Source: an uncultured Oscillospiraceae bacterium
GTDB taxonomy: Bacteria > Bacillota > Clostridia > Oscillospirales > Oscillospiraceae
Length of the DNA: 64,000 bases
Direction of reading: 5' to 3'
Assembly (NCBI GenBank): GCA_947585425.1
Contig: CANPWZ010000002.1
Location: forward strand, 62,001-126,000
Made by a program: the position numbers and the translations under genes. This document shows, piece by piece, positions 1-64,000 of this stretch. Position 1 is the stretch's first letter. Each line of letters starts with the position of its first letter. Below the pieces are notes generated by a model. It saw nothing but the letters and a program-made list of their open reading frames with translations. It did no database searches and was not told where the DNA came from.

Positions 1-1496
1 GCCCCGGCCCTGCCAGCAATCCTCCCGCCAGCGGGCAGCCCTCCGACGCCGCCTTCGGCGGCGAGATGCTGGTGGACTTCGCAAACGGCGCCGACCCCAC
101 CGGCAACGTGTTCGCCTCTGACGGCTGGTCCAACGGCAGCGTGTTCAACACCTTCTGGAAGGCCGACTACCTGACCTACTCCGACGGCCAGATGCACTTA
201 GGCATCGGCGACGCCAACGGCGAGGTGGAGCAGGGCTACTACTCCGGCGAGGCCCGCACCAACCTGTACTACGGCTTCGGCGACTACGTGGTGAGCATGA
301 AGCCCGCCAAGGTGGAGGGCACCGCCAGCACCTTCTTCACCTGCACCGGCCCCTATGACATCAACGCTCAGGGCGAGGAGAACCCCTGGGACGAGATCGA
401 CATCGAGTTTTTGGGCAAGGACACCACCGGCGTCCAGTTCAACTATTTTGTCAACGGCCAGGGCGGCCATGAGTACTGGTACGACCTGGGCTTCGACGCC
501 AGCGAGGAGTTCCATGAGTACGGCTTCCGCTGGACCGAGGACTCCATTACCTGGTATGTGGACGGCGAGGGCGTCTACACCGTCAACGCCTCCGCCGACA
601 ACCCGCTGCCCTCCACCCCCGGCCGCATCCTGATGAACTACTGGTGCGGCACCGCCGACGCCGAGGGCTGGATGGGCAAGTATGAGCTGAACGATGCCAC
701 CGCCGACTACAAGTATGTCAAGACCTCCGCCGCCGGCGCCCCTCTGGTGCCTGAGCAGGGCGGCGGCGAGCCCATCCCCGCCGAGGGCCTGGACGTGAAC
801 TTCGCCGACGGCGCCCCCGCCAACGGCAGCGTGTTCGCCTCTGACGGCTGGTCCAACGGCTCCGTGTTCAACACCTTCTGGAAGGGCGACCAGGTCACCT
901 ATTCCGACGGGCAGCTCCACCTGCACATCGCCGACGCCAAGGGCGAGGTGGAGCAGGGCTACTACGCCGGCGAGTCCCGCACCGCCCTGCACTACGGCTT
1001 CGGCCAGTATCGGGTGAGCATGAAGCCCGCCAAGGTGGAGGGCACCGCCAGCACCTTCTTCACCTGCACCGGCAACTATGACATCGGCCTGGACGGCAAC
1101 CCCAACCCCTGGGACGAGATCGACATCGAGTTCCTTGGCAAGGACACCACCGGCGTCCAGTTCAACTACTATGTGAACGGCCAGGGCGGCCACGAGTACT
1201 GGTATGAGCTGGGCTTCGACGCCAGCGAGGAGTTCCATGAGTACGGCTTCGACTGGGCCGAGGACTCCATCACCTGGTATGTGGACGGCCAGGCGGTGTA
1301 CTCCGTCACCACCGCCGACAACGGCCCCCTGCCCGCCACCAACGGCCGCATCCTGATGAACTACTGGTGCGGCACCCCCGACGCTGAGGGCTGGATGGGC
1401 AAGTACACCCCCTCTGACGCCACCGCCGACTATCAGTGGATCAAGACCACCGCCACCGGCGTGGATCTGAACGGCGGCGCCCAGGGCGCGGGCTGA
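1..1496 (+). CDS. Tandem GH16 licheninase (beta-1,3-1,4-glucanase), 5'-truncated
   Basis: Endo-beta-glucanase expected to cleave mixed-linkage beta-glucan outside the cell. The reading frame stays open to the first base of the window through a Pro/Ser/Gly-rich stretch, so the ATG at 66 is probably internal and the true start, with any signal peptide, lies upstream. Two GH16 domains lie in tandem (about 66-755 and 786-1490), joined by a short Gly/Pro linker. Each has the licheninase active-site block EIDIEFLGKDTTGVQFNY, holding the two catalytic glutamates, and later GRILMNYWCGT. This block is almost the same as in Bacillus-type lichenases, so family and likely specificity are firm. The two copies are close at protein level but differ at many synonymous sites. 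The next gene is a glycosyltransferase 66 bases on, which raises the question whether the enzyme digests food glucan or trims a self-made polymer. Confidence 0.9.
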   Translation, partial: PGPASNPPASGQPSDAAFGGEMLVDFANGADPTGNVFASDGWSNGSVFNTFWKADYLTYSDGQMHLGIGDANGEVEQGYYSGEARTNLYYGFGDYVVSMKPAKVEGTASTFFTCTGPYDINAQGEENPWDEIDIEFLGKDTTGVQFNYFVNGQGGHEYWYDLGFDASEEFHEYGFRWTEDSITWYVDGEGVYTVNASADNPLPSTPGRILMNYWCGTADAEGWMGKYELNDATADYKYVKTSAAGAPLVPEQGGGEPIPAEGLDVNFADGAPANGSVFASDGWSNGSVFNTFWKGDQVTYSDGQLHLHIADAKGEVEQGYYAGESRTALHYGFGQYRVSMKPAKVEGTASTFFTCTGNYDIGLDGNPNPWDEIDIEFLGKDTTGVQFNYYVNGQGGHEYWYELGFDASEEFHEYGFDWAEDSITWYVDGQAVYSVTTADNGPLPATNGRILMNYWCGTPDAEGWMGKYTPSDATADYQWIKTTATGVDLNGGAQGAG

Positions 1497-1562
1497 TCCG
1501 AGCGATCCGCCCCGCCGCCCGGCAAAGGCGCCGGAACATGGAATGAATGAGCGTGGAATGAC

Positions 1563-2885
1563 ATGGGATACCTCGGCGTGATCGCCACTGTTTTTATCGC
1601 CATCTGGCTTTGCTTTTTCCTGCTGCTGTTCCACTATGGGATATTCGCCCTCATCGGCGTCTTTCGCCGAAGGACCTACCCCAGAACGGATCGGCGGCTG
1701 AAGTACGGCGTCATCATCGCCGCCCGCAACGAGGCGGCGGTGATCGGCGCCCTGCTGGACAGCATCCGGGCGAACGACTACCCTCAGGCGCTGCTGCGGG
1801 TCTTTGTGGCGGCCCACAACTGCACCGACGACACCGCCGCCATCGCCAGGGCGAAAGGGGCGGTGGTGTACGAGTACGACAACCCGGCGGAGCGCACCGC
1901 GGGCTACGCCTACCGCTATCTGTTCGGCCGCATCCGGCGGGACTGGGCCGGCGAGGGGTTTGACGGCTTTTTCGTCATCAACGCCGACAACGTCCTCTCA
2001 CCCGACTACATCTCCCGCATGAACGACGCGTTCGTGGCCACGGGAGGGCGGCACGTCGTCACCTCCTACCGCAACTCCCGCAACTTCGGCAGCAACTATA
2101 TGTCCTGCCTGTACGGCATCTACTTTATCTCCGCCTGCCGGTTCGAGGCCCGGGGCCGCACCGTCTGCGACGTCAGCACCCGGGTCTCGGGCACCGGCTA
2201 TATGTTCCCCGCCGAGCTGGTGGAACAGGGCTGGGAGTACGTCACCCTCACCGAGGACTGGGAGTTCACCGCCGATCAGATCGCCCGGGGGCGGAAGATC
2301 CTCTACTGCGACGAGGCGGAGTTCTTCGACGAGCAGCCCACCACCGTCCCCGTGATGCTCCGCCAGCGGCTCCGCTGGGCCTGCGGGCACATGATCGTGT
2401 TCTTTACCCGGTTCCGGGCGCTGATGGGGGCCCTGTTCTCCCGAAAGTCCGGGCTGGACGGCAAGGGGCGGTTCTCCGCTTTCGACATCTCCGCCACCAT
2501 CCTGCCCCTGGGGGTCATCAGCGTGGGGCTGCTGCTGGCGACCCTGGCCGCTATCTCCCTGTGCCCTCTGTTCGGATACGACGGGGCGGCGGTCTGGGCC
2601 TGCTACGGGCGGCTGTCCCTGATCCTGTTCGCCGTCTCCTGGGCGCTGACGTCGATCTTCGCCGGGGTGCTGCTCCTCCTGGAGCGGCGGCGGGTCCCCA
2701 GGGTGGGGCCGGTCAAGCTGGCGGCGGCCATCCTGCTGTGGCCCCTGTTCCTGCTCCTCAACGTGTTTTTGGACGTGGCCGCCCTGTTCCTGCCCAATCT
2801 GGAGTGGAAGGTCATCCCCCACGTGGGGACGGCCGAAGCGCGCTCCATCCCTCCGGCCCCGCAGGCCGGAAAATCTGAAATCTGA
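1563..2885 (+). CDS. Membrane glycosyltransferase family 2, processive type
   Basis: 440-aa membrane glycosyltransferase. One N-terminal membrane segment (about residues 5-34) is followed by a cytoplasmic GT2 domain and three C-terminal membrane segments (about 300-330, 350-373, 388-410). The GT-A motifs are visible in order: NCTDD near 86, the metal-binding NADN near 140-143, TED at 230-232 and QRLRW at 268-272. QxxRW is the hallmark of processive synthases such as cellulose, hyaluronan or mixed-linkage glucan synthases, so a polymer product is likely; its identity is inference. The ATG at 1563 is the only in-frame ATG in that region. The gene sits between a licheninase and a GH3 enzyme, with 17 bases to the latter, so the three probably form one transcription unit. 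There is no PilZ domain, so no direct c-di-GMP control is evident. Confidence 0.85.
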   Translation: MGYLGVIATVFIAIWLCFFLLLFHYGIFALIGVFRRRTYPRTDRRLKYGVIIAARNEAAVIGALLDSIRANDYPQALLRVFVAAHNCTDDTAAIARAKGAVVYEYDNPAERTAGYAYRYLFGRIRRDWAGEGFDGFFVINADNVLSPDYISRMNDAFVATGGRHVVTSYRNSRNFGSNYMSCLYGIYFISACRFEARGRTVCDVSTRVSGTGYMFPAELVEQGWEYVTLTEDWEFTADQIARGRKILYCDEAEFFDEQPTTVPVMLRQRLRWACGHMIVFFTRFRALMGALFSRKSGLDGKGRFSAFDISATILPLGVISVGLLLATLAAISLCPLFGYDGAAVWACYGRLSLILFAVSWALTSIFAGVLLLLERRRVPRVGPVKLAAAILLWPLFLLLNVFLDVAALFLPNLEWKVIPHVGTAEARSIPPAPQAGKSEI

Positions 2886-2902
2886 TTTCTGGAGGGATCC
2901 CT

Positions 2903-5900
2903 GTGGCAAAAGAAAAAGGACAAAAGAAAAAGATGAGCGCGAAGAAGCTCACCGCCATCGTCACGCCCCTGCTGGTCATCCTGCTGGCCTTCGCCGTGGT
3001 GGTGTCCGTGGTGTCCACCAGCCGGTTCGACCTGGTGCTGCGGGACATCTTCGGCGAGACCCAGTTCGGCGGCAGCGCCGCCAGCGACGTGGACGCCGAC
3101 TACTACAAGCGTGACATCACCGACTCCAAGGAGCTCCAGGCCGCCGAGCAGGCCTATGCCCGCAAGGCCGGCGCCGAGGGCTTCGTGCTGTTGAAAAACG
3201 AGAACGAGGGCGGCAAGGGCCTGCCCGTGGCCGCCGGCTCCAAGCTGAGCCTGTTCTCCTCCTCCTCCATCGACGTGCTGGCCGGCGGCACCGGCTCCGG
3301 CGTCAGCACCATCTCCAGCGATATGCGCACCGCCCTCACCGAGCAGGGCTTCTCCATCAACGAGTCCCTGTGGAAGTTCTACACCGACAACAAGGACACC
3401 TATAAGCGGGGCGACGGCTCCATCATGTACGGCGGCGCCGAGGACTGGACCATCCGGGAGGCCCCCGTGTCCGCCATCCCTGACGAGGCCAAGAGCGAGG
3501 CCGAGGGCACCATCCCCGTGTTCTTCATCGCCCGCACCGGCGGCGAGGGCCGGGACCTGGGCCGCTATATGGGCGCCTGGACCGACGTGGCCGAGGACAA
3601 GGATAAGCACTATCTGGAGCCCAACTCCGTGGAGCTGGAGGTCATCGGCTACCTGAACGACAACTTCGACAACGTGATCATCGTGGTCAACACCAACAAC
3701 GCCTTCGAGCTGGGCTGGGTGGAGGACTACGAGCACATCACCGCCGTCCTCTGGGCCCCCGGCGCCGGCGGCGACGCCTGCCGCTCCATCGCCGACGTGC
3801 TCAGCGGCGCCATCAACCCCTCCGGCCACCTTGTTGACACCTTCGCCTATGACGCCTTCTCCTCCCCCGCCATGCAGAACATGGGCGACATGATGATGGT
3901 CAACGGGGGCCAGGACGTGGAGGCCGCCGTGTTCTATGACGAGGGCATCTACGTGGGCTACAAGTACTACGAGACCCGGTACATGGACAAGGTCCTGGAT
4001 CAGGGCAACCCCGGCGATTATGACTACGCCTCCGTGGTGCAGTATCCCTTCGGCTACGGCCTCAGCTACACCACCTTTGAGTGGTCCGGCTTCCAGATGG
4101 GCCAGATGGACGCCGACGGCAATATCCAGATCAAGGTCACCGTGAAGAACACCGGCTCTGTGGCCGGCAGGGAAGTGGTCCAGGTCTACCTGAACAGCCC
4201 CTACACCGCCTACGACAAGGCCAACTACGTGGAGAAGGCCGCCGCCTCCCTGGTGGGCTTCGAGAAGACCGGGGTCATCGAGCCCGGCGCCTCCGAGGAG
4301 GTCACCGTCACCGTCAACCGCAAGGACTTCATCTCCTATGACGACGTGAAGGCCAAGACCTACATCCTGGAGTCCGGCGACTATCTGCTCACCGCCGCCC
4401 CCAACGCCCACGCCGCCGTGGACAACTTCCTGGCCTATAACGGCACCGAGGTGGAGCCCCTGTTCGGCGGGGCCGACGCCTCCTTCGTGGGCAAGTGGAC
4501 TTACAGCTTCTCCGGCAACGGCGGGGTGGACAACGAGACCTACGCCGTCTCCCTGGCCGGGGTGGAGGTCACCAACCAGTTCGACCACGCCCACTACGAC
4601 GAGTTCACCCCTCGGGACAAGTTCCTGACCCGGCAGGACTGGGTGGGCACCTTCCCCGTGACCCACGGCGATCAGGACAGCAAGCGTGAGAGCCCCTTCA
4701 GCGAGAAGAACGGCTACACCTGGGAGATCGAGGTGTCCGACGAGATCAAGGCCAACATCCAGGCCAAGGGTGTGGGGGCCTCCATGAACCCCATGACCGA
4801 GGAGGAGGCTGCCGCCCTGGACGGCAAGTATGGCCAGAAGAACGGCCTGGAGCTCATCGACTTCCGCGGCCGCGACTTTGACGAGGTGGAGGCCGAGGGC
4901 GGCTGGGACGCCCTCATCGACCAGATGGACATCGCGGAGCTGGAGACCATCATCCGCAACGGCGGCTATCAGACCCTGGGCTCCGGCAATATGCGCAAGC
5001 CCCGGGCCATCGACTATGACGGCCCCTCCGGCCTGAACGAGGGCGGCATCACCCACGAGCCCTACTCCATCACCTATCCCTGCGCCACCAACCAGGCGGC
5101 CAGCTGGGACCGTGAGAACGCCTATTACCACGGCTACTACGTGGGCGAGGACGCCCTGGCCGCCGACGGCAACTGGGGCAATCACCAGTACACCGGCATC
5201 ATCTCCGGCTGGTACGCCCCCGCCATGAACATCCACCGCACGCCCTTCGCCGGCCGGAACTTCGAGTACTACTCCGAGGACGGCTTTATGTCCGGCGAGA
5301 TGGCCCTGGAGGCCTCCACCGCCTGCGCCCAGAAGGGCGTGTACGCCTACATCAAGCACATGGCCCTCAACGACCAGGAGGACCACCGAAGCCACGTGGC
5401 CACCTTCGCCAACGAGCAGGCCATCCGCGAGATCTATCTCAAGCCCTTCCAGACCTGCATCGAGGAGCGGGGCACCCAGACCATCACCGTCCAGCAGTAC
5501 GACGAGGCCACCAAGTCCTACACCCAGGCCCAGGCGGAGATCCCCACCGTCATGGCGGTGATGTCCTCCTTCAACCGCATCGGCTGCACCTGGTCCGGCG
5601 GCAACTGGCATCTGCTCACGGGGGTGCTGCGGGGCGAGTGGGGCTTTGACGGCACCGTCATCACCGACTACGACGGCGGCGGCACCATGGACACCGAGCA
5701 GTGCGTCCGGGCCGGCGGCGATTTGAAGCTCACCGGCTTCACCGTGGACGCCCCTCTTGACACCGCCAACAACCCCGCCTCTCGGTACTTCTCCCGGCAG
5801 GCCATCAAGCACATCCTCTACACCACCGTGAACTCCAACGCCATGAACGGCGTGGTCCACGGCGTCCATGTGGGAGAGCTGCCTTTCGCCAACTACTGGT

Positions 5901-5998
5901 TCATCATCATCGGCGTGTGGGTGGTGGCCGCCGGCCTCACTGTCTGGGGCGTGTTCGCCATCGTCCGCCGCTGGGTGAAGGAGAAGAAAGCCAACTGA
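2903..5998 (+). CDS. Domain-permuted GH3 beta-glycosidase with two membrane anchors
   Basis: 1031-aa glycoside hydrolase family 3 protein, probably a beta-glucosidase acting at the cell surface. Domain order is reversed relative to ordinary GH3 enzymes. The C-terminal-type alpha/beta sandwich comes first (about 80-365), then a fibronectin-III-like domain starting at PFGYGLSYTTF, then the TIM-barrel catalytic domain (about 680-960). Conserved blocks RTPFAGRNFEYYSEDG and KHMALNDQE are present, and the nucleophile is predicted as D922 in VITDYDGG. The acid/base glutamate cannot be placed by eye. Residues about 14-36 form an N-terminal membrane segment after a Lys-rich start, and residues about 999-1020 form a second one followed by RRWVKEKK. 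Both termini would be cytoplasmic and the enzyme external. The start is GTG behind GGAGGG. Reversed GH3 enzymes are known from rumen Clostridia; the double anchor is less usual. Confidence 0.85.
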   Translation: MAKEKGQKKKMSAKKLTAIVTPLLVILLAFAVVVSVVSTSRFDLVLRDIFGETQFGGSAASDVDADYYKRDITDSKELQAAEQAYARKAGAEGFVLLKNENEGGKGLPVAAGSKLSLFSSSSIDVLAGGTGSGVSTISSDMRTALTEQGFSINESLWKFYTDNKDTYKRGDGSIMYGGAEDWTIREAPVSAIPDEAKSEAEGTIPVFFIARTGGEGRDLGRYMGAWTDVAEDKDKHYLEPNSVELEVIGYLNDNFDNVIIVVNTNNAFELGWVEDYEHITAVLWAPGAGGDACRSIADVLSGAINPSGHLVDTFAYDAFSSPAMQNMGDMMMVNGGQDVEAAVFYDEGIYVGYKYYETRYMDKVLDQGNPGDYDYASVVQYPFGYGLSYTTFEWSGFQMGQMDADGNIQIKVTVKNTGSVAGREVVQVYLNSPYTAYDKANYVEKAAASLVGFEKTGVIEPGASEEVTVTVNRKDFISYDDVKAKTYILESGDYLLTAAPNAHAAVDNFLAYNGTEVEPLFGGADASFVGKWTYSFSGNGGVDNETYAVSLAGVEVTNQFDHAHYDEFTPRDKFLTRQDWVGTFPVTHGDQDSKRESPFSEKNGYTWEIEVSDEIKANIQAKGVGASMNPMTEEEAAALDGKYGQKNGLELIDFRGRDFDEVEAEGGWDALIDQMDIAELETIIRNGGYQTLGSGNMRKPRAIDYDGPSGLNEGGITHEPYSITYPCATNQAASWDRENAYYHGYYVGEDALAADGNWGNHQYTGIISGWYAPAMNIHRTPFAGRNFEYYSEDGFMSGEMALEASTACAQKGVYAYIKHMALNDQEDHRSHVATFANEQAIREIYLKPFQTCIEERGTQTITVQQYDEATKSYTQAQAEIPTVMAVMSSFNRIGCTWSGGNWHLLTGVLRGEWGFDGTVITDYDGGGTMDTEQCVRAGGDLKLTGFTVDAPLDTANNPASRYFSRQAIKHILYTTVNSNAMNGVVHGVHVGELPFANYWFIIIGVWVVAAGLTVWGVFAIVRRWVKEKKAN

Positions 5999-6060
5999 CC
6001 GAAACTCCCGCGCAAAATTGCAGAAACCGTGGCTTGTTCACGCGTTCCTCCTACTTTTCC

Positions 6061-6106
6061 AAACGGCGGAGGCCGGGTCATATGACCCGGCCTCCGCCGT
6101 TTTTGC
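6061..6106 (+). terminator. Perfect 42-nt palindrome, terminator of the glucan locus
   Basis: AAACGGCGGAGGCCGGGTCA and its exact reverse complement meet without a spacer and are followed by TTTT. It ends the GH16-GT2-GH3 unit and, read on the other strand, could also end the XRE gene transcript. Confidence 0.85.
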
Positions 6107-6188
6107 CGCGCTTTTATCCCAAAGCCTTTTTTAGGTCAAACTGCAGCCGCGTTCACCGCCGGACACGGGGACGGCCGCCCGGAGCAGG

Positions 6189-6398
6189 TCAGATCTCCAT
6201 ATCATCGTAATACCCGATCACCTCTTCCAGGGTACATCTGAGCAGTTTGCAATACCGATCCACGGAGCGCAGGGTAAAATTATGGTTATGCTTGAGCCGG
6301 GAGATCTCCGCGGGATTGATGTCATACTGATATTCCAGATCATAGGTGGAGATGCCCCGGCTTTGCAGGGTTTTCCAAAGCGGGTCAAATGTAATCAA
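6189..6398 (-). CDS. XRE-family helix-turn-helix regulator
   Basis: 69-aa DNA-binding protein consisting of little more than one Cro/C1-type helix-turn-helix domain (about residues 8-62, containing DINPAEISRLKHNHNFTLRSV). No sensor or protease domain is attached. The start is TTG, behind a weak GGGG. It is transcribed away from the 302-aa gene at 6530, and the intergenic region carries overlapping divergent promoters and a palindrome. The simplest reading is an autoregulated repressor of the two-gene cassette, as in toxin-antitoxin, restriction or prophage control circuits. Base composition is clearly lower in GC than the flanks, suggesting the whole cassette arrived together. Confidence 0.8.
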   Translation of the reverse strand: MITFDPLWKTLQSRGISTYDLEYQYDINPAEISRLKHNHNFTLRSVDRYCKLLRCTLEEVIGYYDDMEI

Positions 6399-6424
6399 AC
6401 TGTTTTAGCCCCTTTTTTCGGCAT

Positions 6425-6438
6425 TTACATATATGTAA
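6425..6438. promoter_or_regulatory. Palindromic operator candidate TTACATATATGTAA
   Basis: A perfect 14-nt palindrome lies in the divergent intergenic region and overlaps the predicted -10 of the XRE gene. It lies just upstream of the -35 of the forward promoter. Size and position fit an XRE dimer binding site; binding is inferred. Confidence 0.55.
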
Positions 6439-6455
6439 GTTATCAGACGCTCCAA
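6428..6455 (-). promoter_or_regulatory. Promoter for the XRE gene
   Basis: TTGGAG (6455-6450), 16-bp spacer, TATATG (6433-6428) on the minus strand. It overlaps the forward promoter, and its -10 lies inside the palindrome, which fits autorepression. Confidence 0.4.
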
Positions 6456-6468
6456 GCGGTGCTATACT
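6440..6468 (+). promoter_or_regulatory. Promoter of the two-gene accessory cassette
   Basis: TTATCA, 17-bp spacer, TATACT; expected transcription start near 6475. The start would coincide with the inverted repeat CGAACGGA-GGATTT-TCCGTTCG (6475-6496), which could be a second operator or a 5'-end hairpin in the leader. Confidence 0.5.
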
Positions 6469-6474
6469 TCGACA

Positions 6475-6496
6475 CGAACGGAGGATTTTCCGTTCG
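6475..6496. repeat. Inverted repeat at the cassette transcription start
   Basis: Eight-bp arms CGAACGGA and TCCGTTCG with a 6-nt loop lie 34 bases before the start codon of the 302-aa gene. It could be an operator or a leader hairpin; the sequence alone does not decide. Confidence 0.6.
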
Positions 6497-6529
6497 AAAT
6501 TACATTTTTCAAAAGAGGAGGAACAAAAA

Positions 6530-7438
6530 ATGGGTAAATCCCCTACGATCAAGGACCTATCGAACACGGACAAGGAATTTAGCGCGTTCATGGAGGAAAT
6601 GGGCAAAAGCGTAAAGGAAGCCGCGGCGGGGTTCATGTCCGAGTTCCAGAACTCGGTAAAATCCTTCTATGCGGACTCTAACGGCGAATACACCCGGATG
6701 GCCGCCAAAGAGCATGAGGACTACCAGGTCGAGGCCGAGTTCACCATGAAGAACATCGCCGAGGTCATCGAAAAGATCGGCAAAGAGGTGTTCGGGACGC
6801 CGTCCGGCGATGCCGAAAAGCAGGAGACCATCTCCGCCCTTGACAGCTACGCCGGGATGGCGGTCAAGGTGGCGGTAAACTTCCTGAGCAACGCCCTCTC
6901 CGCTCTTGCGTGGAAAGAATCCGCCAGTTTCACCCATGACATCCAGCACGTCTCGCTCGGACCGGGTCTCACCCTGCACCTGCTGATTGTAAGCCGGGTC
7001 TATGAGGGCCGCGGTCCTATCAAGAGCAAGAAGGTGCTGCAGAACTTTATCCTCTACCAGATGAACTTCTCCCGGAAAAAGGCCGCGGCGCAGGCGGATA
7101 TCCTGTACCTGCAGGCCCAGATGAATTCCCTCAACGGCGACAGCGCGGCGTATCACACCATCCAAAAGGCCTGGACGGCCCTGCTCGCCAGCAAGGAGTA
7201 CCTCCAGGAGGCGGCCAACGGCCCTCTGCACCTTTTGGCCGCAAACTATCAGTCCATTTTGAACGAGCTGCGCGCCTCTCAAAAGGCCGCCTATGAAGCG
7301 ATCCGTGAACTGGCTGACTGCCAGGCGGCTGCGGACAACATGCTCCACGACCATAAGGCCGTCCTGACGCAGGGAGAGCCGGTGATCGCCCCCAACGCCA
7401 AGCTCATCGCCTATCTGAAGCGCCACAATGAGAGTTGA
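6530..7438 (+). CDS. Unrecognised helix-rich 302-aa protein of the accessory cassette
   Basis: No family is recognised. The protein looks mostly alpha-helical: charged amphipathic helices at about 12-60 and 65-90, a hydrophobic helix at about 104-128 (AGMAVKVAVNFLSNALSALAW), and two short hydrophobic strand-like segments at about 147-172 (LTLHLLIVSR and LQNFILYQMNF). A long Ala/Gln/Glu-rich helical region follows at about 174-270. There is no signal peptide, so it begins life in the cytoplasm. An amphipathic helix plus a hydrophobic hairpin recalls helical pore-forming proteins, but that is only a shape argument. It has a strong GAGGAGG site 7 bases before ATG. It overlaps the next gene by 11 bases, so the two products are probably coupled. 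GC is visibly lower than in neighbouring genes. An effector or toxin, with its partner as nuclease, is one possible role. Confidence 0.75.
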   Translation: MGKSPTIKDLSNTDKEFSAFMEEMGKSVKEAAAGFMSEFQNSVKSFYADSNGEYTRMAAKEHEDYQVEAEFTMKNIAEVIEKIGKEVFGTPSGDAEKQETISALDSYAGMAVKVAVNFLSNALSALAWKESASFTHDIQHVSLGPGLTLHLLIVSRVYEGRGPIKSKKVLQNFILYQMNFSRKKAAAQADILYLQAQMNSLNGDSAAYHTIQKAWTALLASKEYLQEAANGPLHLLAANYQSILNELRASQKAAYEAIRELADCQAAADNMLHDHKAVLTQGEPVIAPNAKLIAYLKRHNES

Positions 7439-7931
7439 GTCTGCCGTGACCAGGATGTGCCAGGACAACCCGGAACTGCGTGAAAAGGCAGCCTGCCTCT
7501 CCCGGGTATTTGGAGGTTGGGAGCGTTGGTTCCAGCTTGAGCTGGCGTACTATATCCTCACCCACTATTGGGGCAATTACGAAGTGAAGCTGGAGGACGG
7601 TTCCGCCTATCCGGGGAGCGGATGCAGGGCGGACATCTCGATCCACCGCGGCAGGCCTTCCAGAGAGGACACTTTTGTGGAGCTCAAATGCCAGACCAGA
7701 AACGAGAGTCCCCATGTGTTTGTGGATCATATTGTGAGCGATATCGCAAAAATGAAGCAAAGCAGATCCGGTTGGGATTGTCAGCTTCTGGCGTTTACCC
7801 AGACCAGGGGCGATACCCAGGCGGTGGAAGCGGAGCTTATAGCGCGCGGGAAGAGATATGAAAGACATGAGACGGGGTTAGCCACGCCGGACGCGTTTTT
7901 CAGTTTTTTCTACTCCCCGTACTTAGTCTGA
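7428..7931 (+). CDS. Small PD-(D/E)XK nuclease-fold protein
   Basis: 167-aa protein with the order of residues expected for a PD-(D/E)XK nuclease core. A helix carries E38 (FQLELA), a strand ends in D69 (GCRADI), and fifteen residues later comes the strand VELKCQ with E85-x-K87. A helix HIVSDIAKMKQ and the strand LLAFTQT follow, as in the fold. No DNA-recognition domain is attached, and the length is close to the minimal fold. Assignment rests on the motif pattern, not on a named family. It starts inside the 3' end of the 302-aa gene (11-base overlap) and is last in the cassette. It could be the catalytic half of a two-protein defence or toxin system, or an inactive fold used for binding. Confidence 0.7.
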   Translation: MRVESAVTRMCQDNPELREKAACLSRVFGGWERWFQLELAYYILTHYWGNYEVKLEDGSAYPGSGCRADISIHRGRPSREDTFVELKCQTRNESPHVFVDHIVSDIAKMKQSRSGWDCQLLAFTQTRGDTQAVEAELIARGKRYERHETGLATPDAFFSFFYSPYLV

Positions 7932-8098
7932 CCAGCGGCCCCGAACCGCCTGCGAGAAACAGTGTTCACACTGTTTATATCACATCGGATCTGCAAATCA
8001 TGTCGATTTTTGCGGGTGGGAAAATCGTCAGAGACTGCCGTTTTGACAGCTTCGACGGCGAAAAACGGAGGCTGTTATAGGCGGCAAACAGGTATAAC
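7932..8098. other. Non-coding tail of the accessory cassette
   Basis: AT-richer spacer with two possible hairpins: AAACAGTG-TTCA-CACTGTTT (7957-7976) just after the nuclease-fold gene, and CGATTTT/AAAATCG around 8005-8030. A 62-aa open frame (7962-8150) runs through it and into the terminator, and was not taken as a gene. Confidence 0.4.
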
Positions 8099-8138
8099 AA
8101 AACGGCGGAAATCCCTGTATCGGGATTTCCGCCGTTTT
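8099..8138. terminator. Bidirectional terminator between cassette and GNAT gene
   Basis: Seventeen-bp perfect stem (AAAACGGCGGAAATCCC and its complement), 6-nt loop, and T or A runs on both sides. It ends the plus-strand cassette and the convergent minus-strand gene at 8157. Confidence 0.9.
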
Positions 8139-8156
8139 TATCTATATTGATGACCC

Positions 8157-8990
8157 TCAGTCAAATCCGAGACCGAAATAACCCTCCGGGGAGGCCCTCC
8201 ACCGGGAGGGCGGCGCAGAGAACAGCCATCGCGCCCCGGCAAAGGGGACGCCGTCCTCCGCGGAGGCGGGCACTCTCACCTCCACGGCCTCCCCGCAGAG
8301 GGCGGACAGGGCCGCCGCCCCCTGTTCCCCATCCTCAGGGGCGCAGAGCAGTTCCTTGACCACGGGCCCGCCCGGCCAGTTCTCCAGGGCGGCGCAGCCG
8401 GAGCCGTGGGCCAGCTCCAGCCGGTACAGCCCGCTGCCGGCATGGGGGCACATGGCGGCCTGATACGCCAGCTCCCCGGCGGAAAAGCGCACGTGGGTCC
8501 GGTCCGCCAGCAGGGACTCCCGCAGTTCGCCGTACTCCTCCGGGGAGAGGGGGGAGAGGGGGGCCGGGGCGGGGGCCGCCCGCAGCGTCCTGTGATAGGA
8601 TCCCGCCTCAAAGCCGCACCGGGCGAAAAATCGGAACAGGGAGGGCTCCGCCGGCACGGTGAGCAGGCAGTCGTACCCTCGGCGGCGCGCGTACTCGGCG
8701 GCGTAGTCCAGCAGCAGGGCGGCGCGGCCCTTCCCCCTGGCCGCCGGGTGGGTGGTCAGGGCGTAGACGTACCCCGCCTTGACGCTCCATCCGTCCCCAA
8801 AGACCAGCTCCACCTCCGGCAGGGCCAGCATGGAGCGCACCGCGCCCTCCTCCGTCAGGATCAGGGGGGCGTCCACACCGCACAGCGCGTAAAACCGCCG
8901 CTGAAAAGTTCCGTCGTCCCCGAAGGCCCCCTCCCAGAGGGCCTCCGCGGCGGGGAGCTCGTCGGGACGGGCGAGCCGCAGCTCGATCAT
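8157..8990 (-). CDS. GNAT-family N-acetyltransferase
   Basis: 277-aa acetyl-CoA dependent acetyltransferase; substrate unknown. The N-terminal half has the GNAT core: beta4 AGYVYALTTHPAARGKGRAALLL supplies the R/Q-x-x-G-x-G/A acetyl-CoA loop (ARGKGRA), and FFARCGFEAG is the C-terminal core signature. The C-terminal half (about 150-277) is an extra domain as in Eis-like two-domain GNATs. The start ATG overlaps the stop of the upstream gene by 4 bases (ATGA), so the two are translationally coupled. It is convergent with the accessory cassette. Confidence 0.85.
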   Translation of the reverse strand: MIELRLARPDELPAAEALWEGAFGDDGTFQRRFYALCGVDAPLILTEEGAVRSMLALPEVELVFGDGWSVKAGYVYALTTHPAARGKGRAALLLDYAAEYARRRGYDCLLTVPAEPSLFRFFARCGFEAGSYHRTLRAAPAPAPLSPLSPEEYGELRESLLADRTHVRFSAGELAYQAAMCPHAGSGLYRLELAHGSGCAALENWPGGPVVKELLCAPEDGEQGAAALSALCGEAVEVRVPASAEDGVPFAGARWLFSAPPSRWRASPEGYFGLGFD

Positions 8991-9913
8991 GGTCCGACCT
9001 CCCGGGCGATGTATTTCTCCAGCAGGATGTCCGGGTAGTAGGACAGCTTAGCCTTCCGCAGACCCTCCAGCCCCATGTCGTCCTCCCGGTTGAGCCATTT
9101 GACCCGGGGATGGGACTCCCGGACCCGGCGGGCCATCTCCCGGTTGACGGCGGCGTAGGCCCCCTGCACGTCTCCGAAGGATTTTTCAAAATTCACGTCG
9201 AAGCACTCCGGGGTGATGAGCCCGCCCAGGGAGAAGGCGATGGGCTTCCCCTCCGCCCGGAGGAGCACCCCCTCCATGCCCAGCTCGTCCATATGCTCCA
9301 GGGCGTCCAGGAGGACGGCGGACTCCTCGGAGATGGTGTCCTCCCCGGCGGCGATCTCCCGCCGCTCCTCCGCCAGGTGGAGCAGGTTCCACTGCCGCTC
9401 CAGTTCCATGCACTCCCCCACGTTGTCGGCGGTCACCGGCTCGGAGGTCCAGTCGGGGAACCGGGCGTCGAAATGGGTGATGTGGTTCCGCTTGGCGTGG
9501 AGCTTTTTCCCCGGCAGGTCGGCCAGGCGGTTCACGTCGTACAGGTAGTCGAAGCTGTCCCGGTGGGCCTCGAACTGGAACCGGCCGGGGCAGGCTGTCT
9601 CGATGGCGTCCCGCTGTTCCGCCGTGAGGCACACCAGCAGCGGGGGGACGCCCTGGGCGGCGGCGTCCTCTCTGATGGCGTCCAGCGCCGGGGCCAGGGG
9701 GCCGGAGCCCGCGGGGTAGAGGTAGGCGGGGCCCAGGGAGCCCACCACCCGGATCAGCAGCCGGTCATCAGACCGGGCGATCTGCTGGGCGTAGATGTTC
9801 CGCCACAGGTAGACGGAGGCGAAGCAGTACTCCAGGGACAGGGCGGGCTCGGCGGCCAGCAGGGGGGCGATCCATTGCCGGTCGGCCAGCCCGGGGTCTT
9901 TGAAGGATAGCAT
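8987..9913 (-). CDS. DUF2156 (phosphatidylglycerol lysyltransferase C-terminal-like) protein
   Basis: 308-aa protein resembling the DUF2156 / MprF C-terminal fold, a double GNAT-like domain related to enzymes that transfer acyl or aminoacyl groups. Typical blocks are FDYLYDVNRLADLPGKKLHAKRNHITHF, then FVNFEKSF-like DVNFEKSFGDVQGAYAAVNREMA, then WLNREDDMGLEGLRKAKLSYYP. No membrane segments are present, so this is the soluble form. The ORF track starts at 10000, but the promoter lies inside that extension. AAAGGAG sits only 1 base from the ATG at 9925 and 13 bases from the ATG at 9913, so the start is one of these two. It is first gene of a two-gene operon with the GNAT enzyme. Substrate unknown. 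Confidence 0.8.
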   Translation of the reverse strand: MLSFKDPGLADRQWIAPLLAAEPALSLEYCFASVYLWRNIYAQQIARSDDRLLIRVVGSLGPAYLYPAGSGPLAPALDAIREDAAAQGVPPLLVCLTAEQRDAIETACPGRFQFEAHRDSFDYLYDVNRLADLPGKKLHAKRNHITHFDARFPDWTSEPVTADNVGECMELERQWNLLHLAEERREIAAGEDTISEESAVLLDALEHMDELGMEGVLLRAEGKPIAFSLGGLITPECFDVNFEKSFGDVQGAYAAVNREMARRVRESHPRVKWLNREDDMGLEGLRKAKLSYYPDILLEKYIAREVGP

Positions 9914-9950
9914 AGGAAAGACCATTCTCCTTTGTGTGTCGGTTTGGCAT

Positions 9951-9979
9951 ATCATATCATACCGATAGGAAAAGCGCAA
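9951..9979 (-). promoter_or_regulatory. Promoter of the DUF2156-GNAT operon
   Basis: Minus-strand TTGCGC, 17 bp, TATGAT. The same pair of hexamers at the same spacing is found before the MATE gene. It lies between the RNase Y terminator and the gene. Confidence 0.5.
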
Positions 9980-9990
9980 CAGAAAGATAA

Positions 9991-10019
9991 GAATCCCCAC
10001 GGGTATCCCGTGGGGATTC
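9991..10019 (-). terminator. Terminator of rny
   Basis: Thirteen-bp stem GAATCCCCACGGG with a 3-nt loop, just past the rny stop on the minus strand and followed by a T-rich stretch. Confidence 0.85.
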
Positions 10020-10032
10020 TCTTTCGCGGATA

Positions 10033-11589
10033 TTACTTTGCGTACTCGATGGCCTTGGTCTCCCGGATGAGGTTGACCTTGATCTGGCCGGGGTACTGGA
10101 GCTCCGCCTCGATCTTGTTGGCAATCTCCCTTGCCAGCAGGGCCAGCCGGTCCTCGGACACCTCTTCGGGCCGGACCATGATGCGCACCTCGCGCCCCGC
10201 CTGGATGGCGTAGGCCTTCTCCACGCCGGGGAAGGAGGAGGACAGCTCCTCCAGCTGTTCCAGGCGCTTGATGTAGTACTCTACGTTCTCCTTGCGGGCG
10301 CCGGGGCGGGCGGCGGAGATGGCGTCGGCCGCCTGGACCAGGCAGGCCACGATGGTCTTGGCCTCCACGTCCCCGTGGTGGGCCTCGATGGCGTGGATGA
10401 CCGCCTCGCTCTCGTGGTACTTCCGGGCCAGCTCCACGCCCAGCTGGACGTGGGAGCCCTCCACCTCGTGGTCCACCGACTTGCCCAGATCGTGGAGCAG
10501 GCCGGCGCGCTTGGCCTCGGCCACGTTGGCGCCCAGCTCGGCGGCCAGCAGGCCGGCCAGGTGGGACACCTCGATGGAGTGGTTCAGCACGTTCTGGCCG
10601 AAGCTGGTGCGGTAGTGCTGGCGGCCCAGCAGCTTGACCAGCTCGGGGTTCAGGCCGTGGACGTTGGTCTCGAACACGGCGCGCTCGCCCTCGGCGCGGA
10701 TGGTGGCGTCCACCTCCCGCTTGGCCTTCTCCACCATCTCCTCGATGCGGGTGGGGTGGATGCGGCCGTCCAGGATGAGCTTTTCCAGGGCCAGCCGGGC
10801 GATCTCCCGGCGCACCGGGTCGAAGCAGGACACGGTGATGGCCTCGGGGGTGTCGTCGATGATGAGGTCCACGCCGGTCATGGTCTCCAGGGTCCGGATG
10901 TTCCGGCCCTCCCGGCCGATGATGCGGCCCTTCATCTCATCGTTGGGGAGGGGCACCACGGACACGGTGGCCTCGGACACATGGTCGGCGGCGCACCGCT
11001 GGATGGCCAGGGCGATCTGCTCCCTGGCGTAGTTGTCGGCCTCCTCCTTGAAGCGGGCCTGGATCTCCTTGAGCTTGACGGCCTCCTCGTGGGTGACGGC
11101 GTCGGCCAGCTGGTCGATGAGGTAGCGCTTGGCCTCGTCCACCGTCAGGCCGGAGATGCGCTCCAGCATCTCCAGCTGGCTGGCCTTGATCTGGTCCAGC
11201 TCCGCCTTCTCCGCGTCCAGGGAGGCGATGCGGGCGGTGACCGCCTCCTCCTTGTGCTCCAGGTTCTCCAGCTTTTTGTCCAGGTTCTCCTCCTTCTGGT
11301 TCAGGCGGTTCTCCTGGCGCTGGACCTCCGCGCGGCGGTCCTTGATCTCCTTGTCGAATTCGCTGCGGGCTTTGAGGATCTCCTCTTTTGCCTCCACGGT
11401 GGCCTCGCGCTTCTTGCTCTCGGCGCTCCGTGTGGCCTCGTTGATGATGCGCAGGGCCTCTTCCTCGGCGGAGCCGATCTCCCGCTCCGCGGCGGCCTTC
11501 CGCCGCTGATAGCCCACCACCAGGCCGACGGCGAGGCAGAGCACGCCTGCCGCCACGGCCACGATGACCAGTACGAACACTGGGATCAT
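10033..11589 (-). CDS. rny: Ribonuclease Y
   Basis: 518-aa membrane-anchored endoribonuclease that starts mRNA decay in Bacillota. An N-terminal membrane helix (about 3-26) is followed by a long coiled coil (about 30-190, rich in Glu/Lys/Arg), a KH RNA-binding domain with [15 protein letters not shown] (about 218-232), and an HD metal-dependent phosphohydrolase domain with [10 protein letters not shown] and [12 protein letters not shown]. Length equals the usual 510-520 aa. The start ATG follows AGGAGGTG at good distance. It is transcribed alone, from a promoter more than 200 bases upstream, through a strongly foldable leader, suggesting control at RNA level. Confidence 0.97.
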
Positions 11590-11667
11590 TTGAGTTCCAC
11601 ACCTCCTGTTACATAAGTTTTTTGACGTTTTTCAAGCATAATGAAACGCGATACGCATGAAAGCGCA

Positions 11668-11807
11668 CCGCGATAATCGAAAAACCGCCCCCGTTTGGGC
11701 GCACTATTCGGGTTTACAATCTATCAGACGGACCGTATAGAAACGCCGAAAGGCGCTGCAAACTCAAAAAACGGGGAGAGCTTCCCACGGTTTTTCAGAA
11801 TTATCCT
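11668..11807 (-). ncRNA. Structured leader or small RNA upstream of rny
   Basis: Starting at the predicted transcription start, the minus-strand RNA can fold end to end. GATAAT and AAAAACCG near the 5' end (11805-11788) pair with CGGTTTTT and ATTATC (11687-11672), and inside that CCCCGTTT (11776-11769) pairs with AAACGGGG (11696-11689). An 11-nt bubble is left on the 5' side and 1 nt on the 3' side. A competing local hairpin, CGCCC-AAACGG-GGGCG followed by GTTTTT, looks like a terminator. A rod with an asymmetric central bubble recalls 6S RNA; an attenuator controlling rny is the alternative. Identity is not established. Confidence 0.45.
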
Positions 11808-11813
11808 TCCAAT

Positions 11814-11842
11814 ATTGTAAAGGCCGGGCGCTTTCCTGTCAA
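11814..11842 (-). promoter_or_regulatory. Strong promoter upstream of rny
   Basis: Minus-strand consensus TTGACA, 17 bp, TACAAT; start expected near 11807, about 220 bases before the rny ATG. One of the best promoter matches in the window. Confidence 0.75.
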
Positions 11843-11878
11843 GGGGGTTTTCAAACATTATTTTGGGTTTTGCCGATA

Positions 11879-11904
11879 AAAACTCCCCCGAACGGGGGAG
11901 TTTT
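11879..11904 (-). terminator. Terminator of the dCMP deaminase-apbE operon
   Basis: AAAACTCCCCC stem of 11 bp with a 4-nt loop. The TAA stop of apbE overlaps the hairpin base, and a T run follows on the minus strand. Confidence 0.9.
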
Positions 11905-12949
11905 ATGGTCTGGCGACAGAGAGCGTGCGGGCGCCGGAGAGGGTAAAGGACCCCTCCAGCCCGGCGGTGACGGTGACGGAGCCGTCCTCCGACACCAGGA
12001 CGGCCTCGAAATCCCGGTGGGCCCGCCAGTAGTCCAGGGCCGCCTCCCGGCCCATGACGAAGAGCGCGGTGGAGAGAGCGTCGGCATAGAGGCCGGAGTC
12101 CGCCGCCACGGTGACCGAGGCCAGCCCGCTCCGGGCGGGGGCGCCGGTGCGGGGGTCCATGATGTGCCAGTAGCGGACGCCGTCCTGCTCAAAATAGCGC
12201 TCGTATCCCCCGGAGGTGACCACCGCCTTGTTGGAGACGGACACCACGCCCAGATACCCCTCCTTGTCCGCCGGGTCCCGGACGGCCACCCGCCAGTCCG
12301 ACCCGTCGGGCTTGGAGCCCACGGTGTGGATATTGCCCCCCAGTTCCAGCAGGGCGCTCTCCACGCCCTTTTCCCGCAGCAGGGCGGCCAGCGCGTCCCC
12401 GGCGTACCCCTTGGCCACGGCGCCCAGGTCGATCTCCGCACCGGCGGGCAGGGAGGCGGTGTCCCCCTCCAGCCGCACCTCTGTGTAGTCCACTTTTTCC
12501 AGCAGGGCGGCCAGCGTGTCCCCGTCGGGGACGGTATAGTCCCCGGTGGTGAAGCCCCAGGCCCGGACCACCGGGTAGATGGTGACGTCCAAAGCGCCGC
12601 CCGTGCGCTCACACAGCTCCAGCGCCCGCCCCAGCAGGTCCGCCGTGTCGGGGGAGAGGGCGGCGGTCCCCGCCCGGTTGAGGGCGGACACATCGCTGTC
12701 CGGGTCGGTGACGGACAGGAGGGCTTCCAGATCCAGGACCCGGGCTTTGGCGGCGTCCAGGGCGTCCGATTCCCCGCCGTATACCGTGAGGGTCATCACC
12801 GTGTCCATGGCGGCGAAGGTGGTCTTTGCCGGCGCCGGCGCGGGCGTGCAGCCAAATGCCCCAAAAAGCGCCGAAAGTGACGCGAAAAGCGCCAAAAACG
12901 CCGCGAAAGCGCGGGCTTTTGCGCGGCCCTTTTTGAGGGCTCGCCTCAT
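11903..12949 (-). CDS. apbE: FAD:protein FMN transferase, ApbE-type lipoprotein
   Basis: 348-aa flavin transferase that moves FMN from FAD onto Thr/Ser of partner flavoproteins (Rnf or Nqr subunits, extracellular flavin reductases) outside the membrane. The N-terminus has a basic region, a hydrophobic stretch and Cys in LFGAFGC, a somewhat weak lipobox. ApbE blocks are MDTVMTLTVYGG, EIDLGAVAKGYAGD, LLELGGNIHTVGS and YWHIMDPRTGAPA. The ORF track extends upstream, but ATG at 12949 overlaps the stop of the deaminase gene (ATGA), which fixes the start. No Rnf or reductase partner lies in this window, so its substrate is elsewhere. Confidence 0.92.
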   Translation of the reverse strand: MRRALKKGRAKARAFAAFLALFASLSALFGAFGCTPAPAPAKTTFAAMDTVMTLTVYGGESDALDAAKARVLDLEALLSVTDPDSDVSALNRAGTAALSPDTADLLGRALELCERTGGALDVTIYPVVRAWGFTTGDYTVPDGDTLAALLEKVDYTEVRLEGDTASLPAGAEIDLGAVAKGYAGDALAALLREKGVESALLELGGNIHTVGSKPDGSDWRVAVRDPADKEGYLGVVSVSNKAVVTSGGYERYFEQDGVRYWHIMDPRTGAPARSGLASVTVAADSGLYADALSTALFVMGREAALDYWRAHRDFEAVLVSEDGSVTVTAGLEGSFTLSGARTLSVARP

Positions 12950-13434
12950 CGCGCCGCCTCGGGGATGGAGTCGTCCTCGTCGATCCACTCCTTCTCCACG
13001 TCCACCACCCGGTAGCCGGTGGGGGTGTCCCGCACCACCACCCGGCTGATGCCCGCGTTGATGATGAGCCGGCGGCACATGGAGCAGCAGGTGGAGCCCT
13101 GGATCAGCTCCCCGGTGGCCGGGTCCTTGCAGGCCAGGTACAGGGTGGCCCCCAGCACCTCCCGGCGGGAGGCGGAGATGATGGCGTTGGCCTCGGCATG
13201 GACGGAGCGGCACAGCTCATACCGCTCCCCGGAGGGGATCTTCATGGCCTCCCGGGTGCAGCAGCCCAGATCCCCGCAGTTCTTCCGGCCCCGGGGGGCG
13301 CCGTTGTAGCCGGAGGAGACGATCTCGTCGTTCTGGACGATGATGGCCCCGTAATGCCGGCGCATACAGGTGGAGCGCTCCAGCACGGTGGAGGCGATGT
13401 CCAGATAGTAGTTTTCCTTGTCGATGCGAGCCAT
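12946..13434 (-). CDS. dCMP deaminase (ComEB-like)
   Basis: 162-aa zinc deaminase converting dCMP to dUMP for thymidylate supply. The zinc site shows HAEANAI (catalytic His-x-Glu), and the second half CCSMCRR replaces the usual PCxxC with Cys-x-x-Cys in CSMC. A second Cys/His group (CMRRHYG and CGDLGCCTREA) is the extra zinc site of bacterial dCMP deaminases. The start is ATG at 13434 behind AAAGGGGG; the longer track frame has no better site. It is first gene of an operon with apbE. Confidence 0.9.
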   Translation of the reverse strand: MARIDKENYYLDIASTVLERSTCMRRHYGAIIVQNDEIVSSGYNGAPRGRKNCGDLGCCTREAMKIPSGERYELCRSVHAEANAIISASRREVLGATLYLACKDPATGELIQGSTCCSMCRRLIINAGISRVVVRDTPTGYRVVDVEKEWIDEDDSIPEAAR

Positions 13435-13452
13435 AGGGAGGCCCCCTTTCAA

Positions 13453-13490
13453 TGCCTATCCAGTATAGCAGGTTTTCCACCGATAGGCAA
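13453..13490 (-). promoter_or_regulatory. Promoter with flanking inverted repeat, dCMP deaminase operon
   Basis: Minus-strand TTGCCT, 17 bp, TATACT (13490-13462). The inverted repeat TGCCTATC (13453-13460) and GATAGGCA (13482-13489) brackets it, one arm on the -35 and the other just past the -10. This is a plausible repressor site; the regulator is unknown. Confidence 0.5.
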
Positions 13491-13523
13491 TGAAAGATTC
13501 ACATTTTGTTTACGCTTACCCCA

Positions 13524-13552
13524 TTGACGGGGACAAAATGGAGGCTTAATAT
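13524..13552 (+). promoter_or_regulatory. Promoter of the zinc-ribbon membrane protein gene
   Basis: TTGACG, 17 bp, TAATAT; start near 13559, with a 46-base leader to the ATG at 13606. Confidence 0.55.
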
Positions 13553-13605
13553 AAAGGTATCCTTCAGGAGTGCTCCAAAATCGCCCGGTGAGGAGGTGAG
13601 CGCCT

Positions 13606-14001
13606 ATGATCCGAAGGGCTTTGACCCAGTTCATGGCGGGCCGCTACGGCGGCGACCAGCTAAATATGTTCCTCATCGTGGTCTATGTGATCCTCTGCGT
13701 CATCGGGCTGTTCGTCCGCTGGGGGATCCTGGAGCTCATCGCCCTGGTGCTGGTGATCCTGTGCCTGTTCCGCTCCCTCTCCCGGAACATCGACAGGCGG
13801 CGGGCGGAGAACGCGAAATTCCTCCAGCTGGCGCGGCCCATCGCCCGGCGCTTCAGCTCCTTCCGCGCCCGGATGGGCGATCGGGATCACCGCTACTTCA
13901 AGTGCCCCAACTGCGGCCAGCAGATGCGGGTGCCCCGGGGCAAGGGACGGATCACCGTCCACTGCCGGTCCTGCGGCGCCACCTTTGAGGAGAAGAGCTG
14001 A
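13606..14001 (+). CDS. Small membrane protein with C-terminal zinc ribbon
   Basis: 131-aa protein of unknown function. Two closely spaced membrane segments (about 20-37 and 40-56) are followed by a basic region and a C-terminal zinc ribbon CPNCGQQMRVPRGKGRITVHCRSC (about 100-123). The order, membrane hairpin then cytoplasmic treble-Cys ribbon, is common in uncharacterised Clostridia proteins. AGGAGGTG lies 7 bases before ATG. Single-gene unit between a promoter and a strong hairpin. Confidence 0.75.
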   Translation: MIRRALTQFMAGRYGGDQLNMFLIVVYVILCVIGLFVRWGILELIALVLVILCLFRSLSRNIDRRRAENAKFLQLARPIARRFSSFRARMGDRDHRYFKCPNCGQQMRVPRGKGRITVHCRSCGATFEEKS

Positions 14002-14014
14002 ATCTGGGAAAAAT

Positions 14015-14048
14015 GGCCCCCTGAGCGGGAAAACCCGCCCGGGGGGTC
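14015..14048. terminator. Bidirectional GC-rich terminator
   Basis: Hairpin with an inner stem GCGGG-AAAA-CCCGC and an outer CCCCC/GGGGG pair. On the minus strand it is followed by ATTTTT, ending the MATE gene; it also ends the zinc-ribbon gene. Confidence 0.8.
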
Positions 14049-14051
14049 TTG

Positions 14052-15470
14052 TCATGCCGGGACGGGCCAGCCGCCCGCCGGTTTGGCGGAGAGCTGCCGC
14101 CAGGTCCGGCAGATCACCACGGCGGACAGCGCCGCCGTGAGGAGATCCGACACCGGCATGGACCACAGCACCCCGTCCAGCCCCAGGAACCTGGGCAGGA
14201 GGAGGGCGAAGCCCACGCCGAACACGATCTCCCGGACCATGGACAGCATGGTGGAGGCGGCGGCCCTGCCCATGGCCTGGAGAAAGATGAACGCCGCCTT
14301 GTTCACGCAGGCGAAGACCACCATGCAGAGGTAGACGCGAAAGGCTTTCACGGCGAACTGGGAGTAGTATACGCTCTCGTTGGCCGCGCCGAAGACGCGG
14401 ATCAGGGCGCCGGGGAAGAACTCGGCGATCACCAGCGCCGCCGCCCCCACGCACGCCTCCGCCGCCAGCAGCCGGAGAAACAGGCGCTGGACCCGGTCGG
14501 CGCGGCCCGCGCCCATGTTGAAGCCCACGATGGGGATGCAGCCCGCCGCCATTCCCACTACGATAGAGATGACGATCTGAAAGAACTTCATCACGATGCC
14601 CACCACCGCCATGGGGATCTGGGCGTACTGGGGCTGGCCGAACACGGCGTCCAGAGCGCCGTATTTGCGGATCATGTTGTTGATGGCCGCCATGGCCGCC
14701 ACCAGTGAGATCTGGGACAGGAAGCTGCATATCCCCAGGGCCAGCGTCCGGCCCATGAGCCGGGGCCGCGGCCGGAAGTCCTCCCGGGAGAGTTTTACCG
14801 TTTTGGTGTGGCAGAGGTACCACGCGGCCAGGGCGGCGGTGACGATCTGGCCCAGGACGGTGGCCACGGCGGCCCCCATCATCCCCCAGCGGAGGGCGAA
14901 GATGAACACCGGGTCCAGCACGATGTTCAGCGCCGCCCCCGCCAGGGTGGAGGCCATGGCGAACCGGGGGCTGCCGTCGGCGCGGATGACAGGGTTCATG
15001 GCCTGGCCGAACATATAGAAGGGGACGCCCAGGGTGATCCAGAAGAAATACTCCCTGGAGTGACGGAAGGTCTCGGCATTGACGGTGCCGCCGAACATGG
15101 CGATGATTTGGTCCGAGAAGGCCAGGTAGACCGCCGTCAGGACGAGGCCCGAGAGGACGGTCAGCAAAACGGAGCCGCCTACGCTGCGCCCGGCGTCCCC
15201 GGCGTCCTTTTTACCGAGGCTGAGGCTGACGAAGGCGCAGCAGCCGTCCCCGATCATCACGGCCACCGCCAGGGCGATGACCGTCAGCGGGAAGACCACG
15301 GTGTTGGCGGCGTTGCCGTAGGAGCCCAGATAGGCGGCGTTGGCGATGAAGATCTGATCCACGATGTTGTAGAGCGCCCCCACAAGAAGGGAGATGATAC
15401 AGGGCACGGCGTATTTGCCCATCAGCTCTCCGATGGGCGCCGTGGCGAGGCGGGACTGATCCTGCTGCAT
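14052..15470 (-). CDS. MATE-family multidrug/Na+ exporter
   Basis: 472-aa twelve-helix membrane antiporter of the MATE family (NorM/DinF/MepA type), exporting cationic drugs or metabolites in exchange for Na+ or H+. Two six-helix halves are visible, with the second starting near LMGRTLALGICSFLSQISLV. The conserved N-terminal helix has PCIISLLVGALYNIVDQIFI. The true start is ATG 15470, right after ATAGGAGG; the longer track frame is not coding upstream. A 17-bp perfect hairpin sits in the short 5' leader, so expression may be attenuated. Confidence 0.92.
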   Translation of the reverse strand: MQQDQSRLATAPIGELMGKYAVPCIISLLVGALYNIVDQIFIANAAYLGSYGNAANTVVFPLTVIALAVAVMIGDGCCAFVSLSLGKKDAGDAGRSVGGSVLLTVLSGLVLTAVYLAFSDQIIAMFGGTVNAETFRHSREYFFWITLGVPFYMFGQAMNPVIRADGSPRFAMASTLAGAALNIVLDPVFIFALRWGMMGAAVATVLGQIVTAALAAWYLCHTKTVKLSREDFRPRPRLMGRTLALGICSFLSQISLVAAMAAINNMIRKYGALDAVFGQPQYAQIPMAVVGIVMKFFQIVISIVVGMAAGCIPIVGFNMGAGRADRVQRLFLRLLAAEACVGAAALVIAEFFPGALIRVFGAANESVYYSQFAVKAFRVYLCMVVFACVNKAAFIFLQAMGRAAASTMLSMVREIVFGVGFALLLPRFLGLDGVLWSMPVSDLLTAALSAVVICRTWRQLSAKPAGGWPVPA

Positions 15471-15494
15471 AAGATTACCTCCTATAAACGCGAA

Positions 15495-15531
15495 AAGAGG
15501 CGTAAGTCCAGTAGCTGGACTTACGCCTCTT
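15495..15531 (-). promoter_or_regulatory. 17-bp hairpin in the MATE leader
   Basis: AAGAGGCGTAAGTCCAG and its exact complement with a 3-nt loop lie between the predicted promoter and the ribosome binding site. On the minus strand the stem is followed by TTCGCGTTT, so it resembles a leader terminator. It may be an attenuator or an operator. Confidence 0.65.
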
Positions 15532-15548
15532 GGCCGCGCACTATTGAA

Positions 15549-15577
15549 ATCATAGCAGGAGATCGGAAAACGCGCAA
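15549..15577 (-). promoter_or_regulatory. Promoter of the MATE gene
   Basis: Minus-strand TTGCGC, 17 bp, TATGAT; the transcript would start about 10 bases before the leader hairpin. Confidence 0.45.
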
Positions 15578-15664
15578 AGGCATTTTTGAACAATCTTTTT
15601 GCCGGCAGACCGGCGAAAAAATCGTCACACGGGACAATTTTTCCGGGGGAAGACCCCGCCGCCC

Positions 15665-16075
15665 TTACTGGTTGTTGGGCCGGTTGAGCATCACGCTGTC
15701 CCGGCTCATTTTCTGGCGCAGCAGCAGGAAGTTGGGCATGCCGCCGGCGGCGCAGGTTTGCCGGGCGATGGTCTCGGCGTAGGGGAAGAGCTGCTGGTAA
15801 CACTGGACGTGGAAGTCCTTTTTGTCCTCGTCGGTGACATAGCCGGTGATCTCGAAGATGCCGGCCAGCTCCAGGGAGATGAAGAACCTGTGGTCGGGGC
15901 CGTCGGTCTTGTCCTTGACGCATTGGTACAGCTTGGCCATGCAGCGGGTGCTGTCCTGGTTGTAGTTCACCGAGAAGGAGAAGTTGTTTTCCAGCTGGAT
16001 CTGGCCGGGCTTGTCCAGCTTGTTGAAGAATTGCAGGTCCTGGAGCTTATAGGAGAGCATATTGAGTTCCGCCAT
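15665..16075 (-). CDS. SecB-like chaperone protein
   Basis: 136-aa protein resembling the SecB export chaperone. The pattern HRFFISLELAGIFEITGY, then HVQCYQQLFPYAETIARQTCAAGGMPNFLL, mirrors the SecB core (aromatic-rich beta sheet, then GIFxI, then LFPYAR...GGxPxxxL). SecB holds unfolded preproteins in proteobacteria and is unusual in Bacillota, where relatives occur alone or with toxin-antitoxin pairs. No toxin or antitoxin lies beside this one. The start is ATG at 16075 behind GGAGGTG. Likely monocistronic. Function as an export or general chaperone is inference from fold similarity. Confidence 0.65.
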   Translation of the reverse strand: MAELNMLSYKLQDLQFFNKLDKPGQIQLENNFSFSVNYNQDSTRCMAKLYQCVKDKTDGPDHRFFISLELAGIFEITGYVTDEDKKDFHVQCYQQLFPYAETIARQTCAAGGMPNFLLLRQKMSRDSVMLNRPNNQ

Positions 16076-16112
16076 GGGGGACACCTCCAAACGATCAGAT
16101 TCAAGCGTCTCC

Positions 16113-16141
16113 ATTGTAGCACAGCGGGGGAAAATCTACAA
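16113..16141 (-). promoter_or_regulatory. Candidate promoter of the SecB-like gene
   Basis: Minus-strand TTGTAG, 17 bp, TACAAT. The -10 is good and the -35 is weak. Confidence 0.4.
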
Positions 16142-16158
16142 GCCCCCGGGAAAAATGT

Positions 16159-17052
16159 TTACAGTTGGCCCAGGGGGGTGTCCCACAGACGGATGGAGGC
16201 CACGGGGCGAGAGGCCGCTCCCGACTTGCGGGCGATGACAGCCTCCGCCTGCTCCTCCGTCATGCCGTACCCCGCGGCCTCGGCGCGGAAGTAGTCGGCG
16301 TTCCCTTCGTCGTGCCGCTTCAAATCGAAGCCCGCGGGGATCACCGCAGCCCAGGCCCGGCCCTCCGGCAGGCCGAAGGCCGATATGCTCTCAAACTGGA
16401 ACCAGCAGGCGTTTTTGGCGTAATAGGCGTTCAGTTCCACGTTTTTTTCCAGCAGCCGGTCCAGATGGGCGGGCACCTGCTGGTTGAGAATTACCGAAAC
16501 GGGGGCGCGGCGGGCCAGGGACTCCCGCAGCTCCAGGCAGGACAGGGGGTCCCCGCCGGCGGAGAAGTATCCGCCGGTGGTGGGGTCCAGGGCGGTCCAC
16601 TTGTGCAGCGCGCGGTCGTAGACCTCGGCCACCACATGGTTGTCCGTGTCGTAGGGGGAGAAGGGGAACATCCACACCCGGCGGGCGTGGATGCCCAGGG
16701 CCAGGCAGCACTCCACCAGGATCTTCGCCTTGTTCAGGCAGTTGATGCCCGCCTCCGGCTTTCCGAAGCTGTAGTCCAGCAGGGCCAGGGAGTTCATGGG
16801 GACGTGGTTGTCGTAGTCGCTCTTGTGGGTGAGTTTGGGGGCCATCCAGCGGCAGAGGCGCAGGGCCCGCTGGAAGTCGCTCCCCCGGCCCGCCACCCGT
16901 TCGATGGGCCAGCGGGCCTTCAGCTCGGTGAACTCCGGGCAGTCGAATCGGTAGGTCAGAGGGAAGGCCTCCCCTTCGGCCAGCGGGGGAAGCTGGAACA
17001 AAATGCCCCGGTAGACGTCCAGAAGGATCTCACTGTGTTCGCGTCTGTTCAT
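16159..17052 (-). CDS. Transglutaminase-like cysteine-protease-fold protein
   Basis: 297-aa protein with the transglutaminase-like triad: Cys in GINCLNKAKILVECC (about 104), His in DTDNHVVAEVY (about 138), and Asp in TALDPTTGGYFS (about 155). No signal peptide or membrane helix is seen, so it is probably cytoplasmic and may be a peptidase or amidase. The substrate is unknown. It is the third gene after padR and the DUF4097 protein, 13 bases behind the latter, so it shares their PadR-controlled transcript. Confidence 0.75.
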   Translation of the reverse strand: MNRREHSEILLDVYRGILFQLPPLAEGEAFPLTYRFDCPEFTELKARWPIERVAGRGSDFQRALRLCRWMAPKLTHKSDYDNHVPMNSLALLDYSFGKPEAGINCLNKAKILVECCLALGIHARRVWMFPFSPYDTDNHVVAEVYDRALHKWTALDPTTGGYFSAGGDPLSCLELRESLARRAPVSVILNQQVPAHLDRLLEKNVELNAYYAKNACWFQFESISAFGLPEGRAWAAVIPAGFDLKRHDEGNADYFRAEAAGYGMTEEQAEAVIARKSGAASRPVASIRLWDTPLGQL

Positions 17053-17065
17053 AGAGCCACCCCCG

Positions 17066-18523
17066 TTACAGCCGGTTCAGCTCGCAGTCGCCGCTGGCGG
17101 TGCGGATGTGATAGACCGGCCCGCCGGCCTCCGGGCCGCCCCGGTACTGGAACGTGCCGTGCCGGCCGGACAGGGTGCCCTCGAAAAAGGCGGAGGTACA
17201 CTCGCCGCTGGCGGTGATGAAGTCCAGGCCGAAGGGACCGGCGTCGGGAATGGAAATCTCCACGTCCCCGGACCGGGTGGACACCTCCAGGGCGGGGGGA
17301 AGGGCGTCCAGCTCCAGCTCCACATCGCCGCTGATGGAGGAACAGTTCACGGCGCAGGGGACGCCCGAGCGGGCCCGCAGATCGCCGCTGGTGGAGGACA
17401 GAGCCAGAGAGGAGAAGTCCCCGCCCAGCTCCACATCGCCGCTGACGGTGCCGACCTCCGCCGCGCCGGCCTGGCCCACGGTCAGATCGACATCGCCGCT
17501 GACGGTGTTCACGGTGAGTTTGCCGCAGCGGTCCAGCTCCACCCCGACCTCGCCGGACACGGTTCGCACCTCCAGGGCGTTCACCGGCTCCTTCAGCTCC
17601 ACGTCCACGTCGCCGCTGGCGGTGGAGGTCAGCCGGATGGCGTCCCAGGGCCGCCGGGGGAGGGTCAGCACCACGTCGGCCAGGCACATCCCCCGGCGGA
17701 GGAAGAAGCCCCGGCTGGCGGTACCTCCCTGCCGGATGGTAAGCACGCCGTTTTCCGCCCGGACGTCCAGATCGTCCACATCGCCGCCGATGACCACGTC
17801 CCCCTCGGGAGTGTCGTCCGCGCGGAGGTTGATGTCGCCCCCCACCGCCACGTCGATGACGGACAGAGGCTGGCCGTGGGAGCGGAAGGAGTAGTCCCCG
17901 CCGGGCAGGGCCTCCATCCAGGCGCCGCGGCCGTCGAAATGGGGGCCGCGGAGGCCGTCCGCCTCCGGCGGAGGGGACGGCGGGGGAGGAGTGCCGGGCC
18001 CATGGGGATGGGGACGGTCCGGCCCGGGAGAGGGCGGAGGCGCGTCAGGCCCTTGGGGCCGTGGCGGCACGGGAGGAACAGGCGGGGCCGGAGGGGCGGG
18101 CGGCACCGGCGGCTTAGGAGGCTTCGGGGGCTCCGGCGGCCTGCCCCGGACGACGACGCCCGCGCTCACCCCGTCGATGGCGGCCTGGGCGGCCTTTGCC
18201 ACGCTTTGGATGATGTCGCCCATGTTTTTCAGCATCCCGTCCAGCCCGTCGAACCCGGGGCCTGTCTCCGGCGGCCGGCCGGGGAGGGGCTCATCCGGCT
18301 CCAGGCTGTTGAGATAGTCCACCAGCTCGGCGGTGTCGCCCAGGTCGTCCAGGGCGGACCGATAGGCGGTCTCTTCATCCGTACCGTTTGCGGTCATCTC
18401 CGCATAGCGGGCATACAGGTTATTGGACAGTTCTTCGATCATATCCGCCTTGGCGGGGGTATCCGGCGCGCCGGTGAGCTGCGCGGCGATGGCGGCGGAC
18501 AGTCTCTCTTTTACGTTCTCCAT
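17066..18523 (-). CDS. DUF1700/DUF4097 beta-helix protein
   Basis: 485-aa protein. The N-terminal region (about 1-75) is a helical DUF1700-like segment commonly paired with PadR regulators. It is followed by a long Pro/Gly-rich linker (about 125-195) and a C-terminal DUF4097 (LiaG/adhesin-like) domain. In the latter the turn motif T-x-S-G-D/E-V occurs nine times at near-regular spacing of about 20 residues, for example TASGDVDV, TVSGEVGV, SISGDVEL, which is the sign of a beta-helix. No clear signal peptide or membrane segment is present, unusual for this family. It lies 3 bases after padR. A role in envelope stress is suggested only by family context (LiaFSR-type systems). Confidence 0.85.
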   Translation of the reverse strand: MENVKERLSAAIAAQLTGAPDTPAKADMIEELSNNLYARYAEMTANGTDEETAYRSALDDLGDTAELVDYLNSLEPDEPLPGRPPETGPGFDGLDGMLKNMGDIIQSVAKAAQAAIDGVSAGVVVRGRPPEPPKPPKPPVPPAPPAPPVPPVPPRPQGPDAPPPSPGPDRPHPHGPGTPPPPSPPPEADGLRGPHFDGRGAWMEALPGGDYSFRSHGQPLSVIDVAVGGDINLRADDTPEGDVVIGGDVDDLDVRAENGVLTIRQGGTASRGFFLRRGMCLADVVLTLPRRPWDAIRLTSTASGDVDVELKEPVNALEVRTVSGEVGVELDRCGKLTVNTVSGDVDLTVGQAGAAEVGTVSGDVELGGDFSSLALSSTSGDLRARSGVPCAVNCSSISGDVELELDALPPALEVSTRSGDVEISIPDAGPFGLDFITASGECTSAFFEGTLSGRHGTFQYRGGPEAGGPVYHIRTASGDCELNRL

Positions 18524-18526
18524 GGT

Positions 18527-18868
18527 TCAGGCCTCCTTTTCACAGTTGCAGATGAGCGCGTCCAGCAGGACCCGGGTGTTGACCCACTCCCGCCGACCCG
18601 CCTCCCAGGCCTCCCGGCCCGCCTTGGTGATGGCGTAGTACCGGCGGCGGGCGCCGGGGCCGTCGTCCCCCCAGTAGGAGGTGATGAGGCCCTGCTGCTC
18701 AAGCCGCTTGAAGGCGGTGTACAGGGTGGCCTCCTTCAGGCCGTAGGCCCCGCCGGTCAGCTCCAGGATTTTTTTGTTGATCTCATAACCGTAGTTGTCC
18801 CCGCGCAGTAATTGTGCTAAAATAATGGTATCGGTGTGGCCGCGCAGGGTGTCTGCCGAGATGGACAT
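18527..18868 (-). CDS. PadR-family transcriptional regulator
   Basis: 113-aa winged-helix repressor. Core PadR features are TIILAQLLRGDNYGYEINKKI, then LKEATLYTAFKRLEQQGLI (recognition helix region), then RRRYYAITKAG. The short C-terminal helix makes it a subfamily-2 PadR dimer. Start at ATG 18868, 7 bases after AAGGAG; the ATG two codons upstream is too close to the site. It heads a three-gene operon and probably represses it through the inverted repeat around its own promoter. Confidence 0.9.
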   Translation of the reverse strand: MSISADTLRGHTDTIILAQLLRGDNYGYEINKKILELTGGAYGLKEATLYTAFKRLEQQGLITSYWGDDGPGARRRYYAITKAGREAWEAGRREWVNTRVLLDALICNCEKEA

Positions 18869-18937
18869 GGGCATTCTCCTTTCTTTTGCGGATGGAGAGA
18901 GGGTAAGCACATCGATATGCGGAGATACATCATGTGT

Positions 18938-18984
18938 TGAGGTATCTTTGAGGCTAATATAACACGAGATACCTCACCTGTCAA
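18938..18984 (-). promoter_or_regulatory. Promoter and PadR operator candidate
   Basis: Minus-strand TTGACA (18984-18979), 17 bp, TATATT (18961-18956). The 10-bp inverted repeat TGAGGTATCT/AGATACCTCA (18938-18947 and 18967-18976) straddles the -10, so binding there would block RNA polymerase. The GTAT/ATAC core suits PadR-type sites. Confidence 0.7.
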
Positions 18985-19013
18985 GGTATTTTTGCAAAAA
19001 ATCCAAAAAATTT

Positions 19014-19034
19014 TTTGGGCATACTATGCCCAAA
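19014..19034. repeat. Palindrome upstream of the Mrp ATPase gene
   Basis: TTTGGGCATA-C-TATGCCCAAA, 10-bp perfect arms around one base, immediately after an A6T6 tract and 18 bases before the mrp ATG. It could be an operator or a 5' hairpin. No clear sigma-A promoter was found for this gene. Confidence 0.6.
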
Positions 19035-19052
19035 CGGAAAGGATGAAAAACT

Positions 19053-19883
19053 ATGAGCGATTGTACTCACGACTGCTCCTCCTGCGGGGAGAACTGCCCC
19101 AGCCGGGAGGGCGGGAGCGTCCAGGACTTCCGCAAGCCGCCCCACGAGCTGTCCCACATCAAAAAGGTCATCGCCGTCATCAGCGGCAAGGGGGGCGTGG
19201 GCAAGTCCGCCGTCACCTGTTCCCTGGCCGCGGCCATGGCCAGACGGGGCAGGAAGGTGGGCATTTTGGACGCGGACATCACCGGCCCGTCGGTGCCCCG
19301 GGCCTTCGGCATCGTGAAGCGGGCGGAGGGCAGCGAGCTGGGCCTCTACCCCGCCGTCACCGAGGGGGGCATCGAGATCATGAGCCTGAACCTGCTGGTG
19401 GAGCGGGAGACCGACCCGGTGGTGTGGCGGGGGCCCGTCATCGCCGGGGCGGTGGAGCAGTTCTGGACCGACGTGATCTGGGGCGATCTGGACTACCTGT
19501 TCGTGGATATGCCCCCCGGAACGGGGGACGTGCCCCTGACGGTGTTCCAGTCCCTGCCGGTGGACGGGGCCATCGTGGTCACCGCGCCCCAGACCCTGGT
19601 GGGGATGATCGTCACCAAGGCGGTGAAGATGGCCGGGATGCTGGACGTCCCCGTACTGGGCCTCATCGAGAATTATAGTTATTTCAAGTGCCCGGACTGC
19701 GGCGGGGAGCATCCCGTGTTCGGGGAGAGCACCATCGACGCGCTGGGGGCCCACCTGTCCCTGCCGGTGCTGGCCAAGCTGCCCATCCAGCCGGAGCTGG
19801 CCCGGGCGGTGGACAGCGGGAAGCTGGAGACATTCGAGCCCAACCCCATGGAGGAGGTCGCCGCCAGGCTGGACGGCGAATAA
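19053..19883 (+). CDS. mrp: Mrp/NBP35-type iron-sulfur carrier ATPase
   Basis: 276-aa P-loop ATPase of the Mrp/ApbC/Nbp35 group that binds and delivers Fe-S clusters. The N-terminus has a Cys cluster, CTHDCSSCGENC (residues 4-15), of the Nbp35 kind. The deviant Walker A is SGKGGVGKS at 44-52. The switch region FVDMPPGTGD and a C-terminal CPDCGG motif (cluster-bridging CxxC) follow. Single-gene unit ending in a good terminator. Assignment is secure; the symbol follows the usual annotation of such genes. Confidence 0.9.
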   Translation: MSDCTHDCSSCGENCPSREGGSVQDFRKPPHELSHIKKVIAVISGKGGVGKSAVTCSLAAAMARRGRKVGILDADITGPSVPRAFGIVKRAEGSELGLYPAVTEGGIEIMSLNLLVERETDPVVWRGPVIAGAVEQFWTDVIWGDLDYLFVDMPPGTGDVPLTVFQSLPVDGAIVVTAPQTLVGMIVTKAVKMAGMLDVPVLGLIENYSYFKCPDCGGEHPVFGESTIDALGAHLSLPVLAKLPIQPELARAVDSGKLETFEPNPMEEVAARLDGE

Positions 19884-19897
19884 GCGATCGTACGGAG

Positions 19898-19927
19898 AGC
19901 GGCCCGGAGGGAACTCCGGGCCGCTTT
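19898..19927 (+). terminator. Terminator of mrp
   Basis: AGCGGCCCGGAG stem of 12 bp with a 4-nt loop; only a short T run follows. Confidence 0.8.
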
Positions 19928-20110
19928 ATGCAGTCCCCCATTTTCGGTTGCGCGGCGGACAAAAATCTGTTACAATATAGGAGATTCGACAAGACCCGAC
20001 AGGATTCGACAGGCCGGGAAGCGGCAGGCCGTCCCTCCGGCAGGTTTTACCGGGGAAGGGACGGCGAAATCCGCACAGCATAGGAATGAGAGAGAACGGA
20101 GGTGGAGCCG

Positions 20111-20896
20111 GTGGATCTGGAGAGCCTGGACCGGGGCGCGGCCCGCACTGCGGGACTGCTGCGGATGCAGCTTGCCCAGATGACGGCGGCCAGCCAGCTG
20201 CTGGAGCAGACCGCCGCAGACGAAAAGAGCAGGGCCCAGCTGGCGGCGCTGGACCAGAGCATCTGCCGGATGCTGCGCATCGTGGGGCGGATGGAGCTGA
20301 CCTACCGGCTGGGAGCGGACGCCCCCCGGGTGGAGCCGGCGCCGGTGGATCTGGCAAAGCTGGCGCGGGAGCTGGGGGAGGAGATGGGCGCCCTGCTGGC
20401 GGGGGCCGGCGTGGAGCTGACGGTGCGTTGCCCCCAGCGGCTGAGCGCCTGCGTGGACGCGGGGCTCATCCGGCAGATGCTGCTGGAGCTGGTGTCCAAC
20501 GGGGCCAAGGCGGGGAGGCGGGTGAGCGTCACCCTGACAAAAAAGGGGGACGACGCCTCCGTCACGGTGGAGGACGACGGCCCCGGCATCCCCCCGGAGA
20601 AGCTGGAGGCCCTGTTCTCCGGCGGCGGGGAGGACGTGCCCGACTGGCGCAGGAGCGGGAACGGCGTGGCCATCGCCCGGCGGATCGCCGCCCTCCACGG
20701 AGGGCGGCTGGTGGCCGACGCCACCCCAGGCAGAGGGCTGGATATGGTGGCCACCATCCCGCTGGGGCTGGAGCGGGCCCCGGATCTGCTGGAGAGCCCC
20801 CCGGTAAAATGGGACGAGGGTGGCTTCAGCGAGGCGCTGGTGGGCTTGAGCGATCTGCTGCCCGCGGCGGCCTTCGCCCCGAAAGAGGAAAAATAA
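20111..20896 (+). CDS. Histidine-kinase-like ATPase lacking a phospho-acceptor
   Basis: 261-aa soluble protein with a C-terminal HATPase_c domain: N box LLELVSNGAKA, G1 box VEDDGPGIPPE, and a G2-like GNGVAIARRIAALHGG. The helical N-terminal part corresponds to the dimerisation region of sensor kinases but has no histidine at the H-box position (MTAASQLLEQTAAD). No membrane segment, sensor domain or response regulator gene is nearby. It may regulate by ATP binding, or be an anti-sigma-like or degenerate kinase. The track starts at GTG 20102, but GGAGGTG overlaps that codon; GTG 20111 has the proper distance. Confidence 0.75.
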   Translation: MDLESLDRGAARTAGLLRMQLAQMTAASQLLEQTAADEKSRAQLAALDQSICRMLRIVGRMELTYRLGADAPRVEPAPVDLAKLARELGEEMGALLAGAGVELTVRCPQRLSACVDAGLIRQMLLELVSNGAKAGRRVSVTLTKKGDDASVTVEDDGPGIPPEKLEALFSGGGEDVPDWRRSGNGVAIARRIAALHGGRLVADATPGRGLDMVATIPLGLERAPDLLESPPVKWDEGGFSEALVGLSDLLPAAAFAPKEEK

Positions 20897-20900
20897 GGCC

Positions 20901-20935
20901 AAAGGGCGCGGCGGGGGGATCCCGCCGCGCCCTTT
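20901..20935 (+). terminator. GC-rich hairpin after the HATPase gene
   Basis: Fifteen-bp stem AAAGGGCGCGGCGGG with a 5-nt loop, starting 4 bases after the stop. No T run follows, so termination may be incomplete. Confidence 0.6.
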
Positions 20936-20979
20936 GCGCGTATCCCCGCGACAAAAGGAAGGGGCGCGGCCCTTTTTCC

Positions 20980-21008
20980 TTGACTTTTCGCGTCCCAGGC
21001 AATACAAT
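20980..21008 (+). promoter_or_regulatory. Promoter of proS
   Basis: TTGACT, 17 bp, TACAAT; start near 21015, leaving a 72-base leader. Confidence 0.7.
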
Positions 21009-21086
21009 ATAGGCCGGCACACCCCAAAGGGGCGCCTGCCACAGTTTTGGGGAAATAACATTTTATATACAAAGGGTTGAGAGATC

Positions 21087-22529
21087 ATGGCACAGGACAA
21101 AAACAAGCAGGTCACCCAGATCACCGATATGGAGGAGGACTTCGCCCAGTGGTACACCGACGTGTGCACCAAGGCGGACCTCATCGGCTATACCAGCGTG
21201 AAGGGCATGTTCATCCTCCGCCCGTACGGATACGCCATCTGGGAGAACATCCAGCGGGAGATGGACGCCCGCTTCAAGGCCACCGGCCACACCAACGTGG
21301 CTATGCCCCTGCTGATCCCCGAGAGCCTTTTGCAGAAGGAGAAGGACCACGTGGAGGGCTTTGCCCCCGAGTGCGCCTGGGTCACCATGGGCGGCAGCGA
21401 GAAGCTGGACGAACGGCTGTGCGTCCGGCCCACCAGCGAGACCCTGTTCTGCGAGCATTGGAGCCAGATCGTCCACTCCTGGCGGGATCTGCCCCTGCTC
21501 TACAATCAGTGGTGCTCCGTTCTCCGCTGGGAAAAGACCACCCGGCCCTTCCTCCGCCACCGGGAATTCCTGTGGCAGGAGGGCCACACCCTCCACGCCA
21601 CCGCCGAGGAGGCCATCGAGGAGACCGAGCGGATGCTCAACGTCTACGCCGACATTTGCGAGAACATCCTGGCCATGCCGGTGGTCAAGGGCATCAAGAC
21701 CGACAAGGAGAAATTCGCCGGCGCCGAGCGAACCTACACCATCGAGTGCATGATGCACGACCGAAAGGCCCTCCAGAACGGCACCAGCCACTACTTCGGG
21801 GACGGCTTCGCCAAGGCCTTCAACATCACCTTTGCCGACAAGGACAACATCCAGAAGACCCCCTTTGAGACCTCCTGGGGCTTCACCACCCGTACCATCG
21901 GCGGCGTGATCATGACCCACGGCGACAACCGGGGCCTGGTCCTGCCCCCCCGGGTGGCCCCCATCCAGGCCATGGTCATCCCCGTGGCCATGCACAAGGA
22001 GGGCGTGCTGGACGCCGCGAACGCCCTGCTGGCCCGCCTGAAGGCCGCCGGCGTCCGGGCCGACATGGACGACAGCGATCAGTCCATGGGCTGGAAGGCC
22101 GCCGAGTACGAGATGAAGGGCATCCCCCTGCGGGTGGAGATCGGCCCCAAGGATATGGAGAAGGACCAGTGCTGCGTCTGCCGCCGGGACAGCGGCGAAA
22201 AGGTGTTCGTGCCGCTGGCTGAGCTGGAGGACACGGTGAAGCGGCTGCTGGACGAGGTCCACGACGGCCTCTACGCCCGGGCGAAAAAGAATCTGGAGGA
22301 CCACACAAAAGTCTGCCACACCGTGGAGGAGGTCAAGACCTTCATGGAGACCGAGGGGGGCTTCGCCAAGACCATGTGGTGCGGCGACGAGGCCTGCGAG
22401 ATCGCCATGAAAGAGCGGGCCGGGGTGTCCTCCCGGTGCATCCCCTTCGCCCAGGAGAAGGTGGGCGACGTATGCGTCTGCTGCGGCAGGCCCGCCCACA
22501 AGATGATCTACTGGGGCGTGGCCTACTGA
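21087..22529 (+). CDS. proS: Prolyl-tRNA synthetase, archaeal/eukaryotic type
   Basis: 480-aa class II synthetase attaching proline to tRNA-Pro. Class II motifs: motif 1 region [10 protein letters not shown], motif 2 [16 protein letters not shown], motif 3 [17 protein letters not shown]. It lacks the large editing insertion of bacterial-type ProRS and has the C-terminal zinc-binding-like extension with Cys pairs ([10 protein letters not shown]) and a terminal Tyr, both marks of the archaeal/eukaryotic type found in many Clostridia and Mollicutes. Length is normal for this type. It has its own promoter and terminator. Confidence 0.97.
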
Positions 22530-22550
22530 GTTGTACCATTATATATAAGG

Positions 22551-22579
22551 AGGGGGCCGTCCGGGGAGGACGGCCCCCT
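22551..22579 (+). terminator. Terminator of proS
   Basis: Twelve-bp stem AGGGGGCCGTCC with a 5-nt loop, followed by GTATTTTG. Confidence 0.85.
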
Positions 22580-22657
22580 GTATTTTGTGCCCTGAAAACC
22601 CGCCGGATACAAGGGCTGGGATCGTGAAAAAAGACGGAAAAAATCTTGAAAAAATCC

Positions 22658-22687
22658 TTGACTTTGGGCGGGAGCTTGTTGTACAAT
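22658..22687 (+). promoter_or_regulatory. Main promoter of the S10-spc-alpha superoperon
   Basis: TTGACT, 18 bp, TACAAT; start near 22694. No other strong promoter was found before rplQ, although weak internal ones cannot be excluded. Confidence 0.7.
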
Positions 22688-22693
22688 AGCGGA

Positions 22694-22985
22694 GCGCCTG
22701 TCAAAAGGGCGCGGTGCGATGATGCGGGAGATTGCGGCGAGAGCCGGTAACTTCCGCGGAGTATGTCCGCAAGGCCGGTCTTCCTCAGGGAGGGCTGGAC
22801 TGCAATCGGGCGGCTGAGGGACTCACGCCACGGCGTATATCGCCGCGGATGGGTAGAACCGGCCAGCTATGCGCCGGTTTTATTCATGCCGGGGAGTGAT
22901 ACGCACGGAAACGTGTGCGGGAACTTCTCTCACCGTACGAAGGGACGCAAGTTTATCACTTCGTATGTTTAAGGAGGAAAACCAC
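22694..22985 (+). promoter_or_regulatory. S10 operon leader with attenuator-like hairpin
   Basis: About 290 bases of foldable, gene-free RNA. Near its 3' half AACCGGC (22857-22863) pairs with GCCGGTT (22873-22879) and is followed by TTATTC, a terminator shape inside the leader. Further on CGTACGAAG pairs with CTTCGTATG around the ribosome binding site approach (about 22935-22970). Autogenous control by a ribosomal protein is the natural reading; leaders before rpsJ are known in Clostridia. Confidence 0.55.
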
Positions 22986-23297
22986 ATGGCAGCAAAAGAA
23001 ATGATCCGCATCCGGCTGAAAGCCTACGACCACCAGGTCATCGACCAGGCCGCCGAGAAGATCGTGGACACCGCCAAGCGCAGCGGCGCCACCGTCTCCG
23101 GCCCCATCCCCCTGCCCACCAAGAAGGAGGTCGTCACCATCCTGCGGGCCGTCCACAAGTATAAGGACAGCCGGGAGCAGTTCGAGCGCCGCACCCACAA
23201 GCGGCTCATCGATGTGATCAAGCCCTCCCCCAAGACGGTGGAGGCCCTGATGTCTCTCGAACTTCCCGCGGGCGTCGAGATCGAGATCAAGCTCTAA
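22986..23297 (+). CDS. rpsJ: Ribosomal protein uS10
   Basis: 103-aa small-subunit head protein, also the NusE transcription antitermination partner. Typical opening [30 protein letters not shown] and [15 protein letters not shown]. The start is ATG 22986 behind AAGGAGG; the longer track frame reaches into the leader and was not used. First gene of the superoperon. Confidence 0.98.
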
Positions 23298-23417
23298 TTA
23301 CCTTGTTTGCACCGCAGTCCGCCGCGTTTTGAGGCGGACGGGTCAAGTTGAAAAACCAATGGGAGCCCAATGCCCACGTTTTTCAACCAATAACCTTTTT
23401 AAGGAGGAAAACACACT
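23298..23417 (+). promoter_or_regulatory. Foldable spacer before rplC
   Basis: The 120-base gap holds two stems: GTCCGCC/GGCGGAC (23317-23339) and a 10-bp stem GTTGAAAAAC/GTTTTTCAAC (23347-23387) just before the AAGGAGG of rplC. Other gaps in this operon are mostly under 20 bases, so the element stands out. It may tune rplC translation or transcript processing. Confidence 0.4.
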
Positions 23418-24140
23418 ATGGAGAAGGCCATTATCGGCAAGAAGGTGGGCATGACCCAGATCTTCGACGACGCCGGCAAGGTCATCCCGGTCACCGTCAT
23501 CCAGGCGGGTCCCTGCACCGTGGTGCAGAAGAAGACCGAGGAAAAGGACGGCTACTCCGCCGTCCAGCTGGGATTTGAAGAAGTCCCCGAGCGCAAGCTC
23601 ACCAAGCCCGAGCTGGGCCACAGCAAGAAGGCCGGCAAGGCCCTGCGGGTCCTCAAGGAGTTCAAGCTGGACAATGCCGACAGCCTGAACGTGGGCGACG
23701 AGATCGACGCCACCGTGTTCGTCCCCGGCGACCGGGTGGACATCACCGGCATCAGCAAAGGCAAGGGGTTCCAGGGCTCCGTGAAGCGCTGCAACACCCA
23801 CATCCAGAAGATGACCCACGGCGGCGGCCCGGTCCACCGCCACTCCGGCTCCATGGGCTCCAGCACCGATCCCTCCCGCATCTTCAAGGGGAAGAACGGC
23901 GCCGGCCAGATGGGCAACGAGCAGGTCACCGTGATGAACCTGGACGTGGTCCAGGTGGACGAGGAGCTGGGCGTCATCGCCGTGCGCGGCGCGGTCCCCG
24001 GCCCCAAGGGCGGCGTGGTCGCCCTCCACAGCAGCGTGAAGAAGGTCTTTGAGAAGAAGGGCGCCGCCGGTATCAGCGTCAACCCGCAGAAGGCCTCCGC
24101 CCGCGTCAACCCGCAGAAGGCCTCTGCGCGTAACCGCTAA
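23418..24140 (+). CDS. rplC: Ribosomal protein uL3 with C-terminal repeat
   Basis: 240-aa large-subunit protein that helps start 50S assembly near the peptidyl transferase centre. Usual blocks [24 protein letters not shown] and HGSxxH-like [12 protein letters not shown] are present. The common bacterial length is about 205-215; here the C-terminus ends with VNPQKASAR written twice, from a 27-base tandem duplication. The overall fold is intact. Confidence 0.97.
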
Positions 24141-24159
24141 GGAAAGGAGAGTGTGACAA

Positions 24160-24774
24160 ATGCCTAAAGCGAACCTTTACAACATGACCGGTAAGCAGAT
24201 CGGCGAGGTCGAGCTCTCCGAGGCCGTCTTCGGCATCGAGCCCAACGTCTCCGTCATGCACGACGCGGTCAAGAACCACCTGGCCAACTGCCGGCAGGGC
24301 ACCCAGAGCGCCCTCACCCGCGCGGAGGTGTCCGGCGGCGGCAGGAAGCCCTGGCGCCAGAAGGGCACCGGCCACGCCCGTCAGGGCAGCACCCGCGCCC
24401 CCCAGTGGACCCACGGCGGCATCGTGTTCGCCCCCAAGCCCCGGGATTACAGCTACACCCTCAACAAGAAGGTGCGCCGCCTGGCCCTGAAGTCCGCCCT
24501 GTCCGCCAAGGCCGCCTCCGGCGACGTGCTGGTGGTGGATAAGCTGGAGATGGGCGAGATCAAGACCAAGACCTTCGCCGGCTTCCTCAGCGCCGTCGAG
24601 TCCAAAAAGGCCCTGGTGGTCACCGCCTGCCCCAACGTGGTCAAGTCCGCCCGGAACATCCCCGGCGTGGTGACCAGCCCCGCCAACCTCATCAACGTGT
24701 ACGACATCGTCAACGCCAACCAGGTCATCATCGACCAGGGCGCGCTGGCCGTCATCGAGGAGGTGTTCGCGTAA
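24160..24774 (+). CDS. rplD: Ribosomal protein uL4
   Basis: 204-aa large-subunit protein with a long loop lining the exit tunnel; in some bacteria it represses its own operon. The loop block [31 protein letters not shown] is fully conserved, as is the [19 protein letters not shown] opening. Its stop overlaps the rplW start by one base (TAATG). Confidence 0.98.
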
Positions 24775-25070
24775 TGAAGACCGCTTACGACATCATCAAG
24801 CGCCCCATCGTCACCGAACAGTCCATGGAGGCGGCTGCGGACAAGAAGTACACCTTCGAGGTCGCAAAGGACGCCAACAAGATCGAGATCGCCAAGGCCG
24901 TTGAGGAGATCTTCGGCGTGAAGGTGGCCAAGGTCAACACCCTGAACATGCAGGGCAAGGTCAAGCGCCAGGGCCGCTATCCCGAGGGCCGCCGGCCCGC
25001 CTGGAAGAAGGCCATGGTCACCCTGACCGCCGATTCCAAGTCCATCGAGTTCTTCGAGGGTATGGTGTAA
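24774..25070 (+). CDS. rplW: Ribosomal protein uL23
   Basis: 98-aa protein at the tunnel exit, docking site for trigger factor and SRP. Opening [18 protein letters not shown] and the central loop [20 protein letters not shown] are typical. Starts on the last base of the rplD stop, so it is translationally coupled. Confidence 0.97.
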
Positions 25071-25085
25071 GGAGGAGAATGAAGA

Positions 25086-25919
25086 ATGGCTATCAAGACT
25101 TATAAGCCCACGACGCCCTCCCGCCGCCACATGACTGTGTCCGCCTTCGAGGGCATCGATAAGAAGGCTCAGCCCGAGCGCTCCCTGCTGGAGCCGCTGA
25201 AGAAGCACGCCGGCCGCAACAGCTACGGCCGCATCACCGTCCGGCACAAGGGCGGCGCCAACCGCCGCAAGTACCGCGTGATCGACTTCAAGCGGGACAA
25301 GGCGGGCCACGCCACCGTCATCAACCTGCAGTACGATCCCAACCGCTCCGCCAACATCGCCCTGATCGAGTATGAGGACGGCGAGCGCCGCTACATTCTG
25401 GCCCCCGTTGGCCTGAAAGCGGGTAGCACCGTCACCACCGGCAGCGGCGCCGACATCCTGCCCGGCAACGCGCTGCCCATCGCGGAGATCCCCGTGGGCG
25501 AGATGATCCACTGCGTGGAGCTCTATCCCGGCAAGGGCGCCCAGCTTGTGCGCTCCGCCGGCACCGCCGCCCAGCTGATGGCCAAGGAGAACGGCATGGC
25601 CCAGGTCCGTCTGCCCTCCGGCGAGGTCCGGCTGGTCCGGGAGAACTGCTATGCCACCATCGGCCAGGTGGGCAACACCGACTGGGCCAACATCCACATC
25701 GGCAAGGCCGGCCGCAAGCGCCACATGGGCTGGCGGCCCACGGTGCGCGGCTCCGTCATGAACCCCAACGACCACCCCCACGGCGGCGGCGAGGGCAAGG
25801 CCCCCGTCGGCCGGCCCGGCCCCGTGACCCCCTGGGGCAAGCCCGCCATGGGTTACAAGACCCGCAAGAAGAAGAACCGCACCGATAAGTTCATTGTTCG
25901 GCGCCGCAACGGTAAGTAA
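25086..25919 (+). CDS. rplB: Ribosomal protein uL2
   Basis: 277-aa core large-subunit protein next to the peptidyl transferase centre. Signature [25 protein letters not shown] includes the conserved histidine of the HGGG loop. The C-terminus [15 protein letters not shown] is standard. GGAGG site before ATG. Confidence 0.98.
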
Positions 25920-25933
25920 GGAGGGAGTTTGAA

Positions 25934-26206
25934 ATGAGCAGAAGCATCAAGAAAGGCCCGTTTTGCGCTCCCGAGCTGCTGAAGCGGGTAGACGAGATGA
26001 ACAAGAAGAACGAGAAGAAGGTGCTGAAGACCTGGAGCCGCGCCTCCACCATCTTCCCCTCCTTCGTGGGACACACCATCGCCGTCCACGACGGCCGCAA
26101 GCACGTCCCCGTGTACGTCACCGAGGACATGGTCGGCCACAAGCTGGGCGAGTTTGCCCCCACCCGGACCTTCCGGGGCCACTCGGGCAGCAAGACCGGC
26201 AAGTAA
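25934..26206 (+). CDS. rpsS: Ribosomal protein uS19
   Basis: 90-aa small-subunit head protein contacting bridge B1 and S13. [10 protein letters not shown] opening and [37 protein letters not shown], the family signature, are present. Fifteen-base gap to rplV. Confidence 0.98.
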
Positions 26207-26220
26207 GGAGGAGATACAGA

Positions 26221-26562
26221 ATGGAAGCGAAAGCCACACTGAGATACATTCGTATCTCCCCCCGCAAGGTCGGCATCCTGTGCGACCAGATCCGCGGCAA
26301 GAGCGTGAAGGAGGCCAACGCCATCCTCTCCGTCATCCCCAAGGCCGCCTCCGAGCCTCTGGCCAAGCTGGTCAAGAGCGCCGCCGCCAACGCCGAGAAC
26401 AACCATCAGATGGACCCCGAGAAGCTGTACGTCGCCGAGACCTACGCCACTCCCGGCCCCATCATGAAGCGGTTTATGCCCCGGGCCAAGGGCCGCGCCT
26501 ACGGCATCAAGAAGCGCACCTCTCACATCACCGTGGTGCTGAAAGAAAAGGAGGCCAAGTAA
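26221..26562 (+). CDS. rplV: Ribosomal protein uL22
   Basis: 113-aa tunnel-lining large-subunit protein, site of macrolide-resistance changes. [23 protein letters not shown] opening and the beta-hairpin region [23 protein letters not shown] are intact. The track frame begins inside rpsS; ATG 26221, behind AAGGAGGAG, is the start. One base separates it from rpsC. Confidence 0.97.
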
Positions 26563-26563
26563 T

Positions 26564-27421
26564 ATGGGACAGAAAGTCAATCCCCACGGCCTTCGCGTGG
26601 GCGTCATCAAGGACTGGGATTCCCGCTGGTATGCCCGTGACGAGAAGGTCGGCGACCTGATCGTCGAGGATTACAACCTGCGCCGGGAGCTGAAAAAGCG
26701 CCTGTACGCCGCCGGCGTGCCCAAGATCGAGATCGAGCGGGACAACGCCCGCATCCGCATCTACGTGCACTGCGCCCGCCCCGGCATGATCATCGGCAAG
26801 GGCGGCGAGGAGATCGAGAAGCTCCGCGCCGAGCTGGAGAAGCGCCTGGGCAAGACCGTGGTGCTGAACATCGTCGAGGTCCGCAACGCCGACATCGACG
26901 CCCAGCTCGTGGCCGAGAACATCGCCCAGCAGCTGGAGAAGCGCATCGCCTTCCGCCGGGCCATGAAGAACGCCATGGGCCGCGCCATGCGGATGGGCGC
27001 CCTGGGCATCAAGGTGCAGGTCTCCGGCCGTCTGAACGGCGCCGAGATCGCCCGCACCGAGCACTACCATGACGGCACCATCCCCCTGCAGACCCTCCGG
27101 GCCGACATCGAGTACGGCTTCACCGAGGCGGCCACCACCTATGGCCGCCTGGGCGTGAAGGTGTGGATCTACAAGGGCGAGGTCCTCACCCAGACCCTGC
27201 GCACCACCCCCCGCACCATTGACACCAAGAACTACAAAGAGCGCGAGCAGCGTCCCCGCCGGGACCGCCGGGACGGCGACCGCAGGGGCGGGTTCAACCG
27301 CCAGGGCGGCGACCGCCGTCAGGGCGGCGGCCAGGGCGGCTTCAACCGTCAGGGCGGCCAGGGCCAGGGCTTCAACCGCGGCCCCCGGCCCAGCGCGCCT
27401 AAGGAAGGAGGGGCCCAGTAA
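26564..27421 (+). CDS. rpsC: Ribosomal protein uS3 with Gly/Arg/Gln-rich tail
   Basis: 285-aa small-subunit protein at the mRNA entry tunnel, with KH domain [20 protein letters not shown] and the C-terminal S3 domain ending near [11 protein letters not shown]. Bacterial S3 is usually about 210-230 aa. Here an extra 60 residues follow, low-complexity and basic, with repeats of GGFNRQGG and [10 protein letters not shown]. Such tails occur in some Oscillospiraceae. An RNA-binding or phase-separating role is speculation. The stop overlaps rplP by one base. Confidence 0.97.
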
Positions 27422-27846
27422 TGCTTCTGCCCAAGAGAGTCAAGTACCGCCGGCAGCACCGCGGCCGTATGACCGGCACCGCCACCCGCGGTAATAAGGT
27501 CTCCTACGGCGAGTGGGGCCTGCAGGCCCTGGAGCCCGCCTGGATCACCGGCAATCAGATCGAGGCCGCCCGTGTGGCCATGACCCGTTACACCAAGCGC
27601 GGCGGCAAGGTCTGGATCAAGATCTTCCCCGACAAGCCCGTGACCAAGAAGGCCCTGGGTACCCGTATGGGCTCCGGTAAAGGCGCCCCCGAGTACTGGA
27701 TCGCCGTGGTCAAGCCCGAGCGCGTCATGTTCGAGATCGCCGGCGTCCCCGAGGAGACCGCCCGCGAGGCCCTGCGTCTGGCCAGCCACAAGCTGCCCAT
27801 CAAGTGCAGGATCGTGAAGAAAGAGATCGAGAATGGTGGTGAATGA
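27421..27846 (+). CDS. rplP: Ribosomal protein uL16
   Basis: 141-aa large-subunit protein at the A-site tRNA elbow. [19 protein letters not shown] opening, [10 protein letters not shown]-like [13 protein letters not shown], and the C-terminal [15 protein letters not shown] are standard. It starts in the rpsC stop (TAATG), so translation is coupled. Confidence 0.98.
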
Positions 27847-28040
27847 AGATGAAAGCGAACGAGATCCGTAAAATGAGCGCCACTGAGCTGGAGAGCAAGC
27901 TGGTGGATCTGAAGAAGGACCTGTTCAACCTCCGTCTTCAGCACGCCACCAACCAGCTGGACAACCCCATCCGCATCGCTGAGGTCCGCAAGGACATCGC
28001 CCGCGTGAAGACCATCCTGCGTGAGCAGCAGGGCCGATAA
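27843..28040 (+). CDS. rpmC: Ribosomal protein uL29
   Basis: 65-aa helical hairpin protein at the tunnel exit near L23. The family motif [23 protein letters not shown] is present. Start ATG 27843 overlaps the rplP stop by 4 bases; an ATG two codons later is possible. Confidence 0.96.
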
Positions 28041-28053
28041 GGAGGAGTAGGAC

Positions 28054-28314
28054 ATGGAAAACAGAACTTCTTCCCGCAAGACCAGAGTCGGCCTGGTGGT
28101 TTCGGACAAGATGGACAAGACCGTGGTGGTCGCCATCGCCGACCGCGTGGCCCATCCTCTGTACAAGAAGATCGTCAAGCGGACCTATAAACTGAAGGCC
28201 CACGACGAGAACAACCAGTGCGGCGTGGGCGACCGCGTCCGCGTGATGGAGACCCGCCCCCTGTCCAAGGACAAGCGCTGGCGCGTGGTCGAGATCATTG
28301 AGAAGGCCAAGTAA
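28054..28314 (+). CDS. rpsQ: Ribosomal protein uS17
   Basis: 86-aa primary 16S rRNA-binding OB-fold protein. [16 protein letters not shown] and [23 protein letters not shown] are the conserved strands. GGAGGAG lies before ATG. Confidence 0.97.
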
Positions 28315-28328
28315 GGAGGTGCCAGAGT

Positions 28329-28697
28329 ATGATTCAGGAAGAAACCTATCTGAAGGTTGCTGACAACACCGGCGCCAAGGAGATCAAGACCATCCGCGTG
28401 CTGGGCGGCTCCAAGCGCCGCTTCGGCAACATCGGCGACGTGGTGGTCGCCTCTGTCCGCAAGGCCCAGCCCGGCGGCCAGGTGAAGAAGGGCGAGGTCG
28501 TCCGCGCCGTGATCGTGCGCTCCAGCCGGGGCGTGCGCAGGGCCGACGGCTCCTACGTTCGGTTCGACGACAACGCCGCCGTCCTCATCCGCGAGGACAA
28601 GAACCCCCGGGGCACCCGCATCTTTGGCCCGGTGGCCCGCGAGCTGCGTGACAAGGATTACATGAAGATCCTGTCTCTGGCTCCCGAAGTGCTGTAA
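28329..28697 (+). CDS. rplN: Ribosomal protein uL14
   Basis: 122-aa large-subunit interface protein, near full conservation. [42 protein letters not shown] and [28 protein letters not shown] are the family blocks. Confidence 0.98.
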
Positions 28698-28714
28698 GGG
28701 AGGAGCGAACGAGT

Positions 28715-29020
28715 ATGAACATCAAGACGAACGATACCGTCGTGGTCCTCTCCGGCAAGGACAAGGGCAAGCAGGGCAAAGTGATGTCCGTCGATCCCAA
28801 GTCCGGCAAGGCCATCGTGGAGAAGGTCAACGTGGCCACCAAGCACCAGAAGCCCCGCCGTCAGGGCGAAGAGGGCGGCATCATCTCCAAGGAGACCCCC
28901 ATCTACGCCAGCAAGCTGATGACCGTCTGCCCCAAGTGCGGCAAGCCCACCCGGGTGGCCCACAAGGTGGAGGACGGCAAGAAGGTCCGCGTGTGCAAGC
29001 ATTGCGGCGCCGAGATCTGA
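28715..29020 (+). CDS. rplX: Ribosomal protein uL24
   Basis: 101-aa assembly-initiator protein of the 50S subunit with a KOW domain (DTVVVLSGKDKGKQGKVMSV). The C-terminal part has CPKCGKPTRVAHKVEDGKKVRVCKHCG, a zinc-ribbon form with two CxxC pairs, the zinc-binding version of the protein. Confidence 0.97.
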   Translation: MNIKTNDTVVVLSGKDKGKQGKVMSVDPKSGKAIVEKVNVATKHQKPRRQGEEGGIISKETPIYASKLMTVCPKCGKPTRVAHKVEDGKKVRVCKHCGAEI

Positions 29021-29040
29021 GAGAGGAGGAGTGATTGAAC

Positions 29041-29643
29041 ATGGCTGAGAAGAAAGCGAAGGCCGCCGAGGCCCCCGTGGAGCCCGCCGCCAAGAAGGTC
29101 CCTAACCTGAAGGCGAAGTACCAGTCCGAGGTCGCTCCCGCTCTGATGCAGAAGTTCGGCTACAAGTCCGTGATGGAGATCCCCCGGATCGACAAGATCG
29201 TGGTCAACTGCGGCTGCGGCGAGGCCCGGGACAACGCCAAGGTGCTGGACGCCGTGGTCACCGACCTGGGCGCCATCACCGGCCAGAAGCCCGTCATCAC
29301 CAAGGCCAAGAAGTCCGTGGCCAACTTCAAGCTCCGCGAGGGCATGCCCATTGGCGCCAAGGTGACGCTCCGCCAGGACAAGATGTGGGAGTTCATGGAC
29401 CGCCTGTTCAACGTGGCCCTGCCCCGCGTCCGCGACTTCCGCGGCATCAATCCCAACGCCTTCGACGGCCGCGGCAACTACGCCCTGGGCCTGAAGGAGC
29501 AGCTGATCTTCCCCGAGATCGAGTACGACAAGATCGACAAGATCCGCGGCCTGGACGTGGTCATCACCACCACCGCCAAGACCGACGAGGAGGCCAAGGA
29601 GCTGCTGACGCTCCTGGGCGCTCCCTTCACCACCAACGGCTGA
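29041..29643 (+). CDS. rplE: Ribosomal protein uL5
   Basis: 200-aa 5S rRNA-binding protein of the central protuberance. The core [34 protein letters not shown] is standard, but about 20 Lys/Ala/Glu/Pro-rich residues precede it, an N-terminal extension not usual in the family. The track begins at TTG 29035; ATG 29041, 7 bases behind GAGGAGGAGTG, is preferred. Confidence 0.96.
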
Positions 29644-29659
29644 GAAGGAGGAAACAGCT

Positions 29660-29845
29660 ATGGCTAAGAAATCTATGATTCTCAAGCAGCAGGCTGAGCC
29701 CAAGTTCTCCAGCCGCCGCTACAACCGCTGCAAGATCTGCGGCCGCCCCCACGCCTACCTGCGGAACTACGGCATCTGCCGTATCTGCTTCCGCGAGCTG
29801 GCTTACAAAGGGCAAATCCCGGGCGTCAAGAAGGCGTCCTGGTAA
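29660..29845 (+). CDS. rpsZ: Ribosomal protein uS14, zinc-binding type
   Basis: 61-aa zinc form of S14 in the small-subunit head, with two CxxC pairs (CKIC and CRIC) as in B. subtilis Rps[13 protein letters not shown] opening and [34 protein letters not shown] are conserved. A long structured gap follows before rpsH. Confidence 0.98.
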
Positions 29846-30085
29846 ATTTCATGGTAACTCGTCCAAGGCGGGAGCTTGCTCCCGCCTATGGGCCTGTTAT
29901 ACGGGCCCGTCGAAACGACGCGGAAACGGGCCTGTTTCCGGAGGGCTGACCCATCCCCGGAGCAAAACGAGACCCCCAGCGCGGGAAAAGACGGATAACA
30001 GGTCGGGGGACCTTTACCTGGCTCCCGATACCTTTCCGCCTGTACGGATGGAATTTCCGTAATCTGAATAGGAGGTAAAAATCTC
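29846..30085 (+). promoter_or_regulatory. Structured 240-base spacer between rpsZ and rpsH
   Basis: Holds an 8-bp hairpin GGCGGGAG-CTTG-CTCCCGCC (29867-29886). A three-segment switch-like array follows: GGCCCGT (29904-29910) can pair either with upstream GGGCC (29890-29894) or with downstream ACGGGCC (29926-29932). A small stem TACGGA/TCCGTA (30043-30061) lies before the rpsH binding site. No ORF fits. Autogenous control of the downstream genes is a reasonable guess. Confidence 0.45.
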
Positions 30086-30487
30086 ATGCAAATCACCGAT
30101 CCCATTGCGGATATGCTGACCCGCATCCGCAACGCGAACAACGCCAAGCATGACACCGTGGATGTTCCCGCTTCCAACATGAAGAAGGCCATCGCCCAGA
30201 TCCTGTTGGATGAAGGCTATATCAAGAACTTCCAGAACATCAGCGACGGCAAGCAGGGCGTGATCCGCATCACCCTGAAGTATCAGCAGCCCGGCAAGGA
30301 GAAGGTCATCTCCGGCCTGCGGCGGGTGTCCAAGCCCGGCCTGCGGGTGTACGCCGGCGCCGAGGAGCTGCCCCGCGTGCTCCGCGGCCTCGGCATCGCC
30401 ATCGTGTCCACGTCCAAGGGCGTCATGACCGACAAGAAGGCCCGCGAGGCCCACGTCGGCGGCGAAGTCCTGGCGTTCGTGTGGTAA
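30086..30487 (+). CDS. rpsH: Ribosomal protein uS8
   Basis: 133-aa primary 16S-binding protein; in E. coli it represses the spc operon. [26 protein letters not shown] and the C-terminal [26 protein letters not shown] are the family signatures. Preceded by the structured spacer noted separately. Confidence 0.98.
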
Positions 30488-30500
30488 GGAGGGTATAGGA

Positions 30501-31046
30501 ATGTCGAGAATTGGCAGAGCTCCTATTGCCGTCCCCGCCGGCGTGGACGTCAAAGTGGAGGACAACAACGTTGTCACCGTGAAGGGCCCCAAGGGCACCC
30601 TCACCCAGCAGCTCCACCCCAGCATGACCATCAATCAGGACGGCAATGTGATCCACGTCGCCCGTCCCAACGACCTGAAGGAGAGCCGCTCTCTCCACGG
30701 CCTGACCCGCAGCCTGCTCCACAACATGGTGGTGGGCGTCACCGAGGGCTTCAAGAAGACCCTGGACGTGAACGGCGTCGGCTACCGTGTGGCCATGGAG
30801 GGCGGCAAGCTGGTGATGAACCTGGGCTACTCCCATCAGGTCACCATGGAGGCTCCCGCTGGCATCACCATCGAGACCCCCAACCCCAACCAGATCGTGA
30901 TCTCCGGCGCTGACAAGCAGCTGGTGGGCCAGTTCGCCGCCAACGTCCGCGAGAAGCGTCCTCCCGAGCCGTACAAGGGCAAGGGCATCAAGTATTCCGA
31001 CGAGGTCATCCGCCGCAAGGTGGGCAAGACCGGCGTCAAGAAGTGA
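30501..31046 (+). CDS. rplF: Ribosomal protein uL6
   Basis: 181-aa protein near the sarcin-ricin loop, two tandem L6 folds. [14 protein letters not shown] opening and [25 protein letters not shown], the typical C-terminal signature, are present. Confidence 0.98.
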
Positions 31047-31064
31047 TAAGGAGGTGTGCCGATT

Positions 31065-31424
31065 ATGATCAACCGTCCCAATACCAAGGCTCAGCGCCTG
31101 CACCGTCATAAGCGGGTCCGCGGGAAAGTGTCCGGCACCCCCGAGCGTCCCCGTCTCAACGTGTTCCGCAGCGAGACCAACATCTATGCCCAGGTCATCG
31201 ACGACACCACGGGCAAGACCCTGGCCTCCGCTTCCTCTCTGGAGAAGGATTTCTCCTGCGACGGCACCAAGACCGACGCCGCCAAGAAGGTCGGCGAGCT
31301 GGTGGCCGAGCGGGCCAAGGCCAAGGGCATCGAGGCTGTCGTGTTCGACCGCGGCGGCTATCTGTACCACGGCCGCGTGAAGGCCCTGGCCGAGGGCGCC
31401 CGTGAGGGCGGCCTGCAGTTCTGA
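31065..31424 (+). CDS. rplR: Ribosomal protein uL18
   Basis: 119-aa 5S rRNA-binding protein. [23 protein letters not shown] and [29 protein letters not shown] are conserved. The track starts at GTG 31056 inside the AAGGAGGTG; ATG 31065 is the proper start. Confidence 0.97.
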
Positions 31425-31444
31425 GAGAGGAGGAAAAACAAGCT

Positions 31445-31942
31445 ATGCCTAGATTTGAAAGAGAACCCAAGGAATATGTGGAGAAGGTCGTGTACCTGAA
31501 CCGCGTTTCCAAGACCGTCAAGGGCGGCCGCGTGGCCAAGTTCTCCGCTCTGGTCGTCGTGGGCGACGAGAAGGGCAAGGTGGGCTACGGCCTGGGCAAG
31601 GCCGCCGAGGTGGCCGAGGCCATCCGCAAGGGCATCGAGGACGCCAAGAAGAACATGGTGACCGTCACCCTGTCCGGCACCACCATCCCCCATGAGATCA
31701 TCGGCGAGTTCGGGGCCGGCCGCGTCCTCCTCAAGCCCGCCAGCAAGGGCACCGGCATCATCGCCGGCGGCCCCGTCCGCGCCGTCATGGAGGCCGCGGG
31801 CGTGTCCGACATCCGCGCCAAGTGCCTGCGCACCAACAACCCCCAGAACGTGGTGGCCGCCACCATGGAGGGCCTCAAGGCCCTGCGGAGCCCCGCCGAG
31901 GTGGCCCGCATCCGGGGCAAGAGCGTGGAAGAGATCATTTAA
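31445..31942 (+). CDS. rpsE: Ribosomal protein uS5
   Basis: 165-aa decoding-fidelity protein of the mRNA entry tunnel. [39 protein letters not shown] is the S5 signature, followed by the conserved [33 protein letters not shown]. Confidence 0.98.
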
Positions 31943-31956
31943 GGAGGCGCGCGACA

Positions 31957-32142
31957 ATGGCTAAAACGATCAACATCAAGCTCGTCAAGAGCCTGAACGG
32001 GCGCCTGGCCAAGCACAAGGCCACCGCGGCGGCCCTGGGTCTGCACAAGATCGGCGACACCACCGTGCAGCCCGACAACGAGGCCACCCGCGGCAAGATC
32101 GCCCACATCGGTTACCTGCTCCAGGTCACCGAGAACGCCTAA
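31957..32142 (+). CDS. rpmD: Ribosomal protein uL30
   Basis: 61-aa small large-subunit protein; [33 protein letters not shown] is the family core. The longer track frame runs through rpsE; ATG 31957, 6 bases from AAGGAGG, is used. Confidence 0.96.
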
Positions 32143-32155
32143 GGAGGTGCCACAC

Positions 32156-32596
32156 ATGAATCTGCATGATCTGTCTCCCGCCGCCGGCTCCACTCACGTG
32201 GCCAAGCGCAAGGGCCGCGGCATCGGCACCGGCAACGGCAAGACCGCCGGCCGCGGACACAAGGGCCAGTGGGCCCGCTCCGGCGGCGGCGTCCGCATCG
32301 GGTTTGAGGGCGGCCAGATGCCTCTGGCCCGCCGGCTGCCCAAGCGGGGCTTCAACAACATCTTCGCCAAGCGGCTGGAGACCATCAACGTCTCCGCGCT
32401 GAACAAGTTTGAGGACGGCGCCACTGTCGACGCCGCCGCGCTGCTGGACAAGGGCATCCTGTCCAAGTGCGAGTACGGCGTGAAGGTGCTGGGCAACGGC
32501 GAGGTCACCAAAAAGCTCACCGTCCGCGCGTCCGCCTTCTCCGCCTCCGCCAAAGAGAAGATCGAAAAGGCGGGCGGTTCGGCGGAGGTGATCTGA
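32156..32596 (+). CDS. rplO: Ribosomal protein uL15
   Basis: 146-aa late-assembly protein of the 50S subunit. [38 protein letters not shown] is the typical Gly/Arg-rich N-terminus; GGFNNIFA-like [21 protein letters not shown] follows. The start is ATG 32156, not GTG 32147. Confidence 0.97.
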
Positions 32597-32597
32597 G

Positions 32598-33932
32598 ATG
32601 TTTCAGACGATCCGTAACGCCTGGCGCGTCCCGGAGCTGCGGGGCAAGCTGATCTTCACCATCTTCGCGCTGCTGATCTTCCGGCTGGGCGCCTGCATCC
32701 CGGTGCCCTTCATCGACACCGAGACCCTGGGCCAGTATATGAGCCAGCAGTCGGCCAGCATCTTCGGCCTGCTGAACGTCATGAGCGGCGACGCCTTTAT
32801 GTACGCCACCGTGTTCGCCCTGGGCATCCAGCCCTATATCAACAGCTCCATCATCGTGCAGCTGCTGACCATCGCCATTCCCGCCCTGGAGCGCATGGCC
32901 AAGGACGAGGGCGAGGAGGGCAAGAAGAAGATCGCCGCCATCACCCGGTACGCCACCGTGGCCATCGCCCTGATCCAGGCCTTCGGCTACTACACCATGA
33001 TCAACTACTACGGTGTGGTCACCGTGAAGGGCGTCTGGCCCGCCATCGTCATCATCGCCGCCTTTGTGGCCGGCTCCGCCTTCGTCATGTGGCTGGGCGA
33101 GCAGATCACCGAGTTCGGCATCGGCAACGGCATCTCCATCGTCCTGTTCGCGGGCATCGTGTCCCGCGGACCCGCCATGGTCAACAACATCATCAACGGG
33201 GTGCAGAACTGGGCCGCCGGCGGCGACCCGCAGACCTACAGCGTCCTGGCGCCCTGGTTCATCCCGCTGATCGTCGTCGGCCTGCTGCTGCTCACCGCCC
33301 TCGTGGTGTTCATCGACAACGCCGAGCGGCGCATCCCCGTGCAGTACGCCAAGCGGGTGGTGGGCCGGAAGATGTACGGTGGCCAGTCCAGCCATATCCC
33401 CATCAAGGTGAACATGGCCGGCGTGCTGCCCATCATCTTCGCCCAGGCCATCGCCTCCATCCCGGCCACCATCGGCTCCTTCGTGCCGTCGGCCCAGACG
33501 GAGGGCACCGGCTGGTACAATTTCCTGCACTTCTTTAAGACCACCGGCCTGCCTTACTGCATCGTCTACTTCCTGCTGATCATCGCGTTCAGCTACTTCT
33601 ACAACACCATCCAGTTCAACCCCGTTGAGGTGGCCAACAACCTGAAGAAGAACGGCGGCTTCGTGCCCGGCTTCCGGCCCGGCAAGCCCACCAGCGACTT
33701 CCTCTCCCGGGTCATCTCCCGCATCACCCTGTTCGGCGCCCTGTTCCTGGCCGTCGTCGCCCTGCTGCCCGCCATCACGGGCAACATCATGGAGGCCGCC
33801 AAGAGCTCCGCCGGCAGCAGCCTGGCCATCGGCGGCACCTCCATCATCATCGTGGTGGGCGTCGCGCTGGAGACCGTGAAGGCCCTGGAGGCCCAGCTGA
33901 TGATGCGGCACTACAAGGGCTTCCTTGAGTGA
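32598..33932 (+). CDS. secY: Preprotein translocase subunit SecY
   Basis: 444-aa channel-forming subunit of the Sec translocon with ten membrane helices. The [13 protein letters not shown] segment in TM1, the [17 protein letters not shown] plug/TM2 block, and [10 protein letters not shown]-like [20 protein letters not shown] match the family. The cytoplasmic loop [33 protein letters not shown] binds SecA and ribosomes. One base after rplO. Confidence 0.98.
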
Positions 33933-33948
33933 GCATGAGGTGAGCTAT

Positions 33949-34581
33949 ATGAAGCTGATCCTGCTCGGCGCCCCCGGCGCCGGTAAGGGGACCCAGGCGG
34001 CCATCCTCAGCGAGAAGCTGTCTATCCCCACCATCTCCACAGGCAATATCCTCCGGGCCGCCGTGAAGAACGGCACGCCCGTGGGCCTCAAGGCCAAGGG
34101 CTATATGGACGCCGGCAAGCTGGTGCCCGACGAGGTCATCATCGGCATCATCGCCGAGCGGCTGGCCGAGCCCGACTGCGCCGGGGGCTTCATCCTGGAC
34201 GGGGTGCCCCGCACCATCGCCCAGGCCGAGGCCCTGGAACAGGCGGGCATCCGGTTCGACCATGTGGTGGACATCGAGGTCGATGACGCGGTCATCGAGC
34301 AGCGGATGTCCGGCCGGCGCTCCTGCGCCAACTGCGGCGCCACCTATCACGTGGTGGCCGCGCCCCCCAAAGCGGAGGGCGTGTGCGACGTGTGCGGCGG
34401 CGAGCTGGTCCAGCGGGCCGACGACAAGCCCGAGACGGTGCGGAGCCGTCTGGCGGTCTACCACAGGGAGACCGAGCCGCTGAAGGACTTTTACGGGCGG
34501 CGCGGCCTTTTGAGGACTGTGGAAAATCAGCGGACCATCGAGGACACCACCAAGGCGATCCTCACGGTGCTGGGTCTCTGA
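33949..34581 (+). CDS. adk: Adenylate kinase, zinc type
   Basis: 210-aa kinase balancing ATP, ADP and AMP. P-loop GAPGAGKGT at residues 7-15, AMP-binding [20 protein letters not shown], and a LID domain with CxxC pairs CANC and CDVC, the zinc-bound long form. The track starts at TTG 33925, overlapping secY; ATG 33949, behind GAGGTGAG, is preferred. Confidence 0.97.
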
Positions 34582-34584
34582 TCT

Positions 34585-35358
34585 ATGGAGCTCATCACCC
34601 TGAAGTCTCCCCGGGAGCAGGAGCTCATGCGGAGGGCGGGGCGGATCACCGCCCAGGCCCGGAAGCTGGCCGGGGAAATGATCAAGCCCGGCGTCACCAC
34701 CCTTGAGATCGACGCCGCGGTGAGAAGATTCATCGAAAGCCAGGGGGCGACCCCCTCGTTTCTGAACTACAGCGGATACCCGGGATCGGCCTGCATCTCT
34801 GTGAATGAAGTGGTCATCCACGGCATCCCGTCCAGGCGGATCGTCCTGAAGGAGGGCGACATCGTCAGCGTGGACGTGGGGGCCTTTATCGGGGGCTTCC
34901 ACGGCGACTGCGCCGCCACCTACCCCTGCGGGGAGATCTCCGATGAGGCCAAAAAGCTCATCGAGGTCACCCGGCAGAGCTTCTGGGAGGGCATCCAAAA
35001 CGCCCGGGCGGGGAACCGCGTGTCGGACATCTCCCACGCCGTACAGAAGTATGTGGAGGGCTTTGGCTTCTCCGTGGTCCGGGACTTTGTGGGCCACGGG
35101 GTGGGCAGTAAGCTCCACGAGGCGCCCGAGGTGCCCAACTACGGCCCCGCCGGCCACGGCGCCCGGCTCCAGCCGGGGATGACCATCGCGGTGGAGCCCA
35201 TGGTGTGCGCCGGCGACTGGCGCGTGCGGGTGCTGAAGGACGGCTGGACCACGGTGACGGAGGACGGCAGCCTTGCCGCCCACTATGAGAACTCCATCCT
35301 CATCACCGACGACGGGCCGGAGATCCTCACGGTCACCGAGGACGGCGCCTATGAGTGA
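34585..35358 (+). CDS. map: Methionine aminopeptidase type I
   Basis: 257-aa metalloprotease removing the initiator Met. Metal ligands are in SVDVGAFIGGFHGDCAATY (two Asp), VGHGVGSKLHEAPEVPNYG (His), TIAVEPMVCAG (Glu) and VTEDGSLAAHYENSILIT (Glu). Three bases after adk. Confidence 0.98.
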   Translation: MELITLKSPREQELMRRAGRITAQARKLAGEMIKPGVTTLEIDAAVRRFIESQGATPSFLNYSGYPGSACISVNEVVIHGIPSRRIVLKEGDIVSVDVGAFIGGFHGDCAATYPCGEISDEAKKLIEVTRQSFWEGIQNARAGNRVSDISHAVQKYVEGFGFSVVRDFVGHGVGSKLHEAPEVPNYGPAGHGARLQPGMTIAVEPMVCAGDWRVRVLKDGWTTVTEDGSLAAHYENSILITDDGPEILTVTEDGAYE

Positions 35359-35647
35359 GCATCCCATCGGACAGATCGTCCGGGCCACGGCGGGGCGGGA
35401 CAAGGACGGGCTCTTCTGCGTCATCGGCGTGGACGAGCGCACGTCCCACCTACTGCTCGCCGACGGCCGCCGGCGGAAGGCGGCGCATCCCAAGCGGAAA
35501 AAGCCTGGGCATGTGCGTCCGCTCACCGGGCCGGAGGATCCGTATCCACACCCGGCCATTCAGAAGCTGAACCTGGGAGAACCGGTCACAGACCGGGAAT
35601 TGAGACGGGCGCTGGCCGCCTTCAAGGAGGAAAACACCCTTGGCTAA
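35351..35647 (+). CDS. KOW-domain RNA-binding protein (L14e-like)
   Basis: 98-aa protein of the KOW/L14e-like family that sits between map and infA in many Bacillota. [20 protein letters not shown] is the KOW strand-turn-strand, followed by a basic segment [15 protein letters not shown]. It probably binds rRNA or ribosomes; function not established. ATG 35351 lies within the map gene end (8-base overlap), and its own end overlaps infA by 8 bases, so it is firmly part of the operon. Confidence 0.88.
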
Positions 35648-35858
35648 AGACGATATGATCGAACTGGAGGGCGTGGTCACCGAGGCCCTGCCCAACACCA
35701 CCTTCAATGTGGACATCGGGAACGGACACATCATCCTGGCCCACATTTCAGGGAAACTGCGGATGAACTTCATCCGCATCCTCCCCGGCGATAAAGTCAC
35801 GGTGCAGATGTCGCCCTACGACCTGACCCGCGGCCGCATCACCTGGCGGAGCAAGTAA
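35640..35858 (+). CDS. infA: Translation initiation factor IF-1
   Basis: 72-aa OB-fold factor occupying the A site during initiation. [66 protein letters not shown] is nearly invariant. The start codon is TTG, set by AAGGAGG and the conserved N-terminus. Confidence 0.98.
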
Positions 35859-35887
35859 GTATCAACGACCTTCGGAATCGCGGGCAT

Positions 35888-35915
35888 CCCTTTTGGGGCC
35901 TTGCCTCCAAAAGGG
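35888..35915 (+). repeat. Hairpin after infA
   Basis: CCCTTTTGG and CCAAAAGGG (9 bp, 10-nt loop) lie 30 bases past the infA stop and run into the dispersed element that follows. No T run, so it is probably not a full terminator. Confidence 0.5.
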
Positions 35916-36025
35916 GCCCCCGCAAAACGGCCTTTGTTTTGTGGGGAGAGGAGGAGCAGCGAAATGAGTGAGCTTTCACCGCAGGTGGAAGCGAGCGATA
36001 TGCAGCTTGCGACGACGAGGGGGCC
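35913..36025 (+). repeat. Dispersed structured element, copy A (before rpmJ)
   Basis: About 110 bases closed by GGCCCCC (35915-35921) and GGGGGCC (36019-36025). Inside are hairpin 1, CAAAAC/GTTTTG (35923-35941), and hairpin 2, GCTTTCACC-GCA-GGTGGAAGC (35972-35992), then a shared tail GCTTGCGACGACGAGGGG. It aligns along its length with copy B at 38646. The helix sequences differ but stay paired, which points to a conserved RNA fold. Confidence 0.6.
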
Positions 36026-36057
36026 ATTTAAGGCGCTATTACAGGAGGTTAAACAAA

Positions 36058-36171
36058 ATGAAAGTCAGACCGTCTGTTAAGCCCATGTGCGAGAAGTGCA
36101 AGATCATCAAGCGCAAGGGCAGAGTTATGGTCATTTGCGAAAACCCCAAGCACAAGCAGAGACAAGGTTAA
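36058..36171 (+). CDS. rpmJ: Ribosomal protein bL36
   Basis: 37-aa zinc protein of the 50S subunit, [37 protein letters not shown]-type with C, C, C and H ligands. The track frame extends into the repeat element; ATG 36058, behind CAGGAGG, is the start. Shortest protein gene in the window. Confidence 0.97.
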
Positions 36172-36186
36172 GGAGGGGCAAAGAGT

Positions 36187-36555
36187 ATGGCAAGAATTGC
36201 CGGCATTGATCTGCCGAGGGAAAAGCGAGTCGAGATCGGACTCACCTATATCTATGGGATTGGCCGCACCAGCGCCAACAAGATCCTGAAGGAAGCTGGC
36301 GTCAATCCCGATACCCGGGTCAAGGACCTTACCGACGCCGAGGAGGCCAGGCTCCGCGAGATCATCAGCCACGAGTACACCGTGGAGGGCGACCTGCGCC
36401 GGAACGTGGCCATGGACGTGAAGCGTCTCACTGAGATCGGCTGCTACCGGGGCATCCGCCATCGCAAGGGCCTCCCCGTCCGCGGGCAGCGCTCCAAGAC
36501 CAACGCCCGCACCCGCAAGGGTCCCAAGCGCACCGTCGCCAACAAGAAGAAGTAA
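36187..36555 (+). CDS. rpsM: Ribosomal protein uS13
   Basis: 122-aa small-subunit head protein touching tRNA and bridge B1. [26 protein letters not shown] and the C-terminal [28 protein letters not shown] are the family signatures. Confidence 0.98.
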
Positions 36556-36570
36556 GGAGGGATATGCAAC

Positions 36571-36963
36571 ATGCCTGCTAAGAAAGTCGTCAAGCGCCGC
36601 CGCGAGCGCAAAAACGTGGAGAAGGGTCAGGTGCACATCCGCTCTTCCTTCAACAACACCATGGTCACTGTGACCGATCTGCAGGGCAACGCCCTGTCCT
36701 GGGCTTCCTCCGGTGAGATGGGCTTCCGGGGCTCCCGGAAATCCACCCCCTTCGCCGCCCAGACCGCCGCCGAGACCGCCGCCAACGCCGCCATCGACCA
36801 GTGCGGCCTGAAGAGCGTCGAGGTGTACGTGAAGGGTCCCGGTCAGGGCCGCGAGGCCGCTATCCGCGCGCTGCAGGCCGTGGGCCTGGAGGTCACCCTC
36901 ATCAAGGACGTGACCCCCGTCCCCCACAACGGCTGCCGCCCGCCCAAGCGCCGCCGCGTGTGA
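36571..36963 (+). CDS. rpsK: Ribosomal protein uS11
   Basis: 130-aa platform protein of the small subunit near the E site. [46 protein letters not shown] and the basic tail [15 protein letters not shown] are conserved. Confidence 0.98.
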
Positions 36964-36987
36964 TCAGGAAGGAGGAAAACAACAGCT

Positions 36988-37599
36988 ATGGCTAAAAATT
37001 CTCAGCCCATTATGAAGCGCTGCCGCGCTCTGGGCATTTCTCCCGCCGTTCTGGGCTACACCGGCAACAGCAAGCGGGAGTCCAACCGCAATCCCGGCCC
37101 CCAGCGCCGCGCCAAGAAGAGCGAGTACGCCCTGCAGCTGGCCGAGAAGCAGAAGGTCAAGTTCGTCTACGGCGTGCTGGAAAAACAGTTCCGCGCCTAC
37201 TACGAGAAGGCCGCCCGCATGAAGGGCAACACCGGCGAGGAGCTGATGTCCCTGCTGGAGCGCCGCCTGGACAACGTGGTGTACCGTCTGGGCCTGGCCG
37301 GCACCCGCCGGGAGGCCCGCCAGCTGGTCAACCATGGCCACTTCACCGTCAACGGCAAGCGGGTCAACATCCCCTCCTACCTGGTGAAGGCCGGCGACGT
37401 GGTGGCCGTGGGCGACAAGAGCCGCTCCAACGCCCGCTTCAAGAAGCTGGTGGAGGACGACGCCTTCGCCCCCACGCCCAAGTGGCTGGAAAAGGCCAAG
37501 AACGCCCCCCTGGAGGGCAAGGTCATCGCGCTGCCCGCCCGGGACGACATCGACTTCGACGTGGCCGTCAACCTTATCGTGGAGTTGTATTCCAAGTAA
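36988..37599 (+). CDS. rpsD: Ribosomal protein uS4
   Basis: 203-aa primary 16S-binding protein, with S4 RNA-binding domain [43 protein letters not shown]. The N-terminal part lacks the four-Cys zinc cluster ([18 protein letters not shown]), so it is the zinc-free form. It often regulates the alpha operon. Confidence 0.97.
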
Positions 37600-37695
37600 C
37601 GCGTGTTCCGGGCGCGTATCGCGCCCATGCGTCAGAATACGACAATGCCGCGCCCTTTGCGGCAGCCGCCATCAAAAGGAGGGTAAACACACGAT
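37600..37695 (+). other. Spacer with hairpin before rpoA
   Basis: Contains GGGCGCG-TAT-CGCGCCC (37610-37626), a 7-bp stem just after rpsD, then the AAAGGAGG of rpoA. No T run. Possible processing or pausing site. Confidence 0.4.
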
Positions 37696-38643
37696 ATGGT
37701 AGAAATCCAGAAGCCGCGCATCGAATGTATCGAGAACGTGGGCGAGGACGCCTACGGAAAGTACGTGGTCGAGCCGCTGGAGCGGGGCTATGGCACCACC
37801 ATCGGCAACTCCCTGCGGCGTATCCTGCTGTCCTCTCTGCCGGGCACCGCTGTCACCGGGGTGAAGATCGCCGGCGTGCAGCATGAGTTCTCCACCATCC
37901 CGGGCGTGAAAGAGGACGTCACCGAGATCGTGCTGAATATCAAGGGCATCATCGCCAAGCTGTACAGCGAGGGCGCCAAGACGGTCTACATCGAGGCCGT
38001 GGGGGAGGGCGAGGTCACCGCCGGCGACATCAAGGCCGACAGCGACGTGGAGATCCTCAACCCCCAGCACCACATCGCCACTCTGGGCGCCGACGGCTCC
38101 CTCAACATGGAGCTCACCCTGTCCCAGGGGCGCGGTTACGTCACCGCCGAAAAGAACAAGCCCGCCCAGACCATCATCGGGCTGATCCCCGTGGATTCGG
38201 TGTATTCCCCCGTGCGGAAGGTCAACTACTTTGTGGAGAACACCCGCGTGGGCGACGCCACCGACTACGACAAGCTCACTCTGGAGGTGTGGACCAACGG
38301 CACCATCTCCGCCCGGGACGCCGTGTCCCTGGGCGCCCGTATCCTGGTGGACCACTTCACCCTGTTCACCGACCTGTCCGAGACCATGGGCTCCAAGTCC
38401 ACCGTGGTCGAAAAGGCCGAGGCCCAGCGGGATAAGGTGCTGGAGCTCACCATCGAGGAGCTGGACCTATCCGTGCGGTCCTTCAACTGCCTGAAGCGGG
38501 CCAACATCAACACCGTGGAGGACCTGATCTCCAAGACCGAGGACGAGATGATGAAGGTCCGCAACCTGGGCCGCAAGTCCCTGGAGGAGGTCATCAACAA
38601 GCTGGCCATGATGGGCCTCTACCTGGCCTCCGAGGAAAAATAA
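37696..38643 (+). CDS. rpoA: RNA polymerase alpha subunit
   Basis: 315-aa assembly and activator-contact subunit. The N-terminal domain shows [26 protein letters not shown]; the C-terminal domain has [44 protein letters not shown], the UP-element binding part. Normal length. Confidence 0.99.
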
Positions 38644-38645
38644 AA

Positions 38646-38750
38646 GGGCCCCCGCAAAACGCACAGCGTTTTAGAGGAACCGCAGCGAAGTGAATGGGCT
38701 TTCGGCAAAGCCGGAAGCGAACGATACGGAGCTTGCGGCGACGAGGGGAG
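38646..38750 (+). repeat. Dispersed structured element, copy B (before rplQ)
   Basis: About 105 bases matching copy A. GGGCCCCCGCAAAACG start, hairpin 1 AAAACGC-ACA-GCGTTTT (38656-38672), CAGCGAAGTGAATG, hairpin 2 GCTTTCGGC-AAA-GCCGGAAGC (38698-38718), then GAGCTTGCGGCGACGAGGGG. In hairpin 2 the inner ACC/GGT of copy A is GGC/GCC here, a compensated change. A third, short piece of the element is at 39175. Confidence 0.6.
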
Positions 38751-38822
38751 TAGGTAACGTTCCTCCCCAGCAAAGACTGAACGAATTGATCCGCCCCCTG
38801 AGGGCGAAAGGAGTTAATCGCT

Positions 38823-39164
38823 ATGGCTACCAACCGTAAGCTGGGCCGCACCAGCGACCAGCGCCGCGCCATGCTGCGCGCCATGACCACTTATCTGCTG
38901 GAGAACGGGCAGATCAAGACCACCTACGCCCGCGCCAAGGAGGTCGCCCCCATCGCCGAGAAGATGATCGGCCTGGCCAAGAAGAACAACCTGGCCGCCT
39001 ACCGGCAGGCCCTGTCCTACCTGACCAAGGAGGACGTTGCCAAGAAGCTGTTTGACCAGATCGGCCCCAAGTACGCCGACCGCAACGGCGGCTACACCCG
39101 GGTGCTCAAGATGGGCCCCCGCCGCGGCGACGCCGCGGAACTGGCGATTATCCAATTGGTATAA
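38823..39164 (+). CDS. rplQ: Ribosomal protein bL17
   Basis: 113-aa large-subunit protein by the tunnel exit, last gene of the alpha operon. [35 protein letters not shown] and [25 protein letters not shown] are the signatures. Its last eight codons form one arm of the terminator. Confidence 0.98.
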
Positions 39165-39174
39165 TCGCCAGTTC
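39138..39174 (+). terminator. Terminator overlapping the end of rplQ
   Basis: GAACTGGCGATTAT and ATAATCGCCAGTTC, 14-bp perfect arms with a 9-nt loop. The stop codon lies in the hairpin. No T run follows directly. Confidence 0.7.
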
Positions 39175-39192
39175 GGGGCCCCCGCAAAACGC
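39175..39192 (+). repeat. Fragment of the dispersed element (copy C)
   Basis: GGGGCCCCCGCAAAACGC repeats the first 17-18 bases of copies A and B, wedged between the rplQ hairpin and the next terminator. Looks like a truncated remnant. Confidence 0.55.
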
Positions 39193-39197
39193 ATAAG

Positions 39198-39225
39198 AAA
39201 GCCCACCCCGCACGGGGTGGGCTTT
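39198..39225. terminator. Bidirectional terminator after rplQ
   Basis: AAAGCCCACCCCG-CA-CGGGGTGGGCTTT, 13-bp arms, serving the ribosomal operon and the convergent gene at 39228. Confidence 0.85.
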
Positions 39226-39227
39226 AT

Positions 39228-40301
39228 TCATCCCTGTGTCTGCGGCGTGCTCCAGCCGCCCTCCTCCCGGATCACCACCCGGGCGGCGGCGTCGCCCATG
39301 CCGGCGGCGGCCAGCAGGGCGGGGTAGTCGGTGTCGTCCCATGTGGGGGCGGGCAGCCACACCCGCTGGGCGTACCGGGCCAGCAGCGCGGTGGTGATCC
39401 CCCCGGCGTGGTCCTCCCGCACGGTGTCCTCGTCGGTCTCCACCGACAGGCGGACGCCGGCGGGCTCCAGCGCCTCCTCTACCCTGGCGTACAGGGCGGC
39501 TACCGGGGCGGAGAGGTCGTCCCCCCAGGCGGGCGGCGGGTCGGCCGCGGCGGGGTAGCCGGAGCAGGACAGCACGATCTCGTCAAAGCCCATGTCCGCC
39601 AGCTCCCCGCACAGGGCGGCCAGATAGTCCGCCGCGCCCTCGCCGGCGGGGTCGGCCCAGCGGACGCCGTCCCCGTCGGTCCAGGGGCGGCCCGCCGCGT
39701 TTTTCAGGGCCCCCGCCCCGCTGCGGGCCAGGGCCTGGTCCCGGAAGCACGGGAGCCGGGCGATCAGGTATAGCTCCCCCTCCTCCGCCAGGGCCCGCGC
39801 CCCGTCGGAGACCGAATCGTTCCGGGCGTTGACCTTCATGGCGGCGGCAAGCTCCGTCTGGGACCGCCAGGCCAGCTTGCCGGAGGGGGCCTTCATCTCC
39901 ACCACCACGGCGTTCGCCCCGGCACCGGCGGCAAGCGCGGCGGCCTGCCCGCCGGCGAGCTGTTCCGGGGTGAGCTCCACCGCCCGGATGGGCTCCGGGG
40001 CGGGGGGCCGGGCGGGGACGGAGGCGCTGGGTGCGGGCGGGACCGACTCCACCACGACGGGGTCGTCCACCACCACCGGGTCGGAGGGGATGGACGGCGG
40101 GGCCGACTCCTCCTGGACCCAAGGGGGGCGGAACTGGGGGCCGTTCTCGGTGTACTCCATGTACTCCCCCATGAAAAAGAACACGAAGATCAGGCCCGCC
40201 AGCAGCAGCAGCGCCAGCAGGACGATCACCACCTTGAGGAAGAGGCTCCCGCCTCTGCCCTGGTAGCCCTGGTATCTGTCCTTCTTGTTCCGTCCGGCCA
40301 T
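39228..40301 (-). CDS. Membrane-anchored DUF4015-like putative glycoside hydrolase
   Basis: 357-aa protein with a basic N-terminus, one membrane helix (about 21-44), a Pro/Val/Ser-rich linker (about 60-105) and an extracellular domain (about 110-350). The domain has the layout of DUF4015 putative glycosyl hydrolases: NAVVVEMKAPSGKLAWRS (strand one), ARLPCFRDQALA, then GFDEIVLSCSGYPAA near strand four. Function and substrate are unknown. The family normally shows acidic catalytic candidates not identifiable by eye. ATG 40301 follows GGAGGGG. Distant from bofA/yaaL by 120 bases, with its own weak promoter. Confidence 0.6.
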   Translation of the reverse strand: MAGRNKKDRYQGYQGRGGSLFLKVVIVLLALLLLAGLIFVFFFMGEYMEYTENGPQFRPPWVQEESAPPSIPSDPVVVDDPVVVESVPPAPSASVPARPPAPEPIRAVELTPEQLAGGQAAALAAGAGANAVVVEMKAPSGKLAWRSQTELAAAMKVNARNDSVSDGARALAEEGELYLIARLPCFRDQALARSGAGALKNAAGRPWTDGDGVRWADPAGEGAADYLAALCGELADMGFDEIVLSCSGYPAAADPPPAWGDDLSAPVAALYARVEEALEPAGVRLSVETDEDTVREDHAGGITTALLARYAQRVWLPAPTWDDTDYPALLAAAGMGDAAARVVIREEGGWSTPQTQG

Positions 40302-40344
40302 AGAGCCCCTCCAAAAACGCGGTCATTTCATCCAAAGCGGTATC

Positions 40345-40373
40345 ATCATATCACAGGGGCGGGGCCTTTTCCA
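40345..40373 (-). promoter_or_regulatory. Candidate promoter of the DUF4015-like gene
   Basis: Minus-strand TGGAAA, 17 bp, TATGAT. Confidence 0.4.
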
Positions 40374-40421
40374 CCCGTAAAACCGCGTTTTTTGTAAATT
40401 TTTTGAGACGGAAGGGGAGTT

Positions 40422-40679
40422 TTACCGCACGGCCCACTGGGCCATGAGCAGCAGGGCGAAGCCGGGGGCCCCCAGCAGGCCCAGGACCAGCCCGTTCAGG
40501 AGGTTCACCCCCAGCTGCACCCCCAGCGGGCCGCTGATCCCCTGGAACAGCCACAAAAACACCAGCCCGACTCCCGAGCGGGCCATCAGCCCCAGCAGGG
40601 CGGCCAGCGGCCTGCGGAAGAGCAGGGCGGCCAGCAGCAGCGCCGCCAGCGCCCCGGCCCAGAGGGCGGCCGGGGTCAT
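40422..40679 (-). CDS. bofA: Pro-sigmaK processing inhibitor BofA family protein
   Basis: 85-aa protein of two or three membrane segments. In B. subtilis BofA holds SpoIVFB inactive until the forespore signals, controlling sigma-K activation. The typical C-terminal motif GVNLLNGLVLGLLGAPGFALLL is present. It overlaps yaaL by 4 bases (ATGA), the same neighbour as in B. subtilis. Supports a spore-forming ancestry, although it does not prove sporulation. Confidence 0.85.
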   Translation of the reverse strand: MTPAALWAGALAALLLAALLFRRPLAALLGLMARSGVGLVFLWLFQGISGPLGVQLGVNLLNGLVLGLLGAPGFALLLMAQWAVR

Positions 40680-40921
40680 GGGCCCTCCTCCTTTTGGGCG
40701 TCCAGCCGCTTCACCTGCCGGACGTAGTAGGCGTAGCGGCTGCGCAGGGCGTTGATCTCATACACGCAGGCCTCCACCAGATCAGGGTCGCTGTACGTGT
40801 TGAACTGGGAATAGGCGCAGTTGAGCAGGCTCCGGGTCTGCCGCAGGCCCTCCATGAGCTGCTCCCGCTCCGCCTCCGCCTCCGACGCCGCCCGCCGCCG
40901 GCCAAAGATGGTCTGTGTCAT
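40676..40921 (-). CDS. DUF2508 (YaaL) family protein
   Basis: 81-aa small helical protein, homologous to B. subtilis YaaL, next to bofA. LMEGLRQTRSLLNCAYSQFNTYSDPDLVEACVYEINALRSRYAYYVRQVKRL is the family core. Function unknown. The track starts at TTG upstream; ATG 40921, behind GGAGGTG, is better. Confidence 0.85.
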   Translation of the reverse strand: MTQTIFGRRRAASEAEAEREQLMEGLRQTRSLLNCAYSQFNTYSDPDLVEACVYEINALRSRYAYYVRQVKRLDAQKEEGP

Positions 40922-41012
40922 CCGTGTCACCTCCGTACCACACTGTATGTCCAGTTTGGACAAATATTCCAGCAGATATACCCCCTCCGCCGGGACTGCC
41001 CGCGCCCCGCGC

Positions 41013-41041
41013 TTGACAGGACGGCGGAATTTGGGTATACT
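41013..41041 (+). promoter_or_regulatory. Promoter of the topoisomerase operon
   Basis: TTGACA, 17 bp, TATACT, near consensus; start about 41048, giving a leader of about 120 bases. Confidence 0.8.
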
Positions 41042-41170
41042 GTAAACTTAGTGGAATACCGGCCAAACAGCGCGTTTTTGTGCCGGTATCCGGCGATTTT
41101 CCCGGGCTTTTCCCTGGTTTTGACGGGTTTCCCGTCCAAAGGGCGGTCCCGGGGCATATGAGGTGTTCCC

Positions 41171-43171
41171 ATGGCGAAGTCCACTCCCAAAACGCAATAC
41201 GGCAACGAGTCCATCTCCGCTCTGAAGGGGGCCGACCGGGTCCGCAAGCGCCCCGGCGTCATCTTCGGTTCCGACGGGCTGGAGGGCTGCGAGCACGCGG
41301 TGTTCGAGATCCTCTCCAACGCCATCGACGAGGCGAGGGAGGGCTACGGCGACCTCATCACCGTCACCCGGTACGAGGACAAGTCCATCGAGGTGGAGGA
41401 CTTCGGCCGGGGCTGCCCGGTGGACTGGAACGCGGCGGAGGACCGCTGGAACTGGGAGCTGGTGTTCTGCGAGCTGTACGCCGGCGGCAAGTACAAGGAA
41501 CACGGCGGGGACAACTACGAGTACTCCCTGGGGCTGAACGGCCTGGGCACCTGCGCCACCCAGTACGCCTCCGAGTACTTCGACGCGGTCATCCACCGGG
41601 ACGGGAAGGAGTACACCCTCCACTTCGAGAAGGGCGAGATCACCGCGCCCAGGGACAAATTCCTCCAGAGCGCCCCCTATACCGGGCGCAGGACCGGCTC
41701 CAAATTCCGCTGGAAGCCCGACCTGGAGGTGTTCACCGACATCGACATCCCGGTGGAGTATTACCTGGACGTGATGAAGCGGCAGGCGGTGGTCAACGCC
41801 GGGATCACCTTCCGCTTCCGCAACCAGGTGGGGAGCAGGTTCGAGACCACCGACTTCAAATACGAGAACGGCATTGTGGACTATGTGATCGAGCTGGCCG
41901 GGGAGGACCCCCTGACCCAGCCGGTGTTCTGGCAGACGGAGCGGAAGGGCCGGGACCGGGAGGACAAGCCGGAGTACAAGGTGAAGCTGTCGGTGTCCTT
42001 CTGCTTCTCCAACCGGGTGCAGGTCATCGAGCACTACCACAACTCCTCCTGGCTGGAGCACGGCGGCTCCCCGGAGAAAGCCATGCGCTCCGCCTTCGTC
42101 TCCGCCATCGACGGGTGGCTGAAGCGGAACGGCAAGTACACCAAGAACGAATCGAAAATCTCCTGGAACGACATCCAGGACGCCCTGGTGCTGGTGTCCA
42201 ACAACTTCTCCACCCAGACCTCCTATGAGAACCAGACCAAGAAGTCCATCACCAACCGATTCGTCCAGGAGGCCATGGCCGACTTCCTCAAGAGCCAGTT
42301 CGAGGTCTATTTCATCGAGAACCCCCAGGACGCGGAGAAGATCGGCGCCCAGACGCTCATCAACAAGCGCAGCCGGGAGAGGGCGGAGCAGACCCGGCTG
42401 GGCATCAAGAAAAAGCTGTCCGGCTCCCTGGACATCTCCAACCGGGTGCAGAAGTTCGTGGACTGCCGCACGAAGGACGTGGACCGGCGGGAGCTCTACA
42501 TCGTGGAGGGCGACTCCGCCCTGGGCAGCGTGAAGCTGGGAAGGGACGCGGAGTTCCAGGGCATCATGCCCATCCGGGGCAAGATATTGAACTGCCTGAA
42601 GGTGGACTACGCCCGCATCTTCAAAAGCGAGATCATCACCGATCTGTTGAAGGTCATCGGCTGCGGGGTGGAGGTCAAGGACAAGCACGTGAAGGACCTG
42701 GCCGCCTTCGACCTCAATAACCTCCGCTGGAACAAGATCGTCATCTGCACCGACGGCGACGAGGACGGCTTCCAGATCAGGACTCTGGTGCTGGCCATGA
42801 TCTACCGGCTGATCCCCACCCTCATCCAGGAGGGCTATGTGTATATCGCCGAGTCCCCCCTGTACGAGATCACCTGCAGGGAAAAGACCTGGTTCGCCTA
42901 CTCGGACAAGGAGCGCAACGAGATCACCGCCTCCCTGGAGGGGAAGAAGTACGAGGTCCAGCGCTCCAAGGGCCTGGGCGAGAACGAGCCCGACATGATG
43001 TGGCTGACCACCATGAACCCGGAGACCCGCCGCCTCATCAAGGTGATGCCGGAGGACGCCGAGCGCACCGCCCAGGTGTTCGACCTGCTGCTGGGGAACA
43101 ACCTCCAGGGCCGAAAGGACCACATCGCCGACAACGGATACAAATACCTGGACATGGCCGACATTTCGTAA
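41171..43171 (+). CDS. Divergent type IIA topoisomerase subunit B (GyrB/ParE-like)
   Basis: 666-aa ATPase/Toprim subunit. The GHKL ATP site shows EILSNAIDEAREG (N box), EVEDFGRGCPVDW, and YSLGLNGLGTCATQYAS. Toprim motifs are YIVEGDSALGSVKLGRD and, in place of the usual TDADVDGxHI, CTDGDEDGFQIRTLVLAMIYR; the three acidic residues are kept, so it should be active. The C-terminus is short like ParE. The family is clear, but the sequence is off the main GyrB/ParE lines, so a dedicated paralogue is likely rather than the housekeeping enzyme. Subunit A follows. Confidence 0.88.
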   Translation: MAKSTPKTQYGNESISALKGADRVRKRPGVIFGSDGLEGCEHAVFEILSNAIDEAREGYGDLITVTRYEDKSIEVEDFGRGCPVDWNAAEDRWNWELVFCELYAGGKYKEHGGDNYEYSLGLNGLGTCATQYASEYFDAVIHRDGKEYTLHFEKGEITAPRDKFLQSAPYTGRRTGSKFRWKPDLEVFTDIDIPVEYYLDVMKRQAVVNAGITFRFRNQVGSRFETTDFKYENGIVDYVIELAGEDPLTQPVFWQTERKGRDREDKPEYKVKLSVSFCFSNRVQVIEHYHNSSWLEHGGSPEKAMRSAFVSAIDGWLKRNGKYTKNESKISWNDIQDALVLVSNNFSTQTSYENQTKKSITNRFVQEAMADFLKSQFEVYFIENPQDAEKIGAQTLINKRSRERAEQTRLGIKKKLSGSLDISNRVQKFVDCRTKDVDRRELYIVEGDSALGSVKLGRDAEFQGIMPIRGKILNCLKVDYARIFKSEIITDLLKVIGCGVEVKDKHVKDLAAFDLNNLRWNKIVICTDGDEDGFQIRTLVLAMIYRLIPTLIQEGYVYIAESPLYEITCREKTWFAYSDKERNEITASLEGKKYEVQRSKGLGENEPDMMWLTTMNPETRRLIKVMPEDAERTAQVFDLLLGNNLQGRKDHIADNGYKYLDMADIS

Positions 43172-43193
43172 TCTCTGACGAGGATTGATCAAA

Positions 43194-45452
43194 TTGGCAA
43201 GGAAAAAGAACCCGGAACAGACCGGCCCCAAAAAAGTAGATACCTCCAACGTCATGGGTTTGCGGGCCCAGATGCTGGAGCAGCCCATCACCGAGACGCT
43301 GGAGCTGAACTTCATGCCCTATGCCATGAGCGTCATTGTGTCCCGGGCCATCCCGGAGATCGACGGCTTCAAGCCCTCCCACCGAAAGCTGCTCTACACC
43401 ATGTACGACATGGGCCTGCTCACCAAGCCGCGGACCAAGAGCGCCAACGTCGTCGGCGCCACCATGAAGCTGAACCCCCACGGGGACGCCGCCATCTACG
43501 ACACCATGGTCCGCCTCAGCCGGGGTTACGGCGCCCTCCTCCACCCGCTGGTGGACTCCAAGGGCAACTTCGGCAAGGTGTACTCCCGGGACATGGCCTG
43601 GGCCGCCTCCCGATACACCGAGGTGCGGCTGGACCCCATCTGCGCCGAGCTGTTCCGGGACATTGACCAGGACGCGGTGGACTTTGTGCCCAACTACGAC
43701 GGCAAGCTCATGGAACCCACCCTGCTGCCCACCACCTTCCCCAACGTGCTGGTGGCGGCCAACCAGGGCATCGCCGTGGGTATGGCCTCCAACCTGTGCG
43801 GCTTCAATCTGGGCGAGGTGTGCGACGCCGCCATCGCTTATATGAAGGACCCCAGCGTGGACCTGATGGGCATTTTGAAGGCCCCGGACTTCTCCACCGG
43901 CGGGCAGATTTTGTACGACGGGGCGGCCCTGGCCGAAATCTATCGGACGGGCCGGGGCAGCTTTAAGCTCCGGGCCAAGTGGCGGTATGTGAAAGAGGAG
44001 AACCTCATCGAAATTTATGAGATCCCCTACACCGCCACGGCGGAGGCCATCCTGGACAAGGTGGCCGAGCTGGTGAAGGCGGGCAAGGCCAAGGAAATAT
44101 CGGATATGCGGGACGAGACCGACCTGAACGGCCTGAAGCTGACCATCGACCTGAAGCGGGGGGCCGACCCAGACAAGCTGATGGCCCGGCTGTTCCAGGC
44201 CACCCCTTTGCAGGACGCCTTCTCCTGCAACTTCAACATCCTCATCGCCGGCATGCCCCGGGTGATGGGGGTGGCGGAGATATTGGACGAGTGGACCGCC
44301 TGGCGGATGGACGGCGTCCGCCGCCGTACCTATTTCGTCTGCAAGAAGAAGGAGGAAAAGCTCCACCTGTTGAAGGGCCTCCGGCGCATCCTGCTGGACA
44401 TCGACAAGGCCATCAGGATCATCCGGGAGACCGAATCTGACGAAGAGGTGGTGCCCAACCTGATCATCGGCTTCGGCATCGACCAGGTCCAGGCCGAGTT
44501 CGTGGCGGACATCCGCCTCAGGAACATCAACAAGGAATATATTTTAAAGCGCACCGAGGAGGTCTCCGCCCTGGAGGAGGAGATCGCCGACTTGAAGGAC
44601 GTCATCAACTCCCCCAGGCGCATCAAGGCCATCATCACCGGCGAACTGGAGAACGTGAAGAAGAAGTACGCCGTTCCCCGCCGCACCGAGATCGTCTACG
44701 AGTACCAGCAGGCGGTGGAGGAGGAGAAGGCCGCCGCGGAGGAGGCTCCCTCTTACCCGGTGAACGTGTTTATCTCCAAAGAGGGCTACCTGAAAAAGAT
44801 CACCCCTCTGTCCCTGCGGATGTCCGGCGACCAGAAGTACAAGGAGGGGGACGGCCCCTTCCTTCGGTGGGAGGGGAACAGCGGCGACGAGCTGTTGGTG
44901 TTCACCGACAAGCAGCAGTGTTACAAGACCCGCCTCAGCGAGTTCGAGGACTCCAAGGCCAGCGTGCTGGGGGACTACCTCCCCACCAAGCTGGGTATGG
45001 ACCCCGACGAGAAATTCGTGTGGGCCTGCGCCCCCGGGGACTACTCCGCCCACCTGCTGTTCTTCTTTGAGAACGGCAAGGCCGCCCGGGTGGAGCTGTC
45101 CGCCTACGCCACCACCTCCAACCGGCGGAAGCTCACCGGGGCCTATTCGGACAAGTCGCCCCTGTCCGCCGCGTACCTGCTCACCGAGGACCGGGAGATG
45201 GCGGTCATCTCCACCGAGGGCCGCTGCGTGGTGTTCCACACCGCCAGCCTGAACCCCAAGACCACCCGGAGCACCCAGGGGGTCAACGTGATGACCCTGA
45301 AGCCCAAATACCGGGTGGAGCGGGCCCTGCCCCTGGAGGACACCGCCATCGTCAACGCCGCCCGGTACCGGGCCCGGTCCCTGCCCATCGCCGGGGCCCT
45401 GCTGAAGGAGCAGGATCGGGGGGAGGAACAACTCACGCTGGAAAGCACATAA
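43194..45452 (+). CDS. Divergent type IIA topoisomerase subunit A (GyrA/ParC-like)
   Basis: About 752-aa cleavage subunit. SVIVSRAIPEIDGFKPSHRKLLYTMYDMGL is the winged-helix opening; the active Tyr is Y141 in AASRYTEVRLDP. The coiled-coil tower is near 390-480. The C-terminal part is a short beta-pinwheel without the GyrA box (QRRGGKG), so it is not expected to supercoil; decatenation is more likely. TTG starts occur at 43185 and 43194; only the second has spacing (10) from GAGG. It follows subunit B by about 20 bases. Confidence 0.88.
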   Translation: MARKKNPEQTGPKKVDTSNVMGLRAQMLEQPITETLELNFMPYAMSVIVSRAIPEIDGFKPSHRKLLYTMYDMGLLTKPRTKSANVVGATMKLNPHGDAAIYDTMVRLSRGYGALLHPLVDSKGNFGKVYSRDMAWAASRYTEVRLDPICAELFRDIDQDAVDFVPNYDGKLMEPTLLPTTFPNVLVAANQGIAVGMASNLCGFNLGEVCDAAIAYMKDPSVDLMGILKAPDFSTGGQILYDGAALAEIYRTGRGSFKLRAKWRYVKEENLIEIYEIPYTATAEAILDKVAELVKAGKAKEISDMRDETDLNGLKLTIDLKRGADPDKLMARLFQATPLQDAFSCNFNILIAGMPRVMGVAEILDEWTAWRMDGVRRRTYFVCKKKEEKLHLLKGLRRILLDIDKAIRIIRETESDEEVVPNLIIGFGIDQVQAEFVADIRLRNINKEYILKRTEEVSALEEEIADLKDVINSPRRIKAIITGELENVKKKYAVPRRTEIVYEYQQAVEEEKAAAEEAPSYPVNVFISKEGYLKKITPLSLRMSGDQKYKEGDGPFLRWEGNSGDELLVFTDKQQCYKTRLSEFEDSKASVLGDYLPTKLGMDPDEKFVWACAPGDYSAHLLFFFENGKAARVELSAYATTSNRRKLTGAYSDKSPLSAAYLLTEDREMAVISTEGRCVVFHTASLNPKTTRSTQGVNVMTLKPKYRVERALPLEDTAIVNAARYRARSLPIAGALLKEQDRGEEQLTLEST

Positions 45453-45473
45453 TATGGGAAGGAGCGCGTCACT

Positions 45474-46064
45474 ATGGCAAACTTTGAGAAGGTAAAGGCG
45501 AATCTGGAGCGAAACGGCTTCGACGTGTCCTGCTTTGGCACGGCGGCGGAGGCTGCGGACTACCTGCTGGAGAAGCTGGCCGGCAAGACGGTGGGCTACG
45601 GCGGCTCCATGACCCTGTCGGAGATGGGGCTGATGGACCGGCTGGGGGAGCGCTCCACCGTGGTGAGCCACTGGCAGGGGGACCCCATCGAGGAGGCCGC
45701 CTTCACCCAGGCGTACCTCTGCTCGGTGAACGGCCTGGCCGAGACCGGCGAGATCGTCAACATCGATGGCACCGGCAACCGGGTCTGCTCCACCATCTTC
45801 GGCCACGACGAGCTATACCTGGTGGTGGGCAAAAACAAGCTCGCCCCCGACTATGACGGCGCCCTGTGGCGGGCCCGGAACATCGCCTCTCCCAAGAACG
45901 CCCAGCGGCTGGGCCGCAAGACCCCCTGCGCCGCGAGGGGCGACAAATGCTATGACTGCGACAGCCCCGAGCGCATCTGCCGGGCGCTCACCGTGCTGTG
46001 GAAGAAGCCCAACGGCGTCAAGCGGGCCGAGGTGGTCCTCATCGATGAGGAGCTGGGCTACTAA
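45474..46064 (+). CDS. LUD-domain protein
   Basis: 196-aa protein of the LUD family (DUF162; LutC/YkgG type). VGYGGSMTLSEMGLMDRL and NIDGTGNRVCSTIFGHDELYLVVGKNKLAPD are the core blocks. A C-terminal Cys group CAARGDKCYDCDSPERIC hints at metal or Fe-S binding. Some relatives oxidise lactate with LutA/LutB, absent here, so the substrate is open. It lies 21 bases after the topoisomerase gene, hence probably co-transcribed. Confidence 0.82.
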   Translation: MANFEKVKANLERNGFDVSCFGTAAEAADYLLEKLAGKTVGYGGSMTLSEMGLMDRLGERSTVVSHWQGDPIEEAAFTQAYLCSVNGLAETGEIVNIDGTGNRVCSTIFGHDELYLVVGKNKLAPDYDGALWRARNIASPKNAQRLGRKTPCAARGDKCYDCDSPERICRALTVLWKKPNGVKRAEVVLIDEELGY

Positions 46065-46094
46065 AGTAAATTTTCAGCGCCAACGGAGGCAGAT

Positions 46095-46967
46095 ATGAAC
46101 CGTTCTGTGTGGAGACAGTATATCGCGCCCGCCCTGATCATCACGGCGGCATCCGCCGTCTATGCCCTGGGCTTCGTGTGGTGCTATGACCCCAACGGCA
46201 TCGCCTTCGGCGGGGTCACCGGCCTGGCCCAGATCGTCAACCGGCTGATCCCCGCGGCCCCCATCGGCGTCACTGTCATCGTGCTGAACATCCCCCTGTT
46301 CCTGCTGGGGTGGAAGTTCATCGGCGGGCGGTTGCTGGTGTCGTCCCTGTACGCCATGTTTGTGTCCTCGGTGTTCATCGACGTGCTCACCCCCCTGTGG
46401 GACTGGCAGCCCATGGAGCCCATGCTGGCCTGCATCTTCGGCGGGCTGCTGATGGGGCTGTCCCTTGGGCTGGTGTTTTTGCAGGGCGCCACCACCGGCG
46501 GCACCGATCTGCTGGCCCGGCTGCTGAAGCTGAAGCTGGCCTGGCTGCCCATGGGCAGGCTGCTGCTGGGCATCGACCTGGCGGTGATCCTGGCGGTGGC
46601 CCTCGCCTTCCGCGCTCTGGAGTCCGCCCTCTACGGACTGGTGGCCCTGTATATCTCCACCATCGTCATGGACGGGGTGCTCTACGGCATCGATACCGCC
46701 AAGGTGGCCTATATCATCAGCGACCAAAACGAGGCCATCGCCCATGCCATCGTCCACGACCTGGACCGGGGGGTCACCATCCTTCCCGGACAGGGCGGCT
46801 ATACGGGAAACGACAAAAACGTGCTCCTGTGCGCCTTCAAGCAGCGGGAGATCGCCGCCATCAAGTCCGCCGTGAAGGAGATCGACCCGGACGCCTTCCT
46901 CATCGTGTGCAATGCCCACGAGGTGCTGGGGGAGGGGTTCCGGGACTACAAGAAGGACGATCTGTGA
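46095..46967 (+). CDS. YitT-family membrane protein
   Basis: 290-aa protein with a five- or six-helix membrane domain (DUF161: DPNGIAFGGVTGLAQIVNRL and GATTGGTDLLARLL) and a C-terminal cytoplasmic DUF2179 domain (GVTILPGQGGYTGNDKNVLLCAFKQREI). Transport function is suspected in the family; the substrate is unknown. Thirty bases after the LUD gene. Confidence 0.88.
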   Translation: MNRSVWRQYIAPALIITAASAVYALGFVWCYDPNGIAFGGVTGLAQIVNRLIPAAPIGVTVIVLNIPLFLLGWKFIGGRLLVSSLYAMFVSSVFIDVLTPLWDWQPMEPMLACIFGGLLMGLSLGLVFLQGATTGGTDLLARLLKLKLAWLPMGRLLLGIDLAVILAVALAFRALESALYGLVALYISTIVMDGVLYGIDTAKVAYIISDQNEAIAHAIVHDLDRGVTILPGQGGYTGNDKNVLLCAFKQREIAAIKSAVKEIDPDAFLIVCNAHEVLGEGFRDYKKDDL

Positions 46968-47016
46968 TCAGAACGTATCGTTCAAGTGAAACATCTTCGG
47001 AGAGGAGGCGTGCGCC

Positions 47017-48156
47017 GTGAAGAGGATCATCCCCGCGCTGGCCATCGCGCTGGCGGTCTGTCTGCCGCTGACCGGCTGCGCCTCCATGCTGGAGCGGAGC
47101 TACGCCGGCTCCGAGACCCATGTGGACTATCCCGTGACGGAGGACGACTCCACCCTCCGGGTGGAGACCTATCAAGGGCTGGTCAACGCCCTGCTGTACT
47201 ATGTGAGCGAACACAGCGCCGCCGGGTCCATCCGGCTGTATAACTATTCCGGCCAGGTCGAGGAGGATCTGGAGCGGGCCAGGGCCCAGGTGACGGAACA
47301 GGACCCCCTGGCGGCCTATGCCGTGCGGAGCCTGACCTGCACCGTCACCCGCATCCTCACCTATTACGAGGTAGAGGTGCGTTTTGCCTATGCCCACACC
47401 GCCCAGGAGGTGGACGGCATCCGGACCGCCTTCGGGCAGGCCGGCCTGTCCGACGAGCTGGCGCGGCTGGCGGCGGAGCGGGAGAGCGGGGCCGTCCTGC
47501 TGCTGTCCGGCTTTGCCGGGGACGGCGCCCTGGTGGACGAGCTGTTCCGGCTGGCTTGGTACGGCGACCCCGCCTGGTGTGACCGGCCGCTTCCCACCCT
47601 TGAGACCACTTTCTACCCCGAGACGGGGGCCCGCCGGATCGCCGAGCTCACTCTCCGCTGGGGGGAGCCCTCGGAGGGGGGCGGGGACTACGCCGCCCGC
47701 CTGGACGCCGCCGCCTCCGCCCTGCTGGAGGCCCATCCGCCCGCCGGGGAGGGCTACGCCCTGGAGGAGCTGGCCGCCCTGCTGCGGGAGAGCGCCCTCT
47801 ATGACGGGGAGGGCTCCGATCTGGCCCTGGCCGCCTTTGAAGGGGAGCCGGTCTCCGAGAAGGGGCTGATCCTGGCCATGGAGTACCTGTGCCGCCGCTG
47901 CGGGGTGGAGGCCCATCCCGTCTTGGGGCGGAACGGCGCCCTGTGGCTCATCGTGGCCGCCCCGGAGGGATACCGCCATCTGCCCGGGAAGGGGTTGATC
48001 CCTCCCGCCGAAGCGGAGGTGGAGCCGGCGCCGCTGCTCTACACTGACCGGGGGATGGAGGCGCTGGGGCGCCAGTGGAACAGGGACCTGTACCCCGCCT
48101 GCCCCGAGCCGGAGGCCCCGGAGACGTCCGGGCCGCCCGAAACGGCAAACCCGTAA
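47017..48156 (+). CDS. Lipoprotein of unknown function
   Basis: 379-aa secreted protein with a clear lipoprotein signal: basic start, hydrophobic core and lipobox LTGC (Cys at about 21). The mature part is acidic and Ala/Glu-rich with no recognised domain, ending in a Pro-rich tail. The start is GTG 47017 behind GAGAGGAGG. It is third after the LUD and YitT genes. No family named. Confidence 0.75.
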   Translation: MKRIIPALAIALAVCLPLTGCASMLERSYAGSETHVDYPVTEDDSTLRVETYQGLVNALLYYVSEHSAAGSIRLYNYSGQVEEDLERARAQVTEQDPLAAYAVRSLTCTVTRILTYYEVEVRFAYAHTAQEVDGIRTAFGQAGLSDELARLAAERESGAVLLLSGFAGDGALVDELFRLAWYGDPAWCDRPLPTLETTFYPETGARRIAELTLRWGEPSEGGGDYAARLDAAASALLEAHPPAGEGYALEELAALLRESALYDGEGSDLALAAFEGEPVSEKGLILAMEYLCRRCGVEAHPVLGRNGALWLIVAAPEGYRHLPGKGLIPPAEAEVEPAPLLYTDRGMEALGRQWNRDLYPACPEPEAPETSGPPETANP

Positions 48157-48164
48157 ATTTTCCC

Positions 48165-48193
48165 TTGACAAGGGGGAGCTTTTCTGGTACACT
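48165..48193 (+). promoter_or_regulatory. Promoter of tRNA-Gly
   Basis: TTGACA, 17 bp, TACACT, ending 13 bases before the mature tRNA 5' end. Confidence 0.75.
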
Positions 48194-48206
48194 CCCCTTT
48201 GTTCCC

Positions 48207-48282
48207 GCGAGTGTAGCTCATCTGGTAGAGCGCCACCTTGCCAAGGTGGAGGTAGCGAGTTCGAGCCTCGTCACTCGCTCCA
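48207..48282 (+). tRNA. tRNA-Gly (anticodon GCC)
   Basis: 76-nt cloverleaf: acceptor GCGAGTG/CACTCGC, D-arm AGCTCATCTGGTAGAGC, anticodon stem CCACC-TTGCCAA-GGTGG with GCC in the loop, T-arm GCGAG-TTCGAGC-CTCGT, and encoded 3' CCA. GCC reads GGC and GGU glycine codons. Confidence 0.96.
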
Positions 48283-48319
48283 AATAAAAACTCCCATCTT
48301 CGGATGGGAGTTTTTATTT
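48282..48319 (+). terminator. Terminator of tRNA-Gly
   Basis: AAATAAAAACTCCCATC-TTCG-GATGGGAGTTTTTATTT, a stable tetraloop hairpin with a built-in T run, starting at the last base of the tRNA. Confidence 0.9.
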
Positions 48320-48480
48320 GGGTTCCGCCGCCGTTGGCGGCTCCACCCATTTGATCACATATGCTCGGCGGAAATGAATTCCGCCTGCGCCGGCGCACCC
48401 GCGCCGCGGCCCAGAAGGGCCGTATGCGCGCCTGCCGGGCAGGCGCTTTTTGCCGCCCAAAAATCCGATAAAAAGGAAAA
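48320..48480. other. Gene-free GC-rich stretch with small hairpins
   Basis: No convincing ORF. Several short stems such as GGCCC-AGAA-GGGCC occur, and then a terminator at 48428. It may be a decayed gene or an untranscribed spacer. Confidence 0.35.
48428..48451 (+). terminator. Terminator-like hairpin before the V-ATPase operon
   Basis: GCGCCTGC-CGG-GCAGGCGC followed by TTTTT. It insulates the V-ATPase promoter from upstream read-through. Confidence 0.75.
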
Positions 48481-48486
48481 CAATGC

Positions 48487-48515
48487 TTGCACCTATCCCG
48501 GCGTTATGATAAAAT
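48487..48515 (+). promoter_or_regulatory. Promoter of the V-ATPase operon
   Basis: TTGCAC, 17 bp, TAAAAT; start near 48522. The leader contains GGGCAG/CTGCCC (48530-48547) followed by GTGTCTTTTG, a weak attenuator candidate. Confidence 0.6.
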
Positions 48516-48591
48516 CATCGTTAGACTCGGGGCAGTTTGGGCTGCCCGTGTCTTTTGAAAAATGCAGGACGATTGGAGCGAGGTGAGGAAT

Positions 48592-48906
48592 ATGTCCTTT
48601 GAGGCCATTCAACAGGTCACGGCGGTGGAACAGGCCGTCCAGCAGCGGAGGGCCCAGGCGGCGGAGGAGTGCGGCCGGCTGGCCGCCGAGGCCGAGCGGG
48701 CCGGACGCCAGGCCGTGGTGGACGCCCGCGACCGGGCGGAGGCCAGGGCAAAGGAACTGCTCTCCCAGGCGGAGGCCAGGGCCGGCGAGACCTCCAAGCG
48801 GACGATGGCCGAAAACGCCGCGCAGTGCGAGGCGCTGAAACAGGCGGCCATGGGCCGTCTGGACCAGGCGGCTGACCTGATCATCGGAAAGGTGGGCGGC
48901 GGCTGA
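48592..48906 (+). CDS. V-type ATPase peripheral stalk subunit (NtpF/AhaH-like)
   Basis: 104-aa helical subunit rich in Ala/Glu/Arg (AERAGRQAVVDARDRAEARAKELLSQAEARAG), forming the peripheral stalk with subunit E. The track frame begins earlier; ATG 48592, behind GAGGTGAGG, is the start. First gene of the V-ATPase operon, and its stop overlaps subunit I by one base (TGATG). Confidence 0.82.
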   Translation: MSFEAIQQVTAVEQAVQQRRAQAAEECGRLAAEAERAGRQAVVDARDRAEARAKELLSQAEARAGETSKRTMAENAAQCEALKQAAMGRLDQAADLIIGKVGGG

Positions 48907-50885
48907 TGGCGATCGTCAAAATGAAGCGGCTGCGGCTCATGGGCCTGCGCCCGGACCGGGAGGAGCTGCTCCGCCTGCTCCAGAGCATGGGCTGCGTGGA
49001 GCTGCGGGAGCCGGCCATCGACCTGACCGACCCGGACTGGGCCGCCCTGGCCAAGCCGGAGGGCTCCGGCCTCAGCAGGGCGAAGGAGCAGAACCAGCTG
49101 CTCAGCGGCGCGCTGGCCTCTCTGAACAAGTACGCCCCCGCCAAGGACGGCCTGTTCGCCCCCCGGCCGGAGGTCAGCGCGGCGGAGCTCTTCGACGACG
49201 GGGCCTATGCCGCCGGGCTGGAGACCGCCCGGCAGATCGCCGGGGAGGAGAAGGCCCTGGCCGTGTGCCAGGCGGAGCAGAACAAGCTGAGGACCCAGCG
49301 AGCCTCCCTGGAGCCCTGGCCGTCTCTGGACGTGCCGTTGGACCAGGAGGACACCGCCAATACGTCCGTGATCTTCGGCGCCGTTCCGGGCAGGGTGGAC
49401 TTTTCCGCCATGGAGGGGGCGCTGGCCGCCGCCGTGGAGCTGGCGGAGATCTTCCCCGCCGGCAGCGACCAGGAGCTGCGCTACTTCCTGCTGGTGTGCC
49501 ACGCAAGCGTGGAGCACGACTGCACCGAGGCCCTGCGGCCCTACGGTTTCTCCCGGGTGAACCTGCGGGGCTGGACCGGCACGGCGGAGGACAACATCCG
49601 CGCCATCGACAACAAGCTGGCCGCCCTGGAGCGGGAGGAGCGGGAGCGCAAGGAGCGCATCGGTGTCCTCGCCGGAGAGCGGGGCAACCTGCGCCGGTGC
49701 GTGGACCGCTCCCTCCAGGAGATCCGCCGGGAGGAGAGCAAGGCCCGGCTGGTGGACACGGAGGACGCCTTCTATCTGGACGGCTGGTTCCCCGCCGCCG
49801 ACGAGCCCCGTCTGCGGCAGGCCCTGGACGGCCTGCTGTGCGCCTATGAGACGGCGGAGCCCCGAGAGGAGGAGTATCCCGAGGTGCCCATCAAGCTGAA
49901 AAACAACCCGGTGACCGCCCCCTTCCGGGTCATCACCGAGATGTACTCCATGCCCGCCTACGACGGGGTGGACCCCAACCCCCTGATGGCTCCCTTCTTC
50001 ATCCTGTTCTTCGGCTTTATGATGAACGACATCGGCTACGGCCTGCTCATGGTGCTGGGCACCGCCGTCTATCTGAAGCTGGCAAAGCCCAGGGGGACCA
50101 CCCGGGACATGATGACCATGTTCTTCATGTGCGGCATCAGCTCCATCTTCTGGGGCTGCCTGACGGGGAGCTTTTTCGGGGACTTCCTGCCCAAGCTGTT
50201 CGACCTGACGGGGATCGACCACGACTTCGTGTGGTTCTGGCCGCCCCTGTTCACCCCCATCAACGACATCATCACCGTGATGGTGGGCTCCATCGCCCTG
50301 GGGGTCATCCAGGTGTTCACCGGCATGGCCATCAGCATGGTGGAGAAGTTCCGCCACGGGGAAGCGCTGGACGCCGTCACTGGCGAGATCGCCTGGTGGT
50401 GCATCCTGCTGGGGGCCGCCGGGGCCATCTGCGGCTCGGCGGTGGAGGGCCTTCCCCCCGCGCTGGGCGCCGTGGGCGTCGCGCTGCTGATCCTGGGCCT
50501 GGCGCTGCTGCTGGCGGGCAACCTGATCCGCTCCAAGAGCATCGGCGGCATCGTGAACTTCGGCGGCGACATCTACAACGGTGTCTCGGGCTATTTCAGC
50601 GACATCCTGTCCTATCTGCGGCTCATGGCCCTGATGATGGCCGGCAGCATCATCGCCTCGGTGTTCAACACCCTGGGCTCGGTGTTCGGGCTGGTGCCCT
50701 TCATCATCGTATCCATCATCGGCAACGCCCTGAACCTGGTGCTGAACCTGCTGGGCTGCTATGTCCACACCCTGCGGCTGCAATGCCTGGAGTTCTTCGG
50801 GCGGTTTTATAAGGACGGAGGCAAAGCCTTCCGCCCCCTGGCAGTAGAAACACAATATGTGAACCTTTCAAAGGAGGAAAATTAA
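48906..50885 (+). CDS. ntpI: V-type ATPase subunit I (a)
   Basis: 659-aa stator subunit carrying the ion half-channels. The N-terminal half is soluble with coiled coils (to about 330). The C-terminal half has about seven membrane helices, beginning at FFILFFGFMMNDIGYGLLMVLG, and includes YFSDILSYLRLMALMMAGSIIA, in which the essential arginine of SYLRL sits. Long acidic/Arg-rich linker segments are typical. Follows the stalk subunit with one-base overlap. Confidence 0.95.
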   Translation: MAIVKMKRLRLMGLRPDREELLRLLQSMGCVELREPAIDLTDPDWAALAKPEGSGLSRAKEQNQLLSGALASLNKYAPAKDGLFAPRPEVSAAELFDDGAYAAGLETARQIAGEEKALAVCQAEQNKLRTQRASLEPWPSLDVPLDQEDTANTSVIFGAVPGRVDFSAMEGALAAAVELAEIFPAGSDQELRYFLLVCHASVEHDCTEALRPYGFSRVNLRGWTGTAEDNIRAIDNKLAALEREERERKERIGVLAGERGNLRRCVDRSLQEIRREESKARLVDTEDAFYLDGWFPAADEPRLRQALDGLLCAYETAEPREEEYPEVPIKLKNNPVTAPFRVITEMYSMPAYDGVDPNPLMAPFFILFFGFMMNDIGYGLLMVLGTAVYLKLAKPRGTTRDMMTMFFMCGISSIFWGCLTGSFFGDFLPKLFDLTGIDHDFVWFWPPLFTPINDIITVMVGSIALGVIQVFTGMAISMVEKFRHGEALDAVTGEIAWWCILLGAAGAICGSAVEGLPPALGAVGVALLILGLALLLAGNLIRSKSIGGIVNFGGDIYNGVSGYFSDILSYLRLMALMMAGSIIASVFNTLGSVFGLVPFIIVSIIGNALNLVLNLLGCYVHTLRLQCLEFFGRFYKDGGKAFRPLAVETQYVNLSKEEN

Positions 50886-50886
50886 A

Positions 50887-51396
50887 ATGGTAGACTTTTT
50901 TGAGATGATCGGCGGCCAGGCTCTGGCCTTCATCGGCATCGCGCTGGCCATCGGCCTGTGCTGCATCGGCTCCGCCAAGGGCACCGGCATGGTGGGCGAG
51001 GCCGCCACCGGCGTACTCAGCGAGACCCCCGAGCACTTCACCAAGTGCATGATCCTCCAGGCTCTTCCCGGCACCCAGGGCCTGTACGGCCTGGCCGCCG
51101 GCTTCTTCGGCCTGTTCGCCATGGGCTTCTTCTCCGGCGGCAACAGCCCCTTCTCCGGCCAGCCCGTTGAGTTCACCGTGGCCGGCGGGCTGTCCATCCT
51201 GTTCGCCTGCATCCCCGTGATGCTGGGCGGCCTGCTCTCCGCCATCGCTCAGGGCCGCGTGGCCGCCGCTTCCATCAACATCGTCGCCAAGAAGCCCGAC
51301 CAGTATATGAAGGGCGTCATCCTCTGCGGCATTGTGGAGTTCTACGCCATCCTGTCCCTGGTGGGCACCATCCTCCTGCTGATGAACGCCCTTTGA
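50887..51396 (+). CDS. ntpK: V-type ATPase rotor ring subunit K
   Basis: 169-aa four-helix proteolipid, a duplicated two-helix hairpin. All five ligands that bind Na+ in E. hirae NtpK are present: L60, T63 and Q64 in LPGTQGLYG, Q122 in IAQGRVAA, and E151 in GIVEFYAIL. Only one carboxylate per subunit remains, as in V-type rings. Na+ coupling is therefore predicted. Two bases after ntpI, behind AAAGGAGG. Confidence 0.96.
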   Translation: MVDFFEMIGGQALAFIGIALAIGLCCIGSAKGTGMVGEAATGVLSETPEHFTKCMILQALPGTQGLYGLAAGFFGLFAMGFFSGGNSPFSGQPVEFTVAGGLSILFACIPVMLGGLLSAIAQGRVAAASINIVAKKPDQYMKGVILCGIVEFYAILSLVGTILLLMNAL

Positions 51397-51435
51397 TGAG
51401 CCCCCAAAGGGAACGGAAAGGCGGTAAATCAACAC

Positions 51436-52131
51436 ATGAACGGAATTGAGAAAATCACCGCCCGCATCGAGGACGACGGCCAGCGGGAGATCGACGCGCT
51501 GCTGGAAAAGGGCCGGGCCCAGGCGGCGGAGATCACCGCCCGCTACCAGGCCCAGGCCGAGGCCGAGGCCGCCGAGATCATCGCCCGGGGCGAAAAGGCT
51601 GCCGCCGAGCGGGAGAGCCGGCTGGCCAGCGTGGACCAGCTTGAGTGCCGCAAGGCCGTCCTCGCCGCCAAGCAGGAGGTCATTGAGCTGGCCTTCCGGC
51701 GGGCCAAGGAGAAGCTGCTGGCCCTGCCCCAGGACCAGTATGTGGCCCTGCTGGCCGATCTGGCGGTGAAGGCGTCCTCCACCGGGCGGGAGAAGCTCAT
51801 CTTCTCCCAGACTGACCGGGCCAGGGTGGGCAAGGCCGTGGTGATGGCCGCCAACGCCAAACTGGCCGCGGCCGCGGCCCCCGATCTCTCCGCCGTCCCC
51901 GGCGAGGTGCGCGGCACCCCCGCCGGCAGTCTGCTGACCAAGGTGGTCACCGGGGCCAGCGCGGTGCTCCAGGGCACCGCCATGCTGACCCTGGCGGAGG
52001 AGACCCGCCCCATGGACGGCGGCTTCATCCTCAGCGGCGGCGCCACGGAGGTCAACTGCACCTTTGACACCCTGATCCGGCTCCAGCGGGGCGCGCTGGC
52101 CGGCCAGGTGGCCAAAGTGCTGTTCGACTGA
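51436..52131 (+). CDS. ntpE: V-type ATPase subunit E
   Basis: 231-aa peripheral stalk partner. Long N-terminal helix (about 5-90, RIEDDGQREIDALLEKGRAQAAEITARYQAQ), then a mixed globular C-terminal domain with MDGGFILSGGATEVNCTFDTLI, typical of subunit E. Confidence 0.93.
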   Translation: MNGIEKITARIEDDGQREIDALLEKGRAQAAEITARYQAQAEAEAAEIIARGEKAAAERESRLASVDQLECRKAVLAAKQEVIELAFRRAKEKLLALPQDQYVALLADLAVKASSTGREKLIFSQTDRARVGKAVVMAANAKLAAAAAPDLSAVPGEVRGTPAGSLLTKVVTGASAVLQGTAMLTLAEETRPMDGGFILSGGATEVNCTFDTLIRLQRGALAGQVAKVLFD

Positions 52132-52166
52132 CCGGCCCCCTGACATTTGATGAAAGGGGGAACACC

Positions 52167-53168
52167 TTGTTGAGAAAGATCAGAGACACCGACTATCTGT
52201 ATATCTCCGCCCGGGTCCGGGTGCTGGAGAACAGGCTGCTCACCGCGGAGCGGATGGAGCGGATGATCGACGCCCGGGACGCGGCGGAGGCCGCCAAGGT
52301 GCTGACCGAGTGCGGCTACCCCGAGCTGGCGTCGGCCACCCCCTCCGCCCTGGAGGACCTGCTGGCCCGGGCCCAGGCCGACGTGTTCGCCGACCTGGGA
52401 GAGGCGGTAAACAATCCGGCCCTGCTGGATGTGTTCCGCTGCAAGTACGACTATCACAACGCCAAGGTGCTGGTGAAGGCCGGCGCTCTGGGGACCGAGC
52501 AGGATCGGCTCCTGCTGGGCGGCGGGCGGTACGACCCCGCTGAGCTGGCGGAGGACTGGCGCCGGGAGGACCTGTCCGCCTGTTCGGACATCTTCCAAAA
52601 GGGCGTGGCCCGGGCCCGGGAGGTGCTGGGCTCCACCGGCGACCCCCAGCAGGCCGACTTCGCCCTGGACCGGGCCTATTTCGAGGAGCTGACCGCCCTG
52701 GCGGAACAGTCCGGCAGCGTCGTTCTGGAGGGCTACGCCAAAATCGCCGTCGACGCGGCCAACCTCCGCGCCGCCGTCCGGGCCGCCCGGCTGGACAAGG
52801 GCCCCCAGTTCCTCCGGCAGGTGCTGGTCCCCGGCGGCAGCGTGGACCCGGAGGCCATCGCCGACGCCCCCGGCGGGCAGCTGGACCGGCTCTTTCAGGA
52901 TACGGCGCTCGCCCGGGCCGCCCAGGCCGGTGCGGCGCTGGCCCATCCGGGCGGCGGGCCCCTCACCGACTTCGAGCGGGAGTGCGACGACGCGGTGATG
53001 GCCTATCTTGCCCGGGCCCGCAAGGTGCCCTTCGGCGTGGAGCCGGTCATCGGCTACCTGTACGCCCGGGAGGCGGAGGCCACCGCCATCCGCATCATCC
53101 TGGCCGGACGCATGGCCGGACTGGACGGGGCCACCATCCGCCAGCGGCTCCGCCGCGGCTACTGCTGA
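52167..53168 (+). CDS. ntpC: V-type ATPase subunit C (d)
   Basis: 333-aa central-axis funnel subunit linking the rotor ring to the shaft. YLYISARVRVLENRLLTAERMERMIDA and FRCKYDYHNAKVLVKAGAL are the family blocks, followed by the repeat-like second half ending in EPVIGYLYAREAEATAIRIILAGRMAGL. The start codon is TTG, behind AAAGGGGG. Confidence 0.93.
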   Translation: MLRKIRDTDYLYISARVRVLENRLLTAERMERMIDARDAAEAAKVLTECGYPELASATPSALEDLLARAQADVFADLGEAVNNPALLDVFRCKYDYHNAKVLVKAGALGTEQDRLLLGGGRYDPAELAEDWRREDLSACSDIFQKGVARAREVLGSTGDPQQADFALDRAYFEELTALAEQSGSVVLEGYAKIAVDAANLRAAVRAARLDKGPQFLRQVLVPGGSVDPEAIADAPGGQLDRLFQDTALARAAQAGAALAHPGGGPLTDFERECDDAVMAYLARARKVPFGVEPVIGYLYAREAEATAIRIILAGRMAGLDGATIRQRLRRGYC

Positions 53169-53182
53169 GGAGGTGGGCGACA

Positions 53183-53497
53183 ATGGCCAATTACCGCATC
53201 GCCGTCATGGGCGACAAGGACAGCGTGCTGGGCTTCAAGGCCCTGGGGCTGGACGTGTTCCCCGTGGACAGCCTGGATGACGCCCGGCACACCCTCCACC
53301 GCATTGCGAAAGAGGACTACGCGGTCATCTACCTCACCGAGCAGCTGGCCGCCCAGATGGAGTCCGACGTGAACCGCTACAAGGACGCCCTCACCCCCGC
53401 GATCATTCTGATCCCCGGCAAGGAGGGCAGCCTGGGGCTGGGCATGGACAACATCAAGCGGTCCGTGGAGCGCGCCGTGGGCGCCGACATTCTGTAA
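53183..53497 (+). CDS. ntpG: V-type ATPase subunit F
   Basis: 104-aa Rossmann-like shaft regulator. YRIAVMGDKDSVLGFKALGLDVFPV and YAVIYLTEQLA are the conserved strands; IILIPGKEGSLGLGMDNIKRSVERAVGADIL closes it. The track frame starts inside ntpC. This is the gene called ntpG in E. hirae nomenclature and subunit F elsewhere. Confidence 0.93.
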   Translation: MANYRIAVMGDKDSVLGFKALGLDVFPVDSLDDARHTLHRIAKEDYAVIYLTEQLAAQMESDVNRYKDALTPAIILIPGKEGSLGLGMDNIKRSVERAVGADIL

Positions 53498-53529
53498 GAA
53501 ATCGACCTTAGAAAGAAGGTTTGGAATCT

Positions 53530-55305
53530 ATGGGTAAAGTAGTCAAGGTCTCCGGCCCCCTGGTGGTGGCCACCGGCATGGCGGACGCCAATATGTCCGA
53601 CGTGGTCCGCGTGGGCCCCGAGCGCCTCATCGGTGAGATCCTCACCATGAACGGCGACTCCGCCTCCATCCAGGTGTACGAGGAGACCTCCGGCCTGGGC
53701 CCCGGCACCGAGGTGGTCACCACCGGCTCCCCTATGAGCGTGGAGCTGGGCCCCGGCATGATCGAGAACATCTACGACGGCATCCAGCGCCCCCTGGAGG
53801 AGATCATGAAGAAGGTCCACGGCAACAACCTCCCCCGGGGCGTAGAGGTCCCCGCCATCGACCCGGAGAAGCTGTGGGAGTTCACCCCCGTGGCCAAGGC
53901 CGGCGACAGAGTCACCGGCGGCGACGTGATTGGTACCGTCCCCGAGACCCCGGTGGTGCTCCACAAGATCATGGTGCCCCCCAATCTCCACGGCACCCTC
54001 AAGAGCGTCGTCCCCGCGGGCTCCTACAATGTCAAGACCGTGGTGGCCGTCCTCACCAGGGACGACGGCTCCGACGTGGAGCTGACCATGAGCCAGCGGT
54101 GGCCCGTCCGTGTGGGCCGGCCCTACAAGCGGAAATTCCCGCCCCTGCGGCCCCTGTCCTCCGGCCAGCGCATCGTGGACACCTTCTTCCCCGTGGCCAA
54201 GGGCGGCACCGCCGCCATCCCCGGACCCTTCGGCTCCGGCAAGACGGTCATGCAGCACGCCCTGGCCAAGTGGTCCGACGTGGACATCGTGGTCTACATC
54301 GGCTGCGGCGAGCGGGGCAATGAGATGACCGACGTGCTGCGGGAGTTCCCCGAGCTGATCGACCCCCGCACCGGCGAGACCCTGATGAAGCGCACCGTGC
54401 TCATCGCCAACACCTCCGATATGCCCGTGGCCGCCCGCGAGGCGTCCATCTACACCGGCATCACCATCGCCGAGTACTTCCGGGACATGGGCTATGACGT
54501 GGCCGTCATCGCCGACTCCACCTCCCGCTGGGCCGAGGCCCTCCGCGAGATGTCCGGCCGCCTGGAGGAGATGCCCGGCGAGGAGGGCTACCCCGCCTAC
54601 CTGGCCTCCCGTCTGGCCCAGTTCTACGAGCGGGCGGGCGCCGTGTCCTGCCTGGGCAGCGACGAGCGCTCCGGCTCCCTCACCGCCGTGGGCGCCGTGT
54701 CCCCTCCCGGCGGCGACCTGTCCGAGCCCGTGTCCCAGGGCACCATGCGCATCGTCAAGGTGTTCTGGGCCCTGGACGCCTCCCTGGCCTATAAGCGCCA
54801 CTTCCCGGCCATCAACTGGCTGAACTCCTACTCCCTGTACCTGGACTCCCTGAAGCCCTGGTTCGACGAGAACCTGGGCCGGGACTTCCTGAAGAACCGG
54901 GAGCAGGCCATGGGGCTGCTCCAGAGCGAGGCCAGCCTCAACGAGATCGTCCAGCTCGTCGGCAAGGACTCCTTGAGCCCCAACGACCAGCTCACCCTGG
55001 AGTCCGCCCGGATGGTCCGGGAGGACTTCCTCCAGCAGAACTCCTTTGTGGACATCGACTCCTTCTCCAGCTATGACCGGCAGGAGAAGCTGCTGTCCAT
55101 GATCCTGAGCTACGACAGGCTGTGCCGGGAGGCCATCGACAAGGGGGCCCCCGCCGCCAGGCTGTTCGAGATCCCCTGCCGGGAGCGCATCGGCCGGGCC
55201 AAGTCCGTCCCCGCCGAGGAGTACTCCCAGGTGTACGCCGACATCGCGGCCGACATGGAGCGGGAGATCGACGAGGTCGTCAGAAAGGCAGGTGAGGAGC
55301 TGTGA
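53530..55305 (+). CDS. ntpA: V-type ATPase catalytic subunit A
   Basis: 591-aa catalytic subunit. P-loop GPFGSGKTV begins at G232, and [19 protein letters not shown] holds the catalytic glutamate. [27 protein letters not shown] is the family signature. The non-homologous insertion typical of A subunits lies before the P-loop. ATG 53530 is preferred over the TTG at 53521. Confidence 0.98.
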
Positions 55306-56684
55306 TCCGAGAGTATAAGACCATCCAGGAGATCGTCTCCCCGCTGATGATGGTCAAGATGGTGGAGAACGTCACCTACGACGAGCTGGTGGAGGTGGAG
55401 CTGCCCGACGGCGGCATCCGCCGGGGCAAGGTGCTGGAGGTCAACGGCGACACCGCCGTGGTCCAGCTGTTCGAGTCCGCCGCCGGCATCAACCTGGCCG
55501 AGTCCAAGGTGCGTTTCCTGGGCCATCCCCTCCAGCTGGGCGTGTCCGGCGATATGCTTGGCCGGGTGTTCAACGGCATGGGCGTGCCCATCGACGGCGG
55601 CCCCGACATCCTGGCCGAGGAGTACCGGGACATCAACGGTCTGCCCATGAACCCCGCCGCCCGGGACTACCCCAACGAGTTCATCCAGACCGGCGTTTCC
55701 ACCATCGACGGGCTGAACACCCTGGTCCGCGGACAGAAGCTGCCCATCTTCTCCGGCTCCGGCCTGCCCCACGCCAACCTGGCCGCCCAGATCGCCCGCC
55801 AGGCCAAGGTGCTGGGGGATGACGCCGGCAACTTCGCCGTGGTGTTCGCCGCCATCGGCATCACCTTCGAGGAGTCCGAGTTCTTCGTCCAGGAGTTCCG
55901 GCGTACCGGCGCCATCGACCGCACGGTGCTGTTCACCAACCTGGCCAACGACCCCGCCGTGGAGCGCATCTCCACCCCCCGCATGGCCCTCACCGCCGCC
56001 GAGTATCTGGCCTTCGAGAAGGGCATGCACGTGCTGGTCATCCTGACCGACATCACCAACTACGCCGAGGCGCTGCGCGAGGTCTCCGCCGCCAAGAAGG
56101 AGGTTCCCGGACGGCGGGGCTTCCCCGGCTACCTGTACACCGACCTTGCCACCATGTACGAGCGGGCCGGCCGCCAGTTGGGAAAGCCCGGCTCCATCAC
56201 CATGATCCCCATCCTCACCATGCCCGAGGACGACAAGACCCACCCCATCCCCGACCTGACCGGCTATATCACCGAGGGGCAGATCATCCTCTCCCGGGCC
56301 CTGTACCGGCAGGGGATCAATCCCCCGGTGGACGTGCTGCCCTCCCTGTCCCGCCTGAAGGACAAGGGCATCGGCGTGGGCAAGACCCGGGAGGACCACG
56401 CCAGCACCATGAACCAGCTGTTCGCCGCCTATTCCACCGGCAAGGACAACAAGGAGCTCATGTCCATCCTGGGCGAGGCCGCCCTCACCCCCACCGACCT
56501 GCTGTACGCCAAGTTCGCCGACGAGTTCGAGCGGCGGTACGTCAACCAGGGCTACGAGGAGAATCGGTCCATCGAGGAGACCCTGGACCTGGGCTGGGAG
56601 CTGCTGTCCATCCTGCCGAAGTCCGAGCTGAAGCGCATCAAGCCCGAGCTGATCGAGAAGTATTGGCCCAAAAAGGAGGGCTAA
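55302..56684 (+). CDS. ntpB: V-type ATPase regulatory subunit B
   Basis: 460-aa non-catalytic partner of subunit A. It has no intact P-loop ([16 protein letters not shown]), with the B-type signature [22 protein letters not shown]. The start is GTG, overlapping the ntpA stop by 4 bases. Confidence 0.97.
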
Positions 56685-56687
56685 ACA

Positions 56688-57377
56688 ATGGCTGCAACCG
56701 TTGTGAATCCCACCCGGATGGAGCTCACCCGGCTCAAGGGCAAGCTGCGCACCGCCCAGCGGGGCCATAAGCTGCTGAAAGACAAGCGGGACGAGCTGAT
56801 GAAGCAGTTTCTGGACACCGTCCGGGAGCTGCGCGCCCTCCGGGCCCAGGTGGAACAGGAGCTGATGAAGGTCCACGGCTCCTTCACCGTGGCCTCCGCC
56901 CTCATGAGCGGCCCCGCTATGGAGCAGGCCCTGATGTACCCCAAGCAGTCGGTGGAGCTGTCCATGACCTTCCGCAACGTGATGAGCGTCAACGTGCCGG
57001 AGTACCACTACAAGACCCGCACCGACGACGCCGGCGACATCTTCCCCTACGGCTTCGCCGCCACCTCCGGCGAGCTGGACGCCGCCGTTGCCGCCCTGGG
57101 CGAGGCGTTCCAGTCCATGCTCAAGTTGGCCGAGACGGAAAAGACCATGCAGCTCATGGCGGAGGAGATCGAAAAGACCCGCCGCCGGGTCAACGCCCTG
57201 GAGTACGTGGTCATTCCCGACACTGAGGAGTCCATCCGCTATATCACCATGAAGCTGGACGAGAACGACCGCGCCACCACCACCCGGCTCATGAAGGTGA
57301 AGGACATGATCCTGAAGGAGTCCTTGGAGGAAAAGCGGGCCGCCACCGCCAAGGCCGTGGAGGAGTTCGGCGGGTAA
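56688..57377 (+). CDS. ntpD: V-type ATPase subunit D
   Basis: 229-aa central shaft subunit, two long antiparallel helices. VNPTRMELTRLKGKLRTAQRGHKLLKDKRDELMKQF and RRRVNALEYVVIPDTEESIRYITMKLDENDRATTTRLMKVKDM are the family halves. Last gene of the operon. Confidence 0.97.
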   Translation: MAATVVNPTRMELTRLKGKLRTAQRGHKLLKDKRDELMKQFLDTVRELRALRAQVEQELMKVHGSFTVASALMSGPAMEQALMYPKQSVELSMTFRNVMSVNVPEYHYKTRTDDAGDIFPYGFAATSGELDAAVAALGEAFQSMLKLAETEKTMQLMAEEIEKTRRRVNALEYVVIPDTEESIRYITMKLDENDRATTTRLMKVKDMILKESLEEKRAATAKAVEEFGG

Positions 57378-57404
57378 GACCGTTCTCAAATGACCAAAAC
57401 ACGC

Positions 57405-57430
57405 GGAGCCCCGCCGGACGGCGGGGCTCC
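57405..57430. terminator. Terminator of the V-ATPase operon
   Basis: GGAGCCCCGCC-GGAC-GGCGGGGCTCC, 11-bp stem, shared with the convergent ferritin-like gene. Confidence 0.8.
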
Positions 57431-57435
57431 TTCCT

Positions 57436-58167
57436 CTACATCATGTGGTCCTCTTCCAGCAATGTACGCAGCTGCCGGCTCCGCTCACGGGCTCCCTCGG
57501 ACAGCTCCCGGTAGAGCTCCAGCTGGTCCGGGTCGTCCCAGTCGTCGGCGGAGATGCGGTAGTCCATCTCCCGCCGCTGCTCCGCCTGGTGCCGCCCCCG
57601 CAGCGCCCCCCAGTAGGAGGGAAGGGCGGGGGTGGTCAGCAGCTCGCTGGGCCAGTAGCGCACGCCGGTGAGCAGAAAGTACGCCGCCGCCAGCTTCCGG
57701 GCGGCCTTGTGTTCGTCCCCGGCCAGAGCGTTGAGGACGCGGGCGTCCATCCCCCGGGCCCGTTTCGCCAGGTGCCGGTAGAACTGCCAGCCCTCCAGGG
57801 CCTCCATCACCTGCCGGCGCATCCGCGCGGTGCGGTCGGGCTGTTCCCGGGGGGCCTCCCATAACCGGGGCAGGTCGTTCCCCCGGTCCGGCCCGTTTTC
57901 CGCCGGAAGGGGGCCGGCGTCCTCCCCCGCGCCCGCCGCCGGCTCCGGGGCGGCGCCCTCCGTCTGCCCGTTCGTCTGCTCGGACGGCGCCTCCGCCTGA
58001 TTTTGCCGGGCCAGCTCCTCCAGACAGGCGCAGGGCAGGTCCCCTTCCAGATCGGAGGGGAGGGCCTCCACCGGGCAGTTCTCCATCTCCCGTTCGCCCA
58101 TCACCCGCTGCCACACCCGGCGAAAGACCTCCTGGTCCTTCACCGCGCACGGAATGATCTCTTCCAT
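57436..58167 (-). CDS. Ferritin-like/rubrerythrin-fold protein
   Basis: 243-aa protein. The N-terminal part holds VFRRVWQRVMG, common in a Clostridia ferritin-like group, and an acidic low-complexity stretch (about 65-105). The C-terminal half has helices EALEGWQFYRHLAKRARG and LNALAGDEHKAARKLAAAYFLLTG that carry the E...DEH pattern of ferritin-like folds, then a tail of Glu/Arg-rich helices. Metal binding is likely but unproven, as not all ligands are visible. ATG 58167 follows AAAGGAGG. Function unknown. Confidence 0.6.
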   Translation of the reverse strand: MEEIIPCAVKDQEVFRRVWQRVMGEREMENCPVEALPSDLEGDLPCACLEELARQNQAEAPSEQTNGQTEGAAPEPAAGAGEDAGPLPAENGPDRGNDLPRLWEAPREQPDRTARMRRQVMEALEGWQFYRHLAKRARGMDARVLNALAGDEHKAARKLAAAYFLLTGVRYWPSELLTTPALPSYWGALRGRHQAEQRREMDYRISADDWDDPDQLELYRELSEGARERSRQLRTLLEEDHMM

Positions 58168-58229
58168 GGTCACACCTCCTTTGCCCCACATTCTATGAGG
58201 AAGGGAGGCGATTTGCGCCAAAACGGGAA

Positions 58230-58251
58230 AAGCGCCCCGTCAGGGGCGCTT
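58230..58251 (-). terminator. Terminator of the HAD hydrolase gene
   Basis: AAGCGCCCC-GTCA-GGGGCGCTT, just past the minus-strand stop, followed by TT on that strand. Confidence 0.75.
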
Positions 58252-58255
58252 CCTC

Positions 58256-58885
58256 TCAGCGCAGCAGCTCCTCCAGGGAGCGGACGTATTTGGTGCAGAC
58301 GGCCTTCAGCTCCTCCTGGCGGCCCTCATAGTAGCGGTCCCAGACCCCCACGGCGGCCATGCCGGCGCGGACGGCGGCGGCGCAGTTGTCCGGGCTGTCG
58401 TCGATGAGGACGCAGCCCTCCGGGGGGACGCCCAGCGCCTCCGCCAGGCGGGCGAAGCACCGGGGGTCGTGCTTGTCCAGCCCCAGCTCCTCCGCGTACA
58501 CGATATGGGAGAAGTGCCCGGCGAGGCCGAACCGCTCCAGGGCCATCCGGCAGAGGGCGGGCCGGCAGGCGGTGAACAGGGCCAGCTCTTTCCCCTCCGC
58601 CCTGCATTGGGCCAGGTAGGCCGCCGCCCCCGGCTTGAGGGGGGCGGTGTCCCGGTAGATGTGGGCGGCCAGCTCCTCCCACTCCGCCATGATGGCGGCG
58701 GGGCTGTCGGGCAGGTGGTAGTATTCCTTTGTGAAGTCCGCCGCCACGGGGAAGATGGACTTTGCCACCGCCCGCTGGTACTCGGCGGTCATGACCAGCC
58801 CCCGGCGGCCCAGAAACTGCACGTCCACCTCGATCCACAGATCGTTGGTGTCGGTGATGGTGCCGTCCAGGTCGAAGATGTACAT
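58256..58885 (-). CDS. HAD-superfamily hydrolase
   Basis: 209-aa phosphatase of the HAD family, subfamily IA. Motif I DLDGTITDTND (residues 5-15; nucleophile first Asp), motif II LALFTACR with Thr, motif III region with a Lys (GLDKHDPRCF), and motif IV VLIDDSPDN. A four-helix cap lies between I and II. Resembles phosphoglycolate phosphatase or beta-phosphoglucomutase relatives; substrate not set. ATG 58885 follows GAGGTGATCCCC. Confidence 0.88.
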   Translation of the reverse strand: MYIFDLDGTITDTNDLWIEVDVQFLGRRGLVMTAEYQRAVAKSIFPVAADFTKEYYHLPDSPAAIMAEWEELAAHIYRDTAPLKPGAAAYLAQCRAEGKELALFTACRPALCRMALERFGLAGHFSHIVYAEELGLDKHDPRCFARLAEALGVPPEGCVLIDDSPDNCAAAVRAGMAAVGVWDRYYEGRQEELKAVCTKYVRSLEELLR

Positions 58886-58945
58886 GGGGATCACCTCGAT
58901 TGGGTCCAGCATATCAGCCCCCGCCGCCGATTGCAAGCCCCAATA

Positions 58946-58974
58946 TTGACTTGCGCCGCCTGAGACGGTAAAAT
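58946..58974 (+). promoter_or_regulatory. Promoter of comEC
   Basis: TTGACT, 17 bp, TAAAAT, in the divergent region with the HAD gene; start near 58981. Confidence 0.65.
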
Positions 58975-59010
58975 AGACCATACCCAAAAAGAGAGAAGGC
59001 GGGTGGGTCG

Positions 59011-61380
59011 ATGCGCAGACTGGCGTGGTTTTCCGGCGGCTTCGGGCTGGCCTGCCTGCTGGCGGTATACGGCTTCGGCGGGCCGCCCGCCGCCCTGGCG
59101 TCCGCCGCCCTGCTCATCCTCCTGCTGGCCGTCTGGCAGATCGCCCGCCCCAAAACGGGGGAGGAGCGGACGGCCTCCCGCCGCCCCGCCAGACCGTTTT
59201 CCCGGCCCTGGCTGTGGCGGGTCTCCCGGCGGGGGACGGCCCTGTGCCTGGGCGGACTGCTGGCCTTGGGCTGGTGCGCCGCCTACACCGCCGTGTTTTA
59301 CACGCCCTCCCAGGCCTATGTGGGGGAGGAGACGCCCCTGTCCGGCACGGTGACCTCCTATCCCAAAGCGACTTCCATCGGCGGCTGGTCCGTGACGGTC
59401 TCTCTGGACGGCGGCCTCGCCGCCCCCGACGCGCTGCTCTACGGCTCGGAGGACTGGGGCGGATTGACGCCCGGCGACCGGGTCTCCTGCACGGCCCGGG
59501 TGACCCCCGCCACCCGCCTCCGGGGGGATGACACCACATACTACACCGCCAAAGGGGTCTATCTGCTGGCCTACTGCGACGACCCGCCGGCGGTGGAGAA
59601 GGCATCCTCGGTCCCCATTCGGTGCTGGCCCGCGGTGTGCGCCCAGAAGCTGCGGGAGGGCATCGCCGCCGCCTTTGACGGCGTGGCCGCCCCTCTGGTG
59701 ACCGCCGTGGTGCTGGGGGACCGCTCCGGCCTGTCCGACCAGCTGTACTCCGCCCTCAGCCGGGCGGGGCTCATGCACGCCTCGGCGGTGTCCGGCCTGC
59801 ACATCTCCTTTCTGGTGGCGGCGGCCCTGTTCCTGTTCCGGGGGAGGAAAAAGGCCGCCGTGGCCGTGATCCCCTTTCTGCTGTTCTACGCGCTGATGGC
59901 GGGCGGGTCCCCGTCGGCCCTGCGGGCGGTCATCATGCAGGCGGCCCTGCTGGCCGCACCCTTCGCCAGGAGCGAGAGCGACCCGCCCTGCGCCCTGGCC
60001 CTGGCGCTGATGCTGCTGCTCCTTCAGAACCCTTACGCCGCCGCCAGCGTTAGCCTGCAGATGTCCTTCGCCTCGGTGGCGGGCATCCTGCTGGCCACCG
60101 GGCCGATCTATCGGTATCTGGAGAAGCTGCCCAGAGGCCTCATGGCCTCCCACGCCTCCGGGCCCCGGGCGCTCCTCTGGCGGGGCTGGAAGGCGGCGGC
60201 GGCCGGCGTATCCGCCTCCCTGGGGGCCATGCTGTTCACCGCGCCCCTCACCGCCCTGTACTTCGGGCAGATCCCGCTGCTGTCCCCCTTCGCCAACATC
60301 CTGACCCTGTGGGCGCTGACCCTGCTGATGGTATCCGGCCTGGCCATTGGCACGCTGGCCATCTTCCTCCCGGCTGTTGCCGCCGTTCCGGGCGCGCTGT
60401 TCGGCCTGCTCGCCCACTACGCCCGCTGGATGGCCCTGCTGCTGGGGAGGCTGCCTTTCGCCTCCCTCAGCGCCGGGGACCCCTACTGCCTGATCTGGCT
60501 GATCGCCGTGTACGCGGTGCTGCTGGTGGGCCTGCTGTCCAGGAAGCGGCCCCGTCCGACGGTGGCCGTGGTCTCCCTGGTGTTCCTGCTGTGCGCCTCG
60601 GTGGGCCTCGGCGCCCTCTCCGTCTCCACCGCCGATCTGACGGTCACCGCCCTGGACGTGGGGCAGGGGGCCTCCACCGCCCTGATCTCCGGGCATCAGG
60701 TCGCCCTGGTGGACTGCGGCGGGAACGGCTCCGCCTCCGCCGGGGACACCGCCGCCGACTATTTCGCCTCGGTGGGCCGCACCCGGCTGGACCTGCTGGC
60801 CCTCACCCACCTGGACGACGACCACTTCAACGGCGTGGCGCAGCTCTTCTACCGCATGGATGTGGACACGGTGGCCGTCCCCGACCCGGAGGGGCTGGAC
60901 CCGGATAAGCTGGCCCTGCTGCTGGCTTTGGCGGCGGAGGAAAACGCCGCGGTGGTCTATGTGGACGAGATCACTGACGTTCCGTTTGGGAATGCCGGCC
61001 TCACCCTGTTCCCGCCCCTGGGCGGGGGCGCCTCCAACGAGTCCGGCCAGTTTGTCCTCTGCTCCGCCGGCCAGTTCGACGCCCTCATCACCGGGGACGC
61101 CGATTCCTTTGTGGAGAAGATGCTGGTGAAATACTACGACGTTCCCGACATCGAGCTGCTGATGGTGGGACACCACGGCTCCAACGGTTCCACCTGCGAG
61201 GAATTTTTGCGTGCCGTCCGCCCGGAGCTGGCCGTCATCTCGGTGGGCTACAACTCCTACGGCCACCCCCGGCAGGAGGTGCTGGACCGGCTGGAGGCGC
61301 TGGGCTCCCGGGTCCACCGCACCGATGAGGAGGGGGCCGTCACCGTGTCCGTCCGGGGAGAGAATGTCGTCATCTACTGA
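59011..61380 (+). CDS. comEC: ComEC/Rec2 DNA uptake channel
   Basis: 789-aa channel moving single-stranded DNA into the cell during transformation. N-terminal membrane helices and an OB-like external part (about 90-210) precede the competence core (HASAVSGLHISFLVA), with a membrane domain to about 520. A C-terminal metallo-beta-lactamase domain follows: LDVGQGASTALI, LTHLDDDHFNGV and HHGSNGST. No comEA lies beside it, and no com regulators are in the window, so competence itself is not proved. Confidence 0.93.
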   Translation: MRRLAWFSGGFGLACLLAVYGFGGPPAALASAALLILLLAVWQIARPKTGEERTASRRPARPFSRPWLWRVSRRGTALCLGGLLALGWCAAYTAVFYTPSQAYVGEETPLSGTVTSYPKATSIGGWSVTVSLDGGLAAPDALLYGSEDWGGLTPGDRVSCTARVTPATRLRGDDTTYYTAKGVYLLAYCDDPPAVEKASSVPIRCWPAVCAQKLREGIAAAFDGVAAPLVTAVVLGDRSGLSDQLYSALSRAGLMHASAVSGLHISFLVAAALFLFRGRKKAAVAVIPFLLFYALMAGGSPSALRAVIMQAALLAAPFARSESDPPCALALALMLLLLQNPYAAASVSLQMSFASVAGILLATGPIYRYLEKLPRGLMASHASGPRALLWRGWKAAAAGVSASLGAMLFTAPLTALYFGQIPLLSPFANILTLWALTLLMVSGLAIGTLAIFLPAVAAVPGALFGLLAHYARWMALLLGRLPFASLSAGDPYCLIWLIAVYAVLLVGLLSRKRPRPTVAVVSLVFLLCASVGLGALSVSTADLTVTALDVGQGASTALISGHQVALVDCGGNGSASAGDTAADYFASVGRTRLDLLALTHLDDDHFNGVAQLFYRMDVDTVAVPDPEGLDPDKLALLLALAAEENAAVVYVDEITDVPFGNAGLTLFPPLGGGASNESGQFVLCSAGQFDALITGDADSFVEKMLVKYYDVPDIELLMVGHHGSNGSTCEEFLRAVRPELAVISVGYNSYGHPRQEVLDRLEALGSRVHRTDEEGAVTVSVRGENVVIY

Positions 61381-61397
61381 GAAAGGGGAGAGGCCCC

Positions 61398-62444
61398 ATG
61401 CCGCCCAAGCCAAAAACAGACAACTCCGCCATGCAGGCCCTGAAGCGGGACCTGCGCCAGGGCGCGCCCAAAAACCTCTATGTGTTCCACGGGGAGGAGG
61501 CGTACCTCCGGGAGTTCTACCTGGGCGAGCTGCGGAAGGCCGTCCTCCCGGCGGGGCTGGAGGACTTCAACCACCACACGGCGGAGGGAAAGGACTGTTC
61601 GGTGGAGTGGCTGGAGCAGGCGGTGGACTACCTCCCCATGATGAGCGAGCGCACCCTGGTGGAGGTCACCGACTTCGACCTGTTTTCCTCCAAGGACCAG
61701 CAGGAGCGGCTGGCCAAACTGCTGGCCGATCTGCCCGACTACTGCTGCGTGGTGTTCGTGTACGACCTGATCCCCTACAAGGCCGACGGCCGCTCCAAAC
61801 TGGCCGCCCTTCTGAAGGAGAAACAGGCGGTGGTGGAGTTCCAGCGGCAGGAGCAGGGGGACCTCACCGACTGGATCGTCCGTCGGTTCAAGGCCGCGGG
61901 CCACACTATCGACACCGGGGACGCCCGGTATCTCGTCTTCCTCTGCGGGGATCTGATGAACAACCTGGCCGCCGAGATCGGCAAGATCGCCGCCTACGCG
62001 GAGCACCAGCGGGTGACCCGGGAGGACATCGACGCGGTGGCCATCCCGGTGATCGAGGCGGTGGTGTTCCAGATGACCGACGCCATGGCCCGCAAGGACT
62101 TCGACAAGGCCGCCTCGGTGCTGGCCGACCTGCTCCACTCCCAGGAGGCCCCGGTGATGGTGCTGTCCGTCATGGGCAAGTACTTCCGGCAGCTCTACAC
62201 CGCCCGGCTGGGGCTGGAGCGGAACATGAGCCGGGAGGAATTCATGGCCCTGTGGGGGATGAAGAACGCCTATCCCGCCGACAAGATCATGGACGCCGCC
62301 CGGCGGTTCTCCCTGCCCTGGTGCCGGTACGCGGTGCGCCGCTGCGCCGAGACCGACCTGGTGCTGAAAACCAACTACGGCCGGGAGGGGGACATCCTCA
62401 CCGCCCTGCTGGTGGAGCTGGCCTCCGGCCGGCGGGCGGCGTGA
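61398..62444 (+). CDS. holA: DNA polymerase III delta subunit
   Basis: 348-aa clamp-loader subunit. KNLYVFHGEEAYLREFYLGELRKAV is the opening strand-helix, with an AAA-like fold (no P-loop), LFSSKDQQERLAKLLADLP and the C-terminal collar domain AYPADKIMDAARRFSLPWCRYAVRRCAETDLVLKTNYGREGDILTALLVELA. Located 17 bases after comEC, the usual pairing in Bacillota. Confidence 0.95.
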   Translation: MPPKPKTDNSAMQALKRDLRQGAPKNLYVFHGEEAYLREFYLGELRKAVLPAGLEDFNHHTAEGKDCSVEWLEQAVDYLPMMSERTLVEVTDFDLFSSKDQQERLAKLLADLPDYCCVVFVYDLIPYKADGRSKLAALLKEKQAVVEFQRQEQGDLTDWIVRRFKAAGHTIDTGDARYLVFLCGDLMNNLAAEIGKIAAYAEHQRVTREDIDAVAIPVIEAVVFQMTDAMARKDFDKAASVLADLLHSQEAPVMVLSVMGKYFRQLYTARLGLERNMSREEFMALWGMKNAYPADKIMDAARRFSLPWCRYAVRRCAETDLVLKTNYGREGDILTALLVELASGRRAA

Positions 62445-63040
62445 TGGACAGGCTCCGCGTCAAAGAGGCCGTGGTGGTGGAGGGCCGCTACGACAAAAAC
62501 GCCCTGTCCCAGGTAGTGGACGCCCTCATCCTGGAGACGTCCGGCTTCGGCGTGTTCAAAGACGGCGAGCGGCTGGCCCTCCTGCGCCGGCTGGCGGAGA
62601 CCCGGGGGCTCATCGTCCTCACCGACTCCGACGGGGCGGGGTTCGTCATCCGCAATTACCTGAAGGGGGCCATCCCGTCGGACCGGGTGAAGCACGCCTA
62701 CATCCCCGACGTGTACGGCAAGGAGCGCCGGAAGCGGGCCCCCGGCAAAGAGGGCAAGCTGGGGGTGGAGGGGATGTCCCCCCAGGTGCTGCGGGAGGCC
62801 CTGCTCCGGGCGGGAGCCACGGTGACCGGGGAGGAGGAGCCCTCCCGCGCCGTGGGCGGGATCACCCCGGCGGACCTGATGGCCTGGGGGCTGTCCGGGA
62901 CGCCGGACGCGGCCCAAAACCGGGCCGCCCTGCTGAATAAGTTGGACCTGCCGGAGCGCATGAGCGCGAAAGCGCTGCTGGCCGTCCTCAACGCGCTGTA
63001 TGGCCGCCGGGAGGCGGAAGAACTGTTGGATGATCTGTGA
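62444..63040 (+). CDS. Toprim-domain RNase M5-like protein
   Basis: 198-aa protein. The N-terminal Toprim domain shows VVVEGRYDKNAL and LIVLTDSDGAGFVIRNYL (acidic Glu and DxD). RNase M5 matures 5S rRNA; the C-terminal half (LRALLRAG-type REALLRAGATV, then a helical region ending KALLAVLNALYGRREAEELLDDL) resembles that family and the DUF4093 group. It begins on the last base of the holA stop. The exact product is uncertain between M5 and relatives. Confidence 0.75.
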   Translation: MDRLRVKEAVVVEGRYDKNALSQVVDALILETSGFGVFKDGERLALLRRLAETRGLIVLTDSDGAGFVIRNYLKGAIPSDRVKHAYIPDVYGKERRKRAPGKEGKLGVEGMSPQVLREALLRAGATVTGEEEPSRAVGGITPADLMAWGLSGTPDAAQNRAALLNKLDLPERMSAKALLAVLNALYGRREAEELLDDL

Positions 63041-63042
63041 AA

Positions 63043-63068
63043 GAGCGCCCGCCGAATGGCGGGCGCTC
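63043..63068. terminator. Terminator shared by convergent genes
   Basis: GAGCGCCCGCC-GAAT-GGCGGGCGCTC, 11-bp stem; followed on the plus strand by TTCTCG. Confidence 0.8.
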
Positions 63069-63074
63069 TTCTCG

Positions 63075-63323
63075 TTACTCAGCAGAATGTTTTTGATTGA
63101 AATCGGAGTCCGGGTCGGCGTAATCGATCACGACCTTCTTGCAGTTCCTGCAAAGCCACGCCTTCACCGCAGACCCCTTCCAAAAGGACCTCCTGGACAG
63201 GCAAACGGCGTCATCATACAGATCAGAGTTGTTCAGCAAACGCTTTTTACTCTGCCAGTTGATCTCCTGGGCGCTTTGAATGACCCCCGGTTCCATCTCT
63301 TCTCCGCAGCAGTAGCACTTCAT
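63075..63323 (-). CDS. Small DUF6487-like zinc-ribbon protein
   Basis: 82-aa protein. MKCYCCGEEMEPGVIQS is the first CxxC, and WLCRNCKKVVIDY the second, giving one zinc-ribbon site with an insertion of about 45 residues between. The pattern is that of DUF6487-type proteins, which are widespread in Clostridia and of unknown role. Base composition is lower in GC than the neighbours. Five bases lie between its start and the end of rpiB. Confidence 0.7.
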   Translation of the reverse strand: MKCYCCGEEMEPGVIQSAQEINWQSKKRLLNNSDLYDDAVCLSRRSFWKGSAVKAWLCRNCKKVVIDYADPDSDFNQKHSAE

Positions 63324-63328
63324 CGTGT

Positions 63329-63772
63329 TTAATGCTCCTCCTCCAGCGCCATCACCTTATCCACCCGGCGCTGGTGGCGGCCCCCCTCGAACTCGGTGGA
63401 CAGGAACACGTCCACGATGCGCTCGGCCAGATTGGGCCCCACGAAGCCGCCTCCCAGGGCCAGCATATTGGCGTCGTTGTGGCGGCGGGTCATCTCGGCG
63501 GAGAGGGGGTCGTGGCACAGGGCGCAGCGGATGCCATTCACCTTGTTGGCGGTGATGGAGATGCCGATACCGGTGGTGCAGAGGACGATGCCCCGCTGGC
63601 AGGTCCCGTCGGCCACCATCCGGGCCGCCGCCGCTCCGAAGTCGGGGTAGTCGCAGCTCTCGGCGGAGTGGGTGCCGCAGTCGGACAGCTCGTGGCCCTG
63701 GGCGGTGAGGTATTCTTTCAGATGCTCTTTCAGCGCGAAGGCGCCGTGGTCGGACGCGATGGCGATCTTCAT
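63329..63772 (-). CDS. rpiB: Ribose-5-phosphate isomerase B
   Basis: 147-aa isomerase interconverting ribose-5-P and ribulose-5-P. IASDHGAFALKEHLKEYLTAQGHELSDCGTHS is the N-terminal fold. The active-site Cys is in RGIVLCTTGIGISITANK, and RCALCHDPLSAEMTRRHNDANMLALGGG supplies the His and Arg. Sugar-phosphate isomerase family members for allose or galactose-6-P are similar, but this form is the RpiB type. Confidence 0.92.
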   Translation of the reverse strand: MKIAIASDHGAFALKEHLKEYLTAQGHELSDCGTHSAESCDYPDFGAAAARMVADGTCQRGIVLCTTGIGISITANKVNGIRCALCHDPLSAEMTRRHNDANMLALGGGFVGPNLAERIVDVFLSTEFEGGRHQRRVDKVMALEEEH

Positions 63773-63791
63773 AGGAAATTCCCCTTTCTGG

Positions 63792-64000
63792 TTACAGCCG
63801 GTGTGTGACGGGCTTGCGCTTCTCGAACGTGGTGATATGCTCGAACCCGGCGGCCCGGATGAGCCCCAGCGCCTCCGGGACCCCTTTGGCCGCGTCCTGG
63901 GGCCCGTGGGCGTCGGACCCCACGGTGACCAGCTCGCCGCCGCACTCCCTGAACCAGCGCAGCAGCAGGGGCCAGTCGGCCATATCCTGCCCGCGGGAGG
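63792..64000 (-). CDS. PHP-family phosphatase (histidinol-phosphatase-like), 5' part outside window
   Basis: Only the C-terminal part is in the window, and the frame is open to base 64000. GGELVTVGSDAHGPQDAAKGVPEALGLIRAAGFEHITTFEKRKP matches the C-terminal metal site and tail of HisK/HisJ-type PHP phosphatases, with GSDAH as metal ligands. Substrate cannot be settled from this fragment. Confidence 0.75.
   Translation of the reverse strand, partial: SRGQDMADWPLLLRWFRECGGELVTVGSDAHGPQDAAKGVPEALGLIRAAGFEHITTFEKRKPVTHRL

Follow-up and report, generated by a model that had tools for sequence, protein, structure and literature searches.

A GT2 glycosyltransferase of an uncultured Oscillospiraceae bacterium is encoded together with a licheninase-type GH16 lipoprotein, a beta-glucosidase-like GH3 protein and two regulators, and the linkage of these genes is real and goes beyond chance. 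The module is tentatively read as a regulated set for degrading mixed-linkage beta-glucan (beta-1,3-1,4-glucan, MLG) at the cell surface, to which the GT2 would be an accessory, a reading given somewhat less than an even chance of being right. It is favoured over synthesis of MLG by the GT2 with editing by the hydrolases on account of relatives that have the module without the GT2 and of the hydrolase-rich context in the genome.

Gene content and upstream region of the locus

The window analysed here is a stretch of 64,000 nucleotides on contig C2 of this genome, its position 1 corresponding to C2:62001. An earlier note on this DNA had described three genes at its beginning, for a GH16 protein, a GT2 with TED and QxxRW motifs and a GH3 protein, and all three were confirmed, on the plus strand (Table 1). 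The description of the hydrolases as licheninase-type and beta-glucosidase-like agrees with the best PDB matches, which are 1,3-1,4-beta-glucanases for the second GH16 domain and the beta-glucosidase 2x40 for the GH3 protein.

Table 1. Coordinates of the module genes, domains and motifs (window positions; C2 positions where given)
Feature	Position	Strand	Description
GH16 gene	1..1496, ATG upstream at C2:61919	+	~525 aa, tandem-domain licheninase-type lipoprotein
GH16 domain 1	51..722 (C2:62051-62722)	+	DEIDIEF catalytic motif; 243 bits to NF047856
GH16 domain 2	831..1451 (C2:62831-63451)	+	DEIDIEF catalytic motif; 237 bits to NF047856
GT2 gene	1563..2885	+	440 aa, PF13641/PF13632; 1 N-terminal and ~3 C-terminal membrane helices predicted
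GT2 ADN, DxD-type motif	1983..1991	+	residues 141-143
GT2 TED motif	2250..2258	+	residues T230-E231-D232
GT2 QRLRW motif	2364..2378	+	residues Q268-R-L-R-W272
GH3 gene	2903..5998	+	circularly permuted, 1031 aa; hydrophobic segments at residues 11-46 and 993-1022
GH3 C-terminal-type domain, comes first	3185..3961	+	
GH3 N-terminal-type catalytic domain, comes last	5075..5674	+	

The first 82 bp of the GH16 gene (C2:61919-62000), including the ATG, signal peptide and lipobox, precede base 1 of the window. The protein has a lipoprotein signal with the lipobox LCAC and two PF00722 domains (Pfam), both with the EIDIEF catalytic motif. Against NF047856, the model for BglS licheninases with a cut-off of 300 bits, the whole protein reaches 469 bits, but either domain alone stays below the cut-off (243 and 237). 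GH16 was found in the window's genome in this single gene only. At two of the loci surveyed below (L094 and L098), the GH16 protein is ~1,770-1,790 aa long, with many repeated beta-sandwich-like domains C-terminal of the catalytic domain. In the GH3 protein, the acid/base motif GEG and the nucleophile motif TD(Y) align to 2x40, and chain 2x42 deviates at the nucleophile position; the coordinates of the GH3 matches suggest that 5k6l and 5wug are also permuted.

The genes upstream of base 1, which the earlier note had proposed to read, encode a LytTR response regulator and a GHKL kinase, and both are kept with the module in most members of the GT2 clade described below. The gaps between GH16 and GT2 (66 bp) and between GT2 and GH3 (17 bp) are compatible with one operon. 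The gap between the kinase and GH16 genes (C2:61785-61918) contains a CAG-type direct repeat (CAGAATAAG and CAGTTTGAGGAA, ~20 bp apart), 3' of which a palindrome overlaps a TTGTCA -35 element, with TATAAT 17 bp further. The direct repeat and palindrome may represent the operator-promoter (a LytTR box) of the GH16-GT2-GH3 operon. That the palindrome is a terminator only was set aside, as it overlaps the -35 element, has the -10 element 17 bp on and follows the direct repeat. The operator-like sequence was also detected 5' of GH16 in close relatives, in the distant loci L070 and L077, and in three loci that have no GT2; the palindrome differs among relatives, yet is often still complementary. 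A search for a wider regulon with the operator pattern gave eight matches versus seven in the reversed control, the window's own site being the only mismatch-free one, and so revealed no regulon. Also upstream of the window on C2, one gene (L007:891-3761) encodes a large protein in which three SLH domains are combined with repeats of beta-helix-like type.

Conserved association of the GT2 with hydrolases and regulators

Scanning of genome contigs with a GT2 alignment yielded 80 loci, of which 21 include GH16, 19 GH3 and 18 the kinase; the genes are arranged in three or more different orders. A 76-row tree unites the GT2s that have a GH16 neighbour in one clade (18 rows, support 100/99), in which a GH16 gene lies near the GT2 in all rows except L072, situated on a 9.7-kb contig, while none of the GT2s outside this clade among the 80 loci has a nearby GH16 or GH3 of the module type. 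A further GT2 (L078, 63% identical), which is not among the tree rows, lies on a 3.6-kb contig that is too short for its neighbours to be judged. Most rows of the clade also contain GH3 and both regulators in shuffled order; the regulators were not found at L075 and L076, and at L074 the contig ends within the locus. The record titles of the loci refer mostly to gut and rumen metagenomes.

It is very improbable that these genes are mere neighbours with no functional link. Although gene order varies among lineages and one lineage is without the GT2, 17 of the 18 clade members are linked, none of 500 shuffles clustered the module label as strongly along the tree, and an operator-like element 5' of GH16 is shared. 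Several lineages are represented among the 17 of 18 members that have retained the GT2 with the module, and in some loci a non-orthologous GH3 has taken the place of the usual one, so that the GT2 seems to be more than a passenger.

Fold, kinship and possible product of the GT2

Hydropathy analysis of the GT2 indicated ~4 transmembrane (TM) segments, and its structure was modelled from 62 sequences with a mean pLDDT of 92.7. In Foldseek searches with this model, hyaluronan synthases were the best matches, followed by cellulose synthase, and the membrane mannosyltransferase 6yv7 also ranked high. The likeness to the hyaluronan synthases (Chlorella virus and Xenopus HAS) lies at the fold level, with a query-length TM-score of at most ~0.65, whereas identity in these alignments is 14-16% and no HAS model is among the NCBIfam matches of the GT2. 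PgaC and the Listeria Pss-type GT2 are compact (400-440 aa) membrane GT2s of polymer systems, but are placed on other branches of the tree. Wider plasmid-encoded relatives were considered as a guide to function and put aside, all being below ~35% identity and adding no function.

The earlier note had pointed to a Romboutsia enzyme and proposed placing the GT2 among known synthases, and here the outcome is mixed. Like RiGT2 of Romboutsia ilealis (CED93608.1) and the Cgs MLG synthases, it is a GT2 of a Gram-positive gut bacterium with D, D, D, QxxRW motifs, and the product of RiGT2 is lichenase-digestible (PMC10374906). However, in RiGT2 a PilZ domain is present and seven TM helices are predicted (PMC10374906), whereas the window GT2 lacks PilZ, has ~4 TM segments and is encoded alongside hydrolases and a two-component system, so that kinship by architecture is not borne out; indeed, PilZ was found nowhere in the genome of the window. 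In the tree, whose rows do not include RiGT2, the window GT2 falls outside a group (100/100) made up of E. coli BcsA, a BgsA-like pSymB protein and the clostridial PilZ synthase L142; the branches are long, and the placement is therefore proxy evidence. The pSymB protein, encoded beside an HlyD-type gene, is presumably BgsA by its architecture. At the fold level, hyaluronan and cellulose synthases are nonetheless the nearest. By these comparisons, the GT2 does not belong to the known types of MLG or cellulose synthase, and its product cannot be revealed by sequence alone.

It is possible, with a probability of roughly a third, that the product of the GT2 is a beta-1,3-1,4-glucan sensitive to licheninase, either free or anchored to lipid, and that GH16 and GH3 edit or recycle this glucan. 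Besides the fold matches and the tight GT2-licheninase linkage within one clade, the catalytic motifs argue for such a polymer: residues E231, D232, Q268, R269, R271 and W272 are invariant in 62 aligned sequences, and the DxD-type, TED and QxxRW (here QRxRW) motifs are invariant across the 18 members of the GT2 clade and 21 sister-clade rows. The GT2 is also under purifying selection (dN/dS of 0.18-0.26 between the window and L059, L060, L062 and L063). A precedent is offered by Komagataeibacter, in which the endoglucanase CMCax and the GH3 BglAx flank the cellulose synthase genes (cmcax, ccpAx, bcsABCD, bglAx; PMC6559022), likewise bringing together a GT2 synthase, an endoglucanase and a GH3 beta-glucosidase; unlike here, the synthase is BcsA-type with partner subunits and the endoglucanase belongs to GH8 and is no licheninase. 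On the other side stand the position of the GT2 outside the BcsA/BgsA/PilZ-synthase group, the small number of TM segments, the survival of the hydrolase cassette without the GT2 and the glycolipid-type partner of the sister clade. The (Q/R)xxRW motif also occurs in GT21 glucosylceramide synthases, and therefore QxxRW by itself is no proof of polymerisation. The more specific proposal that the GT2 would be a compact, PilZ-free MLG synthase that stands apart from the BcsA group and has a licheninase, a beta-glucosidase and two-component control of its own in one locus, and hence another, distinct bacterial route to MLG, appears rather unlikely.

The sister clade of the GT2 shares its catalytic motifs, and one clade-specific change is S209 in the GT2 clade versus Q in the sister clade, within the motif V(S/Q)GTGY, which may, by analogy, lie near the acceptor site. 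In 11 loci (L087-L106), including Anaeroplasma bactoclasticum (L099), the sister-clade GT2 adjoins a GT-B glycosyltransferase. One of these GT-Bs has weak matches to diglucosyl-diacylglycerol synthase (48.8 bits, cut-off 500) and to MGDG synthase 1 (E 3e-10). An Anaeroplasma record also contains three consecutive genes of the GT2's family (L093:9001-13303). This pairing with an enzyme like diglucosyl-diacylglycerol synthase, together with the lipoprotein GH16 and the doubly anchored GH3 that keep the hydrolases at the membrane, would fit a third proposal, in which the GT2 and hydrolases remodel another surface glycan, such as a lipid-anchored glucan, instead of degrading a dietary one. It is nevertheless improbable, since 1,3-1,4-beta-glucanases are the best matches of the GH16 domains and the GT-B neighbour is absent from the loci of the module clade.

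GT2-less relatives and proposed glucan degradation at the surface

A survey of 401 genomes of the family for licheninase-type GH16 gave nine positive genomes. Three of them (G215, G091 and G089, with loci L219-L221) have the regulators, GH16 and GH3 but no GT2 at the locus; their GH3 and GH16 are 80-81% and 72-73% identical to those of the window, but elsewhere in these genomes no GT2 match exceeds 34-35% identity. In the GH3 and regulator trees, these loci are nested among GT2-bearing ones, with some forks open, suggesting that the GT2 was lost in this lineage. In L219 and L221, a GtrB-like GT2 adjoins the module but was not accepted as a substitute, since the genome of the window has a gene 79% identical to it at another place; a dN/dS contrast between GH3s of GT2-bearing and GT2-less loci was dropped because shared high GC3 makes dS unreliable. 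In 12 genomes of other families, BglS-type genes had no GH3 or GT2 of the module type nearby.

The genome itself is rich in comparable genes, with ~10 related GH3s and eight GHKL kinases, several of them adjacent. The ~10 permuted, membrane-anchored GH3s are located on C2, C5, C7, C13, C48 and C57, and several adjoin a GHKL kinase and a LytTR regulator, which is an expanded set of sensor-plus-GH3 units. A C5 region with GH3 and GHKL kinase also has GH30, GH5 and GH43 genes, and a GH31 gene adjoins the module at L065.

The synthase-plus-hydrolase logic of cellulose operons that the earlier note had seen in the locus is sustained in part: the conserved GT2-licheninase linkage, a dedicated two-component system and the fold nearest to hyaluronan and cellulose synthases agree with it, but three genomes have kept the hydrolases and regulators in the absence of the GT2, and the sister clade is paired with a glycolipid-synthase-like enzyme. 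The analysis demonstrates the gene content, the conserved association, a conserved operator-like element and relatives that have the cassette but no GT2; for the favoured degradation module, the substrates, topology, regulation and role of the GT2 are inferences. The GHKL kinase and LytTR regulator would turn on the GH16-GT2-GH3 operon at its LytTR-box promoter; the lipoprotein licheninase would cleave beta-1,3-1,4-glucan on the cell surface; and the GH3, held in the membrane at its two ends and exposing its catalytic part to the outside, would trim the oligosaccharides to glucose, making a dedicated oligosaccharide transporter unnecessary. The GT2 would be inherited along with the module in an accessory role, transferring sugar to an acceptor in the membrane, either a glycolipid or a short surface glycan, which need not be what the hydrolases cleave. 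Degradation is further supported by the sister-clade GT-B pairing, the GH30/GH5 region, the GH31 gene and record titles that point mostly to gut and rumen, whereas the retention of the GT2 in 17 of 18 members, its fold nearest to processive synthases and the lack of an adjoining ABC transporter or phosphorylase count against it. Neither of the latter two genes was found among the listed neighbours of the loci (by reading and a partial Pfam scan). The MLG locus of Blautia producta encodes an ABC transporter, a GH94 phosphorylase, an AraC regulator, a GH16 of subfamily 3 with CBM4 and an intracellular beta-glucosidase (PMC10318527); the likeness lies in a cell-anchored Firmicute GH16 endo-glucanase for mixed-linkage glucan, while the window locus differs in its anchored GH3, its LytTR/GHKL regulators and its GT2.

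No published description of this module arrangement was found in a limited literature search. If the GT2 makes the glucan, gut Clostridia would gain a further class of MLG synthase and a self-contained make-and-trim system; if it does not, the module would represent extracellular degradation of cereal beta-glucan that has a two-component system of its own and includes a conserved membrane GT2. On either reading, the locus offers for comparison a well-delimited set of genes, a candidate operator and relatives that naturally lack the GT2.
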